Assembly: GCF_000374165.1 (NCBI RefSeq)
Contig: NZ_KB893670.1
Coordinates: 96,713-155,716 of the forward strand
Origin: Parafrankia elaeagni
GTDB taxonomy: Bacteria; Actinomycetota; Actinomycetes; Frankiales; Frankiaceae
Reading direction: 5' to 3'
Length of the DNA: 59,004 nucleotides
Positions within the stretch are counted from its first letter, which is position 1. Each line of letters opens with the position of its first letter. The translations under genes were made by a program, and so were the position numbers. Shown here one piece after another: positions 1 to 59,004 of this stretch. Below the pieces are notes generated by a model. That model was given only the letters and a program-made list of their open reading frames with translations. It was not told where the DNA came from and ran no database searches.

Positions 1-47
1 GCCTGAAGCTTCGGGACCGGGCCCGGCCCGCCCACCGGTGGGGGCGG

Positions 48-1220
48 TCAGTAGACCGGCAGGGTCTTGTCCACCTGGGTGGCCCAGGCGGTCACTCCGC
101 CCTGGACGTGCACGGCCGAGGAGAAACCGGCCGCCTTCAGGGTCGCCAGCGCCTCGGCGGAGCGCACGCCGCTCTTGCAGTAGACGACCACCCGCCGGTC
201 CTGCGGCAGCTCCGACAGGTGCGCCGGCAGGTCACCCTTGGGGATCAGGCGCGCGCCGGGGATCCGCACGATCTCCCACTCGGCGGGCTCGCGGACGTCC
301 ACCAGCTCGATCGGCTCCCCGCCGTCCAGGATGCCCTTCAGCTCGGCTGCGGTGATCGTCGAACCGGACGCGGCCTGCTGGGCCTCCTCGGAGACCACGC
401 CGCAGAACGCCTCGTAGTCGATCAGCTCGGTGATCGAGGGGTTCTTGCCGCACAGCGGGCACTCCGGGTCCTTGCGGACCTTGATCGAACGGTAGGACAT
501 CTCCAGGGCGTCGTAGACCATCAACCGGCCGACCAGCGGGTCACCGACCCCGGTCAGCAGCTTGATCGCCTCCGTGGTCTGGATCGCCCCGATCGAGGCG
601 CACAGCACCCCGAGCACGCCGCCCTCGGCGCAGGACGGGACCATCCCGGGCGGCGGCGGCTCCGGGTAGAGGCAGCGGTAGCAGGGGCCGTGCTCCGCCC
701 AGAAGACGCTCGCCTGCCCGTCGAACCGGTAGATCGAGCCCCAGACGTACGGCTTGCCCAGCAGCACGGCCGCGTCGTTGACCAGGTAACGGGTCGCGAA
801 GTTGTCCGTGCCGTCGACGATCAGGTCGTACTGGCTGAAGATCTCCTTCACGTTGGAGGTGTCCAGCCGGGTCTCGTGGATCACGACGTTCACGTACGGA
901 TTGATCTCGCGGACGGAGTCGCGCGCCGACTCGGCCTTGCTGCGGCCGACGTCCGACTGCCCGTGGATGATCTGGCGCTGCAGGTTCGACTCGTCCACGA
1001 CGTCGAACTCGACGATGCCCAGCGTGCCGACACCCGCCGCCGCCAGGTACATCAGCGTCGGCGAGCCGAGGCCACCGGCACCCACCGCGAGCACCTTGGC
1101 GTTCTTGAGCCGCTTCTGCCCGTCCATCGCGACGTCGGGGATGATCAGATGCCGCGAGTACCGGCGGACCTCGTCGACGGTCAGCCCCTCGGCGGGGGAG
1201 ACCAGGGGCGGTAGTGACAC
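48..1220 (-). CDS. moeZ: MoeZ/MoeB-type adenylyltransferase/sulfurtransferase
   Basis: A 390-residue fusion of an N-terminal E1-like ThiF/MoeB domain and a C-terminal rhodanese domain. The family adenylates the C-terminal glycine of small sulfur-carrier proteins (MoaD, ThiS, CysO) and transfers sulfur to them, serving molybdopterin and related sulfur pathways in the cytoplasm. Visible marks are RRYSRHLIIPDV at the start, the nucleotide-binding GAGGLGSP, zinc-type cysteine pairs (CYRC and CPLC), and the rhodanese active-site loop VVYCKSGVRS with its catalytic Cys. The GTG start at 1220 follows a GAGGAG Shine-Dalgarno; the longer open frame upstream is composition-driven. In M. tuberculosis the homologue (moeB1/moeZ) lies beside the same TetR-DUF3107 group, which supports orthology. 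High confidence. Confidence 0.95.
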   Translation of the reverse strand: MSLPPLVSPAEGLTVDEVRRYSRHLIIPDVAMDGQKRLKNAKVLAVGAGGLGSPTLMYLAAAGVGTLGIVEFDVVDESNLQRQIIHGQSDVGRSKAESARDSVREINPYVNVVIHETRLDTSNVKEIFSQYDLIVDGTDNFATRYLVNDAAVLLGKPYVWGSIYRFDGQASVFWAEHGPCYRCLYPEPPPPGMVPSCAEGGVLGVLCASIGAIQTTEAIKLLTGVGDPLVGRLMVYDALEMSYRSIKVRKDPECPLCGKNPSITELIDYEAFCGVVSEEAQQAASGSTITAAELKGILDGGEPIELVDVREPAEWEIVRIPGARLIPKGDLPAHLSELPQDRRVVVYCKSGVRSAEALATLKAAGFSSAVHVQGGVTAWATQVDKTLPVY

Positions 1221-1607
1221 GTTGCTCCTCGCCTTCTGAAGTCTTACCACCCGACGATGCCACAGCCGCCCGCTCCGGCAGCCATGATCGACGGCTCGCG
1301 TGGCCCCGGGCCGGCCACACCGCGGCCGGCACCCGAGGTCCTCCCCCGGTGCAGCGCATGCCGGCGGCACGATGTTCCCGCCGGCCGGGTTCCCGCCCAC
1401 CGGTGTTCTCCCCGGCCGTCGGAAAGTCCAGGGGTCGGCCCGTGTATCAGCGTCGCCGGCGGCGGGTATCGGAGACTGGCGGCCAAACGGTGACCAGCTG
1501 GGCCGCGCAACGCCACCGACAGGCCACCGACAGGCCACAGACGGGTCACGGACAGGTCACGGACAGGCCACGGACAGGTCCACCGACGAGCGATGAGGAG
1601 CGACGCG
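1221..1607. other. Intergenic region with 11-bp tandem repeats
   Basis: About 390 bases between divergent moeZ and the small acidic ORF. Nothing in it looks coding. It must hold the promoters of both flanking genes, but I see no convincing -35/-10 pair. Its right end carries six 11-bp repeats (listed separately). M. tuberculosis has a DUF3152 gene (Rv3207c) at the matching place; no such protein is encoded here. Confidence 0.6.
1516..1581. repeat. Six tandem 11-bp repeats
   Basis: Six consecutive units related to CGGACAGGTCA, all 11 bases long and differing at one to three positions. They end about 14 bases before the Shine-Dalgarno of the small acidic ORF. An 11-bp period places every copy on nearly the same DNA face. 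Confidence 0.85.
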
Positions 1608-1820
1608 ATGGGGTCATCGACCGAGCGGCTGCTGGACGTCCCGGACGCGGACGCCGCCGAGCAGTCCCGGGACCTGCGCCCGCCGTCCGCCGGGGAGGGC
1701 GGGGGGCAGGCCACCGACACCTCGCCCGGCACCAGCGGCGGCGCTGCCGAGGCCGACGAGTTCGACGCGGTCGAACAGCGCCTCGTCGTCGAGCAGGACG
1801 ACGAGGAGGAATACCGGTAG
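1608..1820 (+). CDS. Small acidic hypothetical protein
   Basis: A 70-residue, strongly acidic protein with no membrane segment and a likely disordered middle rich in Ser, Thr and Gly. The C-terminal part EADEFDAVEQRLVV followed by an acidic DDEEEYR tail resembles short, uncharacterised actinobacterial proteins I have seen, but I cannot name a family. The ATG at 1608 is chosen because GAGGAG lies 7 bases ahead; an ATG at 1593 in the same frame lacks such a site. It precedes the TetR gene in the same direction. No function can be assigned. Confidence 0.6.
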   Translation: MGSSTERLLDVPDADAAEQSRDLRPPSAGEGGGQATDTSPGTSGGAAEADEFDAVEQRLVVEQDDEEEYR

Positions 1821-1985
1821 ACCGGGCCGACGGAGCGGGGGGAGCCGGGTGGTCCGGGCGCAGTGGTGGGCAACGGGAGGATCGAGGCCCGGGCGCGGGT
1901 AGTGTTGGCACGATGTCGACGTGGCTGCGCACCGACGGCCCGCGTGTGTTCGACGGATGCCGGTGACCTGCCAGGAGGTGCGCGG

Positions 1986-2651
1986 GTGACAGCCGAACCT
2001 GTGACGCCCGGACCTGCGGCGTCACCGTCGCGCCCGGGAAGGACGCCCCGGCTGCCCCGTACCGCCCGGCGCTTCCAGCTCCTGGGCGCGGCCAGGGAGG
2101 TCTTCGTCGCCCAGGGCTACCACGCGGCGGCGATGGACGAGATCGCCGAGCGGGCCGGCGTCAGCAAGCCCGTCCTCTACCAGCACTTCCCCGGCAAGCT
2201 CGACCTCTATCTGGCCCTGCTGGACGAGCACTCGGAGCGGTTGATCTCGGCCGTGCGGGCGGCGCTCGCCTCGACGTCCGACAACCACGTGCGCGTCGAG
2301 CGGTCGGTCCGGGCGTACTTCGACTTCGTCAGCGACCCGAGCGGCGCGCACCAGCTCGTCCTGGAGTCCGACCTGCGCAGTGAGCCCGCCGTGCGGCAGC
2401 GGGTCGAGGACAACTTCGCCCAGTGTGTGCGTGCCATCGCGGCCACCATCGTCGCGGACACCGGCCTCGGCCAGGACGAGGCCGACCTGCTCGCGGTCGG
2501 GCTGGTCGGCCAGGCCGAGTCGGGGGCACGCTGGTGGCTGCTGCGCGGTACCGCGATCTCGAAGGAGCGCGCCGTGGAGCAGCTGGTGGAGCTGGCCTGG
2601 CGCGGGATCGCCGGGTACCCCCGTCAGGTGCCTCCCGCCGAGAGCGCGTAG
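1986..2651 (+). CDS. TetR/AcrR family transcriptional regulator
   Basis: A 221-residue DNA-binding repressor-type protein. The helix-turn-helix lies in the first third: QLLGAAREVFVAQGYHAAAM, then DEIAERAGVSKPVLYQHFPG and KLDLYLALLDEH, the classic TetR signature. The rest forms the ligand-binding/dimer domain, whose ligand cannot be predicted. The GTG at 1986 follows AGGAGGT by 7 bases and replaces a longer upstream frame. It sits just upstream of DUF3107, like Rv3208-Rv3208A in M. tuberculosis, so it is a conserved housekeeping-type regulator rather than a drug-pump repressor. Targets unknown. Confidence 0.93.
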   Translation: MTAEPVTPGPAASPSRPGRTPRLPRTARRFQLLGAAREVFVAQGYHAAAMDEIAERAGVSKPVLYQHFPGKLDLYLALLDEHSERLISAVRAALASTSDNHVRVERSVRAYFDFVSDPSGAHQLVLESDLRSEPAVRQRVEDNFAQCVRAIAATIVADTGLGQDEADLLAVGLVGQAESGARWWLLRGTAISKERAVEQLVELAWRGIAGYPRQVPPAESA

Positions 2652-2844
2652 CGCTGGTCCAGCCCTGGTCCCCGGTACCGATCCGCCTGGTGGCGGTGGC
2701 ATCGGCGTGTGCCGGGAGCGAACAGCGGTCCCGCGGGCCCGTCCCGGGGCCGGAAGGCCATAGTGTGGGCGCTGATCGTCCGACGGAGGCAGCCGTCACC
2801 GTCTGCACGCGCCCCAGCAAACTCGACCACGCGGAGGTCATCGA

Positions 2845-3072
2845 GTGGAGGTCAAGATCGGGATCAAGCACGTCGGTCGCGAGCTGGTACTGGAGAGCAG
2901 CCAGTCACCGGAGGCGGTCGCCGCGCTGATCGACGAGGCGGTCGGCGGCAAGACCGGGCTTCTCACCCTCGTGGACGAGAAGGGGCGCCGGGTCGTCGTC
3001 CCGGTCGACGCGCTCGCCTACGTCGAGATCGCCGAGTCCGAGTCTCGCCGGGTCGGTTTCGGCACCGCCTGA
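2845..3072 (+). CDS. DUF3107 family protein
   Basis: A 75-residue protein beginning MEVKIGIKHVGRELVLES and containing VVVPVDALAYVEIAE. This matches the actinobacterial DUF3107 family (TB9.4, Rv3208A) in length and sequence. It is small and soluble and its biochemical role is not established. The GTG start has GGAGG 7 bases ahead. About 190 bases separate it from the TetR gene, so it may have its own promoter. Confidence 0.9.
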   Translation: MEVKIGIKHVGRELVLESSQSPEAVAALIDEAVGGKTGLLTLVDEKGRRVVVPVDALAYVEIAESESRRVGFGTA

Positions 3073-3218
3073 GCGCGGCATGAGCCGGCTGGCCGCCGCC
3101 GTGACGCTGGCCGCGGTCAGCCGGGACACACCCGGCCGAGCACACACAACCGGCCGAGCACAACCGGCCGGAGCACACCTGGTCAGGCCCGGAGCCGGGG
3201 CACATCCGGGCCCGGAGC

Positions 3219-3968
3219 TCAGGCGGAGAGGCCGAGGGCGGACATCCGCCGGCCGTGCGCGGCCATGATGCGGTTGAAGATGGCGGCGATCTGCTCCAGG
3301 TCACCGACCCCGGCGAGCAGACTCGTCAGCGCGTCCCGGTCGACCGCGACCCGCTGCGCCTGCGTCAGCGCCTCCCCGACCAGGCGGCGCGCCCACAGCG
3401 CGAGGCGACCGGCGACCGCCGGGTTGCTGTCGATGGCGGCCCGCACCCGGTCGACGGCGAAGGCCGCGTGGCCGGCGTCGGCGAGCACGCTCAGGACCAG
3501 TGCCTGCGGGCCCGGTTCGAGCCGGCCGGCGATCTCCCGGTAGAAGTCCGCCGCGATGCTGTCACCCACGTAGGCCTTGACGAGGCTTTCCAGCCAGTCC
3601 GACGGGGCCGTCAGGTTGTGGAAGGCCGTCAGCGCGGGCACGAACGGCGTCATCGCCTGCTCCATGTCCACGCCGAGCAGGGTCAGCTCCCGCTCGATGG
3701 CCTCGAAATGCGCGAACTCGGCCGCCGCCATCCGGCCCAGCGCGATCTTGTCGGCCAGGGCGGGGGCCATCCGGGCGTCCGTCGCCATCCGCTCGAAGGC
3801 GGTCAGCTCACCGAACGCCAGCAGACCCAGCAGGTCGACGAGCGCGGGGTCCGCCGCTCCGGGTGTGACGGGCTCTCCGGTGGCGTCGGCTGTGGGCGCG
3901 GCGGCACGGGTGCCGGCGTTCGCGCTGGTGGGAACGGATCCGGTGCGGGTCTGCGAAGTCTGCGCCAC
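3219..3968 (-). CDS. Ferritin-like fold protein (MiaE_2-like)
   Basis: A 249-residue protein of alpha-helical ferritin-like type. After a disordered Ala/Thr/Pro-rich N-terminus of about 35 residues come helices with carboxylate/His motifs (GELTAFERM, EFAHFEAIE and DAGHAAF), typical of the tRNA-hydroxylase-like ferritin superfamily (PF13794). Substrate is unknown; a diiron site is inferred from those Glu/His residues. The Rv3210c homologue sits in the same place in M. tuberculosis, between DUF3107 and rhlE. The GTG start at 3968 has GGGAGG about 15 bases away, rather far, but no better in-frame start exists. Convergent with DUF3107. Confidence 0.87.
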   Translation of the reverse strand: MAQTSQTRTGSVPTSANAGTRAAAPTADATGEPVTPGAADPALVDLLGLLAFGELTAFERMATDARMAPALADKIALGRMAAAEFAHFEAIERELTLLGVDMEQAMTPFVPALTAFHNLTAPSDWLESLVKAYVGDSIAADFYREIAGRLEPGPQALVLSVLADAGHAAFAVDRVRAAIDSNPAVAGRLALWARRLVGEALTQAQRVAVDRDALTSLLAGVGDLEQIAAIFNRIMAAHGRRMSALGLSA

Positions 3969-4518
3969 AGCGTGATTCTGGCACCTCCCGGTGCTTCACC
4001 CGTCGCGTCTGTCCCCGGCGGCGCCCCGGGTCGTGGCCTGCGGATGCCGGTGCCCGCCAGGAGTCGCCCGGACGTCGCCCGGGCATTTGACCGGGCATCT
4101 GACCGGTCGCCCGCGGGACGTCGACCTGACGTCGACGCAGGGCCGGCCAGGAGTCGATCGGGCCTGATCGGGGGGCCGGTCGCAGTGGTGTCCGAGAGAT
4201 GTCAGCGGCCGTTGCCGGACGGGTCGGCGACAGCGGAAGCCGTGCCGCGGAGCACCCGCGACCACGAAATCCGGCGGCCGTCGGGCTTGCCTGGCAACGA
4301 CTTCGTGGGTCAACGAAGCCGGGAACCTTGCAATATCACACCCACTCGGGGCGGGACACGGGTTATCCTGGGTTCAGCCGGTGGTCATCACACCACCCAG
4401 CCAACAGGCCGCTGATCGACTGACGCCGCCCCGGGGAATCGGGCCGCTGGCGCCGCGCGGCGAATCGCGAGCGGGTTCAGCGAACGGACACCGCTCAGAG
4501 CAGACCAGGAGTGTCCCG
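3969..4518. other. Long leader/promoter region upstream of rhlE
   Basis: About 550 bases without a convincing gene, between the divergent ferritin-like gene and rhlE. It contains a 6-bp inverted repeat (CTTCGT at 4301-4306, ACGAAG at 4313-4318) and a relatively AT-rich spot around 4325-4370. A long untranslated leader would suit an RNA helicase gene, which is often controlled through its own mRNA, but no known riboswitch fold is recognisable. Confidence 0.45.
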
Positions 4519-6384
<1,866 letters not shown>

Positions 6385-6397
6385 CACCCGCACGAAA

Positions 6398-6431
6398 CCG
6401 CAGGGCCCCGGTGATGTCCGGGGCCCTGCGG
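6398..6431. terminator. Strong GC-rich hairpin after rhlE
   Basis: A perfect 13-bp inverted repeat (CCGCAGGGCCCCG and its complement) with an 8-base loop, 14 bases past the rhlE stop. A partial second copy follows at 6437-6450. No T-run follows, as is common in high-GC actinobacteria. It can serve both rhlE and the convergent zinc-ribbon gene. Confidence 0.8.
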
Positions 6432-6454
6432 CATGTCCGGGGCCCTGCGACATG

Positions 6455-6943
6455 TCAGGGCCTGGTGCGCAGCGCAAGCCGCACCCAGCTGGGCCGTCCG
6501 CAGGCGGGGCAGCGCAGGAGCGACGGGTGTCGCAGCGGCAACGGCAGGTGCATGCTCGGAGTGAGTACCAGGAACGCCCGCCACAGGCCGACCACGCTGC
6601 TGCGACCGCAGCGGGAGCAGGCGATGGCGAGCGTTGGCCGCCGGTTCCCGGGCGGCCGCACACCGCTGTAGAGGGCTCGTTTGCCGTGCGCGTCGCGGCC
6701 GATCGAGCCCCCGCGCCCATGGGCGCTGTCGGTCGCCGGCATTTCGACGACCCGCTCCCGCAGCGGTACGGGCCTGGCGACGGGGATGCCGGCACCTCCC
6801 CGACCGGTGCCACCCAACCCGGTGCCGCTTGCCGCCCCGTCCGCGCGGGCACGGCCGGTGTCCCGCCCGGACGCGCTGCGGATACCTCCCGCCGTCCCCC
6901 GCGGGCGCAGGCGCTCGAAGCCCGCCGACGCGCGCGGGTTCAC
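6455..6943 (-). CDS. Zinc-ribbon-like hypothetical protein
   Basis: A 162-residue protein whose conserved part is the C-terminal 60 residues. There two CxxC pairs (CSRCG and CPACG) flank a segment rich in Leu, Pro and His (PSMHLPLPLRHPSLL), suggesting a zinc ribbon. The first 100 residues are Arg/Gly/Ala-rich and probably disordered. Its ATG overlaps the parA stop by 4 bases (ATGA), so translation is coupled and the two products probably act together. I know similar actinobacterial proteins of unknown function. Confidence 0.7.
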   Translation of the reverse strand: MNPRASAGFERLRPRGTAGGIRSASGRDTGRARADGAASGTGLGGTGRGGAGIPVARPVPLRERVVEMPATDSAHGRGGSIGRDAHGKRALYSGVRPPGNRRPTLAIACSRCGRSSVVGLWRAFLVLTPSMHLPLPLRHPSLLRCPACGRPSWVRLALRTRP

Positions 6944-7884
6944 ACCGGCGCGCCGGACACGGCGGCGCCCGGACCGACAGTCCGCGCGGGCGGGCGGGCC
7001 ACGGGGGGCGCCGGCAGCCGCCCGTCGGGCAACCGCGGCGGCCCACCCCGGCCCGATCCGGTCCCAGGTCCGGTCCCAGATCCGGTCCCAGGTCCGGTGC
7101 CGGCAGTTGTGCCGGTGCCGGAGCCGGAGTCCTGTCCGGCGATGGCGCGGGCATGCGCCCGGTACGCCTCCGCCCCTTTCGAACGGGACGCGGTGGTGAG
7201 GATCGAGCGGCCCAGACCGGGTGCCTCGGCGAAACGCACCGACCGGGCGATCGGCGGCTCGAGGATCGTGACCTCATAGCGGGTGGCGACATCCAGCACG
7301 ACGGCGCGGCCGTGCGCGGTACGCGCGTCGAACAGGGTGGGCAGGACCCCACGGACCCGCAGCCGCGGGTTCGTCAGCCGCTGGACGTCCGCGACCGTGT
7401 CGAGCAGCTGCCCGACCCCACGGTGGGAGAGCGTCTCGCACTGCAGCGGGATGACGACCTCGTCCGCGGCCGTCAGCCCGTTGATGGTCAGGACACCGAG
7501 CGACGGGGGACAGTCGACGAGGACGAAGTCGTACTGGTCGGCGACCTCGTCGAGGGCGAGGCGAAGCGCGTGCTCCCGCCCGGTGCGGGAAAGCAGAATC
7601 GCCTCGCAGCCGGCCAGCTCGATGGTGGCGGGCAGCAGATCGGCGCCGTCGGGAGTCGGGCGGGTGACGATCCCGGCGGGCAGCCGGCCGAGGAGCACGT
7701 CGTGGACGGAGAGTTCCAGCGCGTCGGGGTCGAGGCCGAGGGAGAAGGTCAGGCACGCCTGCGGGTCGAGGTCCACCAGCAGGACACGCTGGCGGAGCTC
7801 GCTCAAAGCGGCGCCGAGGCTCGCCACCGAGGTGGTCTTGGCCACGCCACCCTTCTGGTTGGCTACAGCGAGGACCCGGGCCAC
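6940..7884 (-). CDS. ParA/Soj family ATPase
   Basis: A 314-residue MinD/ParA-type P-loop ATPase. The deviant Walker A is NQKGGVAKTT near residue 9, the A' box is VLLVDLDPQA and the B motif is FVLVDCPPSLG. No parB or parS is visible and the order matches the Rv3213c position, so this is an orphan ParA-like protein, not the chromosomal partition ATPase. The last 70 residues are a Gly/Thr/Pro tail encoded by 12-bp tandem repeats near 7058-7100. It is co-transcribed with the zinc-ribbon gene. Confidence 0.92.
   Translation of the reverse strand: MARVLAVANQKGGVAKTTSVASLGAALSELRQRVLLVDLDPQACLTFSLGLDPDALELSVHDVLLGRLPAGIVTRPTPDGADLLPATIELAGCEAILLSRTGREHALRLALDEVADQYDFVLVDCPPSLGVLTINGLTAADEVVIPLQCETLSHRGVGQLLDTVADVQRLTNPRLRVRGVLPTLFDARTAHGRAVVLDVATRYEVTILEPPIARSVRFAEAPGLGRSILTTASRSKGAEAYRAHARAIAGQDSGSGTGTTAGTGPGTGSGTGPGTGSGRGGPPRLPDGRLPAPPVARPPARTVGPGAAVSGAPV
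7058..7100. repeat. 12-bp tandem repeat in parA tail
   Basis: Three to four copies of GGTCCCAGGTCC-like units inside the C-terminal coding part of parA, giving a Gly/Thr/Pro/Ser repeat in the protein. The period keeps the frame. Confidence 0.75.
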
Positions 7885-8122
7885 ACCGATCAGTGTGCCA
7901 ACCGAAACAGCCTGACCACAACACTATGTGTGATCGAATCTTGCGCAGGCGACAACCGTGGGGACGAAACCGCCCAGGCAGGGACGCGCCAAGGGCTCCT
8001 TTCGTGAGATCTCCGGAGCATTGGTGCCGCGAGCCGTGTTCCGGGCGCTACCGGGGGGCAGGGCCCTTCCGGGGCAGCACGCGCATTGCCCACCCACCAG
8101 CCGACCAGAGGGAGCCATCAGC

Positions 8123-9616
8123 ATGCTCGAGGCCGCCGGCTACCTGCTCGTGGCCGTGCTCCTGATCGCCGGCAACGCGCTGTTCGTCGCGGCCGAGTTC
8201 GCGCTGGTGGCCGTCGAGCCGCATCAGGTCGCCGAGGACGCCGAGGCGGGCGAGCGCCGCGCCGGCGTCGTGCTGGGGGCGGTGCGGTCGTTGTCGTTCC
8301 AGCTCTCCGGCGCCCAGCTGGGTATCACGGCGACGTCCCTTGCCGTCGGCTATCTCGCCGAGCCCGCCATCGCCACCCTGCTGCGGCCGCCGCTGGAGGC
8401 GATCGGGCTGCCGACGGCACCGAGCGGGCTCGTCGCCATCACCCTGGCCCTGGTGCTGGCGACCGTGACGCAGATGGTCTTCGGCGAGCTGGTCCCGAAG
8501 AACTGGGCGATCTCCGAGCCGGTACGGGTCGCCCGGGCGGTCGCGCCGGCGCAGGTGCTGTTCTCCCGGGTGTTCCGGCCCCTGATCAGCCTGCTCAACG
8601 GGGCCGCGAACGTGCTGGTGAGGGCAGTGGGCGTCGAGCCGCAGGACGAGCTGCGCACCGGCCGTTCCTCCGAGGAGCTGGGATCGATCGTGGCGTCGTC
8701 CGCCGAGCACGGGACGCTCCCGGCCACCACGGCCTCCCTGCTGAGCAGATCACTGCGGTTCGGTGACCGCCGCGCCTCGGACGTCATGACACCCCGGATG
8801 CGGACCGTGTTCGTCCATGCCGACACGTCTCTCGCGGAGCTGCTCGGCCTCGCCGAGCGGACCGGCCTGTCCCGCTTCCCCGTCCTGCGCGCCGGGCGGG
8901 ACGCCGCCCCCCGCGGCGGCGAGGCCGCGGCCGGCGACCACACCAACACCGGCGACCACACCAGTTCCGGCGACGACGCCAACGACGGTGACAGCGGGAA
9001 CGATGGAGACAGCAGGAACGACGGAGACGCCTACGACGTGATCGGTGTCGTCCACGTCAAGGACGCGTTCCGGGCGCCCCCGGCGGAACGCGCCCGACGC
9101 GGCGTCGCGGAGTTCATGGTCGAGCCGCTTCTGGTCCCCGCGTCGCTGCACTGTGAGGTCCTGCTGCACCGATTGCGGCGCGGCGGCCTCCAGCTCGCCG
9201 TCGTGATCGACGAGTACGGCGGGATGGACGGCATCGTGACGATGGAGGATCTCGTCGAGGAACTGGTCGGCGAGGTCGACGACGAGCACGATCGGCCGGC
9301 GTCGCCGGACGTGGTGGCCCTCTCCGCCGGCCAGTGGCTGCTGTCCGGCCTGCTGCGCCTGGACGAGGTTCGGGAGGAGACCGGAATCAGCCTGCCCGAA
9401 GGCCCGTACGAGACCGTCGGCGGCCTCGTCCTGGCCCGGCTCGGCCGCCTCGGGAAGCCGCAGGACGTCGCGGTCGTGGACCACAACGAGCTCGTCGTCG
9501 TCGCGGTCGACGGCCGCCGCATCGACCGCGTCCGCCTCGTCGCCACGCCGACCGCGGGAGCCACCGCGACCGCCACGACCGCCACGGACCGGGCGGACCG
9601 GGCGGACCACCGATGA
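8123..9616 (+). CDS. DUF21/CBS-pair membrane protein (CorC/HlyC-like)
   Basis: A 497-residue inner-membrane protein with an N-terminal DUF21 (CNNM-type) transmembrane domain of about 190 residues, a cytoplasmic CBS pair and a C-terminal CorC_HlyC domain (SLPEGPYETVGGLVLARLG). The family is linked to Mg2+/Co2+ transport and membrane repair. MLEAAGYLLVAVLLIAGNAL is the first membrane helix, and GELVPKNWAIS is a typical DUF21 motif. The ATG at 8123 has GAGGGAG 8 bases ahead. A Gly/Asp/Asn/Thr-rich insert near 8935-9030 interrupts the CBS region. It overlaps the next gene by 4 bases. Paired homologues occur in M. tuberculosis (Rv1841c/Rv1842c). Confidence 0.93.
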   Translation: MLEAAGYLLVAVLLIAGNALFVAAEFALVAVEPHQVAEDAEAGERRAGVVLGAVRSLSFQLSGAQLGITATSLAVGYLAEPAIATLLRPPLEAIGLPTAPSGLVAITLALVLATVTQMVFGELVPKNWAISEPVRVARAVAPAQVLFSRVFRPLISLLNGAANVLVRAVGVEPQDELRTGRSSEELGSIVASSAEHGTLPATTASLLSRSLRFGDRRASDVMTPRMRTVFVHADTSLAELLGLAERTGLSRFPVLRAGRDAAPRGGEAAAGDHTNTGDHTSSGDDANDGDSGNDGDSRNDGDAYDVIGVVHVKDAFRAPPAERARRGVAEFMVEPLLVPASLHCEVLLHRLRRGGLQLAVVIDEYGGMDGIVTMEDLVEELVGEVDDEHDRPASPDVVALSAGQWLLSGLLRLDEVREETGISLPEGPYETVGGLVLARLGRLGKPQDVAVVDHNELVVVAVDGRRIDRVRLVATPTAGATATATTATDRADRADHR

Positions 9617-10710
9617 ACCTGCTGGCCCTCGCCGCCGGGCTGCTCCTGCTCGCCGGGAACGCCTTCTTCGTCGGGGCCGAGTTCGCGCTGATCTCGGCGC
9701 GCCGGGACCGCGTCGAGCCGCTCGCCGACAGCGGCGACAAGCGCGCGGCGGCCGTCCTGGCGCACATGGAACACCTCTCCCCCATGCTCGCCGCCACCCA
9801 GCTCGGCATCACCGTGTGCTCGCTGGCGCTGGGCTCCGTCGCCGAGCCGGCGATGGCCCACCTGCTGGAGTCGGGCCTGGACGCGGCCCACGTTCCGTCC
9901 GACGCCCAGCATGTGATCGCGTTCGCGGTAGCCCTGCTCATCGTCGTGTCGCTGCACATGGTCCTGGGCGAGATGGTCCCGAAGAACCTCTCCATCGCCG
10001 GGCCGGAGCGCGCCGCGCTCTGGCTGGGGCCGCCCCTGTTCGCGTTCGCCCGCGTCACGCGCCCGTTCATCATGTTTCTGAACGCCTTCGCGAACGCGGT
10101 CCTGCGGCTGCTGCGCGTCGATCCGCAGGACGAGCTGGCCTCCGCCTACACCCCGCAGGAGCTGGGGGCGCTGATCGGGCAGTCCCGGCAGGAGGGCCTG
10201 CTGCACCCGGGCGAGCACGAGCTCCTCACCCACGCCCTGGAACTGTCCGGCCGCACCGCCCGCTCGGTGATGGTGCCGCTCGCGGACACCGTGACCGTCC
10301 CGTGGACGGTGACAGCCACCGAGCTGGAGCGCATGGTGGCCGGAACCGGGTTCTCCCGCTTCCCGGTCCGTGCCGACGCCGAACTGGCCGGCTTCCTGCA
10401 CGCGAAGGACGTCCTGGGGATTCCGGCGGAGGCCCGGGACGAGCCGCTGCCGCCTCGCCGCCTGCGGCCGATGGTGCGGATACCCGTGGATCTGAACCTC
10501 GACGAGGTGCTGCGGCTCATGCAACGGACAAGGAGCCATCTCGGCCGCGCCGTGGACGCGACCGGCGCCACTCTCGGCGTCGTGGCGATGGAGGACGTCG
10601 TGGAGGAGTTCGTCGGCGAGGTCGAGGACTCGAGCCATCGCGATGCCGACGCCGCGGTCGCCGAGGCCGCCGACGCGGACGCGGACGCGGCCGACACATC
10701 CAGCCGCTGA
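9613..10710 (+). CDS. Second DUF21/CBS-pair membrane protein
   Basis: A 365-residue paralogue of the preceding gene. It has a DUF21 membrane domain starting MNLLALAAGLLLLAGNAF, the motif GEMVPKNLSIAG, then a CBS pair ending AMEDVVEEFVGEVED. It lacks the C-terminal CorC_HlyC domain of its neighbour. The ATG overlaps the upstream stop (ATGA), so the two are translated together and probably form a heteromer. The last 25 residues are an Ala/Asp-rich tail. Transport substrate not shown. Confidence 0.92.
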   Translation: MNLLALAAGLLLLAGNAFFVGAEFALISARRDRVEPLADSGDKRAAAVLAHMEHLSPMLAATQLGITVCSLALGSVAEPAMAHLLESGLDAAHVPSDAQHVIAFAVALLIVVSLHMVLGEMVPKNLSIAGPERAALWLGPPLFAFARVTRPFIMFLNAFANAVLRLLRVDPQDELASAYTPQELGALIGQSRQEGLLHPGEHELLTHALELSGRTARSVMVPLADTVTVPWTVTATELERMVAGTGFSRFPVRADAELAGFLHAKDVLGIPAEARDEPLPPRRLRPMVRIPVDLNLDEVLRLMQRTRSHLGRAVDATGATLGVVAMEDVVEEFVGEVEDSSHRDADAAVAEAADADADAADTSSR

Positions 10711-10831
10711 CAGCGAGACCCGCCGCCGGTTCCGGCCCGCTACCGCCGTCCCGGCCGGGCCCGCGGTGAAGGCGAGCCCGGCCGATCAGACGCGCGACCC
10801 GGACGGTGCGGGTCGGGTACGACCGCCCTGG

Positions 10832-11302
10832 TCAGCCCGCGGCCGGCGCGGCGCTCTGGACGACCTCGAACGACCACAGGGTGGCCCCGCTTGCGGCCGG
10901 CCCGCCGTGGCCCGGCTGGCCGCCGTGACCGCCCGGGGCACCGTTTCCGCCCGGGGCACCGTTTCCGGCCGGGGCACCGTTTCCGCCCGGGGCACCGTTT
11001 CCGGCCGGGGCACCCGTGGGCGCTCCGCCGGGATGGCCGTGGGCACCAGGAGCGGCCTCGGCGCCCGCGGCCCGGTGCCCCTCGCTGAAGGCCATCGAGG
11101 ACTGCCACTTCTGGAAGTCGTCCTCGCTGCGCCAACGGGTGTAGACGAGGTAGGTGTCGGTTCCCTCCAGGGGCCGCAGGAGCTCGAACCACTCGAACCC
11201 GTCGGCCTTCTCGACCATCCCTGCGCGGCCGGCGAACCGCGACTCCAACGTCTCCCGCATCGCCGGGGGAACCGTCAGGACATTGATCTTCACGACACTC
11301 AT
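10832..11302 (-). CDS. Heme-degrading monooxygenase, MhuD-like (ABM fold)
   Basis: A 156-residue antibiotic-biosynthesis-monooxygenase-fold protein. It starts MSVVKINVLTVP and aligns by eye with M. tuberculosis MhuD (Rv3592), which opens heme to release iron. The three heme-pocket residues appear as Asn7, Trp66 (in FQKWQ) and His76 (in EGHRA). Unlike MhuD, about 45 residues of Gly/Asn/Ala/Pro repeats are inserted right after the His, followed by the expected final strand (ATLWSFEVVQ). The ATG at 11302 has no clear Shine-Dalgarno. Cytoplasmic; function inferred from homology. Confidence 0.85.
   Translation of the reverse strand: MSVVKINVLTVPPAMRETLESRFAGRAGMVEKADGFEWFELLRPLEGTDTYLVYTRWRSEDDFQKWQSSMAFSEGHRAAGAEAAPGAHGHPGGAPTGAPAGNGAPGGNGAPAGNGAPGGNGAPGGHGGQPGHGGPAASGATLWSFEVVQSAAPAAG
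10931..11020. repeat. Five 18-bp tandem repeats in the MhuD-like gene
   Basis: Five units of GCCCGGGGCACCGTTTCC type, nearly identical, within the MhuD-like coding sequence. Read on the minus strand they give a 6-residue Gly-Asn-Gly-Ala-Pro-Gly/Ala period. Confidence 0.9.
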
Positions 11303-11482
11303 ATCCGCAACGGTAGTGCGCGGCGGCACGCCGCGGCGGTGCCGGCCCCACGACCGTCCCATGTCTGTCGGGCTGGAGACCGAGCCGGCGCCGGCAGCGG
11401 CGCGGGCGGGAGACCGGCGTCCGGGCCGGTGCCCGGGAGGCCCCGCCACCACCGCCGGCAGTGGTCACTACAGTCGGCGGAC

Positions 11483-12253
11483 GTGTCCCGTCTCCCCCGC
11501 CTCGCCGTGCTCATCGAGGCCGGCGCTGTTTCCCAGGCCCCCTCTTCGCAGGGCCCGTCCCGCGCGAACGCGGAGCCGCAGGCACGCGGTTACGCCGGGG
11601 CGGCCGCGCTCGTCTCCCTTGTCGACAGCGGGCTGGACGCGATCGCCGTGGTCGCGGGTGGCGCCGGTCTGGCAGCCCGCGCGGCAGCCCGGGAGCTTGG
11701 TGAGTTCGGCCTCGTCGACCGGCTCACTGTGCTGCCGGAGCCGCTCGTGCTGCGCGCCGGGCCCGGCGGACGCCGCCCCTTCACCGTGCTGGGCGGTACA
11801 CCGCAGCACGGGCCGGAGCAGCTGCCCGATCAGGACGCGATTGTGCTGGTCGGCCGGCACGCCGCCATCGGGCCGGCGCTCCGGGGCACCCCGGCTGGGC
11901 CGCCACCGCCGCCTGAGCTCGCCCGCGAAGCCGGTGGTTTCTTCGGCGGTGTCTTCCACCCCGAGCTGGAAGGCGTGTTCCGGGTCTCACCCGATCCGGA
12001 GCTGGCCGGGCCGCAGGGGCGGTGGATCGGCGAGTACGTGCGGGGTCGGTACCTGCTCCCGTCCCGTTCGGTGATGGTCTGCGGCGCCGGGCGGCTCGCG
12101 GGCCTTCCCTGGCGAGGCGGGCTGGTGTCGAGGCCGGACGGGCAGGCTGCCAGCCGGCGCTACCTGAGGGCGCTCGCGAAGGAGATACGCCGAGGCCACG
12201 CCCGCGCGTCCCGCGCCGGTTACCCGCTGCCCGTCCCCGCCGGCCAGGGCTGA
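11483..12253 (+). CDS. Hypothetical protein
   Basis: A 256-residue protein I do not recognise. It starts at a GTG (SRLPRLAVLIEAGAV), has an alpha/beta-like first half (LDAIAVVAGGAGLAARAAA, DAIVLVGRHAAIG) and a basic C-terminus (RALAKEIRRGHARA). No membrane helix, signal peptide or catalytic motif is evident. Codon use matches neighbouring real genes and the opposite frames show nothing better. It is convergent with the next gene with only 1 base between stops. Start not supported by a strong Shine-Dalgarno. Confidence 0.65.
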   Translation: MSRLPRLAVLIEAGAVSQAPSSQGPSRANAEPQARGYAGAAALVSLVDSGLDAIAVVAGGAGLAARAAARELGEFGLVDRLTVLPEPLVLRAGPGGRRPFTVLGGTPQHGPEQLPDQDAIVLVGRHAAIGPALRGTPAGPPPPPELAREAGGFFGGVFHPELEGVFRVSPDPELAGPQGRWIGEYVRGRYLLPSRSVMVCGAGRLAGLPWRGGLVSRPDGQAASRRYLRALAKEIRRGHARASRAGYPLPVPAGQG

Positions 12254-12254
12254 A

Positions 12255-12896
12255 TCAGCCTGGCCGCCGCCGGGAGCCCGGAGCTTCCGGCTTCGGAGTC
12301 ACCTCCACCGCGGGCTGCACGGGCGCCGAGGCCGGCCCGGCGGCCGCGGCAGCCTCGGCGGCGGCGGTGACGTACACCGGCAGCGGGTCGGGCGCGGGCT
12401 GGCGGCGCCAGACCGAAAGCTGGCACAGACCAGGTTCGACGGTCCAGGTGCGGCCGTCGAGGTGGTCCTCGATACGCAGGGGAGGCCGCGCCCCGGGTTC
12501 GGCGGCCTGGCGATGCCCCCAGGCGTGGGCGGCGTCCCAGCTCTCGAAGACGCCCACGAACTGGTCGTCCCCGTCGAACACCTGGTAGCGGCAGGCCTCG
12601 GCGACCGAGCGGTCGATCTCGGCACCGCCGCGGCCGCCGCCCACCGCCCCGGCGGTTCCTCCCGCCTCCGCCAGCCGGGCCATGCCTGCCATGCCTGCCG
12701 GCCCAGCCCGGCCCACTGGCCCGGCGGCGCCCGCGGTGTGCGCTGGACCCGCGGCTCGCGGGACACCCGCCGAACGCGCCCCGAGGGCCCCGAGGGCCCC
12801 GAGGGCCCCGCCAGGACCCGTGAACACCGATCCGACGAATCCGCCGGGCCTCGGTCCGGTCGCGCCCGCCGCGTGGGCGCCTGCCCAGCCCTCCAT
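12255..12896 (-). CDS. Hypothetical protein with conserved aromatic central segment
   Basis: A 213-residue protein. The N-terminal half is low-complexity Gly/Ala/Pro with collagen-like stretches from short DNA repeats. The structured part is central (CRYQVFDGDDQFVGVFESWD, then DAAHAWGHRQ and RTWTVEPGLCQLSVWRR), which looks like a small beta-rich domain. The C-terminus is Ala/Pro-rich. I chose the ATG at 12896, with GGGG 8 bases ahead; a longer frame to 13040 runs into AT-richer, promoter-like DNA. No family assigned. Confidence 0.6.
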   Translation of the reverse strand: MEGWAGAHAAGATGPRPGGFVGSVFTGPGGALGALGALGARSAGVPRAAGPAHTAGAAGPVGRAGPAGMAGMARLAEAGGTAGAVGGGRGGAEIDRSVAEACRYQVFDGDDQFVGVFESWDAAHAWGHRQAAEPGARPPLRIEDHLDGRTWTVEPGLCQLSVWRRQPAPDPLPVYVTAAAEAAAAAGPASAPVQPAVEVTPKPEAPGSRRRPG

Positions 12897-12959
12897 CACG
12901 ATCACCCCGTCCACCAGCGACGACGCCCCGCGGGGCGGGCCGACCTGGCCACCAAAAGC

Positions 12960-13130
12960 AAGATACCGGACACTCAGTGTCAGTCGGGCCACGCGATCGG
13001 CGCACATGCATTCACCACGATTGTGCATCCATTGTTCCAAGGCTCTGCCAACTTATGCTGAGATCATGACCCTCAGGCTACATTGGCACGCAAACCGTTA
13101 TATTCAGCAAACTATTTAAATTGACACAAA
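12960..13130. promoter_or_regulatory. AT-rich control region with 13-bp palindrome
   Basis: The least GC-rich stretch of the window, with runs such as TATTTAAATTGACA (13113-13126). It contains a perfect palindrome GACACT-C-AGTGTC at 12969-12981 and a TATCTT-like -10 on the minus strand beside it. It lies between the divergent hypothetical gene and the XRE gene, so it probably carries promoters for both and an operator. Confidence 0.5.
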
Positions 13131-13483
13131 CTCGTGGTAGCCCCGCGACGGCGGAGACCGCTCCCTGTTTGGTGTGCTCAGCTCCGTTCGCCGTGCGTCC
13201 CGCGGGCATGCCCCGGCACTACCGAAAACACCACGACACGGGGTGTTCCGGCCAGGTGTGTGCCCCGGCCCGGCAACAGCCGCGCGCAGGGATGACGCGC
13301 AAAGCACCCACGAAAACAGCCACAGAGAGGCACCATGTCCGAGCCCACCATCGGGGGAAGTCCCACAGTGCGCCGCCGGCGGCTCGGCGCCGAGCTCCGC
13401 CGGCTCCGCGAGCAGGCCGGCCTGTCCGCGGACGACGCCGCACGCCACCTGGAATGCTCGCCGTCGAAGATCAGCCGGGTTGA
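13121..13483 (+). CDS. Possible zinc-finger ORF (TTG start), may be a remnant
   Basis: A 120-codon frame with a TTG start directly in the AT-rich patch. Its first 50 residues hold CLVC, then RHYRKHH and a later Cys pair (GCSGQVC), resembling small C2HC zinc fingers of actinobacterial accessory regions. The rest overlaps the XRE gene in another frame and is Arg/Pro-rich filler. It may be a decayed zinc-finger gene truncated by the XRE gene, or chance. Confidence 0.25.
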   Translation: MTQTRGSPATAETAPCLVCSAPFAVRPAGMPRHYRKHHDTGCSGQVCAPARQQPRAGMTRKAPTKTATERHHVRAHHRGKSHSAPPAARRRAPPAPRAGRPVRGRRRTPPGMLAVEDQPG

Positions 13484-14234
13484 GACCGGGCGGACCCCGG
13501 CACGCATCCGCGATGTTCGCGACCTGCTCGAGCTCTACGGGCTCCACGACACTCCCGAACGGGAGACCCTGCTGGACCTGGTGCGCCAGTCGAAGGAGCA
13601 GGGCTGGTGGCAGTCGTTCGGGGATGCTGTTCCGGAGTGGCTGGAGACTCTGATCGGCCTGGAGGGCGACGCCGACACCATCCTCACCTACGAGTCCGTG
13701 CTGGTCCCCGGGCTGCTGCAGACCGAGGAGTACGCACGCGCCCTCGCTCTGGACTTCGACCGGGACGGCTCACCGACCGACGCCGAGCGCACGGTGGCGC
13801 TCAAGCGGGAGCGGCAGAAGCGGCGCGGCCGGAGCGGCCGGCCGCTGGTCCACGCGCTCCTCGACGAGGCGGTCCTGCGACGGCCGGTGGGCGGGCCGGA
13901 TGTCCTGCGCGGGCAGCTGGAACACCTGCTCGCGGAGGCGGCCCGCGGGCGCGTCATCATCCAGGTGATCCCGTTCCAGGCCGGCGGCTACCCGGCCCAG
14001 GGCTTTCCGTTTACTCTTTTCGAGTTCCCCGACACGCGGGACCAGCCCGTGGTCTATCTGGAAGCCCTCTCCGGCGCGGTCTACCTGGAAAAGGCACACG
14101 AGGTGCGCCGCTATAAGGTCGCGTTCGAGAAACTGCGGGCCTGCTCTCTCGGTCCCGACGAGGCAGGTGCCATGATCATGCGCATAGTCGAGAAGGTGAA
14201 ACAGGGTGAAGGTATACACGGCCAGCGGCGGTAA
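13335..14234 (+). CDS. XRE-family HTH regulator with DUF5753
   Basis: A 299-residue protein. The N-terminal helix-turn-helix (LGAELRRLREQAGLSADDAA, then SPSKISRVETGRTPA) is followed by DUF5753 from about residue 100, marked by ILTYESVLVPGLLQTEEYAR and VIIQVIPFQAGGYPAQG. These proteins are very common in Streptomyces, Frankia and relatives and are usually paired with a DUF397 protein, as here. The GAGAGG ahead of the ATG supports the start. It overlaps the DUF397 gene by 29 bases. Known members influence differentiation or act as toxin-antitoxin-like pairs; the role here is not shown. Confidence 0.95.
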   Translation: MSEPTIGGSPTVRRRRLGAELRRLREQAGLSADDAARHLECSPSKISRVETGRTPARIRDVRDLLELYGLHDTPERETLLDLVRQSKEQGWWQSFGDAVPEWLETLIGLEGDADTILTYESVLVPGLLQTEEYARALALDFDRDGSPTDAERTVALKRERQKRRGRSGRPLVHALLDEAVLRRPVGGPDVLRGQLEHLLAEAARGRVIIQVIPFQAGGYPAQGFPFTLFEFPDTRDQPVVYLEALSGAVYLEKAHEVRRYKVAFEKLRACSLGPDEAGAMIMRIVEKVKQGEGIHGQRR

Positions 14235-14427
14235 GGGTGGCCTCGAGTCTCTCCGCTGGAGGACGAGCAGCCACAGCCAGCCGCGCGGGAACTGTGTCGA
14301 ATGGGCACCCGGAACGGGTTCCGCGTACGTTCGCGACTCCAAGGACCGCGCCGGAGGCACTCTTGAGTTCTCCGAGCGGTCGTGGTCGTCGTTCGTCAGC
14401 GCCATCCGCGCCGGCGACCTGGCCTGA
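14206..14427 (+). CDS. DUF397 domain protein
   Basis: A 73-residue DUF397 protein: LRWRTSSHSQPRGNCVEWAP, YVRDSKDRAGGTLEFS, then WSSFVSAIRAGDLA, matching the family through its whole length. It starts with GTG at 14206 inside the 3' end of the XRE gene, with AAGG about 10 bases ahead, so it is expressed with the regulator and probably binds it. Confidence 0.92.
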   Translation: MKVYTASGGKGGLESLRWRTSSHSQPRGNCVEWAPGTGSAYVRDSKDRAGGTLEFSERSWSSFVSAIRAGDLA

Positions 14428-14608
14428 CGGAACCAGCCGGGGCTGATCAGCCCGCCGTCCGGCCGTCGCGGCGCCTCCCGAGGGCCGCGATCGGCCGGCG
14501 GCGGGGCACGGGTCCTCGACGCAGGCGGCAGCCACCTGTGCCGGCGTCGGTACCGGCCACGACGCCGACGAGGTATCCGAGGCGCCCGAGGCCCCGGAAC
14601 CTGCTGCG

Positions 14609-14869
14609 TCAGATCGTCAGGTCGAACTCGCCATCGGCGAGTCCGGCGATGAAGTCGTCCCACTCCGCGTCGGTGAACAGCAGGACAGGGCCGACCGGCC
14701 GGTCGGAGTCCCGCATCGCCATGCCGCCGGGGATCCGCGCCACCTCCACGCGGTTGGGCTCATCGCCCTCCGGAAGTGCCGAACGCCACGACGCGGTGGC
14801 GAGGTCGCGATGGGAGAGATCGAACTTGCGCGGCACCGGAACAGCCCCTGACCTGTCTGAAACGGACAT
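14609..14869 (-). CDS. DUF397 domain protein, opposite strand
   Basis: An 86-residue DUF397 relative: LATASWRSALPEGDEPNRVE, GMAMRDSDRPVGPVLLF, then EWDDFIAGLADGEFDL. It diverges from the XRE-linked copy and has an acidic C-terminus. The ATG at 14869 (MSVSDRSGAV) is preferred over an upstream GTG/ATG. It is convergent with the XRE-DUF397 pair, about 180 bases away, and has no XRE partner of its own in the window. Confidence 0.85.
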   Translation of the reverse strand: MSVSDRSGAVPVPRKFDLSHRDLATASWRSALPEGDEPNRVEVARIPGGMAMRDSDRPVGPVLLFTDAEWDDFIAGLADGEFDLTI

Positions 14870-14990
14870 CTGGACCCGGCCGCGGGGCGGCGAGCGACAC
14901 GCCCCGGACCGCGTCACCCCTGCGGGTAAGGGTAGAAGGCGCGGCACCTGACACCGGGTAGGAGCATCGGCGCGTCACATCGCCGGCATC

Positions 14991-15080
14991 AACCTGCCAC
15001 CCACGGTCAACCTGCCAGCCGCAGTCGACTTTCCAGCCGCAGTCAACCTGCCAGCCGCAGTCGCTCTGCCAGCCGCAGTC
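14991..15080. repeat. Five 18-bp tandem repeats
   Basis: Five units of AACCTGCCAGCCGCAGTC type ending exactly at the stop of the RecB-like gene (15079). They lie outside the annotated frames, yet one minus-strand frame reads them as a 6-residue Asp-Cys-Gly-Trp-Gln-Val/Ser repeat. Confidence 0.9.
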
Positions 15081-15909
15081 ACTCGCCCAGCCCGGCCCAG
15101 GGCTCGCGGTCCGGTGTGACCTCCCGCCCCTGTGGGCAGTGCCGCCGGAAGTCGCACCAGGAACACAGGGTGCCGGGCCGGGGTGGGAAGGCCGCGTCGC
15201 GGTCGGCGCCGGCCCGCAGCCGGTCGGTCGCTTCGGTGATGTCCCGCGCCACGGACTCGGCGCGCCGCACATGACGGGCCAGCGACTCCTCGGTGTGCTC
15301 GGCGGCGGCGACCGACCCGGTCGGCAGATGGTGCAGCTCCACCCGGCGGCACGGGGTGCGCAGCATCCGCCCGGCGGCGAGCGCGTACAGGGCCAGCGCG
15401 GACGAGCCGCGGGCGTCGGCGTCGGAGAGGGGGCGCCGGCCCGTCTTGTAGTCGACCACAACGAGCTCACCGCCGCGCTCGTCGAGGCGGTCGACACGGC
15501 CGTGGAAGGCCAGCTGTTCCGTCCGGGTCGCCACCTGGCGCTCGACCGCGCGCGGCTCGGCCGCCGGGTCGAGACCGGCGGTGTACCCCTCCACCATCGC
15601 GACGGCACGCTCCCGCCAGGCCGCGGACTGTGCGCTGTCGCGGAAGCCGTCCTCGACCCAGGCCGTCCGCAACAGGGAGCCGGCGCGCTCCGGTGTGCGG
15701 GCCGGCAGTGGAACCTCCCACCAGCGGTGCAGCGTGTTGTGCACGCTGATACCCAGGGACGTGTGCGCCCACGGCGGGCCCTTGGGCGGGGCCGGCCGAT
15801 CCAGGTAGATCATCCGGTACTTCCGCGGGCAGTCCTCGAACGCCGCCAGGCGGGACGGGGTGCAGGAGAACAGCCGACGGGGCATCCCGGCCAGCTCCAT
15901 CTGGTCCAT
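15079..15909 (-). CDS. RecB-like PD-(D/E)XK nuclease with Fe-S cysteines
   Basis: A 276-residue single-domain nuclease of the RecB/Cas4 superfamily. It shows an N-terminal Cys (FEDCPRKYR), an H in GISVHNTLHRW, the catalytic GRVDRLDERGGELVVVDYKT, the QxxxY-like ALALYALAAG, and three C-terminal cysteines in CSWCDFRRHC. One upstream plus three downstream Cys is the pattern of a 4Fe-4S nuclease. No cas genes or helicase lie nearby; Rv2119 of M. tuberculosis is a similar stand-alone protein. It probably cuts DNA ends in repair. Start ATG at 15909. Confidence 0.9.
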   Translation of the reverse strand: MDQMELAGMPRRLFSCTPSRLAAFEDCPRKYRMIYLDRPAPPKGPPWAHTSLGISVHNTLHRWWEVPLPARTPERAGSLLRTAWVEDGFRDSAQSAAWRERAVAMVEGYTAGLDPAAEPRAVERQVATRTEQLAFHGRVDRLDERGGELVVVDYKTGRRPLSDADARGSSALALYALAAGRMLRTPCRRVELHHLPTGSVAAAEHTEESLARHVRRAESVARDITEATDRLRAGADRDAAFPPRPGTLCSWCDFRRHCPQGREVTPDREPWAGLGE

Positions 15910-16240
15910 CAGCCGATCATCTCATCGCCGTGACTCGCGCCGGGTCTCACATACGTACCTTCTGGACGGCGCGAACCCCGCCTGGCATGCTCGGTCCATG
16001 CGGTTCGGTGGGGCTCAGGCGCGCGTGACGGCGCTGCCGACCGGGACCGCACCACGGGCCGGGCGCGGGCGGCCGGTGGCCGGCCGGGTCGGCCCTCGTC
16101 CACCGCGAACGTTTTATGGGGGCCGGGTACGGTCCCCGCACTGCCGCTGATCCCACGCGGCTCCGCGCCAGACCGCAGCCCGGCAACCCCCGGGCCCTTC
16201 GTGGCGCGGGTAACGCCGAGCCCTACCGAAGGGCCCCACC
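15910..16240. other. Leader/intergenic region before the chorismate mutase
   Basis: About 330 bases without a gene between the divergent RecB-like and chorismate mutase genes. It holds promoters of both (not identifiable with confidence) and ends in a structured leader just before the chorismate mutase GTG (separate entry). Confidence 0.5.
16192..16236 (+). promoter_or_regulatory. Structured leader hairpin before the chorismate mutase start
   Basis: A perfect 10-bp inverted repeat (GGGCCCTTCG at 16192-16201, complement at 16227-16236) with a 25-base loop, ending 4 bases before the GTG. It occupies the usual Shine-Dalgarno position, so folding could gate translation. Upstream GGCAACCCC and the loop GGGTAACGCC faintly recall SAM-riboswitch elements, but I do not claim a match. 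Confidence 0.45.
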
Positions 16241-16582
16241 GTGACGAACGTCGTCGACGCCTCCAGCTCCGCCGCCGCGGCCGGCAGTGCCGCGCCCGCC
16301 GAGCCCGAGACGGCCGCCGCGCCCGCCGCCGTGCCGACCATCTCCTCCATCGACGAGGGTCGCCATCTCATCGATGACATCGACGCCAGGCTGCGCGCGC
16401 TGGTGAGCACCCGCAAGGAGCTGTCCCGCCAGGTGCAGGCCCTGCGGGCCGAGGCCGGTGGGCCGCGGGTGCAGCATGGGCGGGAGAACGCGATCATCTC
16501 CTCGTGGGCGGACGAGCTCGGCCCCCGGGGAGCCGAGATCGCGCTCGCCGTGCTGACCCTCTGCCGCGGCAACCTCCCGTAG
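16241..16582 (+). CDS. Chorismate mutase, AroQ type
   Basis: A 113-residue AroQ-class mutase converting chorismate to prephenate for Phe/Tyr synthesis. After about 37 Ala/Pro-rich residues comes the helical core: IDEGRHLIDDIDARLRALVS, TRKELSRQVQALRAEAGG, then RENAII and LTLCRGNLP. It resembles the small intracellular M. tuberculosis enzyme (Rv0948c), which is activated by complex with DAHP synthase. No signal peptide, so it is cytoplasmic. The GTG start immediately follows the leader hairpin. Confidence 0.88.
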   Translation: MTNVVDASSSAAAAGSAAPAEPETAAAPAAVPTISSIDEGRHLIDDIDARLRALVSTRKELSRQVQALRAEAGGPRVQHGRENAIISSWADELGPRGAEIALAVLTLCRGNLP

Positions 16583-16660
16583 GCCCCGCGGCCGCCCGCA
16601 GGCTCGCCGGTCGCCCAGGGGCAGTTACCCAGGTCGGTCGCCCAGGTCAGTAGCCCAGGG

Positions 16661-17275
16661 TCAGTCCGGTCTGCGGGATCTGCCGGACCTGGCCGGGCCG
16701 CTGACACCGCCGCGCGGGGCCGCCGTCTCCTCCGGACGCTGGCGGCGTTCCCGCCGGTCCCTGCGCGCCCGCTCCCCGCGGGCCCCGGCACCCGCGCTGT
16801 CGAGGTCGGCGAGCAGGACCTTCAGCTCGGAGCGCAGGAAGTCGCGGCTGGCCAGCTCGCCGATGGAGACCCGCATCGCGGCCAGTTCCCGCGCCAGGTA
16901 CCCGGTGTCGTCCTGGAGGCGTACCGAGGCCTCCCTGTCCTGCGCGAGATTCGCGCGGTCCCGGTCGTCCTGCCGGTTCTGCGCCAGCAGGATGAGCGGC
17001 GCCGCGTATGCCGCCTGCAGTGACAGTGCCAGGGTCAGGAAGATGAACGGGTAGTTGTCGAAGCGCGCCACCGGCGGGGCGACGATGTTGTAGACGACCC
17101 ACACCACGACCACGACCGTCTGCGCGGCGATGAAGCGGGCGGTGCCGAGGAACCGCGCGATCCGCTCGGCGGCATGCCCGAACGCCTCTGGTTCGTAGCT
17201 GGGGCGCAGATGGGCCCGGCGCGTCGGGCGAGGCTGGTCGAGACGCTCGCCACGCCTGCGCAGCAGGCTGGTCAC
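16661..17275 (-). CDS. DUF1003 membrane protein
   Basis: A 204-residue DUF1003 protein. Two membrane helices (FIAAQTVVVVVWVVYNIV and FIFLTLALSLQAAYAAPLIL) separate a basic N-terminus from a cytoplasmic coiled-coil-like helix (QNRQDDRDRANLAQDREAS). The GTG overlaps the upstream MgtE-N/CBS stop by 4 bases, so both are co-translated and likely function together in metal homeostasis. Same adjacency as Rv1231c/Rv1232c. Confidence 0.9.
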   Translation of the reverse strand: MTSLLRRRGERLDQPRPTRRAHLRPSYEPEAFGHAAERIARFLGTARFIAAQTVVVVVWVVYNIVAPPVARFDNYPFIFLTLALSLQAAYAAPLILLAQNRQDDRDRANLAQDREASVRLQDDTGYLARELAAMRVSIGELASRDFLRSELKVLLADLDSAGAGARGERARRDRRERRQRPEETAAPRGGVSGPARSGRSRRPD

Positions 17276-18642
17276 GGGCCCGCCGGCTCGCCGGCCGGAG
17301 ACACGCCGGTCGGCGGGGCGCCGACGGCCGCCCGCGGCGCGCCCGGTGCGGTCCCGACCACGGCATCCGAGGCGAGCTGGCTCTCCCTCCAGTCGGAGGG
17401 GAGCAGGTGGTCCAGCACGTCGTCCACGGTCACCACCCCCACCAGGCGTCCCGCGTCGTCGAGAACGGGCACCGCGACCAGGTTGTACGAGGCCAGGTGA
17501 CGTGTCACCTCGGGTAGTGGGGTGTCCGGGCGCAGCGGGGTGATGTCGACGTCGATGACGCCGCCCACCAGTGTGCTGGGCGGCTCCCGCAGCAGCCGCT
17601 GGAAGTGCGCGAGCCCCAGGTAACGCCCGGTGGGAGTCTCGTACGGCGGGCGCACCACATACACCTGGGCGGCGAGCGCAGGGGACAGCTCGGGTTCCCG
17701 CACCCGCGCCAGTGCCTCGGCGACCGTGGCGTTCGGGGCCAGCACCACCGGCTCGCTGGTCATCATGCCGCCGGCAGTGTCGTCGGCGTAGACCAGCAGG
17801 CGGCGCACCGGCGCCGCCTCCTCGGGCTCCATCAGGCGCAGCAGCCGCTCGGCCTCGTCGGCGGGCAGCTCACCCAGCAGGTCGGCGGCGTCGTCCGGGC
17901 CCATGGCCTCCAGGACGTCGGCGGCCCGCTCCGCGGCGAGGCCGCCGAGCAGCTCCACCTGCTCCTCTTCGGGGAGCTCCTCCAGGACGTCCGCCAGCCG
18001 CTCGTCGTCGAGTGCGGCCGCGACCTCCGCGCGCCGCTTGCTCGACAGATGGTGCAGCAGTGACGCCAGGTCGGCGGGGCGCAGCCGCTCGAAGGCGGCC
18101 AGCAGGTTGGCCGCGCCCTGGCCCTCCTCCGGCAGCGTGAAGCCGGTGACCTCGTCCCAGCCGACGGTCCGGACCTCGCCACGGCGCCCCTTGCCGACCC
18201 GCACCGCGACCTGGTCGAGGAGCCAGTCCCCGCTCCGGGTCGGCTCGATGGCGGCGTCGACGACAGTCACCTCGCGCCCCTGCGGGGCGGTGCCGTCCGC
18301 GGACTGCTCCGCCCCCGGCGGCAGCAGGGTGACCCGGCGGTCGAGCAGCTCGGCGAGCACCCGGGTCTCGTTCGGGCGCTGCGCGAACCGGCGCCAGCTC
18401 AGCCGCGCCGAGGAGAGCACCACGGCGCCGGACTCGACGCCGGTGACCCGGGAGATCGGCACGAAGATCGGGCGGCGCTGGACCTCGACGGCCAGGCCGA
18501 GAACCCGCGGAGGCTCGTGGCCCAGGCGGAGCGTGACGATCACGTCGTGGACCCGGCCGACCTGGTCGCCGTTCGGATCCAGCACCAGCAGCCCGGCGAG
18601 GCGCCGGCAGTACACCCTGGACGGCCCCTGCCGCGCTGTCAC
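17272..18642 (-). CDS. MgtE-N/CBS domain protein with PRC-barrel-like N-terminus
   Basis: A 456-residue soluble protein. The N-terminal 85 residues resemble a PRC barrel (LAGLLVLDPNGDQVGRVHDV). The middle is an MgtE intracellular N domain (LLHHLSSKRRAEVAAALDDE; LEELPEEEQVELLGGLAAE; LLGELPADEAERLLRLM), and the end is a CBS pair (TVAEALARVRE; VPVLDDAGRLVGVVTVDDVL). The MgtE membrane channel part is absent, so it is probably a Mg2+ sensor or partner of the DUF1003 protein. GTG start with GGGAGGA 7 bases ahead. Rv1232c homologue. Confidence 0.92.
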   Translation of the reverse strand: MTARQGPSRVYCRRLAGLLVLDPNGDQVGRVHDVIVTLRLGHEPPRVLGLAVEVQRRPIFVPISRVTGVESGAVVLSSARLSWRRFAQRPNETRVLAELLDRRVTLLPPGAEQSADGTAPQGREVTVVDAAIEPTRSGDWLLDQVAVRVGKGRRGEVRTVGWDEVTGFTLPEEGQGAANLLAAFERLRPADLASLLHHLSSKRRAEVAAALDDERLADVLEELPEEEQVELLGGLAAERAADVLEAMGPDDAADLLGELPADEAERLLRLMEPEEAAPVRRLLVYADDTAGGMMTSEPVVLAPNATVAEALARVREPELSPALAAQVYVVRPPYETPTGRYLGLAHFQRLLREPPSTLVGGVIDVDITPLRPDTPLPEVTRHLASYNLVAVPVLDDAGRLVGVVTVDDVLDHLLPSDWRESQLASDAVVGTAPGAPRAAVGAPPTGVSPAGEPAGP

Positions 18643-18868
18643 CGCCGTCCTCCCACCGGGCGGCGTGCACCGGCCAGACGGCCGTCAGGGGCGGGGGAAA
18701 CCGGGGCCGGGGTCGCGTGCGACGGTGCCGGAGGTGCAGGGGTCACGGCCGGAGGGTACCCGCGCGCCGCCCGTCCGCAACCCGCCGGGACGCGAGACCG
18801 CACGCATCACACCTGGCACACCCGGCACACCCGGCGCCCGCCCGGCCGCCGCCAGTGCCGTGACCGCC

Positions 18869-18902
18869 CTGGAGGTGCCCTGGAGGCCCCTGGAGGTGCC
18901 CT
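18869..18902. repeat. Short CCCTGGAGG tandem repeats
   Basis: Three to four copies of CCCTGGAGGTG-like units ending at the terD stop codon. They may be a minisatellite; function unknown. Confidence 0.6.
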
Positions 18903-20376
18903 AGAGGTACTGCTTGGCCGGGCCTACCATCGCGCGCACGGTGCGCCCGTCGTGGAACTCGCCGATCGCGGTCATCGCCCAGGTGGGCGCCCCGGGCTCC
19001 CGTTGCAGCCGGCACATCACCAGGCCGGTCGCCGGCTTCGACTCGGACAGGTCGAACCGCACGAGCTCCTGGCCGGTCTGGTCGTCGATCAGCCGGCAGA
19101 AGGCGTTGCGGATGTCGGTGAACGACTGCCCCTGGAAGCTGTTCACGGTGAAGATCAGACTCACGACGGTGGGCGGCAGCGCGCCCAGGTCGACGAAGAT
19201 GGTCTCGTCGTCGCCCTCGCCCCTGCCGGTGAGGTTGTCCCCGGAGTGGCGGACGGCGCCACGGGCCCCCTTCTTCGACATGAACCAGACCTTGTCGACG
19301 TCCTTGCCGCGCTGGTCGAACAGGATGCACGACGCGTCGAGGTCGATGGACTTCCCGTGCTGCGCGGGATCCCAGCCGAGGCCCATCCGGACCCGGGCCA
19401 GGGGCGGGGCGCCGGTCTTGACCAGCGACACGCTCTGGCCCTTGCGCAGCGAGACCCGGCCCTTGTCGAGGTTGATCCGGCCGGCGGCGCCGGGCGGCGG
19501 CCCGCCGACGGGCGCGCCCCACTGCTGGCCCCCGCCGGGCGGCGGAGGCGGCGGACCCCACTGCTGACCACCGGGCGGCCCCGCGGGCGGCGGGCCCCAC
19601 TGGCCGGGAGCCGGCGGCGGGCCCCACTGCTGACCCGCGGGCGGGCCCCACGGCTGACCCGCGGGCGGGCCCCACGGCTGCCCGGCCGGCGGTGCCGGCG
19701 GCGGGCCCCACTGCTGGCCCCCGCCGGGCGGCGGAGGCGGCGGACCCCACTGCTGACCACCGGGCGGCGGCTGCACGACCTGGGTCGGGGCGTCGTAGTG
19801 CGACGGGACGGGCGGCGGCGCGGGTGGGGCGGACGGGACCGGCGGCGGGCCCGACTGCGGGGAGCCGCTGCTGGCGGTGCCCGGGTCGTCGACGGCGATC
19901 CCGAAGTCGGTGGCGATGCCCGCGAGCCCGGACGCGTACCCCTGCCCGACGGCGCGGACCTTCCAGGACCCGGCGCGGCGGTACAGCTCGACGAGCACCA
20001 GCGCCGTCTCGGTGCTGAGGCCGGCGGGGTCGAAACGGGCGATCTCCTGGCCGCGGCCGTCCCGGACGGCCACCGCGAGACCACGGACGCCGGCGAACGT
20101 CAGCGGGCCGCTTCCGTCCAGGCTGCCGGTCACGACCACCTTGTCGATGTCGGACGGCACCGCGGTGAGCGTGAACTCCAGCGCGGACGGCGGCGCGAGA
20201 CGCACCCCGGGCCCGGCCGGCTGGTTGAAGAAGACGAAGTCGGCGTCATCGCGCACCTTGCCGGACGGAGTGACCAGCAGCGCGGCGATGTCCAGCGGGG
20301 TCGACGAGGAGACCTCGACCCGCACCTCGGTCGTCGGCAGTGCGGCGTTCGCACCCTTGCTGAGCATCTGTGCCAT
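18901..20376 (-). CDS. TerD-family protein with two TerD domains
   Basis: A 491-residue cytoplasmic protein with two TerD-type Ca2+-binding domains: residues about 1-160 (VFFNQPAGPGVRL, SAL-EFTLTAVP) and about 300-491 (RVSLRKGQSVSLVK; LGWDPAQHGKSIDLDASCIL; HSGDNLTGRGEGDDETI). They are joined by about 140 residues of Gly/Pro/Gln repeats (QQWGPPPPPPGG). TerD proteins belong to tellurite/stress-response clusters, but no terA-terC or other partners are nearby. ATG start with GGGAGGG ahead. Divergent from the SUFU gene with 63 bases between. Confidence 0.92.
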   Translation of the reverse strand: MAQMLSKGANAALPTTEVRVEVSSSTPLDIAALLVTPSGKVRDDADFVFFNQPAGPGVRLAPPSALEFTLTAVPSDIDKVVVTGSLDGSGPLTFAGVRGLAVAVRDGRGQEIARFDPAGLSTETALVLVELYRRAGSWKVRAVGQGYASGLAGIATDFGIAVDDPGTASSGSPQSGPPPVPSAPPAPPPVPSHYDAPTQVVQPPPGGQQWGPPPPPPGGGQQWGPPPAPPAGQPWGPPAGQPWGPPAGQQWGPPPAPGQWGPPPAGPPGGQQWGPPPPPPGGGQQWGAPVGGPPPGAAGRINLDKGRVSLRKGQSVSLVKTGAPPLARVRMGLGWDPAQHGKSIDLDASCILFDQRGKDVDKVWFMSKKGARGAVRHSGDNLTGRGEGDDETIFVDLGALPPTVVSLIFTVNSFQGQSFTDIRNAFCRLIDDQTGQELVRFDLSESKPATGLVMCRLQREPGAPTWAMTAIGEFHDGRTVRAMVGPAKQYL

Positions 20377-20439
20377 CTGGCCCTCCCATCCGCCGTCACA
20401 ACGAACAGGTGCGGCGTCGCGATCCTACGATCGACCGCT

Positions 20440-21138
20440 ATGAGCGCAACCGACGATCCGGAGCATGACAGCCCTGACCGCGCGGAGCACCCGCCCAGCG
20501 GCGGAGACGTCCTGCGGCGCGTCGAGGGGCACCTCGTCGGCTGGTTCGGCCCGGACAGCGGGCGGGCGAGCCTCACCTTCCTCGGGGCAGACCCGATCGA
20601 GGTGCTCCGCTTCGGCCCCGACCCCGATGGCGTGGTCCGCTATGTGACCCTCGGGATGGCGCGGGAGCCGATGACGCCCGCCGAGGCCACCGTGCGCGAC
20701 CCGGCCGGGCCACGGGCCGAGCTCGTCCTGTCACTGCGCGGCCGGCGGGACGGCGCGGCGCGGGCGCTGGCCGTCCTCGCGTCGGTGCCGGTGGTCGAGG
20801 GCCGGCCGGTGGTCGCCGGCGCCGGCCTCGACCTCGGCGAGCCGTTGTGGGACGGCGCCCGGTTCACCGCCGTACTGGTCGGCGAGCCCGGCGGCCTGGT
20901 GCCCGACCTGCCGCTCGCGTCAGCTCGCCCGGCCGCGGCCGCCAACGGCTCCGGACCCGCGGCCCCGGGCCCCACGGCCCCCGGGCCGGCTCCGGTCCAC
21001 TTCCTGCCGCTGCTCCCGATGACCCCGAACGAGGCGGCGTACAAGCGCGTGCACGGCGCCACCGCGATGCACCAGCGCTGGCTGGACGTCGGCACCGACC
21101 TGCGCGACCCCGACCGGGCGGAGGCCCCGTTGGGCTGA
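20440..21138 (+). CDS. Suppressor-of-fused (SUFU) domain protein
   Basis: A 232-residue protein with a bacterial SUFU-type domain: VEGHLVGWFGPDSGRASLTF, VRYVTLGMAREPM, RAELVLSLRG, and the C-terminal PLLPMTPNEAAYKRVHGATAM followed by a short tail. Family function in bacteria is unknown. An Ala/Pro linker interrupts it near residues 165-185. The ATG at 20440 is chosen since conservation begins shortly after. It faces the ALDH gene across a strong terminator. Confidence 0.82.
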   Translation: MSATDDPEHDSPDRAEHPPSGGDVLRRVEGHLVGWFGPDSGRASLTFLGADPIEVLRFGPDPDGVVRYVTLGMAREPMTPAEATVRDPAGPRAELVLSLRGRRDGAARALAVLASVPVVEGRPVVAGAGLDLGEPLWDGARFTAVLVGEPGGLVPDLPLASARPAAAANGSGPAAPGPTAPGPAPVHFLPLLPMTPNEAAYKRVHGATAMHQRWLDVGTDLRDPDRAEAPLG

Positions 21139-21141
21139 CCG

Positions 21142-21182
21142 CCTCGGGCCCTGCAGGGGCGAGGGTCGTGCAGGGCCCGAGG
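21142..21182. terminator. Bidirectional hairpin terminator
   Basis: A perfect 14-bp inverted repeat (CCTCGGGCCCTGCA and its complement) with a 13-base loop, between the convergent SUFU and aldehyde dehydrogenase genes. No T-run. Confidence 0.8.
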
Positions 21183-21194
21183 GTCGTGCGGCGG

Positions 21195-22628
21195 TCAGAG
21201 CTCGACGCCGGCGAGCACCATCACCCGCTCCACCGTCAGGTCCGCCATCGCGGCGCCGACACCCTCCCGGCCCAGCCCGGAGCCCTTGACGCCGCCGTAG
21301 GGCATCTGGTCGGCGCGGTAGGAGGGGACGTCGCCGATGATCACACCGCCGACGTCCAGCGCCCGGTGGGCACGGAAGGCCGTCCCGAGGTCGCGGGTGA
21401 AGACACCGGCCTGCAGGCCGTAGGAGCTGTCGTTGACCCGGGCCAGCCCGTCGTCCAGGCCGTCGACGGGTTCGAGCACGAGCACCGGCCCGAACACCTC
21501 CTCGCTGGCCACGGTCGCGTCACGCGGCACGCCGGTCAGCACGGTCGGCGCGAAGGCGGTGCCCTTCGCGATGCCGCCGCACAGCACGGTGGCACCGCGC
21601 GCCACCGCCTCCCGCACCCAGGCCCCGACCCGCTCCGCGGCGGCCGCGTCGATCAGCGGGCCGACGTCGGTGGCGGGATCGGTGGGGTCACCTCCGCGCA
21701 GCTCGGCGACGGCGGCGACGATCTCGTCCCGGACCGGCTCGTACAGGCTGCGGTCGACGAACACCCGCTGCACGGCGATGCACGACTGGCCGGCCTGGTA
21801 GTTCGAGAACAGGGCTATCCGCCGCGCTGCGTGCCGCAGGTCCGCCGGGCTCGAGTAGTCCGCCGCGACCAGCACGGCCGCGTTCCCGCCGAGCTCGAGG
21901 ACGACGTGCTTGCGCGGGACGGCGTCCCGGATCGCCCAGCCGACCCGCGCCGACCCGGTGAACGACACCACCGGCAGCCGCGGGTCGGCCACCAGGGTGG
22001 GCATCTGGTCGTCGCTGACGGGCAGGACCGACCAGGACCCTTCCGGCAGGTCGGTCCCGGCGAGCAGCTCACCGAGCAGCAGGGCGGACAGCGGGGTACG
22101 CGGCGCGGGCTTCACGACGATCGGCGCGCCCGCGGCGATGGCGGGCGCGACCTTGTGGGCGACGAGGTGCAACGGGAAGCTGAACGGCGCGATGCCCAGC
22201 ACCGGCCCGATCGGAAAGCGCCGGGTGAGGGCGATGCGTCCCTCACCGGTCGGGTCGGTGTCGAGCCGGTCGACCTCACCGGCGAAACGGCGGGCCTCCT
22301 CGGCGCCCCAGCGGAAGGTCGACGACGCCCGGGCGACCTCGGCCCGCGCCCAGGTGATCGGCTTCCCGGACTCACTGGTGATCAGGGCGGCGATCTCGTC
22401 CCCGCGGCGGGCGATCTCGCGGGAGACGCTGCTCAGCGCGCCGGCCCGCACGTGGGCGGGCAGCGCCGCGCAGGCGCGCGCGGCCCCCGCTGCCGCGGCC
22501 AGCGCGTCCTCGACGTCGGACTCCGCCGGGCGCGCCACCGTCGCGACCAGCCGGCCGTCGAACGGGCTGCGCACCTCGAAGGACTCCGCGGACCCGCGCC
22601 GCCGGCCGGCCACCCAGAACCCGGTCAT
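21195..22628 (-). CDS. NAD(P)-dependent aldehyde dehydrogenase
   Basis: A 477-residue ALDH-superfamily enzyme oxidising an aldehyde to an acid. Visible motifs are the catalytic Glu in VLELGG, the catalytic Cys in NYQAGQSCIAVQRVF, the cofactor-binding PFSFPLHLVAHKVAPAIAAG and SFTGSARVGW, and the terminal YGGVKGSGLGREG. Being divergent from the 4-aminobutyrate aminotransferase gene, it may oxidise succinate semialdehyde (GabD role). The sequence also resembles other short-chain semialdehyde enzymes, so the substrate is inference. The ATG follows an AGGAGA a little upstream. Confidence 0.9.
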   Translation of the reverse strand: MTGFWVAGRRRGSAESFEVRSPFDGRLVATVARPAESDVEDALAAAAGAARACAALPAHVRAGALSSVSREIARRGDEIAALITSESGKPITWARAEVARASSTFRWGAEEARRFAGEVDRLDTDPTGEGRIALTRRFPIGPVLGIAPFSFPLHLVAHKVAPAIAAGAPIVVKPAPRTPLSALLLGELLAGTDLPEGSWSVLPVSDDQMPTLVADPRLPVVSFTGSARVGWAIRDAVPRKHVVLELGGNAAVLVAADYSSPADLRHAARRIALFSNYQAGQSCIAVQRVFVDRSLYEPVRDEIVAAVAELRGGDPTDPATDVGPLIDAAAAERVGAWVREAVARGATVLCGGIAKGTAFAPTVLTGVPRDATVASEEVFGPVLVLEPVDGLDDGLARVNDSSYGLQAGVFTRDLGTAFRAHRALDVGGVIIGDVPSYRADQMPYGGVKGSGLGREGVGAAMADLTVERVMVLAGVEL

Positions 22629-23008
22629 GACACGACCACCTTCTCCTCACCACCAGGGACGGGCGGACGTGCGGGGACCCGACCGGACACCATCGCCGGA
22701 CGTGGCGGATTCCCCACCCGTCGGAATCCGCGCGACAACAACTGACATCCTCCTCCTCACGATCGACGGGACTCCAGGTCCCACCACACCGGCCACAGCG
22801 GGCACAACGGGTGCGGAGCGGTGGGGTCGCAGTTCACGGGCGCACCGGGAGCCCCTGGAACCGCTGCTCGGCACGCCCACCAGCCGGCCACTTACACTCT
22901 GCAAGCGATCGACTCCCCCAAGAAATCGACTCCTCTTCGGAGCGGGTGTCGGTCCGAAACAAGCTCGGTCCGGCGCCGCCGGACCGAGCCGCCAGGAGGA
23001 GGGGCCCG
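22629..23008. other. Divergent control region, aldehyde dehydrogenase / gabT
   Basis: A 380-base intergenic region with no convincing gene. It holds the promoters of both divergent genes and, at its right end, an 11-bp hairpin next to the gabT ribosome-binding site (separate entry). No obvious regulator gene lies beside it. Confidence 0.55.
22963..22989 (+). promoter_or_regulatory. Hairpin directly upstream of the gabT Shine-Dalgarno
   Basis: A perfect 11-bp stem (GCTCGGTCCGG / CCGGACCGAGC) with a 5-base loop, ending 5 bases before AGGAGGA (22995-23001). It could be an operator, an mRNA stabiliser or an attenuator of gabT. Confidence 0.6.
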
Positions 23009-24424
23009 GTGCGGAGTGGGACGAACACGGCCCTGCGGCCGCCACACGGCGGTCCGGGGCTTCCACAGGTCCGGCGGCTGGTCACGGCTGTCCCGGGGCC
23101 GGGCTCGACCGCGCTGGCCCGGCGCCGCTCGCAGGCGGTGGCCCGCGGCGTCGGCGAGACGCTTCCCGTCTACGTGGTGGCCGCCGGCGGCGGCGTGCTG
23201 GTGGACGTCGACGGCAACTCACTGATCGACTTCGGCTCCGGCATCGCGGTGACCAACGTCGGCAACAGCGCCGACAGCGTGGTCCACAACGTCACCGACC
23301 AGGCCCGCCGCTTCACCCACACCTGCTTCATGGTGACCCCCTACGAGGGGTACGTGGCCGTCTGCGAGGAACTCGCCCGGCTGACGCCGGGCGGGCACGA
23401 GAAGCGCTCCGTGCTGTTCAACTCGGGTGCCGAGGCGGTCGAGAACGCGGTGAAGATCGCCCGCGCGTACACCGGGCGATCCGCCGTCGTGGCGTTCGCG
23501 CACGCCTACCACGGCCGCACCAACCTCACGATGGCCCTGACCGCGAGGTCGACGCCCTACAAGGCGGGCTTCGGTCCGTTCGCACCGGAGATCTACCGGA
23601 TGCCGATGGCCTACCCGTACCGCTGGCCCGGTGGTCCGGAGGGCTGCGGCCGGCAGGCCGCCGGGCAGGTGATCGACGCGATCCGCGCGGAGATCGGCGC
23701 GGAGAACGTCGCGGCCGTCATCATCGAGCCGATCCAGGGCGAGGGCGGGTTCATCGTCCCCGGCGCCGGCTTCCTGCCGGCGCTCGCGGAGTTCTGCGCC
23801 TCGGCCGGGATCGTCCTCGTCGCCGACGAGGTGCAGACCGGGTTCGGCCGCACCGGCCACCTGTTCGCCTGCGAGCACGAGGAGATCGTGCCCGATCTGA
23901 TCGTCACCGGAAAGGGCATCGCCGGCGGCCTGCCGCTCGCCGCCGTCACCGGCCGCGCCGAGGTGATGGACGCGCCGCAGGTCGGCGGCCTGGGCGGGAC
24001 CTACGGCGGCAACCCGCTCGCCTGTGCCGCCGCGCTCGGCGCGATCGCCACGCTGGAGCGCGAGGACCTCGCCGCCCGCGCCCGCCTGATCGAGCGGATC
24101 GCGATGCCACGGCTGCGGTCGCTGCGCGGCAGGTACCCCTTCGTCGGGGACGTCCGCGGCCGCGGGGCGATGCTCGCGCTCGAACTCGTCGCCGACGAGC
24201 CACCCCCCGCCGGGCAGGCGGCGCCCCGGCCCGACCGGGCGGTGGCGGCGGCCTGCGCGGCCGAGGCACACCGACGCGGCCTGGTCCTGCTCACCGCCGG
24301 CACCTGGGGGAACGTGCTGCGCCTGCTCCCGCCGCTCGTCATCCCGGAACACCTGCTTGTCGAGGGCCTGGACGTCCTGGAGGAGGTCGTCGCCGACATC
24401 GCGCGCCACCGCTACGGCACCTGA
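23009..24424 (+). CDS. gabT: 4-aminobutyrate aminotransferase (class III, PLP)
   Basis: A 471-residue class III aminotransferase that moves the amino group of 4-aminobutyrate to 2-oxoglutarate, giving succinate semialdehyde. Marks are the PLP-binding Lys in DLIVTGKGIAGGLPLAAV, the Asp in VLVADEVQTGFGRTG, FNSGAEAVENAVKIAR, and the C-terminal GNVLRLLPPLVIPE. The GTG at 23009 follows AGGAGGA by 8 bases; the longer frame upstream is promoter DNA. It probably works with the divergent aldehyde dehydrogenase in GABA or diamine use. Confidence 0.9.
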   Translation: MRSGTNTALRPPHGGPGLPQVRRLVTAVPGPGSTALARRRSQAVARGVGETLPVYVVAAGGGVLVDVDGNSLIDFGSGIAVTNVGNSADSVVHNVTDQARRFTHTCFMVTPYEGYVAVCEELARLTPGGHEKRSVLFNSGAEAVENAVKIARAYTGRSAVVAFAHAYHGRTNLTMALTARSTPYKAGFGPFAPEIYRMPMAYPYRWPGGPEGCGRQAAGQVIDAIRAEIGAENVAAVIIEPIQGEGGFIVPGAGFLPALAEFCASAGIVLVADEVQTGFGRTGHLFACEHEEIVPDLIVTGKGIAGGLPLAAVTGRAEVMDAPQVGGLGGTYGGNPLACAAALGAIATLEREDLAARARLIERIAMPRLRSLRGRYPFVGDVRGRGAMLALELVADEPPPAGQAAPRPDRAVAAACAAEAHRRGLVLLTAGTWGNVLRLLPPLVIPEHLLVEGLDVLEEVVADIARHRYGT

Positions 24425-24555
24425 CCGCCTCCGCGCCGCAGAGTCACGGGTCCGTCCGACATCTGGCGCCGAGGTGGACAAGTCCCGCGCGAAGGAGTCG
24501 GAACCCGCCTCGGCGGGCATCAAACCTCCGCCCACCTGCTACATGGAGGCGGAGG

Positions 24556-24711
24556 ATGCCCGTGGTTCCCGTTCTTTCAGTTGACGCACTCCTGCCTGTC
24601 GACGCGCTCCTGTCCGTCGACGCCCTTCTGTCCGTCGACGCCCTCCTGCCTGTCGACGCCCTTCTGCCTGTCGACGCGCTCGTCGGCGCGCCGCGGCGGG
24701 GTGTGCGGTGA
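24556..24711 (+). CDS. Repeat-encoded 51-residue protein
   Basis: A short ORF made almost wholly of six 18-bp DNA repeats encoding the hexapeptide Val-Asp-Ala-Leu-Leu-Pro/Ser. It begins MPVVPVLS and ends VGAPRRGVR. The ATG lies 6 bases after GGAGG, and its stop overlaps the GTG of the DUF6758 gene by 4 bases (GTGA), as coupled operon genes do. It may be a translated leader that couples DUF6758 expression, a real small hydrophobic protein, or a lucky frame over a minisatellite. Confidence 0.45.
   Translation: MPVVPVLSVDALLPVDALLSVDALLSVDALLPVDALLPVDALVGAPRRGVR
24580..24687. repeat. Six 18-bp tandem repeats
   Basis: Six units based on GTCGACGCCCTCCTGCCT, each starting with GTCGAC (first copy GTTGAC), with differences mainly at third codon positions of the repeat ORF. 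Confidence 0.92.
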
Positions 24712-25337
24712 CCACCCCGCCGGTGTGCCCGGCCTGCCTGAGCGACCTCGACCCGCCGAACGTGTGGAGTGACCGGTGGCGCTGCGCCCGGCACGGTGAC
24801 GTCGAGCCCTTCCACGAGGCGCATGCCTCGCGCGAGCAGGTGCTCCGTTCGCTGGGGCGGACCAGCCGGGTGCCGGTGTGGCTGCCCTCGCCGATGCCGG
24901 TCCACTGGTTCGTCAGCGGAGTCGGCTGGGCCGGCGACGAGCGCACCGGGGCACACGCGGCCGCGCTCTCGGTGAGCGGCCCGTCGCCGGTCGGCGGCCC
25001 CGCCGAGATGGTGCTGGTCGCCGAGGCGCCGCGGGTCGGCCTGGGCAGCCGGCTGGCGGGCCTTCCGCTCGCCGACCCGGACCGTCTCGAGGAGAGGCCC
25101 GAGGCGAAGGTGGAGGCCGCCGGGCACCCGACGGCACTCTGGCCGCTCGCCGCTCCCCCGGACCGCGCGGCCTTCGTCGGGGAGGCGCTGGGTGTCTGGC
25201 TGTGGTGTGTGCTCTGGCCGGCCGACGCGGCGCTGATTCTGCTCGAACACCTGGTGATAGAGGACATGCGCGACGATCCGAGGCTTGTCGACCACCTGCT
25301 GTTCGGCGCCACGGGTTCTCATCTGTCCGCACCCTGA
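24708..25337 (+). CDS. DUF6758 family protein with N-terminal zinc ribbon
   Basis: A 209-residue actinobacterial protein. The N-terminus has zinc-ribbon ligands CPAC and CARHGDVEPFH, followed by VPVWLPSPMPVHWFVSGVGW, GGPAEMVLVAEAPRVGLG and the Trp-rich GVWLWCVLWPADAALIL. The order matches the DUF6758 family as I recall it from Streptomyces; function is unknown. The GTG start overlaps the preceding repeat ORF. It is followed by ctaD in the same direction after 66 bases. Confidence 0.82.
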   Translation: MTTPPVCPACLSDLDPPNVWSDRWRCARHGDVEPFHEAHASREQVLRSLGRTSRVPVWLPSPMPVHWFVSGVGWAGDERTGAHAAALSVSGPSPVGGPAEMVLVAEAPRVGLGSRLAGLPLADPDRLEERPEAKVEAAGHPTALWPLAAPPDRAAFVGEALGVWLWCVLWPADAALILLEHLVIEDMRDDPRLVDHLLFGATGSHLSAP

Positions 25338-25354
25338 TCCGGCTCCGGGCGCGC

Positions 25355-25360
25355 TAGTAT
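25355..25360 (+). promoter_or_regulatory. Candidate -10 element of ctaD
   Basis: TAGTAT, an actinobacterial-type -10 hexamer, about 44 bases before the ctaD GTG, in a slightly AT-richer spot. No matching -35 is evident. Confidence 0.35.
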
Positions 25361-25403
25361 TCTGCCGCCCGCCCGTTCGCCGTGCCAGAGCCGGGAGCCC
25401 GGA

Positions 25404-27104
25404 GTGACTCTTCTACGCGAACCACCCGGCCCCGACACCCGGCCCGGCGCCACCGAACACGGCGAAACGGGGCACACGCGTCCACGTGTCCCTCTGCTCG
25501 GATACCTGCGCACGACCTCGCACAAGGACATCGCCGTCATGTACGCGGTGACCTCGTTCGGGTTCTTCGTCTTCGCCGGCGTGCTGGCGATGATGATGCG
25601 TGCCGAGCTGGCCAGGCCCGGGCTGCAGTACTTCTCGAACGAGCAGTACAACCAGCTGTTCACGATGCACGGCACGCTGATGCTGCTGATGTTCGCGACG
25701 CCGCTCGCGTTCGCCTTCGCGAACTTTCTCATTCCGCTGCAGATCGGCTCGCCCGACGTCGCCTTCCCCCGACTGAACGCGATGTCGTACTGGTTCTTCC
25801 TGTTCGGCTCCCTCACCGTGGTGGCCGGCTTCCTCACCCCGGACGGAGCCGCCGCCTTCGGCTGGTTCGCCTACGCACCGCTGAACAGCGGGGAGTACAG
25901 CCCCGGCGCCGGGGCCGATCTCTGGATCATGGGTCTGTCCGTGTCCGGCCTGGGCACGATCCTCGGCGGGGTCAACATGATCACGACGATACTGACCCTG
26001 CGCGGGCCCGGCATGACGATGTTCCGCCTGCCGATCTTCTGCTGGACGTTCCTGGTGACGTCCATCCTGGTGATCGTCGCGTTCCCGGTGCTCGCCGGGG
26101 CCCTGCTCGCGCTGGAGGCCGACCGTCGCTTCGGCGCCCACGTCTTCGACGCGGAGAACGGCGGGGCGATCCTCTGGCAGCACCTTTTCTGGTTCTTCGG
26201 CCATCCCGAGGTCTACATCATCGCGCTGCCGTTCTTCGGCATCATCAGCGAGATCATCCCGGTCTTCTCCCGCAAGCCGATCTTCGGCTACAAGGGCCTC
26301 GTCTTCGCCACGATCGCCATCGGCGTCCTGTCCATCGTGGTGTGGGCGCACCACATGTTCGTCACCGGCGCGGTGCTGCTGCCGTTCTTCGCCATCATGT
26401 CGTTCCTGATCGCCGTGCCGACCGGCATCAAGTTCTTCAACTGGATCGGCACGATGTGGCGCGGCAGCCTCAGCTTCGAGACCCCCATGCTCTTCTGTAT
26501 CGGGTTCCTCGTCACCTTCCTGCTCGGCGGGCTCACCGGCGTGCTGCTCGCCAGCCCGCCCATCGACTTCCACGTCAGCGACAGCTATTTCGTGGTCGCC
26601 CACTTCCACTACGTGGTGTTCGGAACGGTCGTCTTCGCCGCGTTCGCCGGCACCTACTTCTGGTTCCCGAAGCTCACCGGTCGGTTCATGGACGAGACCC
26701 TCGGAAAGATCCATTTCTGGACGGTCTTCTTCGGCTTCCACCTGACCTTCCTCGTCCAGCACTACCTCGGAACGCAGGGCATGCCCCGCCGTTTCGCGGA
26801 CTACGGGCCGAACGACGGGTTCACCAGCTGGAACACGGTGTCGACCGCGGGCAGCTTCCTGCTCGGCGTCTCGACGCTGCCGTTCATGTACAACGTGTGG
26901 CACTCGTACCGGCACGGCCGGCTCGCCCTCGTCGACGACCCGTGGGGCTACGGCAACTCGCTGGAGTGGGCGACGTCCAGCCCGCCGCCGCGGCACAACT
27001 TCCACCAGCTGCCCCGCATCCGCTCGGAGCGGCCCGCCTTCGACCTGCACTACCCGGAGGTCGCCGGCACGGCCGACTACCACGCGACCCCCGAGCTCCG
27101 CTGA
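25404..27104 (+). CDS. ctaD: Cytochrome c oxidase subunit I
   Basis: A 566-residue aa3-type heme-copper oxidase subunit I with about 12 membrane helices, the catalytic proton-pumping core of the terminal oxidase. The heme a ligand His is in TMHGTLML. The CuB/Tyr site is [17 protein letters not shown], the His pair is in VVWAHHMF, and the heme ligands are in [12 protein letters not shown]. The GTG at 25404 (MTLLREPP) has GGAG close ahead. No ctaC, ctaE or ctaF lies nearby, so this copy is separate from the rest of the oxidase genes, as is common for ctaD in actinobacteria. Confidence 0.96.
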
Positions 27105-27130
27105 ACGAACGGCCGCCCGGGCCACCGGCC

Positions 27131-27163
27131 TCAGCTCTCAGCTCTGAGCTCTGAGCTCTGAGC
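27131..27163. repeat. AGCTCTG tandem repeats between ctaD and dagK-like gene
   Basis: Four copies of (AG)CTCTGAG-type 8-bp units between two convergent genes. Partly self-complementary, so it may fold and help termination. Confidence 0.65.
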
Positions 27164-27209
27164 CGGTGAAAGCGCCTCGGCCCTGCCGGGTACGGGCCCC
27201 GCCTGGCGC

Positions 27210-28199
27210 TCAGGGCTGCGGCGGCACCAGCAGGCGCAGCGCGCCCGGCCGGACGACGATCTCGGCCGGCAGGTCGGCGACCGGGTCGCCGTCGGCGTAC
27301 ACCTGGAACGGCCGGTCGGCGTCGACGACGAGCCGCCGAGCCCGGCTGACCTGCACATAGGGCACCTCGACGTGGCGCCCGGAGAAGATCCGCGGGAACA
27401 GCCGCAGGAACGTCAGCCGCCCCGTCCTCGCGACCAGCACGATCTCCAGCAGGCCGTCGGCGATGTCGGCGTCCGGGGCGAACTTCATCCCGCCGCCGTA
27501 GTAGGCGGCGTTCGCAGCGCCCACCGTCCAGCCGGCGTGCTCCCGCGGCGCCTCGTCGTCGATCGTCACGGTGAACCGGGCGGGCTTCCATGCCGCGAGC
27601 GCCCGCATCACCGCGTAGGTGTACACACTCTGACCGGAGAGCCAGGTCGTCCGGTTCGCGATCACCTGGACGTCGGAGTCGAACCCGAGGCTGGCGATCC
27701 CCAGGAACGGCACACCGTTCGCCTCCGGCAGGTCCACCCGGCGCTCCACCGCGGCGACGAGCGCCGTCGCGGCGAGGGCGGGATCACGCGGGATCCCGAG
27801 GCCGCGCGCGAAGTCGTTGCCCCGCCCGCCGGGCAGGATCGCGAGCACACCCCCCGCACGGGCGACGGCGCCCGCAACCCGGCCGGAGAGGCCGTCACCG
27901 CCGAGCGCCACGGTCACCCGGCCGTCGGCCACGGCGGCCCGGGCCAGCTCGTCAGCGTGCTCGAGGCTCCTCGTGGTCTCCACCGAGACGTCGTCGGCCC
28001 ACCGGTCCAGGGCGGCGCGGACATCGTCGAGCACCTTGGCCGCCCGCCCGCCACCCGCCTTCGGGTTGACCACGACCGTCAGCCGGGAGCGGTCCACCGC
28101 CGCGTCCACCACCGCAGGCGCGGGGTTCGCCACCTCAGCCACCTCAGTCGCCTCAGTCGCCTCGGCCACCCCGTCGGCCACCCCGTCCATGCCGGCCAT
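27210..28199 (-). CDS. Diacylglycerol kinase-like lipid kinase
   Basis: A 329-residue DAGK-catalytic-domain protein that phosphorylates a lipid (diacylglycerol or a sphingosine-like substrate). Motifs are VVNPKAGGGRAAKVL, VALGGDGLSGRVA (the GGDG box) and LPGGRGNDFARGLGIP, then the C-terminal beta-sandwich (NAAYYGGGMKFAPDADIADG). The ATG at 28199 lies 4 bases after GGGAGG; an upstream ATG at 28247 has no such site. The N-terminal 40 residues are Ala/Val/Glu-rich. Convergent with ctaD. Cytoplasmic, membrane-associated by inference. Confidence 0.9.
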   Translation of the reverse strand: MAGMDGVADGVAEATEATEVAEVANPAPAVVDAAVDRSRLTVVVNPKAGGGRAAKVLDDVRAALDRWADDVSVETTRSLEHADELARAAVADGRVTVALGGDGLSGRVAGAVARAGGVLAILPGGRGNDFARGLGIPRDPALAATALVAAVERRVDLPEANGVPFLGIASLGFDSDVQVIANRTTWLSGQSVYTYAVMRALAAWKPARFTVTIDDEAPREHAGWTVGAANAAYYGGGMKFAPDADIADGLLEIVLVARTGRLTFLRLFPRIFSGRHVEVPYVQVSRARRLVVDADRPFQVYADGDPVADLPAEIVVRPGALRLLVPPQP

Positions 28200-28336
28200 C
28201 CGTCCTCCCACCACCGCCGAGCTGATCACGGCACAGCCTACGGCCATGTCCTCACGCCCACGAGGATCCTCCGCGCCCACGGGGATCCTCCGCGCCCGCC
28301 TTCCGCCTCCGCATCCCGATCGAGGGCGGGGCGGGA

Positions 28337-29992
28337 TCAGGCCCTGGTCGCTCCGGCGGTGCCAGCCTCGACGACCCAGGTCTCGTCGGTGGACGTCGGA
28401 GCGTCCCGCCGCTCGATGGTCTCGACGACGCGCATGTCCGAGCGCCACTCGTCGTCGCTCACCGTGATCCGGGTGTAGCCGCGCCGGTCGCCGCGGAAGT
28501 AGCGCACGTGCGGGTTGAGCCGCGCGTTGTTCTCCCGGACGAAGTCCTCGCTGATCAGGAAGAACCCCGAGCTGACCGAGGTGCAGACGAACTCGGTCGC
28601 GATCACCGGGGTCTCCGGCCGGTCGAAGTCGACCCGCAGGTCGTTCACCCACGCGCAGTGGATGTCCCCCGCGAGCACCACCGGGTTCGCGACCCGGCTG
28701 TCACGCACCGCCGAGAGGATCCGCGTGCGGTACGGGAGGTAGCCGTCGGCCTGGTCCAGGTTGGTGAGCGTCTCGCTGCCGTTCAGCTGGCCGTGCAGCT
28801 GGGCCATCATCGTCTGCTGGGCGATCACGTTCCAGCGCGAGCGGGATGTCCGCAGCCCGTCGACGAGCCACGCTTCCTGGGCTGCCCCGGACATCGTCCC
28901 GCCGGAGTTGTCCCGGCCCGCCCGGACGGCGCCGATGCCGTCCGCGGGCGAGCCGGGCAGCGGCGTCCGGTACTGGCGGGTGTCCATGACGTTGAGAGTC
29001 AGCAGGTCGCCGAAGGTCAGACGGCGGTAGATGCGCAGGTCCGGCGACCCCGGGTCGAGCTCGGCCCGGATCGGCATGTGCTCGTAGTACGCCTGGTAGG
29101 CCGCCGCCCGCTGCCGGGCGAAGGTCGCCTCGTCCTGGCGGCGGTCACCGGTGTCGCCGGCCTCGTCCACCAGGCCGGCGTAGTTGTTCTCGGTCTCGTG
29201 GTCGTCCCAGGTCACGACCCAGGGCGCGGCGAGATGGGCCGCCTGCAGCGCGGGGTCGGACTTGTACTGCCCGTACCGGTTCCGGTAGTCGGCCAGGGTC
29301 TGGAGCTGGCCGAGACCAGGGGTCTCGGGGGTGGTGTGGCGGCGGTCCGGGTAGGCGCTTTCCGGGTCGTACTCGTAGATGTAGTCCCCCACGTGGAGGA
29401 CGAAGTCCGGGTGGTCGCCCGCGATGGCGTCGAAGGCCGGCCAGTACCCGTTCTGGAAGTCCTGGCAGCTGGCGAGCGCGAACGAGAGCCGCCCGCCGGC
29501 GGCCCCGGGAGCGGCCGCGGTCCGGGTCCGCCCGACCGGGCTCAGGACGTCCCCGGCGCGGAACCGGTAGAAGTAGTCCCGCCCGGGCTCCAGACCGCGG
29601 ACGTCCACGTGCACCGAGTGCGCGAAGGAGGCGGTGGCGAGCTGCGTCCCGCCGCGGACCACGTCGGAGAACCGCTCGTCCCGGGCGACCTGCCAGTCGA
29701 CCTCGACGTCACGCGGCGGCATACCGCCGCCGGACGTCGGCTCGGGCGCCAGCCGGGTCCAGAGGATCACGCCGTCGGGCAGCGGATCACCGCTGGCGAC
29801 CCCGAGGGAGAACGCCCCGTCCCGGATCCCGGGAATCGGGGTGGGCGCGCGCATCGTCGGCGCGGGGGTCGGCGCCGACCCGGATCCGCCTCCGCATCCC
29901 CCGACCGCGGCAGCCACCAGGGCACCGACGCCACCCGCCAGAACCACTCGCCGGCCCGGTCGCGCGACCGCGAACAAACCCTCGTCCCGCAT
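28337..29992 (-). CDS. phoD: Secreted alkaline phosphatase D (PhoD family)
   Basis: A 551-residue PhoD-type phosphodiesterase/phosphatase. The signal region (ARPGRRVVLAGGVGALVAAA, then VGGC) has an RR pair and a lipobox-like Cys, so Tat export with lipid anchoring is likely. The Ca2+/Fe3+ catalytic site shows as SCQDFQNGYWPAF, FVLHVGDYIYEY, WVVTWDDHETENNYAG, and AGDIHCAWVNDL. It releases phosphate from phosphodiesters in the envelope. The ATG at 29992 lies inside a CATCACC-G-GGTGATG palindrome. It probably answers to phosphate starvation, but I did not find a clear PHO box. Confidence 0.93.
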   Translation of the reverse strand: MRDEGLFAVARPGRRVVLAGGVGALVAAAVGGCGGGSGSAPTPAPTMRAPTPIPGIRDGAFSLGVASGDPLPDGVILWTRLAPEPTSGGGMPPRDVEVDWQVARDERFSDVVRGGTQLATASFAHSVHVDVRGLEPGRDYFYRFRAGDVLSPVGRTRTAAAPGAAGGRLSFALASCQDFQNGYWPAFDAIAGDHPDFVLHVGDYIYEYDPESAYPDRRHTTPETPGLGQLQTLADYRNRYGQYKSDPALQAAHLAAPWVVTWDDHETENNYAGLVDEAGDTGDRRQDEATFARQRAAAYQAYYEHMPIRAELDPGSPDLRIYRRLTFGDLLTLNVMDTRQYRTPLPGSPADGIGAVRAGRDNSGGTMSGAAQEAWLVDGLRTSRSRWNVIAQQTMMAQLHGQLNGSETLTNLDQADGYLPYRTRILSAVRDSRVANPVVLAGDIHCAWVNDLRVDFDRPETPVIATEFVCTSVSSGFFLISEDFVRENNARLNPHVRYFRGDRRGYTRITVSDDEWRSDMRVVETIERRDAPTSTDETWVVEAGTAGATRA

Positions 29993-30004
29993 CACCGGGT
30001 GATG
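29990..30004. promoter_or_regulatory. 15-bp palindrome over the phoD start codon
   Basis: CATCACC-G-GGTGATG, 7-bp arms around one base, overlapping the phoD ATG. It could be an operator or an mRNA hairpin. Confidence 0.4.
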
Positions 30005-30119
30005 ACACCACAGTGGGATGAACGGCGGACGACCAATCACCAACCGGACCGACCAGACCGTCCCCCCAGGCGTTGGGCGAGCCGGACCCGGCGCCACCGA
30101 GGGATATGGCCCACTCGTC

Positions 30120-30125
30120 TAGGAT
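30120..30125 (+). promoter_or_regulatory. Candidate -10 element of the SMC-like ATPase gene
   Basis: TAGGAT, a good actinobacterial -10, 35 bases before the ATG of the ATPase gene. No clear -35 17 bases upstream. Confidence 0.4.
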
Positions 30126-30159
30126 TTCGCGGGTCCGCCGCCGAACCGGAAGAGCCAGG

Positions 30160-32745
30160 ATGCCTCGCGACCGTCTCCGGGACCTGATCGCCGCGCAGCT
30201 GGCGCACAGCGACCTGCCCACCCGGGTCAGCGACCTGATCCTGACCACCCTCGACGCGCCCGGAGCGGGCCGGCGGGACACGGGTGACGCCAGCCCGGGT
30301 GATACCAGCCCGGGTGACACCGGCCGCGACTCCGAGCGACTCACCGCCGAAGCGGCGGTGTATCTGCGGGCGGTCAGCGTCGAGGGGTTCCGCGGCATCG
30401 GTCCGTGGGTGACCCTGCGGCTCCGCCCCGGCCCGGGGCTCACGCTCGTCACCGGGCGTAACGGTTCGGGCAAGTCCAGCTTCGCGGAGGCAGCCGAGAT
30501 CGCGCTGACCGGCGAGGGCCGCCGCTGGTCCCAGCGGGCGGCGGTGTGGCGCGGAGGCTGGCGCAACCTGCACAGCGGCGGGACGGTCCGCATCGAGATC
30601 ACCTGCACGGTCGAGGGGATAGCCGGCCCGGTCACCGTCACCCGAAGCTGGCAGGACGGCGACGGCCTCGCCGAAGGACACGGTGCGGCGGCGACGGCGG
30701 ACGGCGGGCGGCTGTCGACGTCCGGCTGGGACGCGGCGTTCTCCACCCACCGGCCGTTCCTGTCCTACGCGGAGCTGAGTGACCTGCTCGGCGGCCGGCC
30801 GAGTGCCATGTTCGACGCGCTGCACGCGATCCTCGGCCTCGACACGGTCGCGGACGTCGCCCGTACGCTCACCGCGGCCCGCGGCAGGCTCACCGAGGTC
30901 GCCCGCCGGCTGTGGGAGGAGCATCCGCCACTGCTGGCGGCGCTGCGGGCGAGCGGCGACCCGCGCGCCGCGCAGGTGGCCGACGCCCTCGGCGACCCGT
31001 CCCACCTCGACCTGGACCGCGCATGGGCGCTCGCCGCCCAGCCACCCCCTGCCCCGGGTTCCGCGGTCCCCCCGGGCCAGGCGGTGACCGAGGAGCTCCA
31101 GCACCACGCCCGGCTCGCGGCCCTGGCCGCGCTGCGCGTACCGGCGTCTGGCGAGGTCGCGGTCCTGGCCGCCCGGCTGCGCGAGCTGGTGGCCGAGGAG
31201 ACCGGGCTGCTCGGGACCGCGATCGGCGACGCGGCCCGGCTCGCCACCCTGCTCGCCGCGGCAGTCGACCACCACGAGCAGCACTCCGACGCCCACGCGG
31301 ACGCCAGCGCGGACGCCAGCGCGGACGCCAGCGCGGACGCCAGCGCGGCGGCGGAGCGCCCCTGCCCGGTGTGTGGCACCGGCCGGCTGGACGCGACGTG
31401 GTCGCGCACGGCCACCGCGGAGCTGGCCCTCCTGCGGGAGCGGGCCGCGCCGCTGGCCGCCGTGCGGGAGGAGCTGGGGCGTGCCCTCTCCGAGGTCCGT
31501 CTGCTGGTCGCCCCGGTGCCCGCCGCGCTACTCAACCCGGTGCCCGCCGCGCTGGCCGCCGCACAGGCCGGGGACTGCTCCACACCGGCCCGTGCGGCGG
31601 GCACTGCCTGGGAACGTTGGGCAGCGCTGCGGCTGCTGACCGATCCGTCCGCGGTCGCGAACGGGCTCGCGGCTGCCCACCCACCGCTGCGCGAAGCGGT
31701 GGAGGAGCTGGCCACCGCCGCGGCGAAGGCCCTCGACCAGGCGGACGCCGCATGGCTGCCCCTGGCCGCGCGGGCCACCGCCTGGGTCGGGGCTGCGCGC
31801 AAGGTCCAGGCCGACGCACAGCAGCTGGCGGACGTCCGCCGCGCCCTGGAGTGGTTGCGGGAGGCGGCCCAGGACCTGCGCGATCAGCGGATCCGGCCGT
31901 TCGCGCAGGAGTCCGCCGGTATCTGGTCGCTGCTGCGCCAGGAGAGCAACGTCGATCTCGGCCCGGTGCGGCTGACCGGCAGCGCGAACCAGCGACGGGT
32001 CGATCTCGACGTCACCGTCGACGGGGTGAACGGCACCGCCCTCGGCGTGATGAGCCAGGGGGAGCTGCACGCCCTCGGCCTGGCGCTGTTCCTCCCGCGG
32101 GCGACGAGCGAGGCGAGCCCGTTCCGGTTCCTCGTCATCGACGACCCGGTCCAGTCGATGGACCCGGCGAAGGTGGACGGGCTGGCCCGGGTGCTCGCCC
32201 AGGTGGCCGAGACCCGCCAGGTCGTCGTCTTCACCCACGACGACCGGCTCGCGGACGCCGTCCGGCGGATACGACTGCCGGCCACGGTGCTCGACCTGGT
32301 GCGCCGGGAGGGATCACGGGTCGAGCTGCGCGAGAACCTCGACCCGGTCGAGCGGCACCTCGCCGACGCGCGCGCCCTGGTCCGCACTGCCAGCCTGCCG
32401 CGCGACATGGCGGCGATGCTGGTCCCGGCGATGTGCCGGACGGCGGTCGAGACGGCGTGCAACGAGGCGGTCCGGCGCCGCCGGCTGGCCGCGGGCGCGC
32501 GGCACGCGGACGTCGAGGCTGCCCTGACGGCGGCGCACTCGGTGACCGAGAAGGCGGCACTCGCGCTGTTCGACGACGCCCGCCGGGCCCGGCTGGTGCT
32601 GCGCCAGCTGGACGGGCACGCGCCGTGGGCGGCGGACACCTTCCGTGCGCTGCGTGACGGGGTGCACGTCGGCTACGGCGGCAACCTCGCCGCGTTGATC
32701 CGCAACACCGCCCGGCTGGCGGACCACTTCCGCTCGCTCGCGTGA
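30160..32745 (+). CDS. SMC/RecF-like AAA ATPase with zinc-hook-like CxxC
   Basis: An 861-residue ABC-type ATPase related to SMC, RecF and Rad50. Residues about 98-107 hold Walker A (TGRNGSGKSSF). The central helical part has CPVC near residue 402, a possible zinc hook, preceded by an Ala-Asp-Ala-Ser repeat. The signature motif is MSQGELHALGLALFLPRA, then Walker B RFLVIDDPVQSMDP and the H-loop VVVFTHDDRLADAVRR. After the ATPase comes a helical C-terminus of about 120 residues with an R-x6-H (FRALRDGVH) that looks HEPN-like. It overlaps the next gene by 4 bases (GTGA). Such ATPases with HEPN partners occur in anti-phage or tRNA-cutting systems; DNA repair is the alternative. Role inferred. Confidence 0.85.
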   Translation: MPRDRLRDLIAAQLAHSDLPTRVSDLILTTLDAPGAGRRDTGDASPGDTSPGDTGRDSERLTAEAAVYLRAVSVEGFRGIGPWVTLRLRPGPGLTLVTGRNGSGKSSFAEAAEIALTGEGRRWSQRAAVWRGGWRNLHSGGTVRIEITCTVEGIAGPVTVTRSWQDGDGLAEGHGAAATADGGRLSTSGWDAAFSTHRPFLSYAELSDLLGGRPSAMFDALHAILGLDTVADVARTLTAARGRLTEVARRLWEEHPPLLAALRASGDPRAAQVADALGDPSHLDLDRAWALAAQPPPAPGSAVPPGQAVTEELQHHARLAALAALRVPASGEVAVLAARLRELVAEETGLLGTAIGDAARLATLLAAAVDHHEQHSDAHADASADASADASADASAAAERPCPVCGTGRLDATWSRTATAELALLRERAAPLAAVREELGRALSEVRLLVAPVPAALLNPVPAALAAAQAGDCSTPARAAGTAWERWAALRLLTDPSAVANGLAAAHPPLREAVEELATAAAKALDQADAAWLPLAARATAWVGAARKVQADAQQLADVRRALEWLREAAQDLRDQRIRPFAQESAGIWSLLRQESNVDLGPVRLTGSANQRRVDLDVTVDGVNGTALGVMSQGELHALGLALFLPRATSEASPFRFLVIDDPVQSMDPAKVDGLARVLAQVAETRQVVVFTHDDRLADAVRRIRLPATVLDLVRREGSRVELRENLDPVERHLADARALVRTASLPRDMAAMLVPAMCRTAVETACNEAVRRRRLAAGARHADVEAALTAAHSVTEKAALALFDDARRARLVLRQLDGHAPWAADTFRALRDGVHVGYGGNLAALIRNTARLADHFRSLA
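31297..31350. repeat. 12-bp tandem repeats in the ATPase gene
   Basis: Four copies of GACGCCAGCGCG-like units encoding Ala-Asp-Ala-Ser, lying just before the CxxC of the predicted hook. Confidence 0.85.
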
Positions 32746-33176
32746 GCCGCCCCGGGCCGCGGCTGGATCCGGAGGTACCGCTCGCGCAGGCGGACCGGCT
32801 GCTGCGCGGCGGAGATGCCACCGACCTGCGCGGGTCATGGCCCCGCATCTGCGCCTGGCTGCTGCGGCTCGCCGTCGAGCAGGCCGTGGACGAGGTGTGG
32901 CGGGCCCACCGCCGCCCGGAGCTGATGCGGCTGCCGATGCGCGCGCAGCTGCTGCTTCTGCCGGCCTTCGTGGACGGCGCGGCCGCGGACGAGGTCGGCA
33001 GTGCCTGGTACGCGCTGTCCAGGGCCGGTCACCTGCACGCCTACGAGCTGGCACCGACCGCCGCCGAGCTGCGCCGCTGGCACCAGGACCTGTGCGCGCT
33101 GCTGCCGAGGCTGACCGAGCCGGAGCCAATACCGCCGGGCGGACTGCCGCCGAACGGACTTCGACCAAGCGGATAG
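32742..33176 (+). CDS. Small HEPN-like protein coupled to the SMC-like ATPase
   Basis: A 144-residue helical protein. Helices include SWPRICAWLLRLAVEQAVDE and MRAQLLLLPAFVDG, followed by WYALSRAGHLHAYELAP. That last segment carries R94-x4-H99, the RxxxxH motif of HEPN ribonucleases or their inactive scaffolds. The C-terminal 25 residues are Pro/Gly-rich. The GTG overlaps the ATPase stop, so both are made together. I do not know a named family; HEPN is a structural guess from motif and helix pattern. It may be an RNase effector, an antitoxin-like partner, or an ATPase accessory. Confidence 0.75.
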   Translation: MSRPGPRLDPEVPLAQADRLLRGGDATDLRGSWPRICAWLLRLAVEQAVDEVWRAHRRPELMRLPMRAQLLLLPAFVDGAAADEVGSAWYALSRAGHLHAYELAPTAAELRRWHQDLCALLPRLTEPEPIPPGGLPPNGLRPSG

Positions 33177-33220
33177 TGTGAGTCGGTTGGGATCAAGGAG
33201 GTCGAGTCAAGGAGGTCCCC

Positions 33221-34132
33221 CTGACCATCGACCCGCAGCCGCGCATCGGCCCGCAGCCGCGCATCGACCTGCACACGCACTCGACGGCCTCGGATGGCTC
33301 GCTCACACCGGAGGAGCTGGTCGGGCACGCCGCGAGCGCCGGCCTCGACGTCCTCGCGCTGACCGATCACGACACCACCGCCGGCATCGACCGGGCCGCG
33401 GCCGCCCTGCCGCTCGGACTCACCCTGCTGCCCGGCGCCGAGATCTCCTGTTCGGTCGCGGTCCGTGGCCGGAAGGTGTCCCTGCATGTGCTCGCCTACC
33501 TGTTCGACCGGGCCGAGCCCCGGTTCGCCGCCGTCCGCGCCCGCCTGCGCGACGAACGGGCCAGCCACGCCCGGCGGATGGTCGAGGGGATCGCTGCCGC
33601 CGGCCACCCCCTGCGCTGGGAACGGGTCCGGGAACTCGCCGATGGAACGGTCGGCCGACCGCATGTGGCGGCGGCCCTGGTCGACGCGGGCCTCGTCCCG
33701 ACGGTGCGGGACGCGTTCACCCACGACTGGATCGGTGCCGGCGGGCGGTTCTGGCTTCCCAAGACGCAGCCGGACGTCGGGGAGACACTGCGGCTCATCC
33801 GGGACGCGGGCGGCGTCAGCGTGTTCGCCCACCCGTTCGCCAGCGCCCGCGGGGAGACCGTCGGCCCGGAGGTCATCACGGACATGGCCCGCGCCGGCCT
33901 GACCGGCGTGGAGGTGGACCACCCCGACCACCAGCCACCCGACCGGGACCGGCTGCGGGCGCTGGCCGCCGAGCTCGGCCTGCTGGTCACCGGGGCCAGC
34001 GATTTCCACGGCCCCGGTGACCGCCGGGTGCTCGGCTCGGAGACGACGGCGCGGACGTCCTACGAGGCGCTGGTCGACCGGGCGAGCGGCGCCGCGCCCA
34101 TCACAGCGGGGGCGGGCCAGGTCAGCGGGTAG
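33221..34132 (+). CDS. PHP-domain metal-dependent phosphoesterase (CTG start)
   Basis: A 303-residue PHP-family hydrolase. Metal-binding motifs are DLHTHSTASDGSLTP, VLALTDHDTTAG, LPGAEISC, VFAHPFASARG, VEVDHPDHQPPD and TGASDFHG. The substrate is probably a nucleoside or sugar phosphate. The reading frame is open from 33182 and has no ATG, GTG or TTG until 33476, which lies after the first two metal motifs. A CTG at 33221, 5 bases after AAGGAGG, therefore must be the start. It overlaps the convergent MarR gene by 11 bases and follows the HEPN-like gene by 44 bases, possibly in one operon. Confidence 0.9.
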   Translation: MTIDPQPRIGPQPRIDLHTHSTASDGSLTPEELVGHAASAGLDVLALTDHDTTAGIDRAAAALPLGLTLLPGAEISCSVAVRGRKVSLHVLAYLFDRAEPRFAAVRARLRDERASHARRMVEGIAAAGHPLRWERVRELADGTVGRPHVAAALVDAGLVPTVRDAFTHDWIGAGGRFWLPKTQPDVGETLRLIRDAGGVSVFAHPFASARGETVGPEVITDMARAGLTGVEVDHPDHQPPDRDRLRALAAELGLLVTGASDFHGPGDRRVLGSETTARTSYEALVDRASGAAPITAGAGQVSG

Positions 34133-34688
34133 CGGGCCGAGGCCAGGCACTGCCACCGCCAGGATCGCCGCCACCGCCAGGGGACCAGTGGGTCGGTGTG
34201 GGCGATGGTTCGGCGTGAGCTGTGGCCAGTTCGGCGGGGGCGCTCTCCGGGTCGCCCAGGCGCCCGAGGAGCTCCGTGATGATGTCCTGCTCCTCCGGGG
34301 TGAAGTGGCTCAGGACGTGGCGCGCGACCCCCCGCAGGTGGGTGCCGGAGGCATCCCGCAGCCGGGAGAACCCCGCGTCGGTGAGCGTGGCCAGGGTGCC
34401 CCGCGCGTCCGACGGACAGGAACGGCGCTCGACCAGGCCCTCCCGCTCCATCCGGTCGACCAGCCGGGTCAGGCCGCTGCGGGAGAGCAGCACCTTGTGG
34501 GCGAGCTCACTCATCCGCAGCTGGTGCCCGGGTGCCTCGGACAGCTGCACGAGCACGTCGTAGAAGGCGAGCGGCAGCTGGTGCGCCGCGTCGAGCTCGG
34601 CCTCCAGCAGGCGGGTCACGTGCGCATGTGCCCGAAGCAGCTGCCGCCAGGCGCGCATTCCCCGCGCGTCCACCATCTCCCGCGCCAT
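34122..34688 (-). CDS. MarR-family transcriptional regulator
   Basis: A 188-residue winged-helix regulator. The core shows LPLAFYDVLVQLSEAPGHQL, MSELAHKVLLSRSGLTRLVD, then RMEREGLVERRSCPSDARGT and TDAGFSRL (wing). The last 35 residues are a Gly/Pro/Ser tail past the usual family end. It overlaps the convergent PHP gene by 11 bases and is divergent from mrp across a repeat-rich 303-base region. Ligand and targets unknown. Confidence 0.92.
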   Translation of the reverse strand: MAREMVDARGMRAWRQLLRAHAHVTRLLEAELDAAHQLPLAFYDVLVQLSEAPGHQLRMSELAHKVLLSRSGLTRLVDRMEREGLVERRSCPSDARGTLATLTDAGFSRLRDASGTHLRGVARHVLSHFTPEEQDIITELLGRLGDPESAPAELATAHAEPSPTPTHWSPGGGGDPGGGSAWPRPATR

Positions 34689-34991
34689 GTGGATCAGAGT
34701 ACGTCGCGCGAAACGGTCGCGTCGCCGGCCACCGAGGCCGCCCGGAGCGGCCGTGACCCCACCGCCGGGCCGGCCCGGCGACCCGGCGGCGGGCTATCGT
34801 GGACAGGGTCGCGCCCGGTAAGCATCCACTGCGCGGCCGCGACACGCGATCCACACAGCGAACCCGCGATCCACACAGCGAACCCGCGATCCACACAGCG
34901 ATCCCGTCCACAGGCCCGTTACGAGCCCCCGCTATGCAACATCCGTGGTCGTGACCCGACCGTGGATGTCGACCCGCGACCGAGGTTTCCC
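34689..34991. other. MarR-mrp divergent intergenic region
   Basis: A 303-base non-coding region with the promoters of marR and mrp. Its right half has the three 20-bp repeats with DnaA-box-like cores. No small ORF stands out. Confidence 0.55.
34845..34912. repeat. Three 20-bp tandem repeats with DnaA-box-like cores
   Basis: Three units CGCGATCCACACAGCGAACC (34845-34904), each holding CGATCCACA, followed by CCGTCCACA at 34904-34912. Each 9-mer matches the DnaA box TTATCCACA/TTGTCCACA at 7 of 9 positions. They may instead be operators for the MarR regulator. Confidence 0.8.
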
Positions 34992-44253: not shown

Positions 44254-44661
44254 ATGAACATCCGCGAGTTCTACGATGCTGATCCCCGCCGGCGGACGTC
44301 CGAGGAGATCTCTCTCGGCGACGGGTGGACCACCGAGGGCGACGAGCACTCCACCTACCGCCTGAGCTGGGTGGTCGACACCCGGGAGGTCTACACGGTG
44401 CGGGAACCCCACCCGGGTGGAATTCTCGCGCGTTACCTCGACCAGCTGCGGGTCGACCAGGCGGACGTCGACGAGCTCCTGGTCGAGATCCTGGCGCGGG
44501 CGGACCGCTACGACATCGAGGCGGCCCTCGCCGGCTGGCCCGCGGTGATGCCGGAGAAGAACAGTCTGCGCTGGGCATGGCAGCAGCTCACCGCGCTGGA
44601 CCAGGCGAGCACGGCGAGCACGGCGAGCCCCACCGGCCCCGCCAGTCCCGCACGGCCCTGA
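44254..44661 (+). CDS. Conserved-type hypothetical protein
   Basis: A 135-residue soluble protein: MNIREFYDADPRRRTSEEIS, GWTTEGDEHSTYRLSWVVDT, REVYTVREPHPGG, then a helical part (VDELLVEILARADRYDIEAA) and SLRWAWQQLTALDQ. It has mixed alpha/beta composition, no transmembrane segment, and a short Ser/Thr/Ala/Pro tail. GGAGGGG lies about 13 bases ahead of the ATG. I do not recognise the family, though it looks like a real folded protein. Confidence 0.8.
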   Translation: MNIREFYDADPRRRTSEEISLGDGWTTEGDEHSTYRLSWVVDTREVYTVREPHPGGILARYLDQLRVDQADVDELLVEILARADRYDIEAALAGWPAVMPEKNSLRWAWQQLTALDQASTASTASPTGPASPARP

Positions 44662-44687
44662 TCCGACCAGCCCTGACCCGGCCGGCT

Positions 44688-44721
44688 CCCGGGCCCGCGG
44701 GTCTGCACCCGCGGGCCCGGG
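44688..44721. terminator. Bidirectional hairpin terminator
   Basis: A perfect 15-bp stem (CCCGGGCCCGCGGGT and complement) with a CTGC loop between the convergent hypothetical gene and pepA. Confidence 0.9.
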
Positions 44722-44724
44722 GGC

Positions 44725-46560
44725 TCAGGCCTCGGCCGTTCCGGCTCCGGCCAGGTAGGCGAGCAGGGTGCGGACACCCCACCCGGTGCCGCCACGGCTG
44801 ATCTCGCCATCGTCGGAGTCCGCGCGGGCGGTGCCGGCGATGTCGAGGTGCGCCCACGGCCGGCCGGCGGTGAACTCCCGCAGGAACAGCGCCGCGGTGA
44901 TGGAGCCGCCGTTCACGTCCAGCGCCCGGCCGATGTTCGCGAGGTCGGCGACCGGGGAGTCGATCGCCGGTCGGTACTCCTCGGTGAGCGGCAGGCGCCA
45001 GACCCGCTCCCCCGCGGTGGCGGACGCGGCTGTGAGCTCGGCGGCGAGCGTGTCGTCCGAAGCGAACAGGCCTGCGGTGCGCCGGCCCAACGCGACCGTG
45101 ATCGCGCCGGTCAACGTCGCGAGGTCGACCATCTGGTCGGGTTCGAGGGTCGCGGCCGCGTAGGCGAGCCCGTCGGCCAGCACCAGGCGCCCCTCGGCAT
45201 CGGTGTTGAGCACCTCCACCGTGGTCCCGCCCCAGCAGGTGATCACGTCGCCGGGCCGGACAGCGGATGCGCCGATCATGTTCTCCGCCAGGCAGAGCAG
45301 CGCCGTGACCCGGCCGGGAACCGCCAGATCCCCCAGCGCCGTCATCGCTCCCAGGACGGCGGCCGCACCCGACATGTCAGTCTTCATGCTGGCCATCGAG
45401 ACCGACGGTTTGAGGGACAGACCGCCGGAGTCGAACGTGATCCCCTTGCCGACCAGCACCCGGTGGCCGGGAGCGGCCCCCGCGGGCGCGGGCGGGCCGT
45501 CGTAGGTGAGACGGACAAGGCAGGGCGGACGCGGCGACCCGCCGCCGACCGCTACCAGCCCGCCGAAACCCTCACGGATCAGGTCCTCGTGGGTGAGGAC
45601 GGTGACCTCCAGACCGGCCTCGGCGCCAACCCGGCGCGCCTGCTCGGCGAACCAGTGTGGCGTCTTGACCAGGCTCGGCATGTTGATGAGATCACGGGCA
45701 AGGCACACCGCGTCCGCGACCGCCCTCGCTTGGCGCACGGCCTCCGCGATGACCGGTTCCCCGGCCTGCTCGACGCTCAGGACGACGACCCGATCGGCAC
45801 GCAACTCCGCCGCGACGGCGGCCCCCGCGGTTCCCGCGGTTCCCGCGGCGTCCGACCCCTCGCGCGCCGGCTCGCCTGTCGCCGCCTCGCCTGTCGTCAG
45901 CTCGCCTGCCGCCGCCTCGGTCGGACCGGTGGACCCGCCCGCCACCCCAGCCACCTCGGCGCCGGGTGCAGTCGTCGCGGCGGCCCGGTCCCCGTCAGGC
46001 GGAGCGCCGGAGACCGCATCCGCCAGCCGGTAGGAGCCGAGAGAGAAGCCCTCCACAAAGGCGTGGGCCCGGTCGGCGTCCAGGTCCGCGACGACGAGGG
46101 GCCTACCCTTGGCGCCCGCGCGCCGCGCGAGTGCGGCACCGGCCGCGCGCCAGTCAGCCACCTCGCCGGAACCCACACCGAGCAGCATCAGCCGCCACGG
46201 CCGCTCGGCCCGGGACAGGGGAACCACCAGCACCCCGCCGGTATCCGCGCGGAAGCCCTCGTTCTCGATCAGCTGCTCCACATCGACCCCGACACCGGCG
46301 CAGGCCCGCTGACCGCGGTCCGACACGACCACAGTGCCGTCGACGGGTGCGGCCACGACGGCGAGGACGGCGCAGTCAGCGACCGCGCCGTCGGTGTCAG
46401 CGGTGGACCCGTCGGCCTCACCGGCCGGCCCCGCCGGCCCCGCCGGCCCGCCTGCGGGCGGGAGGAGGAACGGAAGGTCAGCAGAGGTGAGGATGACGAG
46501 CGGGGCCCGGTACCTCGACTCCAGCAGATCGGGGCCGGCGACGGCTGCGACAGGGCTCAT
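44725..46560 (-). CDS. pepA: Leucyl aminopeptidase (M17, PepA)
   Basis: A 611-residue cytosolic aminopeptidase that removes N-terminal residues from peptides. The two-metal catalytic region is clear: VGKGITFDSGGLSLK, MKTDMSGAAAVLG and the M17 signature NTDAEGRLVLADGLAYA. The N-terminal domain carries an extra Ala/Thr/Gly/Glu-rich insert of about 65 residues (around residues 195-260), so the protein is about 100 residues longer than usual. The ATG at 46560 (MSPVAAVAG) lacks a strong Shine-Dalgarno. It follows DUF3117 with a 52-base gap. Confidence 0.95.
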   Translation of the reverse strand: MSPVAAVAGPDLLESRYRAPLVILTSADLPFLLPPAGGPAGPAGPAGEADGSTADTDGAVADCAVLAVVAAPVDGTVVVSDRGQRACAGVGVDVEQLIENEGFRADTGGVLVVPLSRAERPWRLMLLGVGSGEVADWRAAGAALARRAGAKGRPLVVADLDADRAHAFVEGFSLGSYRLADAVSGAPPDGDRAAATTAPGAEVAGVAGGSTGPTEAAAGELTTGEAATGEPAREGSDAAGTAGTAGAAVAAELRADRVVVLSVEQAGEPVIAEAVRQARAVADAVCLARDLINMPSLVKTPHWFAEQARRVGAEAGLEVTVLTHEDLIREGFGGLVAVGGGSPRPPCLVRLTYDGPPAPAGAAPGHRVLVGKGITFDSGGLSLKPSVSMASMKTDMSGAAAVLGAMTALGDLAVPGRVTALLCLAENMIGASAVRPGDVITCWGGTTVEVLNTDAEGRLVLADGLAYAAATLEPDQMVDLATLTGAITVALGRRTAGLFASDDTLAAELTAASATAGERVWRLPLTEEYRPAIDSPVADLANIGRALDVNGGSITAALFLREFTAGRPWAHLDIAGTARADSDDGEISRGGTGWGVRTLLAYLAGAGTAEA

Positions 46561-46612
46561 ACCGGGCACCGCGTGCCGCGGATGCCTCGGTGGTGGTTGA
46601 TGACCACCGAAT

Positions 46613-46780
46613 CTAACCGACCGCGACCTTGAGGGCGTCACCCAGCGCGCTCGCCTCGTCGGCCGTGAGTTCGACGACGAGCCGGCCGCCCCCTTCGAGC
46701 GGGACCCGCATGACTATGCCGCGCCCCTCCTTGGTGACCTCGAGCGGACCGTCACCCGTCCGCGGCTTCATGGCCGCCAT
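46613..46780 (-). CDS. DUF3117 family protein
   Basis: A 55-residue protein beginning MAAMKPRTGDGPLEVTKEGR and continuing IVMRVPLEGGGRLVVELTAD. It matches the short, highly conserved actinobacterial DUF3117 family (Rv1211 in M. tuberculosis) over its whole length. GAGG lies 7 bases before the ATG. Function unknown. Same direction as pepA and probably co-transcribed with it. Confidence 0.95.
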   Translation of the reverse strand: MAAMKPRTGDGPLEVTKEGRGIVMRVPLEGGGRLVVELTADEASALGDALKVAVG

Positions 46781-46952
46781 CGGTGCACCTCTTCCTGCCG
46801 TCGGACCTGCGTCTGACGACGATTATCCCGGAGACCCGCCCGCAAACGGAAACACGTCCCAGCAGGGAATCACAACGGTCACGGCAGGGTAGTGATCTCG
46901 ATGGTCTTCCGGGCACTTCCAGGCTCGGCGCTAGTGGATCTGATGCGTTTCA

Positions 46953-47642
46953 CTACTGTTGCCCATCGGCATCCTTGTCCAGCGACACGGTGCCGGGCTC
47001 GCCGGGCTGGTCCTGGACGGGACGGGGCCCGCGCGGCTCGCCCCGGTCGGGCCCGTCGTGGCGGGCATCGCCCCGAGCCACGCCCAGGTCGGTGGAGGTG
47101 CCCAGGCCTGACACCGGGCCACGGCCACCAGCCGGGCCGGGCTCGGTCGGGCTGGGCTCGATCGGGCCGGGCTCGCCAGCGGGGCCAGCGGGGTCGGGCT
47201 CGTCAGCGGGGCGGCCGGTCGCACCGCGGTCGGCGGACGTGCCGCTGTCCGTCGGGGCGCTGTCCGTCGGGGCGCTGTCGGCGTAGAGCTGGTCCGCGGT
47301 GTCATCCCCCGGGTCGGTGGCGGGGTCCCGCACGCCGCCGAGGCGTGCGAGTTCCGCGAGGCGCAGCAGCTCGTCGTCCCGGCGTGCGAGCTCCTCGTCC
47401 CGCCAGGCCAGTTCGTAGGCGAGGCGGGACAGCACCGCGTCGACCTCGGCCATCCGGTAGCCGCGCGCCGCCATCCCGAAACGAACCGCCTCGACGTCAC
47501 CGGAGGCGACGGTCTGGCCGCCGAGACCGACGTGGGGCCCGTCCGGCGCCGCGGGCGCCAACCGGTCGAACCGCCCGACGGCCAGCGCGGCCACGACGAA
47601 CACGACCGTCGCGATGAGGACGATCTCCACTGCGAGCACCAC
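46953..47642 (-). CDS. DivIVA-like membrane-anchored protein
   Basis: A 229-residue protein. An N-terminal membrane helix (EIVLIATVVFVVAALAVGRF) is followed by a DivIVA-type N-terminal motif (VRFGMAARGYRMAEVDAVLS) and a short predicted coiled coil (RLAYELAWRDEELARRDDEL). The second half is disordered Gly/Pro/Asp-rich sequence. Similar to Rv1209 beside folP2. It may help recruit wall-synthesis or division proteins to membranes. The start is uncertain among several GTG codons near 47630-47642. Confidence 0.78.
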   Translation of the reverse strand: MVLAVEIVLIATVVFVVAALAVGRFDRLAPAAPDGPHVGLGGQTVASGDVEAVRFGMAARGYRMAEVDAVLSRLAYELAWRDEELARRDDELLRLAELARLGGVRDPATDPGDDTADQLYADSAPTDSAPTDSGTSADRGATGRPADEPDPAGPAGEPGPIEPSPTEPGPAGGRGPVSGLGTSTDLGVARGDARHDGPDRGEPRGPRPVQDQPGEPGTVSLDKDADGQQ

Positions 47643-47747
47643 GTGGTCGATCGTGCCATGGGCGGCGTCGCCCGGCCGACCCGGGACAGCTGACGCGCCA
47701 GTGGGATGCCTCGCCTGGCCGGCAGGATGTCTGGCAGGCTGGGCCGG

Positions 47748-48710
47748 GTGCCCGTTGATCCTCACCCGACCGCCGACCCCCGCCAGGCCGGACATCCACA
47801 TCCCACGGGAAACCCTCGCCCGACGAGCGGCCAGGCACCGGCCGCCCGGCCGCTGCGGCTCGGTGCGCGCGTGTTCGGCCCGTCCGAGCTCGTCGTGATG
47901 GCGATCGTGAACCGCACGCCGGACTCGTTCTTCGACCGCGGCGCCACCTACGGCGAGGCCGAGGCTCTCGCCGCCGTCGAGGCGGCGGTCGGCGGCGGCG
48001 CCGCGATCATCGACATCGGTGGGATCAAGGCGGCCCCGGGCGAGGAGATCGACGCGGCGGAGGAGCTGCGCCGGATCGGCGGGTTCGTCTCCGCCGTGCG
48101 GGGCCGCCACCCGGACGTGGTGATCAGCGTCGACACGTGGCGTGCCGAGGTCGGGCGGGTGGTCGCGGGCGAGGGCGCCGACCTGCTCAACGACGCCTGG
48201 GGCGGCGTGGACCCGGAACTGGCGGAGGTGGCCGCCGAGTTCGGCACCGGTCTGGTCTGCACCCATGCCGGCCACCTGCCACCGCGGACCCGCCCGCACC
48301 GGATCGCCTACGACGACGTCGTCGCCGACATCGCCGCCACAACCGTCGGGCTGGCCGAGCGCGCGGTCTCGCTCGGGGTGCGGCCGGACGGAGTGCTGAT
48401 CGATCCGGGGCACGACTTCGGCAAGAACAGCCGGCACTCGCTGGAGGCGACCAGGCGGCTGCCGGAGCTGGTGGCCACCGGGTGGCCGGTGCTGATGGCG
48501 ATGTCCAACAAGGACTTCGTCGGCGAGGTGCTGGACGCCCCGGTGGACGAGCGGCTGGAGGGCACCCTGGCGGCGACCGCCGTGGCGGCCTGGCTCGGCG
48601 CCCGCGTCTTCCGCGCACACCAGGTGACCGCGACCTGGCGCGCGCTGCGGATGGTCGCCGCGCTGCGCGGGGATGTCGATCTGCGCATCGCGCGCCGCGG
48701 CGTCGTCTGA
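47748..48710 (+). CDS. folP2: Dihydropteroate synthase-like protein (FolP2 type)
   Basis: About 320 residues of a DHPS-fold TIM barrel. Motifs are ELVVMAIVNRTPDSFFDRGA, GAAIIDIGGIK (pterin/pABA region), ADLLNDAWGG, LIDPGHDFGKN and LMAMSNKDFVGEV. In true FolP the end reads RVHDV; here it is FRAHQVTATWR, and M. tuberculosis FolP2 (Rv1207), the syntenic homologue, is reported to lack DHPS activity. A real folate role is therefore uncertain. The start may be 47748 (GTG), 47727 or 47706 (ATG); none has a clear Shine-Dalgarno. Confidence 0.87.
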   Translation: MPVDPHPTADPRQAGHPHPTGNPRPTSGQAPAARPLRLGARVFGPSELVVMAIVNRTPDSFFDRGATYGEAEALAAVEAAVGGGAAIIDIGGIKAAPGEEIDAAEELRRIGGFVSAVRGRHPDVVISVDTWRAEVGRVVAGEGADLLNDAWGGVDPELAEVAAEFGTGLVCTHAGHLPPRTRPHRIAYDDVVADIAATTVGLAERAVSLGVRPDGVLIDPGHDFGKNSRHSLEATRRLPELVATGWPVLMAMSNKDFVGEVLDAPVDERLEGTLAATAVAAWLGARVFRAHQVTATWRALRMVAALRGDVDLRIARRGVV

Positions 48711-48734
48711 CACCGGCGTTCGCCACACCGGGGG

Positions 48735-49334
48735 CTACTCCCCTTCGGCGAGCTCCGCCGAGGTCGGCGCCGGTGGGTGGCTGGGCCCGTGCCCGGCGGC
48801 GCGGCTCTCCAGGATGTCGAGAGCCTCGGTGACGCTGGTGGCCCAGACCACGATGTCCCGGGCGGGCGGGCGCACGAAGCCTCGGGTGACCAGGTCCTCG
48901 ACGAGCATGCGCAAATGCGCGAACACGCCGTCGTGGTCGAGCACCACGACCGGCTTGGCATGCAGGCCGAGCAGCGCGCCGACCCAGATCTCCAGCAGTT
49001 CCTCCAGGGTGCCCAGCCCGCCGGGGAGGGCCAGGAAACCGTCGGCCCGGTCGTCCATCACCGCCTTGCGCTCACGCATCGTGGCTGTGACGATCAGCTC
49101 GTCGGAGTCGGCATCGCCGACCTCCATCGCGATCAGCACCTCGGGGATGACCCCGATCGTGTGCGCACCGCCGGCCCGCGCGGCGCGGGCGACGGCACCC
49201 ATGCACGACACCGACCCGCCGCCCGACACCAGGCTGTGGCCGCGCCGGGCCAGCTCCGCGCCGACCTCGGCGGCGAGCAGGACGAACGAGTGATCGATCA
49301 GGTCGGACGACGAGCAGTACACGCAGATGTTCAC
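48735..49334 (-). CDS. LOG family protein (TIGR00730)
   Basis: A 199-residue Rossmann-fold LOG protein, cytokinin-riboside-monophosphate phosphoribohydrolase type. It shows VYCSSSD at the start, SLVSGGGSVSCMGAVARAA, the catalytic MRERKAVMDDRADGFLALPG and GGLGTLEELLEIWV. In actinobacteria such enzymes may release adenine-type bases. GTG start overlaps the preceding LOG gene stop by 4 bases. Homologue of Rv1205. Convergent with folP2, 24 bases between. Confidence 0.93.
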   Translation of the reverse strand: MNICVYCSSSDLIDHSFVLLAAEVGAELARRGHSLVSGGGSVSCMGAVARAARAGGAHTIGVIPEVLIAMEVGDADSDELIVTATMRERKAVMDDRADGFLALPGGLGTLEELLEIWVGALLGLHAKPVVVLDHDGVFAHLRMLVEDLVTRGFVRPPARDIVVWATSVTEALDILESRAAGHGPSHPPAPTSAELAEGE

Positions 49335-50185
49335 GACGGGTCCGTCGGCACCGGCCCACCGGCTCCGCCACCGGCGACGCTGCCGCTGCGTGTCTGCTCG
49401 CCGGTCTCCTGCCCACCGGGCGGATCGAGCCGTCCGGTGCCGCGCAGGATGACCTGCACCGCCTCGTCGACGTCGTCGGTCAGGGTCACCAGGTCGAGAT
49501 CGCCCGGTCTGATCCGGGCCGCGTCGAGGACGGTGGTGCGCAGCCAGTCCAGCAGGCCGGCCCAGTAGCTGGTTCCCATCAGCACCACCGGGAAGCGGGT
49601 GACCTTGCCGGTCTGCAGCAGGGTGAGCGCCTCGAAGAGCTCGTCGAGGGTGCCGAAACCACCCGGCATGATCACGAAAGCCTCGGCGTACTTCACGAAC
49701 ATCGTCTTGCGGACGAAGAAGTACCGGAAGCTCACGCCGAGATCGACCCAGTCGTTGAGCGACTGTTCGAACGGCAGCTCGATGCCCAGGCCGACCGACA
49801 GGCCGCCGGCATCCCGCGCGCCCCGGTTCACCGCCTCCATCGCGCCCGGGCCGCCGCCGGTGATCACCGCGTAGCCGGCCTGGGCCAGCGCGGCGCCGAG
49901 CCGGCGTCCAAGCTCGTAGTCGGGCTCGTTCCGGCCGACCCGCGCCGACCCGAACACGGTGACCGCCGGTGGCAGGTCCGCGAGCAGGCCGAACCCCTCG
50001 ACGAACTCGCTCTGGATGCGCAGCACCCGCCACGGGTCGCTGTGGACGAACGACGCCGGGCTGCGGGTGCCGAGCAGACGCTGGTCGGTGGTCGACGCCT
50101 GCACCTGGCCATGACGGGCCGTCACCGGACCGCGGCGTTGCTCCGGCGGCGGCCCCGTCGAATCAGGAGAGGCAGAGCGGGTCAC
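49331..50185 (-). CDS. Second LOG family protein (TIGR00730)
   Basis: A 284-residue LOG paralogue of a longer type. It shows AVTVFGSARVGRNEPDYELG, AGYAVITGGGPGAMEAVNRG, MFVKYAEAFVIMPGGFGTLD and ELFEALTLLQTGK. The Rossmann core is preceded by about 50 residues (VHSDPWRVLRIQSEFVEGFG) typical of the longer group and followed by a Gly-rich tail. GTG start at 50185, start moderately certain. Coupled to the shorter LOG gene downstream, so the two may form a hetero-complex or act on different substrates. Confidence 0.92.
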   Translation of the reverse strand: MTRSASPDSTGPPPEQRRGPVTARHGQVQASTTDQRLLGTRSPASFVHSDPWRVLRIQSEFVEGFGLLADLPPAVTVFGSARVGRNEPDYELGRRLGAALAQAGYAVITGGGPGAMEAVNRGARDAGGLSVGLGIELPFEQSLNDWVDLGVSFRYFFVRKTMFVKYAEAFVIMPGGFGTLDELFEALTLLQTGKVTRFPVVLMGTSYWAGLLDWLRTTVLDAARIRPGDLDLVTLTDDVDEAVQVILRGTGRLDPPGGQETGEQTRSGSVAGGGAGGPVPTDPS

Positions 50186-50291
50186 GCCCCGCACGATACG
50201 CAGATATGCCGTGCGCCCCGGGGTTCCCGGCCCCGGAACCCGGGGTTCCCGGCCCCGGAGCCCGGGATCGGGCCGTGCCACGCCCGGGCGG

Positions 50292-51389
50292 TCACACCGA
50301 CGTGCCGGTGACCAGGTAGGAGCCGAGAACGCGCTCCGCCTCCTCGATCAGCGCCACGTCGACGTACTCGTCCCGGGTGTGGGCGAGGTTCGGGTCACCG
50401 GGGCCGTAGTTGAGCGCCGGGATGCCCAGCGCGGCGAACCGGGCGACGTCCGTCCAGCCGTACTTGGCGACCGGGGTGCGCCCCGTGGCCGCGACGAACG
50501 CGGCCGCGGCCGGGGCGGACAGCCCGGGCGGCGCCCCGGCGGCACTGTCGTCGAGGGCCAGTTCGTACCCGTCGAGCACCTCGGCCACATGCGCGAAGGC
50601 GCCGGGGACGTCCCGGTCGGGGGCGAACCGGAAGTTGACGGTGACCCGGCACTCGTCCGGGATCACGTTGCCCGCGACCCCGCCCTCGATCCGGACCGCG
50701 GACAGCCCCTCACGGTAGGTGCAGCCGTCCAGGGTCACCGAGCGCGGGCGGTAGGCGGCGAGCCGGGTGAGCAGCTCCCCCGTCCCGTGGATCGCGTTGT
50801 CGCCGAGCCAGGAACGGGCCGAGTGCGCGCGCCGGCCGCGGGTCGTGACGACGGCACGCAGCGTCCCCTGGCAGCCTGCCTCGATCTCGCCGGCGGTCGG
50901 CTCCATGAGCACGGCGAGGTCGGCGTCCAGCCAGTCGCGGTGGCCGGCGGCGAGCCGACGCAGCCCGTTCCGCTCGGCCGCGACCTCCTCGTTGTCGTAG
51001 AAGATCCAGGTCACGTCATGCCGGGGCGTGACATCGGTACGGCTAGCGGTAGCCGTACCGAGCAACGCGGCCAGCCGCAGCATCACGGCCACGCCGGCCT
51101 TCATGTCCGACGTCCCGCAGCCGTACAGGCGGGGGCCGTCGAAACGCGCCGGCAGGTTGTCGGCGATCGGCACCGTGTCCAGGTGGCCGGCGAGCAGGAC
51201 CCGGGACGGCAGACCGCGGGTGGTGCGGGCCAGCACCGCGTCGCCGTCCCGGCGGACCTCGAGACCGCCCAGCGCTCCCAGCGCCGTCTCGACGGCCGCC
51301 GCCAGCACCGCCTCGTCACCGCTGACCGACGGGACGTCGACGAGGGCACGGGTCAGGTCGGTCACCGGGAGGGCCAGGTCGAGCTCCAT
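50292..51389 (-). CDS. dapE: Succinyl-diaminopimelate desuccinylase
   Basis: A 365-residue M20-family metallohydrolase that hydrolyses N-succinyl-LL-diaminopimelate, giving LL-DAP for lysine and peptidoglycan. Metal-binding motifs are [50 protein letters not shown] and the later [15 protein letters not shown]. It has the lid/dimerisation domain ([16 protein letters not shown]). ATG at 51389 (MELDLALPV). Next to dapD in the same direction, 36 bases away, as a lysine operon. Confidence 0.95.
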
Positions 51390-51425
51390 GCCGCCGACCC
51401 TAACGGCCGGCGGCACCCGCCCGGG

Positions 51426-52313
51426 TCAGGAGGCGACGCCGTGCTCCCGCAGGATGTCGTTGAGGGCGAGCTTGTCGTGGATCTCGCCCTCCGCCAGGGT
51501 GCGCAGGACGAGGATGCACGGCATGGCGAACTCGCCGGCCGGGAACGAGCGGACCCGGCTGGAACCGACCGCCACCGCGCGCTCGGGGATCTCGCCGCGC
51601 GGGTACTCCTCGCCGGTGACGGCGTCGAAGACGTGCGTCGAGGCGGTCAGGATGGCACCCGCGCCGAGCTTCGCCCCGCGCCGCACGCGTGCGCCCTCGA
51701 CCACCATGCAGCGGCTGCCGACGAACGCGTCGTCCTCCACCACGACCGGCACCGCGCTCGGCGGCTCCAGCACCCCGCCGAGGCCGACGCCGCCGGACAG
51801 GTGCACGTTGCGCCCGACCTGGGCGCAGGAGCCGACCGTCGCCCAGGTGTCGACCAGGGTCCCGGCGCCCACGTAGCCACCGATGTTGGTGTAGCTGGGC
51901 ATCAGCACCGCGCCCGGCTCGATGTGCGCACCCCAGCGGACGATCGCGCCGGGGACCACCCGGACACCGTCGAACCGGGTCTTGAGCGGCACGCGGTCGT
52001 GGAACCTGAAGTCCCCGGCGGCGGACTCGACCATCGGCAGGACCTTGAACGACAACAGGATCGCGCGCTTCGCGCGTTCGTCGACGACGACCGATCCGTC
52101 CGTGCCGACCACCGCCACCCGGGCCTCGCCGGCGTCGATCGCGTCGACCGCGCCAACGATGATCTTGCGGGACTGGGTGTCGTCCGGGGTCAGCTCGGCC
52201 CGGCGCTCCCACAGGTCGTCGATGGCCCGGTCCAGCGGGGAGCCGACCCCGCCGCCGGGCGCCCCGGCCACACCGGCCGGGCTGCTGGACGTTCCTTCGC
52301 TCACGCTGCTCAC
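51426..52313 (-). CDS. dapD: Tetrahydrodipicolinate N-succinyltransferase
   Basis: A 295-residue left-handed beta-helix acyltransferase of the actinobacterial DapD type. It transfers succinyl from succinyl-CoA to tetrahydrodipicolinate. Hexapeptide repeat regions include GAHIEPGAVLMPSYTNIGGY, VGAGTLVDTWATVGSCAQVG and FVGSRCMVVEGARVRRGAKL. The N-terminus (residues 1-40) is poorly conserved and Ser/Gly-rich, and the start is uncertain (52304, 52313 or 52340). In the dap cluster with dapE and dapC. Confidence 0.93.
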   Translation of the reverse strand: MSSVSEGTSSSPAGVAGAPGGGVGSPLDRAIDDLWERRAELTPDDTQSRKIIVGAVDAIDAGEARVAVVGTDGSVVVDERAKRAILLSFKVLPMVESAAGDFRFHDRVPLKTRFDGVRVVPGAIVRWGAHIEPGAVLMPSYTNIGGYVGAGTLVDTWATVGSCAQVGRNVHLSGGVGLGGVLEPPSAVPVVVEDDAFVGSRCMVVEGARVRRGAKLGAGAILTASTHVFDAVTGEEYPRGEIPERAVAVGSSRVRSFPAGEFAMPCILVLRTLAEGEIHDKLALNDILREHGVAS

Positions 52314-52448
52314 GCCTGTAGACCCTACGGTCCGGACCATGGGCGGCGCGCGCGACCACGGACTTCGACCGACTTCGACGGAACGCCGGAGCGTGGCCGG
52401 AGGCGGGGCTGCCGATGGCGGACCCGGACCGGCGGTCTCAGCCGACGG

Positions 52449-54110
52449 TCAGCGGATGTCCGGCTCCGCCCGCCAGCCCCGGGCACCGTCGTGGTCTGCC
52501 GGGCCACCCGAACCGTCGGGGTTGCCGGGGCCCGAAGTGCCGGCGGGCGCATCCGCCTCCGGAGCCGCGGCGGACCGGTACTGCGGCGCATGGCTCGGGC
52601 CCGTGTCATAGGGCGGCAGCGGCTGCTGCCCGGTGCTGTACGGCGGCAGCGGGTTCTGGCCGGTGCTGTACGGCGGCAGCGGCTGCTGGCCCGTCTCGTA
52701 CGGCCGCGGGGCAGGCTGGTCCGTCCGGTAGCGGTGGTCGCGGTCGAACGCCCCCGCCGGACTGGCGGAGCCCCCGACACGGTGGCCGCCGGTGTGCGCG
52801 GCATCGCCGGTCCCGTAACGGTCCGGCTGGTAGCTCTCCGGCTGCTGGTAGCTCTCCGGCGGGTAGCTCTCCGGCGGGTAGGCGTCCTGGTAGCTGTTCT
52901 GGTAGGCGTCGTGGCGGGCGTGAGCCGGCTGGGGCGGCTGGGGCGGCTGCGGGTAGCCGCCCGTGGCCGCCGGGCCCTGGGCCCAGCCGTCACCGACGCC
53001 GTACTGGCCGGGACGCCCGCTCTGGGCGTTCTGGCCGCCCGTCATCGGGAGCATCGTCATCCGCTCGGGAACGGTGGCGATCTGGGCGTCGGGCGCGGTG
53101 AGCGCGACACGCACGTGGCGCCGGCCCGACTCGCCGTAGAAACTGCCGGGCGCAACCAGGACACCTACGCTGGAGAGCGCGTCGACCGTGACCCAGCAGT
53201 CCTCACCGCGGGTCGCCCACAGGTACAGGCCGGCCTCGCTGTGGTCGATGGTGAAGCCGGCGACGGCCAGCGCCGCGGCGAGGACGGCCCGGCGGTTGGC
53301 GTAGCGGGCGCGCTGGTCGGCGACGTGCATGTCATCGGCGAGCGCTGCGGTGGTCGCGGCCTGCACCGGCGTCGGCATCATCAGGCCGGAGTGCTTGCGG
53401 ATCTGGAGCAGGCCGTCCACGAGCTCCGGGTCACCGGTGACGAAACCGGCCCGGTAGCCCGCCAGGTTCGACCGCTTGGACAGCGAGTGCACGGCGAGCA
53501 GGCCCTCGTGGGAGCCGCCGCACACGTCCGGATGCAGCACCGAGACGGCACGGGCCTCCCAGCCCAGCTCGATGTAGCACTCGTCGCTGGCGACGATCAC
53601 GCCGCGCTCACGGGCCCAGTTGACGACGGCGCGCATCTCCTCGACGGACAGCACGCGGCCCGTCGGGTTCCCGGGCGAGTTCAGCCAGACCAGGGTGACG
53701 CCCTCGGCGGGCCCGACGACGGGCTCGCAGCGGGCGAGCAGCGCGCCGACCTCGTAGGTCGGGTAGGCCGGGGTGGGCACCCAGACCCGGTCGCCGGGTT
53801 CCAGCCCGAGCTGGGCGGGGAGCTGGGCGACCAGCTCCTTGGTGCCCAGCACCGGCAGCACGGCGGACGGCTCGACGACCACCCCGAGACGGCGGGCCAG
53901 CCAGCCGGCCGCCGCCTCACGCAGATCCGGTGTCCCCGCGGTCAGCGGGTAGCCGGGAGCGTCCGCGGACCCGGCGAGCGCGTGCCGCACGACCTGCGGC
54001 GTCGCGTCGACGGGAGTCCCCACGGACAGGTCGACCAGACCGTACGGGTGGGCCCGCGCCTTCTCCTTGAACGAGACCAGATGGTCCCACGGAAAATCGG
54101 GCAGCCGCAC
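52449..54110 (-). CDS. dapC: Succinyldiaminopimelate transaminase with C-terminal repeat tail
   Basis: A 553-residue class I/II PLP aminotransferase acting on N-succinyl-2-amino-6-oxopimelate. The catalytic part is about residues 1-365: LPDFPWDHLVSFKEKARAHP, LVWLNSPGNPTGRVL, IVASDECYIELGW and the PLP Lys in HSLSKRSNLAGYRAGFV. After it comes a tail of about 190 residues rich in Tyr, Pro, Gln, Gly and Ser, including 10-residue repeats (TGQQPLPPYS). Such a tail is unusual for DapC and resembles aggregation-prone disordered sequence. GTG start at 54110. It follows fdxC with a 59-base gap. Confidence 0.93.
   Translation of the reverse strand: MRLPDFPWDHLVSFKEKARAHPYGLVDLSVGTPVDATPQVVRHALAGSADAPGYPLTAGTPDLREAAAGWLARRLGVVVEPSAVLPVLGTKELVAQLPAQLGLEPGDRVWVPTPAYPTYEVGALLARCEPVVGPAEGVTLVWLNSPGNPTGRVLSVEEMRAVVNWARERGVIVASDECYIELGWEARAVSVLHPDVCGGSHEGLLAVHSLSKRSNLAGYRAGFVTGDPELVDGLLQIRKHSGLMMPTPVQAATTAALADDMHVADQRARYANRRAVLAAALAVAGFTIDHSEAGLYLWATRGEDCWVTVDALSSVGVLVAPGSFYGESGRRHVRVALTAPDAQIATVPERMTMLPMTGGQNAQSGRPGQYGVGDGWAQGPAATGGYPQPPQPPQPAHARHDAYQNSYQDAYPPESYPPESYQQPESYQPDRYGTGDAAHTGGHRVGGSASPAGAFDRDHRYRTDQPAPRPYETGQQPLPPYSTGQNPLPPYSTGQQPLPPYDTGPSHAPQYRSAAAPEADAPAGTSGPGNPDGSGGPADHDGARGWRAEPDIR
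52609..52700. repeat. 30-bp tandem repeats in the dapC tail
   Basis: Three copies of a 30-bp unit encoding Thr-Gly-Gln-Gln/Asn-Pro-Leu-Pro-Pro-Tyr-Ser/Asp inside the dapC tail. Confidence 0.85.
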
Positions 54111-54169
54111 CCGAGACCGCCCCGGCGATCGGATCGTCCGGGGCGGTCCAGCCGACTCCCCCGGACCGG

Positions 54170-54493
54170 TCAGGACTCGGCCTGGGGGGCCAGCGCCGAG
54201 ACGGCGGGCGGATCGAACTCGAGTGCGCCGACCTTGGACGCTCCACCCGGCGAGCCGAGCTCCTCGAAGAACGTGGCGTTCGTGTCGGTGTAGGTCTTCC
54301 ACTGCTCGGGGACGTCGTCCTCGTAGTAAATGGCCTCCACCGGACAGACAGGCTCACACGCACCACAGTCGACGCACTCGTCAGGCTGGATGTAGAGCAT
54401 CCGTCCGCCTTCGTAGATGCAGTCGACCGGGCACTCCTCGATGCATGCCCTGTCCTTTACATCAACACAGGGCTCCGCGATGACGTAGGTCAC
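54170..54493 (-). CDS. fdxC: Seven-iron ferredoxin FdxC
   Basis: A 107-residue soluble ferredoxin of 3Fe-4S/4Fe-4S type: YVIAEPCVDVKDRACIEECP and CIYEG, then ECVDCGACEPVCPVEAIY. It shuttles electrons in the cytoplasm. The GTG at 54493 has GAGGAGG 8 bases ahead, so upstream residues in the open frame are not used. It sits upstream of dapC as in other actinobacteria (Rv1177 type). Confidence 0.96.
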   Translation of the reverse strand: MTYVIAEPCVDVKDRACIEECPVDCIYEGGRMLYIQPDECVDCGACEPVCPVEAIYYEDDVPEQWKTYTDTNATFFEELGSPGGASKVGALEFDPPAVSALAPQAES

Positions 54494-54582
54494 CGGACGT
54501 TCCTCCTCGAGCTCACGGACGACTGAGTTCCTTAGTATCGACCTGGACAGTTCGGTGTCGACAGCAAGGGCGTGCACTGGTC

Positions 54583-54966
54583 GTGTATGTCGTCCACATC
54601 ACTCCAGCAGACATCGGCTCACGGGTCGTGATCCGGCGTCGTATTCCCGGACCGCTCCCCCTGAGTGATGTTCTGGGCACGCTTGAGTCCTGGTCCGAAG
54701 GCGAGCTTCGCCTCCGTCGCTCCGACGGTACGACAGTGAGCGTGCCCGAGGAATCCCTAGTGGCGGCGCGTGTCGTCCCCCCGACACCCCGCCGGGCCAC
54801 CGGGCGATCCCCCGGCCAGGCACCCGGTTCATATCAGGCCGGATCAGGCCGCCGCCAGGAGATCGCGGAACGCAACAAGCAGATCACAGAAGAGGACGTC
54901 CCGCCGGATGACCCGAAGGACGGGGCGGACCGCGGCGCCCCCCGCGGCGATACTGAAGGACAATGA
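54583..54966 (+). CDS. Stand-alone SH3-like domain of the GNAT-associated type
   Basis: A 127-residue protein. The first 65 residues (VVHITPADIGSRVVIRRRIP, LSDVLGTLESWSEGELRLRR, RSDGTTVSVPEESLVAAR) match the N-terminal SH3-like domain that in other actinobacteria is fused to a GNAT acetyltransferase. The rest here is a charged disordered tail and no acetyltransferase follows, so it looks like a reduced descendant or a truncated gene. GTG start at 54583, weak Shine-Dalgarno. Divergent from fdxC. Confidence 0.75.
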   Translation: MYVVHITPADIGSRVVIRRRIPGPLPLSDVLGTLESWSEGELRLRRSDGTTVSVPEESLVAARVVPPTPRRATGRSPGQAPGSYQAGSGRRQEIAERNKQITEEDVPPDDPKDGADRGAPRGDTEGQ

Positions 54967-55165
54967 CGGTCAGCAGGACGGCCACCGGGACGCGAGCGAC
55001 TGGTCCGCGTGCTGGACAGGCAGGGTGAGGGGTCCGGGCGCACATCCGTGGGCCCGGGCGGGAGCGCGGAGGGCCGGGCGGGGTGGGCCCAGACCTGATC
55101 GGTCCCCGGATCGACGCAGACGCCGGTCGGCTCGGACGGGCTGATCCGAACGTGGAGGTCCAGCG

Positions 55166-56071
55166 GTGAGCGCCCACAGCAGGCGGATGTTCGCCACGGT
55201 CGTCCGGCGCGAGCAGGTCGACCTCGCTCTCGCGTGTCATCTGATCGCCGCCGAGGCCGGTCCCGAGACGAACCCGGTCGAGACGAGCCGGGCGCTCGAC
55301 GCGTTGGCCGCGGAGACGGCCCCGCTGCTCGCGGCGCGCGGCGCGACCGCCCGGGGCAGCGGCCGCGGGCAGCCCGCGGCGGAGGCCGCCGCCGAGCCGG
55401 CCGCCGACGGCCGGGGCCTCCTCGCCGGCCTGGATCTACGGGTCGCCGCGGAGACGCTGGGCGAGTCGCTCGGTGAGCACGCCGGGTTCGCCGGTCACGA
55501 CAGCGACTACGACGACCTCCGGGCCTCCCTGCTTCCCGAGGTGCTCCGCCGCCGCCGCGGCCTGCCGATCCTGCTGTCCGTGGTCTGGATCGAGGTCGCG
55601 CGCCGGCTCGGCATCCCCGCCTACGCGGTCGGGCTGCCCGGGCATGTGATCGTCGCGGTGGGCGCGCCCGGCGAGAACATCCTGGTCGACCCCTACTCCG
55701 GTGGCCGGATCATGTCCGTCCACGACGCGGCGGCCCGGGTGCGCGCCGGCGGCACCCCGTTCACCCGCGCGCATCTCGCCCCGATGTCCCCGGAGGACCT
55801 GCTGGCCCGCATCCTGGGCAACATCCGGGTGCTCGCGGCGCGCACGGACGTCCCGCGGACCCGCCTGTGGGCGGTCGAGCTGTCCCTGCTGCTGCCGCAC
55901 CACCCGGCGGCACTGCGGCGGGAGCGCGGGGAACTGCGCGTCCGGCTGGGCGACTTCCTCGGCGGTGCCCGGGATCTGACCAACTTCGCCGATGCCGTCG
56001 CGACCGTCGAGCCCGCGGCATCGGCGGCGGCCCGACAGGCGGCCGGCTCCGCGCGGGCCAAGCTCAACTGA
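55166..56071 (+). CDS. SirB1/transglutaminase-like protein
   Basis: A 301-residue protein with a transglutaminase-like/SirB1 N domain: DYDDLRASLLPEVLRRRRGL, PILLSVVWIEVARRLGIP, AYAVGLPGHVIVAVG, and ENILVDPYSGGRIMS, then a helical repeat part (PEDLLARILGNIRVLAAR) like the TPR-type end of SirB1. An Ala/Gly insert near residues 60-85 breaks the N-terminal part. GGAGGTC lies 6 bases before the GTG. Neighbour of fdxC/dapC in many actinobacteria. Enzyme activity is unproven: the usual Cys is not obvious, and PGHV supplies a His. Confidence 0.88.
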   Translation: MSAHSRRMFATVVRREQVDLALACHLIAAEAGPETNPVETSRALDALAAETAPLLAARGATARGSGRGQPAAEAAAEPAADGRGLLAGLDLRVAAETLGESLGEHAGFAGHDSDYDDLRASLLPEVLRRRRGLPILLSVVWIEVARRLGIPAYAVGLPGHVIVAVGAPGENILVDPYSGGRIMSVHDAAARVRAGGTPFTRAHLAPMSPEDLLARILGNIRVLAARTDVPRTRLWAVELSLLLPHHPAALRRERGELRVRLGDFLGGARDLTNFADAVATVEPAASAAARQAAGSARAKLN

Positions 56072-56118
56072 CCAGCTCCCGCCCGTCCCAGCTCCCGCCT
56101 GTCCCAGCTCCCGTCGCC

Positions 56119-56739
56119 TCAGCTCCCGTCGCCCGCGCGCGGGCCGGTCGACAGGTAGGCGCCCTCGTAGAAGACCAGCGGCGCCGCGTCCGGGCGGGGT
56201 CGGGCCAGGCCCATCACCTCGCCGACGACAAGGGTGTGGTCACCGGCCGGATGGGTTGCGACAGTGCCGCATTCCAGGAGTGCCAGCGCACCGTCCAGCA
56301 GCGCGACACCGGTGCGCGGCCCGAGCGAATGCGCCCAGCCGCGGAGCTGCCGGTCACCCGGATCCGCCGCGCCGCCCCGCCGGGCGAAGTCGCGGGACGC
56401 CTGGCTCATGTCGTCCGCGAGGACGGAGACCCCCCACACCCCGGCCGCCAGCAGCGGATCGTGGAATCGGGCGTCCTGCCGGACACTGACGAGGACCAGC
56501 AACGGCTCGAGCGACACCGAGACGAACGAGTTCGCGGTCATCGCCAGATGACGTCCGTCGACGACGGTGGTCAGAACGGTGACACCGGTGGCGAACCGCC
56601 CGACGACCTTGCGGAAGGCATCTGGGTCCGGCCGCTCCAGGATTCCGGGCGCATCCGCGGGACGGGATCGCGCACGAGGCGAGTCCACGGGGACGGGCTC
56701 GGGCAGGGGCTGGCGCGCTGGGCTTGCCACGGCGGCCAC
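56119..56739 (-). CDS. Flavin reductase family protein
   Basis: A 206-residue FMN-binding split-barrel protein. After a Pro/Ala-rich 35-residue start it shows FRKVVGRFATGVTVLTTVVD, GRHLAMTANSFVSVSLEPLL, FHDPLLAAGVWGVSVL, and DHTLVVGEVMGL. The family supplies reduced flavin to two-component monooxygenases, but no oxygenase is nearby. GTG start at 56739; a GTG at 56730 is an alternative. Confidence 0.93.
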   Translation of the reverse strand: MAAVASPARQPLPEPVPVDSPRARSRPADAPGILERPDPDAFRKVVGRFATGVTVLTTVVDGRHLAMTANSFVSVSLEPLLVLVSVRQDARFHDPLLAAGVWGVSVLADDMSQASRDFARRGGAADPGDRQLRGWAHSLGPRTGVALLDGALALLECGTVATHPAGDHTLVVGEVMGLARPRPDAAPLVFYEGAYLSTGPRAGDGS

Positions 56740-56886
56740 GCTACCGCCGAGGCAGGGGCCACACCGGGCCCCGGTTCCCCATCAGTGACCATCGACACCG
56801 CCACCGCACACCCGCCGGTGGCGGCAGAACCCACGCGACGGCCCGGCCGACCACGCTCGATGCCCCATGGCGGCGCGCGCCGCCGG

Positions 56887-57546
56887 TCAGCCCCCGCCAG
56901 CCCGCGGCGCAGGCCGTGACGGCACCCTCGGGGACGCTGCCATCGGCGGCAGGGCCGTCAGGCCGCGCCGGGCCTTCCCGACCACGGCGACGACCACCGG
57001 CGTCAGCACGCCGATCCCGAGGAAGAGATAGCCCGTCGCCGACGCCTTGAGCAGAAGATCACCCTCGGTCCGCGACGAGGCCAGCGCGAGGACGATCGGC
57101 AGCCAGCCGATCAGGATGATCATCGCTCCGAGTCGGGTACCGGTCAGCCAGCGGACCAGCAGCGCCGCACCGGCGTTGCCGACCAGCGCCATCAGCAGGC
57201 CGACCGAGATCAGGAAACCTCCCGGCCGCGGCCCGGCAGTCACCAGGACCACCCCGTACAACCCGAGCACGAACCCGGCGAGGACGCCGAAGGCGTAGGA
57301 CCCGCCGAGGAGGACCCGTCCCGGCGCGTGCGGGCCGGCAGCAACCGATGCGACCGGCGGAACCGGCGGAACTGATTGGACGGACGGGGCGGCCGGGACG
57401 GGCTCGCTGCCGGGAGCGGCCCCCCTCGTAGCGGGGGCGGAGCCGCTTCTGCCCGTGGCGGCTCCGCCCCCGCTACGGGCAGGCCTGCCGCGGGCAGCCT
57501 TGCCGGGGCCTGAGCTGGGGCCGGGGCCACGGGTCGGACGGGGCAT
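56887..57546 (-). CDS. DUF6113-type integral membrane protein
   Basis: A 219-residue membrane protein. An 80-residue disordered N-terminus (Gly/Pro/Ser/Ala) is followed by about four hydrophobic helices: SYAFGVLAGFVLGLYGVVLV, GGFLISVGLLMALVGNAGAA, LGAMIILIGWLPIVLALASS, and GYLFLGIGVLTPVVVAVVGK. This order and length fit the actinobacterial DUF6113 family as I recall it; function unknown. ATG at 57546. A 19-bp perfect inverted repeat lies in its N-terminal coding part. Confidence 0.8.
   Translation of the reverse strand: MPRPTRGPGPSSGPGKAARGRPARSGGGAATGRSGSAPATRGAAPGSEPVPAAPSVQSVPPVPPVASVAAGPHAPGRVLLGGSYAFGVLAGFVLGLYGVVLVTAGPRPGGFLISVGLLMALVGNAGAALLVRWLTGTRLGAMIILIGWLPIVLALASSRTEGDLLLKASATGYLFLGIGVLTPVVVAVVGKARRGLTALPPMAASPRVPSRPAPRAGGG
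57428..57476. repeat. 19-bp perfect inverted repeat inside DUF6113 gene
   Basis: GTAGCGGGGGCGGAGCCGC and its perfect complement, 11 bases apart, within the disordered N-terminal coding region. It folds into a strong hairpin in the mRNA. Confidence 0.9.
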
Positions 57547-57619
57547 TCTCCGACAGTAGGCCATGGACCGTTCGGTTCGAGCGCCGGCGGCGAACGGGTG
57601 ATCGACCCGCGTCCCCTCC

Positions 57620-58714
57620 TCAGCGGACGGCGAGCTCCACCGGCACGGCGACGACGTCCACGAGTGCCCCGCGCCGCCAGACCGTCATCTCCACCGGTTG
57701 CCCGATGGTGTCCTCGGAGAGGAGCCGCTGCAGATCACCCGGCCCGGCCACCGGCGTCCCGGCCACCGAGAGGACGAGATCGTCCGCGAACAGGCCGGCC
57801 CGCCCCGCCGGGCTCCCCCGCACCACCTCCGCGAGGCGCAGGCCGTACCGCTGCCCCGTCCGGCCGGCGAGGCCGGACGGCAGTGGGACCCGCGCGCTGG
57901 CGACCCCGAGGTAGGCGCGGCGGACCCGCCCATCCCGGATCAGCGCGGCGAGGATGTGCCGGGTGGTGCTGTTCACCGGCACCGCAAGGCCCAGCCCGAT
58001 ACCGGCGACGGCCGTGTTGACGCCGACGACCCGGCCGTCGTCGGTGACAAGCGCACCGCCGGAGTTCCCCGGGTTCAGCGCGGCATCGGTCTGGATCACC
58101 TCGTCGACGACACGCACCGCGGAGCCGGAACGGGTCGGCAGTGATCGGTTCAGTGCGCTGACGACACCGGCGGTGACGCTCCCGGTCAGCCCCAGCGGGT
58201 TGCCGACGGCCACGACCAGCTGGCCGACCCGCAGGGTGGCCGCGTCGCCGAGCTGGGCCGGCGCCGGCGTGGCCCCCCGGGCCCGCAGGACGGCGAGGTC
58301 CGACAGCGGATCGGCGCCGACGAGGTCGACGGCCCGCTCGGTCCCGTCGACGAACTCCGCGGTGCCGACGGACGTCCCAGCGTGGTTTCCCTCGACGACG
58401 TGGGCGGAGGTGAGAAGGAAGCCGTCCTCGGTGAACAGGACGGCGGAGCCGGCGCCGGGGCCGCGCGGGGTGCGGACCCGCAGGCTGGCCACGCTCGGGG
58501 TCACCTGTTCGGCCACCCGGGTGACGATCCTCGAGTAGGCGTCCAACGCGGCGTTGTCGGCAGCGGCAGCGGCGTCAGCACCGGCGCCGGCGGACTCACC
58601 CGGGCCGCCGGGTCGGCCCGGCTCCGCAGGGCGGCCGGGTTCGGCCGGCTCCGCAGGGCGGCCGGGTTCGGCCGGCTCGCCCCCAGGGCGGGGCACCCCC
58701 CGGTTACGGAACAT
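57620..58714 (-). CDS. HtrA-like trypsin/PDZ protease without membrane segment
   Basis: A 364-residue S1C protease. The Pro/Gly/Glu/Ala-rich N-terminus (residues 1-55) is followed by the protease domain with His (LLTSAHVVEGN), Asp (SDLAVLRARG) and Ser (NPGNSGGALVTDD), and a PDZ domain (RAYLGVASARVPL, AGRAGLFADDLVLSVAGTP). No signal peptide or membrane helix is present, unlike the large htrA at 37133, so a cytoplasmic protease is suggested. The ATG at 58714 overlaps the 34-residue ORF. Last complete large gene of the window. Confidence 0.9.
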   Translation of the reverse strand: MFRNRGVPRPGGEPAEPGRPAEPAEPGRPAEPGRPGGPGESAGAGADAAAAADNAALDAYSRIVTRVAEQVTPSVASLRVRTPRGPGAGSAVLFTEDGFLLTSAHVVEGNHAGTSVGTAEFVDGTERAVDLVGADPLSDLAVLRARGATPAPAQLGDAATLRVGQLVVAVGNPLGLTGSVTAGVVSALNRSLPTRSGSAVRVVDEVIQTDAALNPGNSGGALVTDDGRVVGVNTAVAGIGLGLAVPVNSTTRHILAALIRDGRVRRAYLGVASARVPLPSGLAGRTGQRYGLRLAEVVRGSPAGRAGLFADDLVLSVAGTPVAGPGDLQRLLSEDTIGQPVEMTVWRRGALVDVVAVPVELAVR

Positions 58715-58808
58715 CGGTGCCGCCCTCGGGGATGACGGTCACGCCCGGGGTTTCGAGGGGCGCGAGCCACCCCTTCGGGCTCGGGCGGGCGCTGCCGTGC
58801 TGGGCCAT
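58704..58808 (-). CDS. 34-residue ORF coupled to the HtrA-like gene
   Basis: A short ORF beginning MAQHGSARPSPKGWLAPLET and ending VTVIPEGGTDVP. A strong GAGGAGG lies 6 bases before its ATG, and its stop overlaps the protease start by 11 bases. It may be a real small protein or a translated leader that controls the protease. No family recognised. Confidence 0.6.
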   Translation of the reverse strand: MAQHGSARPSPKGWLAPLETPGVTVIPEGGTDVP

Positions 58809-58824
58809 CCGAACCTCCTCGCAC

Positions 58825-58849
58825 TGATTACAGCGTTGCATCTGTATCA
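58825..58849. promoter_or_regulatory. Operator-like dyad upstream of the small ORF/protease
   Basis: TGATTACAG, 8 bases, CTGTATCA: an imperfect palindrome, AT-richer than its surroundings, about 17 bases before the ATG and just outside the Shine-Dalgarno of the small ORF. Likely a repressor or activator site. Confidence 0.5.
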
Positions 58850-59004
58850 ACGACTGCACCTGAGAAGGACATGCCGCCCTGGCGTCCACCCTCGGCGGAA
58901 ACACCACTTACGTGGACGGACCAGCGGCGACACGGCGGCGCTGCACCACGGCTGACGGGTCGACGCGGTCGGCGGGCCGGCGGGGCCGGCGGGGCCGGCG
59001 GGTC
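58850..59004. other. Window end, no gene seen
   Basis: About 155 bases upstream of the protease unit. It holds GGGGCCGGC-type repeats at the end and no supported gene. Confidence 0.5.

Follow-up and report, generated by a model that had tools for sequence, protein, structure and literature searches.

RloC and PrrC are the closest described systems to the gene pair reported here. The RloC motif reads Arg-X3-Glu-X36-52-His, and changing any of its three residues abolished activity; the counterparts in PrrC are R320, E324 and H356 (PMC2610378). The signature of HEPN domains at large is Rx4-6H with a second motif, Ex3[KR], and links to restriction-modification (R-M) systems have already been published for 16 or more HEPN clades (PMC3710099). 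We analysed a stretch of 59,004 nucleotides from Parafrankia elaeagni (the window), which carries an ABC ATPase gene followed by the gene of a small protein. As judged from the features described below, this pair is most likely an RloC/PrrC-like ATPase-gated RNase that is split over two genes.

The positions of the two genes and of their motifs are collected in Table 1. The first residue of the ATPase is the same as in its closest orthologue (locus L031), and the stop of the ATPase gene shares the four bases GTGA with the start of the small gene. An earlier note, made from the letters of the window, had described an 861-residue ATPase with a Walker A motif, an MSQGELHAL signature, a Walker B motif and a CPVC hook, as well as a second gene of 144 residues overlapping it by four bases; all of these elements were found in their places.

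Table 1. Features of the two-gene unit (positions in the window; rows refer to the alignments of relatives described in the text).
Feature	Position	Strand	Remarks
ABC ATPase gene	30160..32745	+	ATG start; 861 aa; Rad50-like head, coiled coil with zinc hook, C-terminal domain that appears HEPN-like
Walker A GRNGSGKS, residues 99-106	30454..30477	+	K105 in 73/73 rows
CPVC zinc-hook motif, residues 402-405	31363..31374	+	C402 and C405 in 73/73 rows
ABC signature MSQGELHAL, residues 631-639	32050..32076	+	Q633 and G634 in 73/73 rows
Walker B and D-loop FLVIDDPVQSMDP, residues 657-669	32128..32166	+	D661 and D662 in 73/73 rows
ATPase C-terminal domain, apparently HEPN-like, residues 729-861	32344..32742	+	resembles the small protein in helix order and by profile
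R760-x3-E764, ATPase C-terminal domain	32437..32451	+	R760/E764/H836 jointly in 62/73 rows
H836, ATPase C-terminal domain	32665..32667	+	H in 67/73 rows
Small (predicted HEPN) protein gene	32742..33176	+	GTG start; 144 aa; four-base overlap with the ATPase stop; AlphaFold2 and VIA
R42-x3-E46, small protein	32865..32879	+	R42 and E46 each in 87/88 rows
H97-x-H99, small protein, loop after helix 79-96	33030..33038	+	H97 in 78/88 rows, H99 in 72/88 rows

The AlphaFold2 model of the small protein (mean pLDDT 86.4) consists of helices only and shows the four-helix arrangement of the HEPN fold. In the structural comparison by VIA, HEPN entries took the top rows and the HEPN toxins of MntA-HepT complexes were among the nearest folds, although VIA warns that a common arrangement can be enough to give helical bundles Z values of this size. 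A Foldseek search of the model against the PDB on its own gave nothing better than an E value of 0.13. Searches in Pfam, PADLOC and NCBIfam returned nothing convincing for the small protein (best PADLOC E value 0.011), and profile searches of the PDB gave weak, unrelated matches. The small protein is thus a predicted HEPN helical bundle, as the earlier note had proposed, and a fold lacking the four-helix bundle, which would have spoken against that proposal, was not seen with AlphaFold2, Foldseek and VIA.

The conserved residues of the small protein were read from an alignment of 88 rows, comprising the window and 87 of 92 distinct proteins; five proteins with a reading frame of more than 170 aa were left out, and gene starts were assigned by a simple scripted rule. 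The best kept residues besides R42 and E46 are W89 (88 rows), P105 (87) and R35 (86). The set R42/E46/H97 occurs together in 76 of the 88 rows, and R42/E46/H99 in 70. Position 97 is an arginine in ten rows, all of them from Lentzea, which have a histidine at 99 and mostly another at 98. The R-x4-H pair R94/H99, to which the note had pointed, is indeed present in the window protein, but R94 is found in only 63 rows and R94-x4-H99 in 48, so the general HEPN motif is poorly kept and this pair was ruled out as the active site. The spacing of the conserved triad, R42-x3-E46-x49..51-H97, falls inside the range of the RloC motif. Since the general HEPN signature is Rx4-6H with Ex3[KR], the triad would therefore fit the RloC/PrrC branch and not HEPN domains at large.

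The ATPase alignment contains 73 rows, namely the window and 72 of 92 ATPases, with near copies and short frames dropped by hand. The ATPase had been called SMC-like; as a correction, its head is matched best by the structures of Rad50 heads, and it has a zinc hook. The two hook cysteines are flanked on both sides by long helices. Against Pfam AAA_13, the window ATPase scored 17.5 bits, below the cut-off of 36; AAA_13 was found in none of 59 relatives (E <= 1e-20) and in 6 of 396 genomes of the phylum (E <= 1e-15).

In the C-terminal tail of the ATPase, the helices follow one another as they do in the small protein. When the two profiles were compared, they matched with P = 4e-5 over 113 columns, and the tail was also the best-matching region when the profile of the whole ATPase was compared with the small protein. 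An earlier comparison of this kind, with 18 and 15 rows, had been weak (P 0.029) and became stronger with more rows. The tail itself thus appears to be HEPN-like, and the unit would carry two HEPN-like domains. The R-x6-H noted before in the helical C-terminus is present as R829/H836, and the tail is likewise HEPN-like by profile, but R829 is kept in only 35 of the 73 ATPases and R829-x6-H836 was ruled out as the active site; the kept residues are R760, E764 and H836, with a gap of 68-77 residues between Glu764 and His836 across the rows. Pfam searches with members of the tail found nothing convincing (best E value 0.0013), and its profile gave weak, unrelated matches in the PDB. HEPN entries were also missing from the VIA list of the ATPase, which is uninformative because ABC heads fill that list.

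We searched for relatives in 98 genomes near the window and in a named species collection (the best 80 of 539 confirmed), and ATPase relatives were found in many genera. This gave 99 loci with the ATPase, or 95 after merging four contigs fetched twice, in which one identical sequence shared by two MAGs is still counted twice (L101, L102). The small gene follows the ATPase gene in 97 of the 99 loci, that is, in 93 of the 95 non-redundant ones, in agreement with the proposed pairing of an ABC ATPase with a HEPN-like protein. It should be noted that genes were called by a codon-bias script that misses short genes, and several of the small genes were recovered by a frame-by-frame profile search. 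The overlap is four bases long in 56 of the 93 loci by the simple start rule. As for the two exceptions, L086 is cut by a contig end, and at L047 the ATPase ends after the head, without the tail domain and the small gene, and is followed by two tRNA genes.

Among 296 genomes sampled evenly across the phylum, the window's own included, the ATPase was found in 15 (E <= 1e-30) and the small protein in 18 (E <= 1e-5), among them all 15 genomes with the ATPase. An ATPase sequence adjoins 16 of the 18 small-protein matches; one match is a weak fragment, and in G281 a small protein without the ATPase lies between genes that read like helicases. The distribution of the pair is patchy, and the family was found mainly in actinobacteria. 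Two Streptomyces plasmids, one of them typed conjugative, also carry the pair; their small proteins match the small-protein profile with E values of 1e-40 and 6e-39, and one of these plasmids has the ATPase tail annotated in another reading frame. Phage records gave no match in the search for relatives (E <= 1e-3).

The nearest named ATPase among the matches listed is that of P. colletiae, on the same contig as in genome G002; the genus is shared with P. colletiae and P. soli. In the window and in three genomes of the same genus (G002, G003 and G004), the pair is flanked by a PhoD-like gene and a PHP gene, gene names here being readings of the sequences; this amounts to four of the seven genomes of the genus searched, that of the window included. 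In two genomes of the same family (G007 and G009), the PhoD and PHP genes are adjacent and the pair is absent. G001 and G006 also lack the pair and have an inverted PHP-MarR-Mrp segment. In G005 contig ends interrupt the site, and a short remnant of a related ATPase is present at another place. The pair is therefore an addition to a syntenic housekeeping block, as had been suspected from the window alone. No restriction gene stands beside the pair at the window's own locus, and the HsdR-type matches of its genome lie on other contigs.

The neighbours of the pair were examined at the 95 loci in flanks of 10 kb or less, with categories assigned by a Pfam scan of one representative per cluster and only clusters shared by loci counted. 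Type I R-M genes flank 14 of the 95 loci; N6 methylases occur at all 14, an HsdR-type gene at 12 and an HsdS-cluster gene at three. At 13 loci the R-M genes lie upstream of the pair and divergent from it, with no gene called in between at nine and one to four genes at L057, L058, L068 and L104. At L113 a methylase lies 7 kb downstream of the pair, and L043 has only a methylase, at the contig end. On the ATPase tree, the R-M label can be explained with no fewer than six changes (gains or losses), each imposed by branches with good support. This FastTree reconstruction has many long branches, which it flags itself, and labels 12 of the 14 R-M loci (L040 is absent from it and L113 unlabelled). 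Eight genomes of the window's family, chosen after their R-M neighbours were known, contain 15 HsdR-type matches, of which 8 are no more than 10 kb away from a pair; scattered placement would give an expectation of about 0.05. Two of seven other genomes in the same search had HsdR matches, none of them next to the pair.

Several further categories were found near small numbers of loci: an McrBC pair near two, GmrSD near three, BrxC/D with a helicase near three (two of them with a TerB-type gene), a DNA methylase with UvrD-PDDEXK near three (one without its second methylase-side gene), DUF4011/MTES near three, and helicase, RNase H-like or DUF6361 genes near six. Some relatives thus stand beside restriction and other defence genes, and the neighbours point in part of the relatives to defence. 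Meanwhile, MoxR, DUF5682, VWA or DUF5691 genes stand beside 37 loci (36 of Nocardia and L037), and an SbcCD-like pair, consisting of a metallophosphatase and an AAA_27 SbcC-like gene, adjoins ten Lentzea loci. Because of these 37 and ten loci, part of the family looks stably inherited. Clustered metallophosphatase genes also occur near L056 and L122, and none of the counted categories was present at 20 of the 95 loci, the three other Parafrankia loci included. The homologues are therefore not always found in repair operons, the case that the note had set against its own reading, though the ten Lentzea loci do adjoin the SbcCD-like pair.

Taken as a whole, the pair is probably, if by no means certainly, a switch that senses nucleic acid and has an RNA-cutting effector under its control. 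Two ATPases would dimerise via the head and the hook and bind DNA, and in the resting state the ATPase would keep the HEPN units inactive. Abnormal DNA could act as the trigger, whether through invasion, through breaks or because a type I restriction enzyme has been disabled; an ATP-driven movement or a change of nucleotide state would then allow the HEPN units to come together as an active RNase. This RNase might cut tRNA or other RNA and stop growth or translation, so that the virus could not multiply. In the R-M-linked lineages, adjacency to the R-M operon suggests that the unit may serve as a second line of the type I system, as PrrC does for EcoprrI.

HEPN domains are described as typically dimeric ribonucleases (PMC13092281), so the presence of two unit types points either to hetero-pairing or to one regulatory and one catalytic copy. 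The loss of both the tail and the small gene at L047, a single case, fits hetero-pairing, and the lone small protein of G281 does not. We entertain, as a tentative and rather doubtful extension, a split HEPN RNase whose site would form only by pairing of the separate HEPN protein with the HEPN domain of the ATPase tail. Whether it assembles would depend on the state of the hook-linked ATPase, and in lineages linked to type I R-M the unit would guard the restriction enzyme and cut RNA when the enzyme is disabled.

Rad50 heads, as the nearest folds, also bring to mind a Rad50/SbcC-type complex for chromosome maintenance or DNA repair, in which the small protein would have a structural role or be a HEPN that binds nucleic acid without catalysis. 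The SbcCD-like neighbours in Lentzea and the metallophosphatase clusters near L056 and L122 would suit such a complex, as would the Nocardia and Parafrankia copies, which are stable among ordinary genes, and the annotation of the plasmid copies as GO:0006302, double-strand break repair. We nevertheless consider a repair complex unlikely in view of the predicted HEPN fold, the R-E-H set kept in both units, the patchy distribution and the repeated association with type I R-M. This association also argues against a toxin-antitoxin system, in which the small HEPN protein would be a free toxin neutralised by the ATPase and the main role would be addiction or plasmid stability. Overlapping genes, copies on plasmids and the similarity to the toxins of MntA-HepT complexes speak for such a system, but its antitoxin would have to be a large, well conserved ATPase with a HEPN domain of its own, and we hold this explanation to be distinctly improbable.

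The same layout of a coiled-coil ABC ATPase and a small partner near modification or restriction genes is known from DndD/DndE-like and CxC-ATPase/DndE-like (Pbe) pairs (PMC10853773), and the unit could in principle be a DNA-scanning pair of this type with the small protein as its DNA-binding partner. DndE consists of two ribbon-helix-helix units (PMC10853773), whereas the model of the small protein contains helices only and has its best VIA matches among HEPN entries; the hook here is C-x2-C and not C-x-C. We give this possibility very little credence.

Compared with the known systems, the pair shares with RloC a Rad50-like ABC head with Walker A, signature and Walker B motifs, the CXXC hook in a coiled-coil insert and a C-terminal, apparently HEPN-like region with Arg-x3-Glu...His. 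A full-length profile alignment with the RloC-type family, dominated by the head, extends into the R-x3-E of both. The pair differs from RloC in its effector, which appears to be divided between two proteins and to comprise two HEPN-like domains. The tail gap of 68-77 residues lies outside Arg-X3-Glu-X36-52-His in the single polypeptide, and it is the separate small protein that fits (49-51). Moreover, among the best 25 of 58 families, matches of the ATPase to PADLOC PDC-S06, which we infer to be RloC-type, are short, the best covering residues 612-694. By contrast, L170 and L171, which are RloC-type proteins, match the PDC-S06 models over their length. Profile comparisons of either HEPN unit with the RloC tails, represented by only four RloC-type rows, were not significant (P 0.15 and 0.36), and neither were those of the HEPN parts with the plasmid ATPases L176 and L177.

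PrrC with EcoprrI likewise combines an ABC ATPase with a HEPN nuclease and a link to type I R-M (PMC2610378, PMC3710099). PrrC is, however, one polypeptide without the hook insert, whereas the unit here consists of two genes, divergent from hsd, and only some relatives, excluding the window's own locus, show the linkage. The fusions APECO1_4465 and ERFG_01251 of the HEPN survey share the ABC ATPase with a C-terminal HEPN domain and a predicted role in defence; a second stand-alone HEPN gene is not mentioned in the parts of the survey available to us (PMC3710099). In PARIS, which had been named together with RloC as a HEPN system, the effector AriB is a Toprim nuclease (PMC12409363), so PARIS does not belong with HEPN systems and differs from the pair, with its predicted HEPN partner. 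Lamassu shares a coiled-coil ABC ATPase in defence, and the Walker regions match LmuB models, but these matches are confined to short stretches and the HEPN-type partner has no PADLOC match. The HEPN fold is shared with HepT/MntA, and the loop of the window's small protein reads R-x4-H-x-Y (R94, H99, Y101), which is the HepT motif; unlike HepT/MntA, the unit has no nucleotidyltransferase partner, and R94 is not conserved.

The pair was not described in the available parts of the literature searched, including PMC3710099, PMC2610378, PMC12839542, PMC13092281 and PMC10853773; a 2020 classification of ABC ATPases (PMC7544218), outside this search, may name the family. The linkage of HEPN and R-M genes is already known, and what would be new here is the RloC/PrrC-like idea with HEPN units over two genes. 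If true, the principle of RloC and PrrC, in which a DNA-sensing ATPase unleashes an RNase when restriction fails, would extend to a two-protein, mainly actinobacterial family. With one HEPN unit encoded by a gene of its own and marked by a clear conserved triad, it would become possible to test gene by gene how a Rad50-like head switches a HEPN RNase on.

Four exact units of GCGGACGCCAGC were found inside the Rad50-like ATPase gene. Their product is a DASA-type repeat placed directly N-terminal to the CPVC zinc hook, and in the predicted structure of the ATPase this region contains low-confidence stretches (385-394). The closest ATPase orthologue (L031) is 26 residues shorter in total length than the ATPase of the window.

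Coordinates of the repeat and of two related ATPase loci
Feature	Location	Coordinates
Four repeat units	window	31297-31344
Decayed ATPase remnant	L165 (G005)	7461-8138
Plasmid ATPase	L169	8980-11441

Within the genus, the PHP-MarR-Mrp segment of G001 (L161) and G006 (L162) is inverted relative to the window, one endpoint of the inversion being the site that the ATPase–HEPN pair occupies in other genomes. In the genome G005, a related ATPase survives as a short, decayed remnant, preceded by a gene reading like an amidase.

The 695-aa ATPase of L047 (G071) has neither the HEPN-like tail domain nor the small gene, and genes for tRNA-Thr and tRNA-Met lie downstream of it. In L189 (G281), the small HEPN-type protein retains an intact R-x3-E...H, the ATPase is absent, and genes reading like helicases flank it on both sides. 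The plasmid ATPase of L169 is annotated as two overlapping frames of 748 aa and then 72 aa, the latter matching the ATPase tail.

As for the neighbours of the pair, 36 Nocardia loci and L037 carry divergent MoxR, DUF5682, VWA_CoxE and DUF5691 genes, in a single fixed order in most. In L056, L059 and L104, the pair adjoins BrxC/BrxD-type ATPase and DEAD-helicase genes, which perhaps represent a BREX-related system; L056 and L104 also contain a TerB-type gene.

The ABC ATPases on plasmids of Paraburkholderia and Rhizobium (L176 and L177) possess a CXXC as well as an R-x3-E close to the C-terminus, an annotated LA2681-family HEPN gene lies near that of L176, and both ATPases match the PADLOC family PDC-S06.
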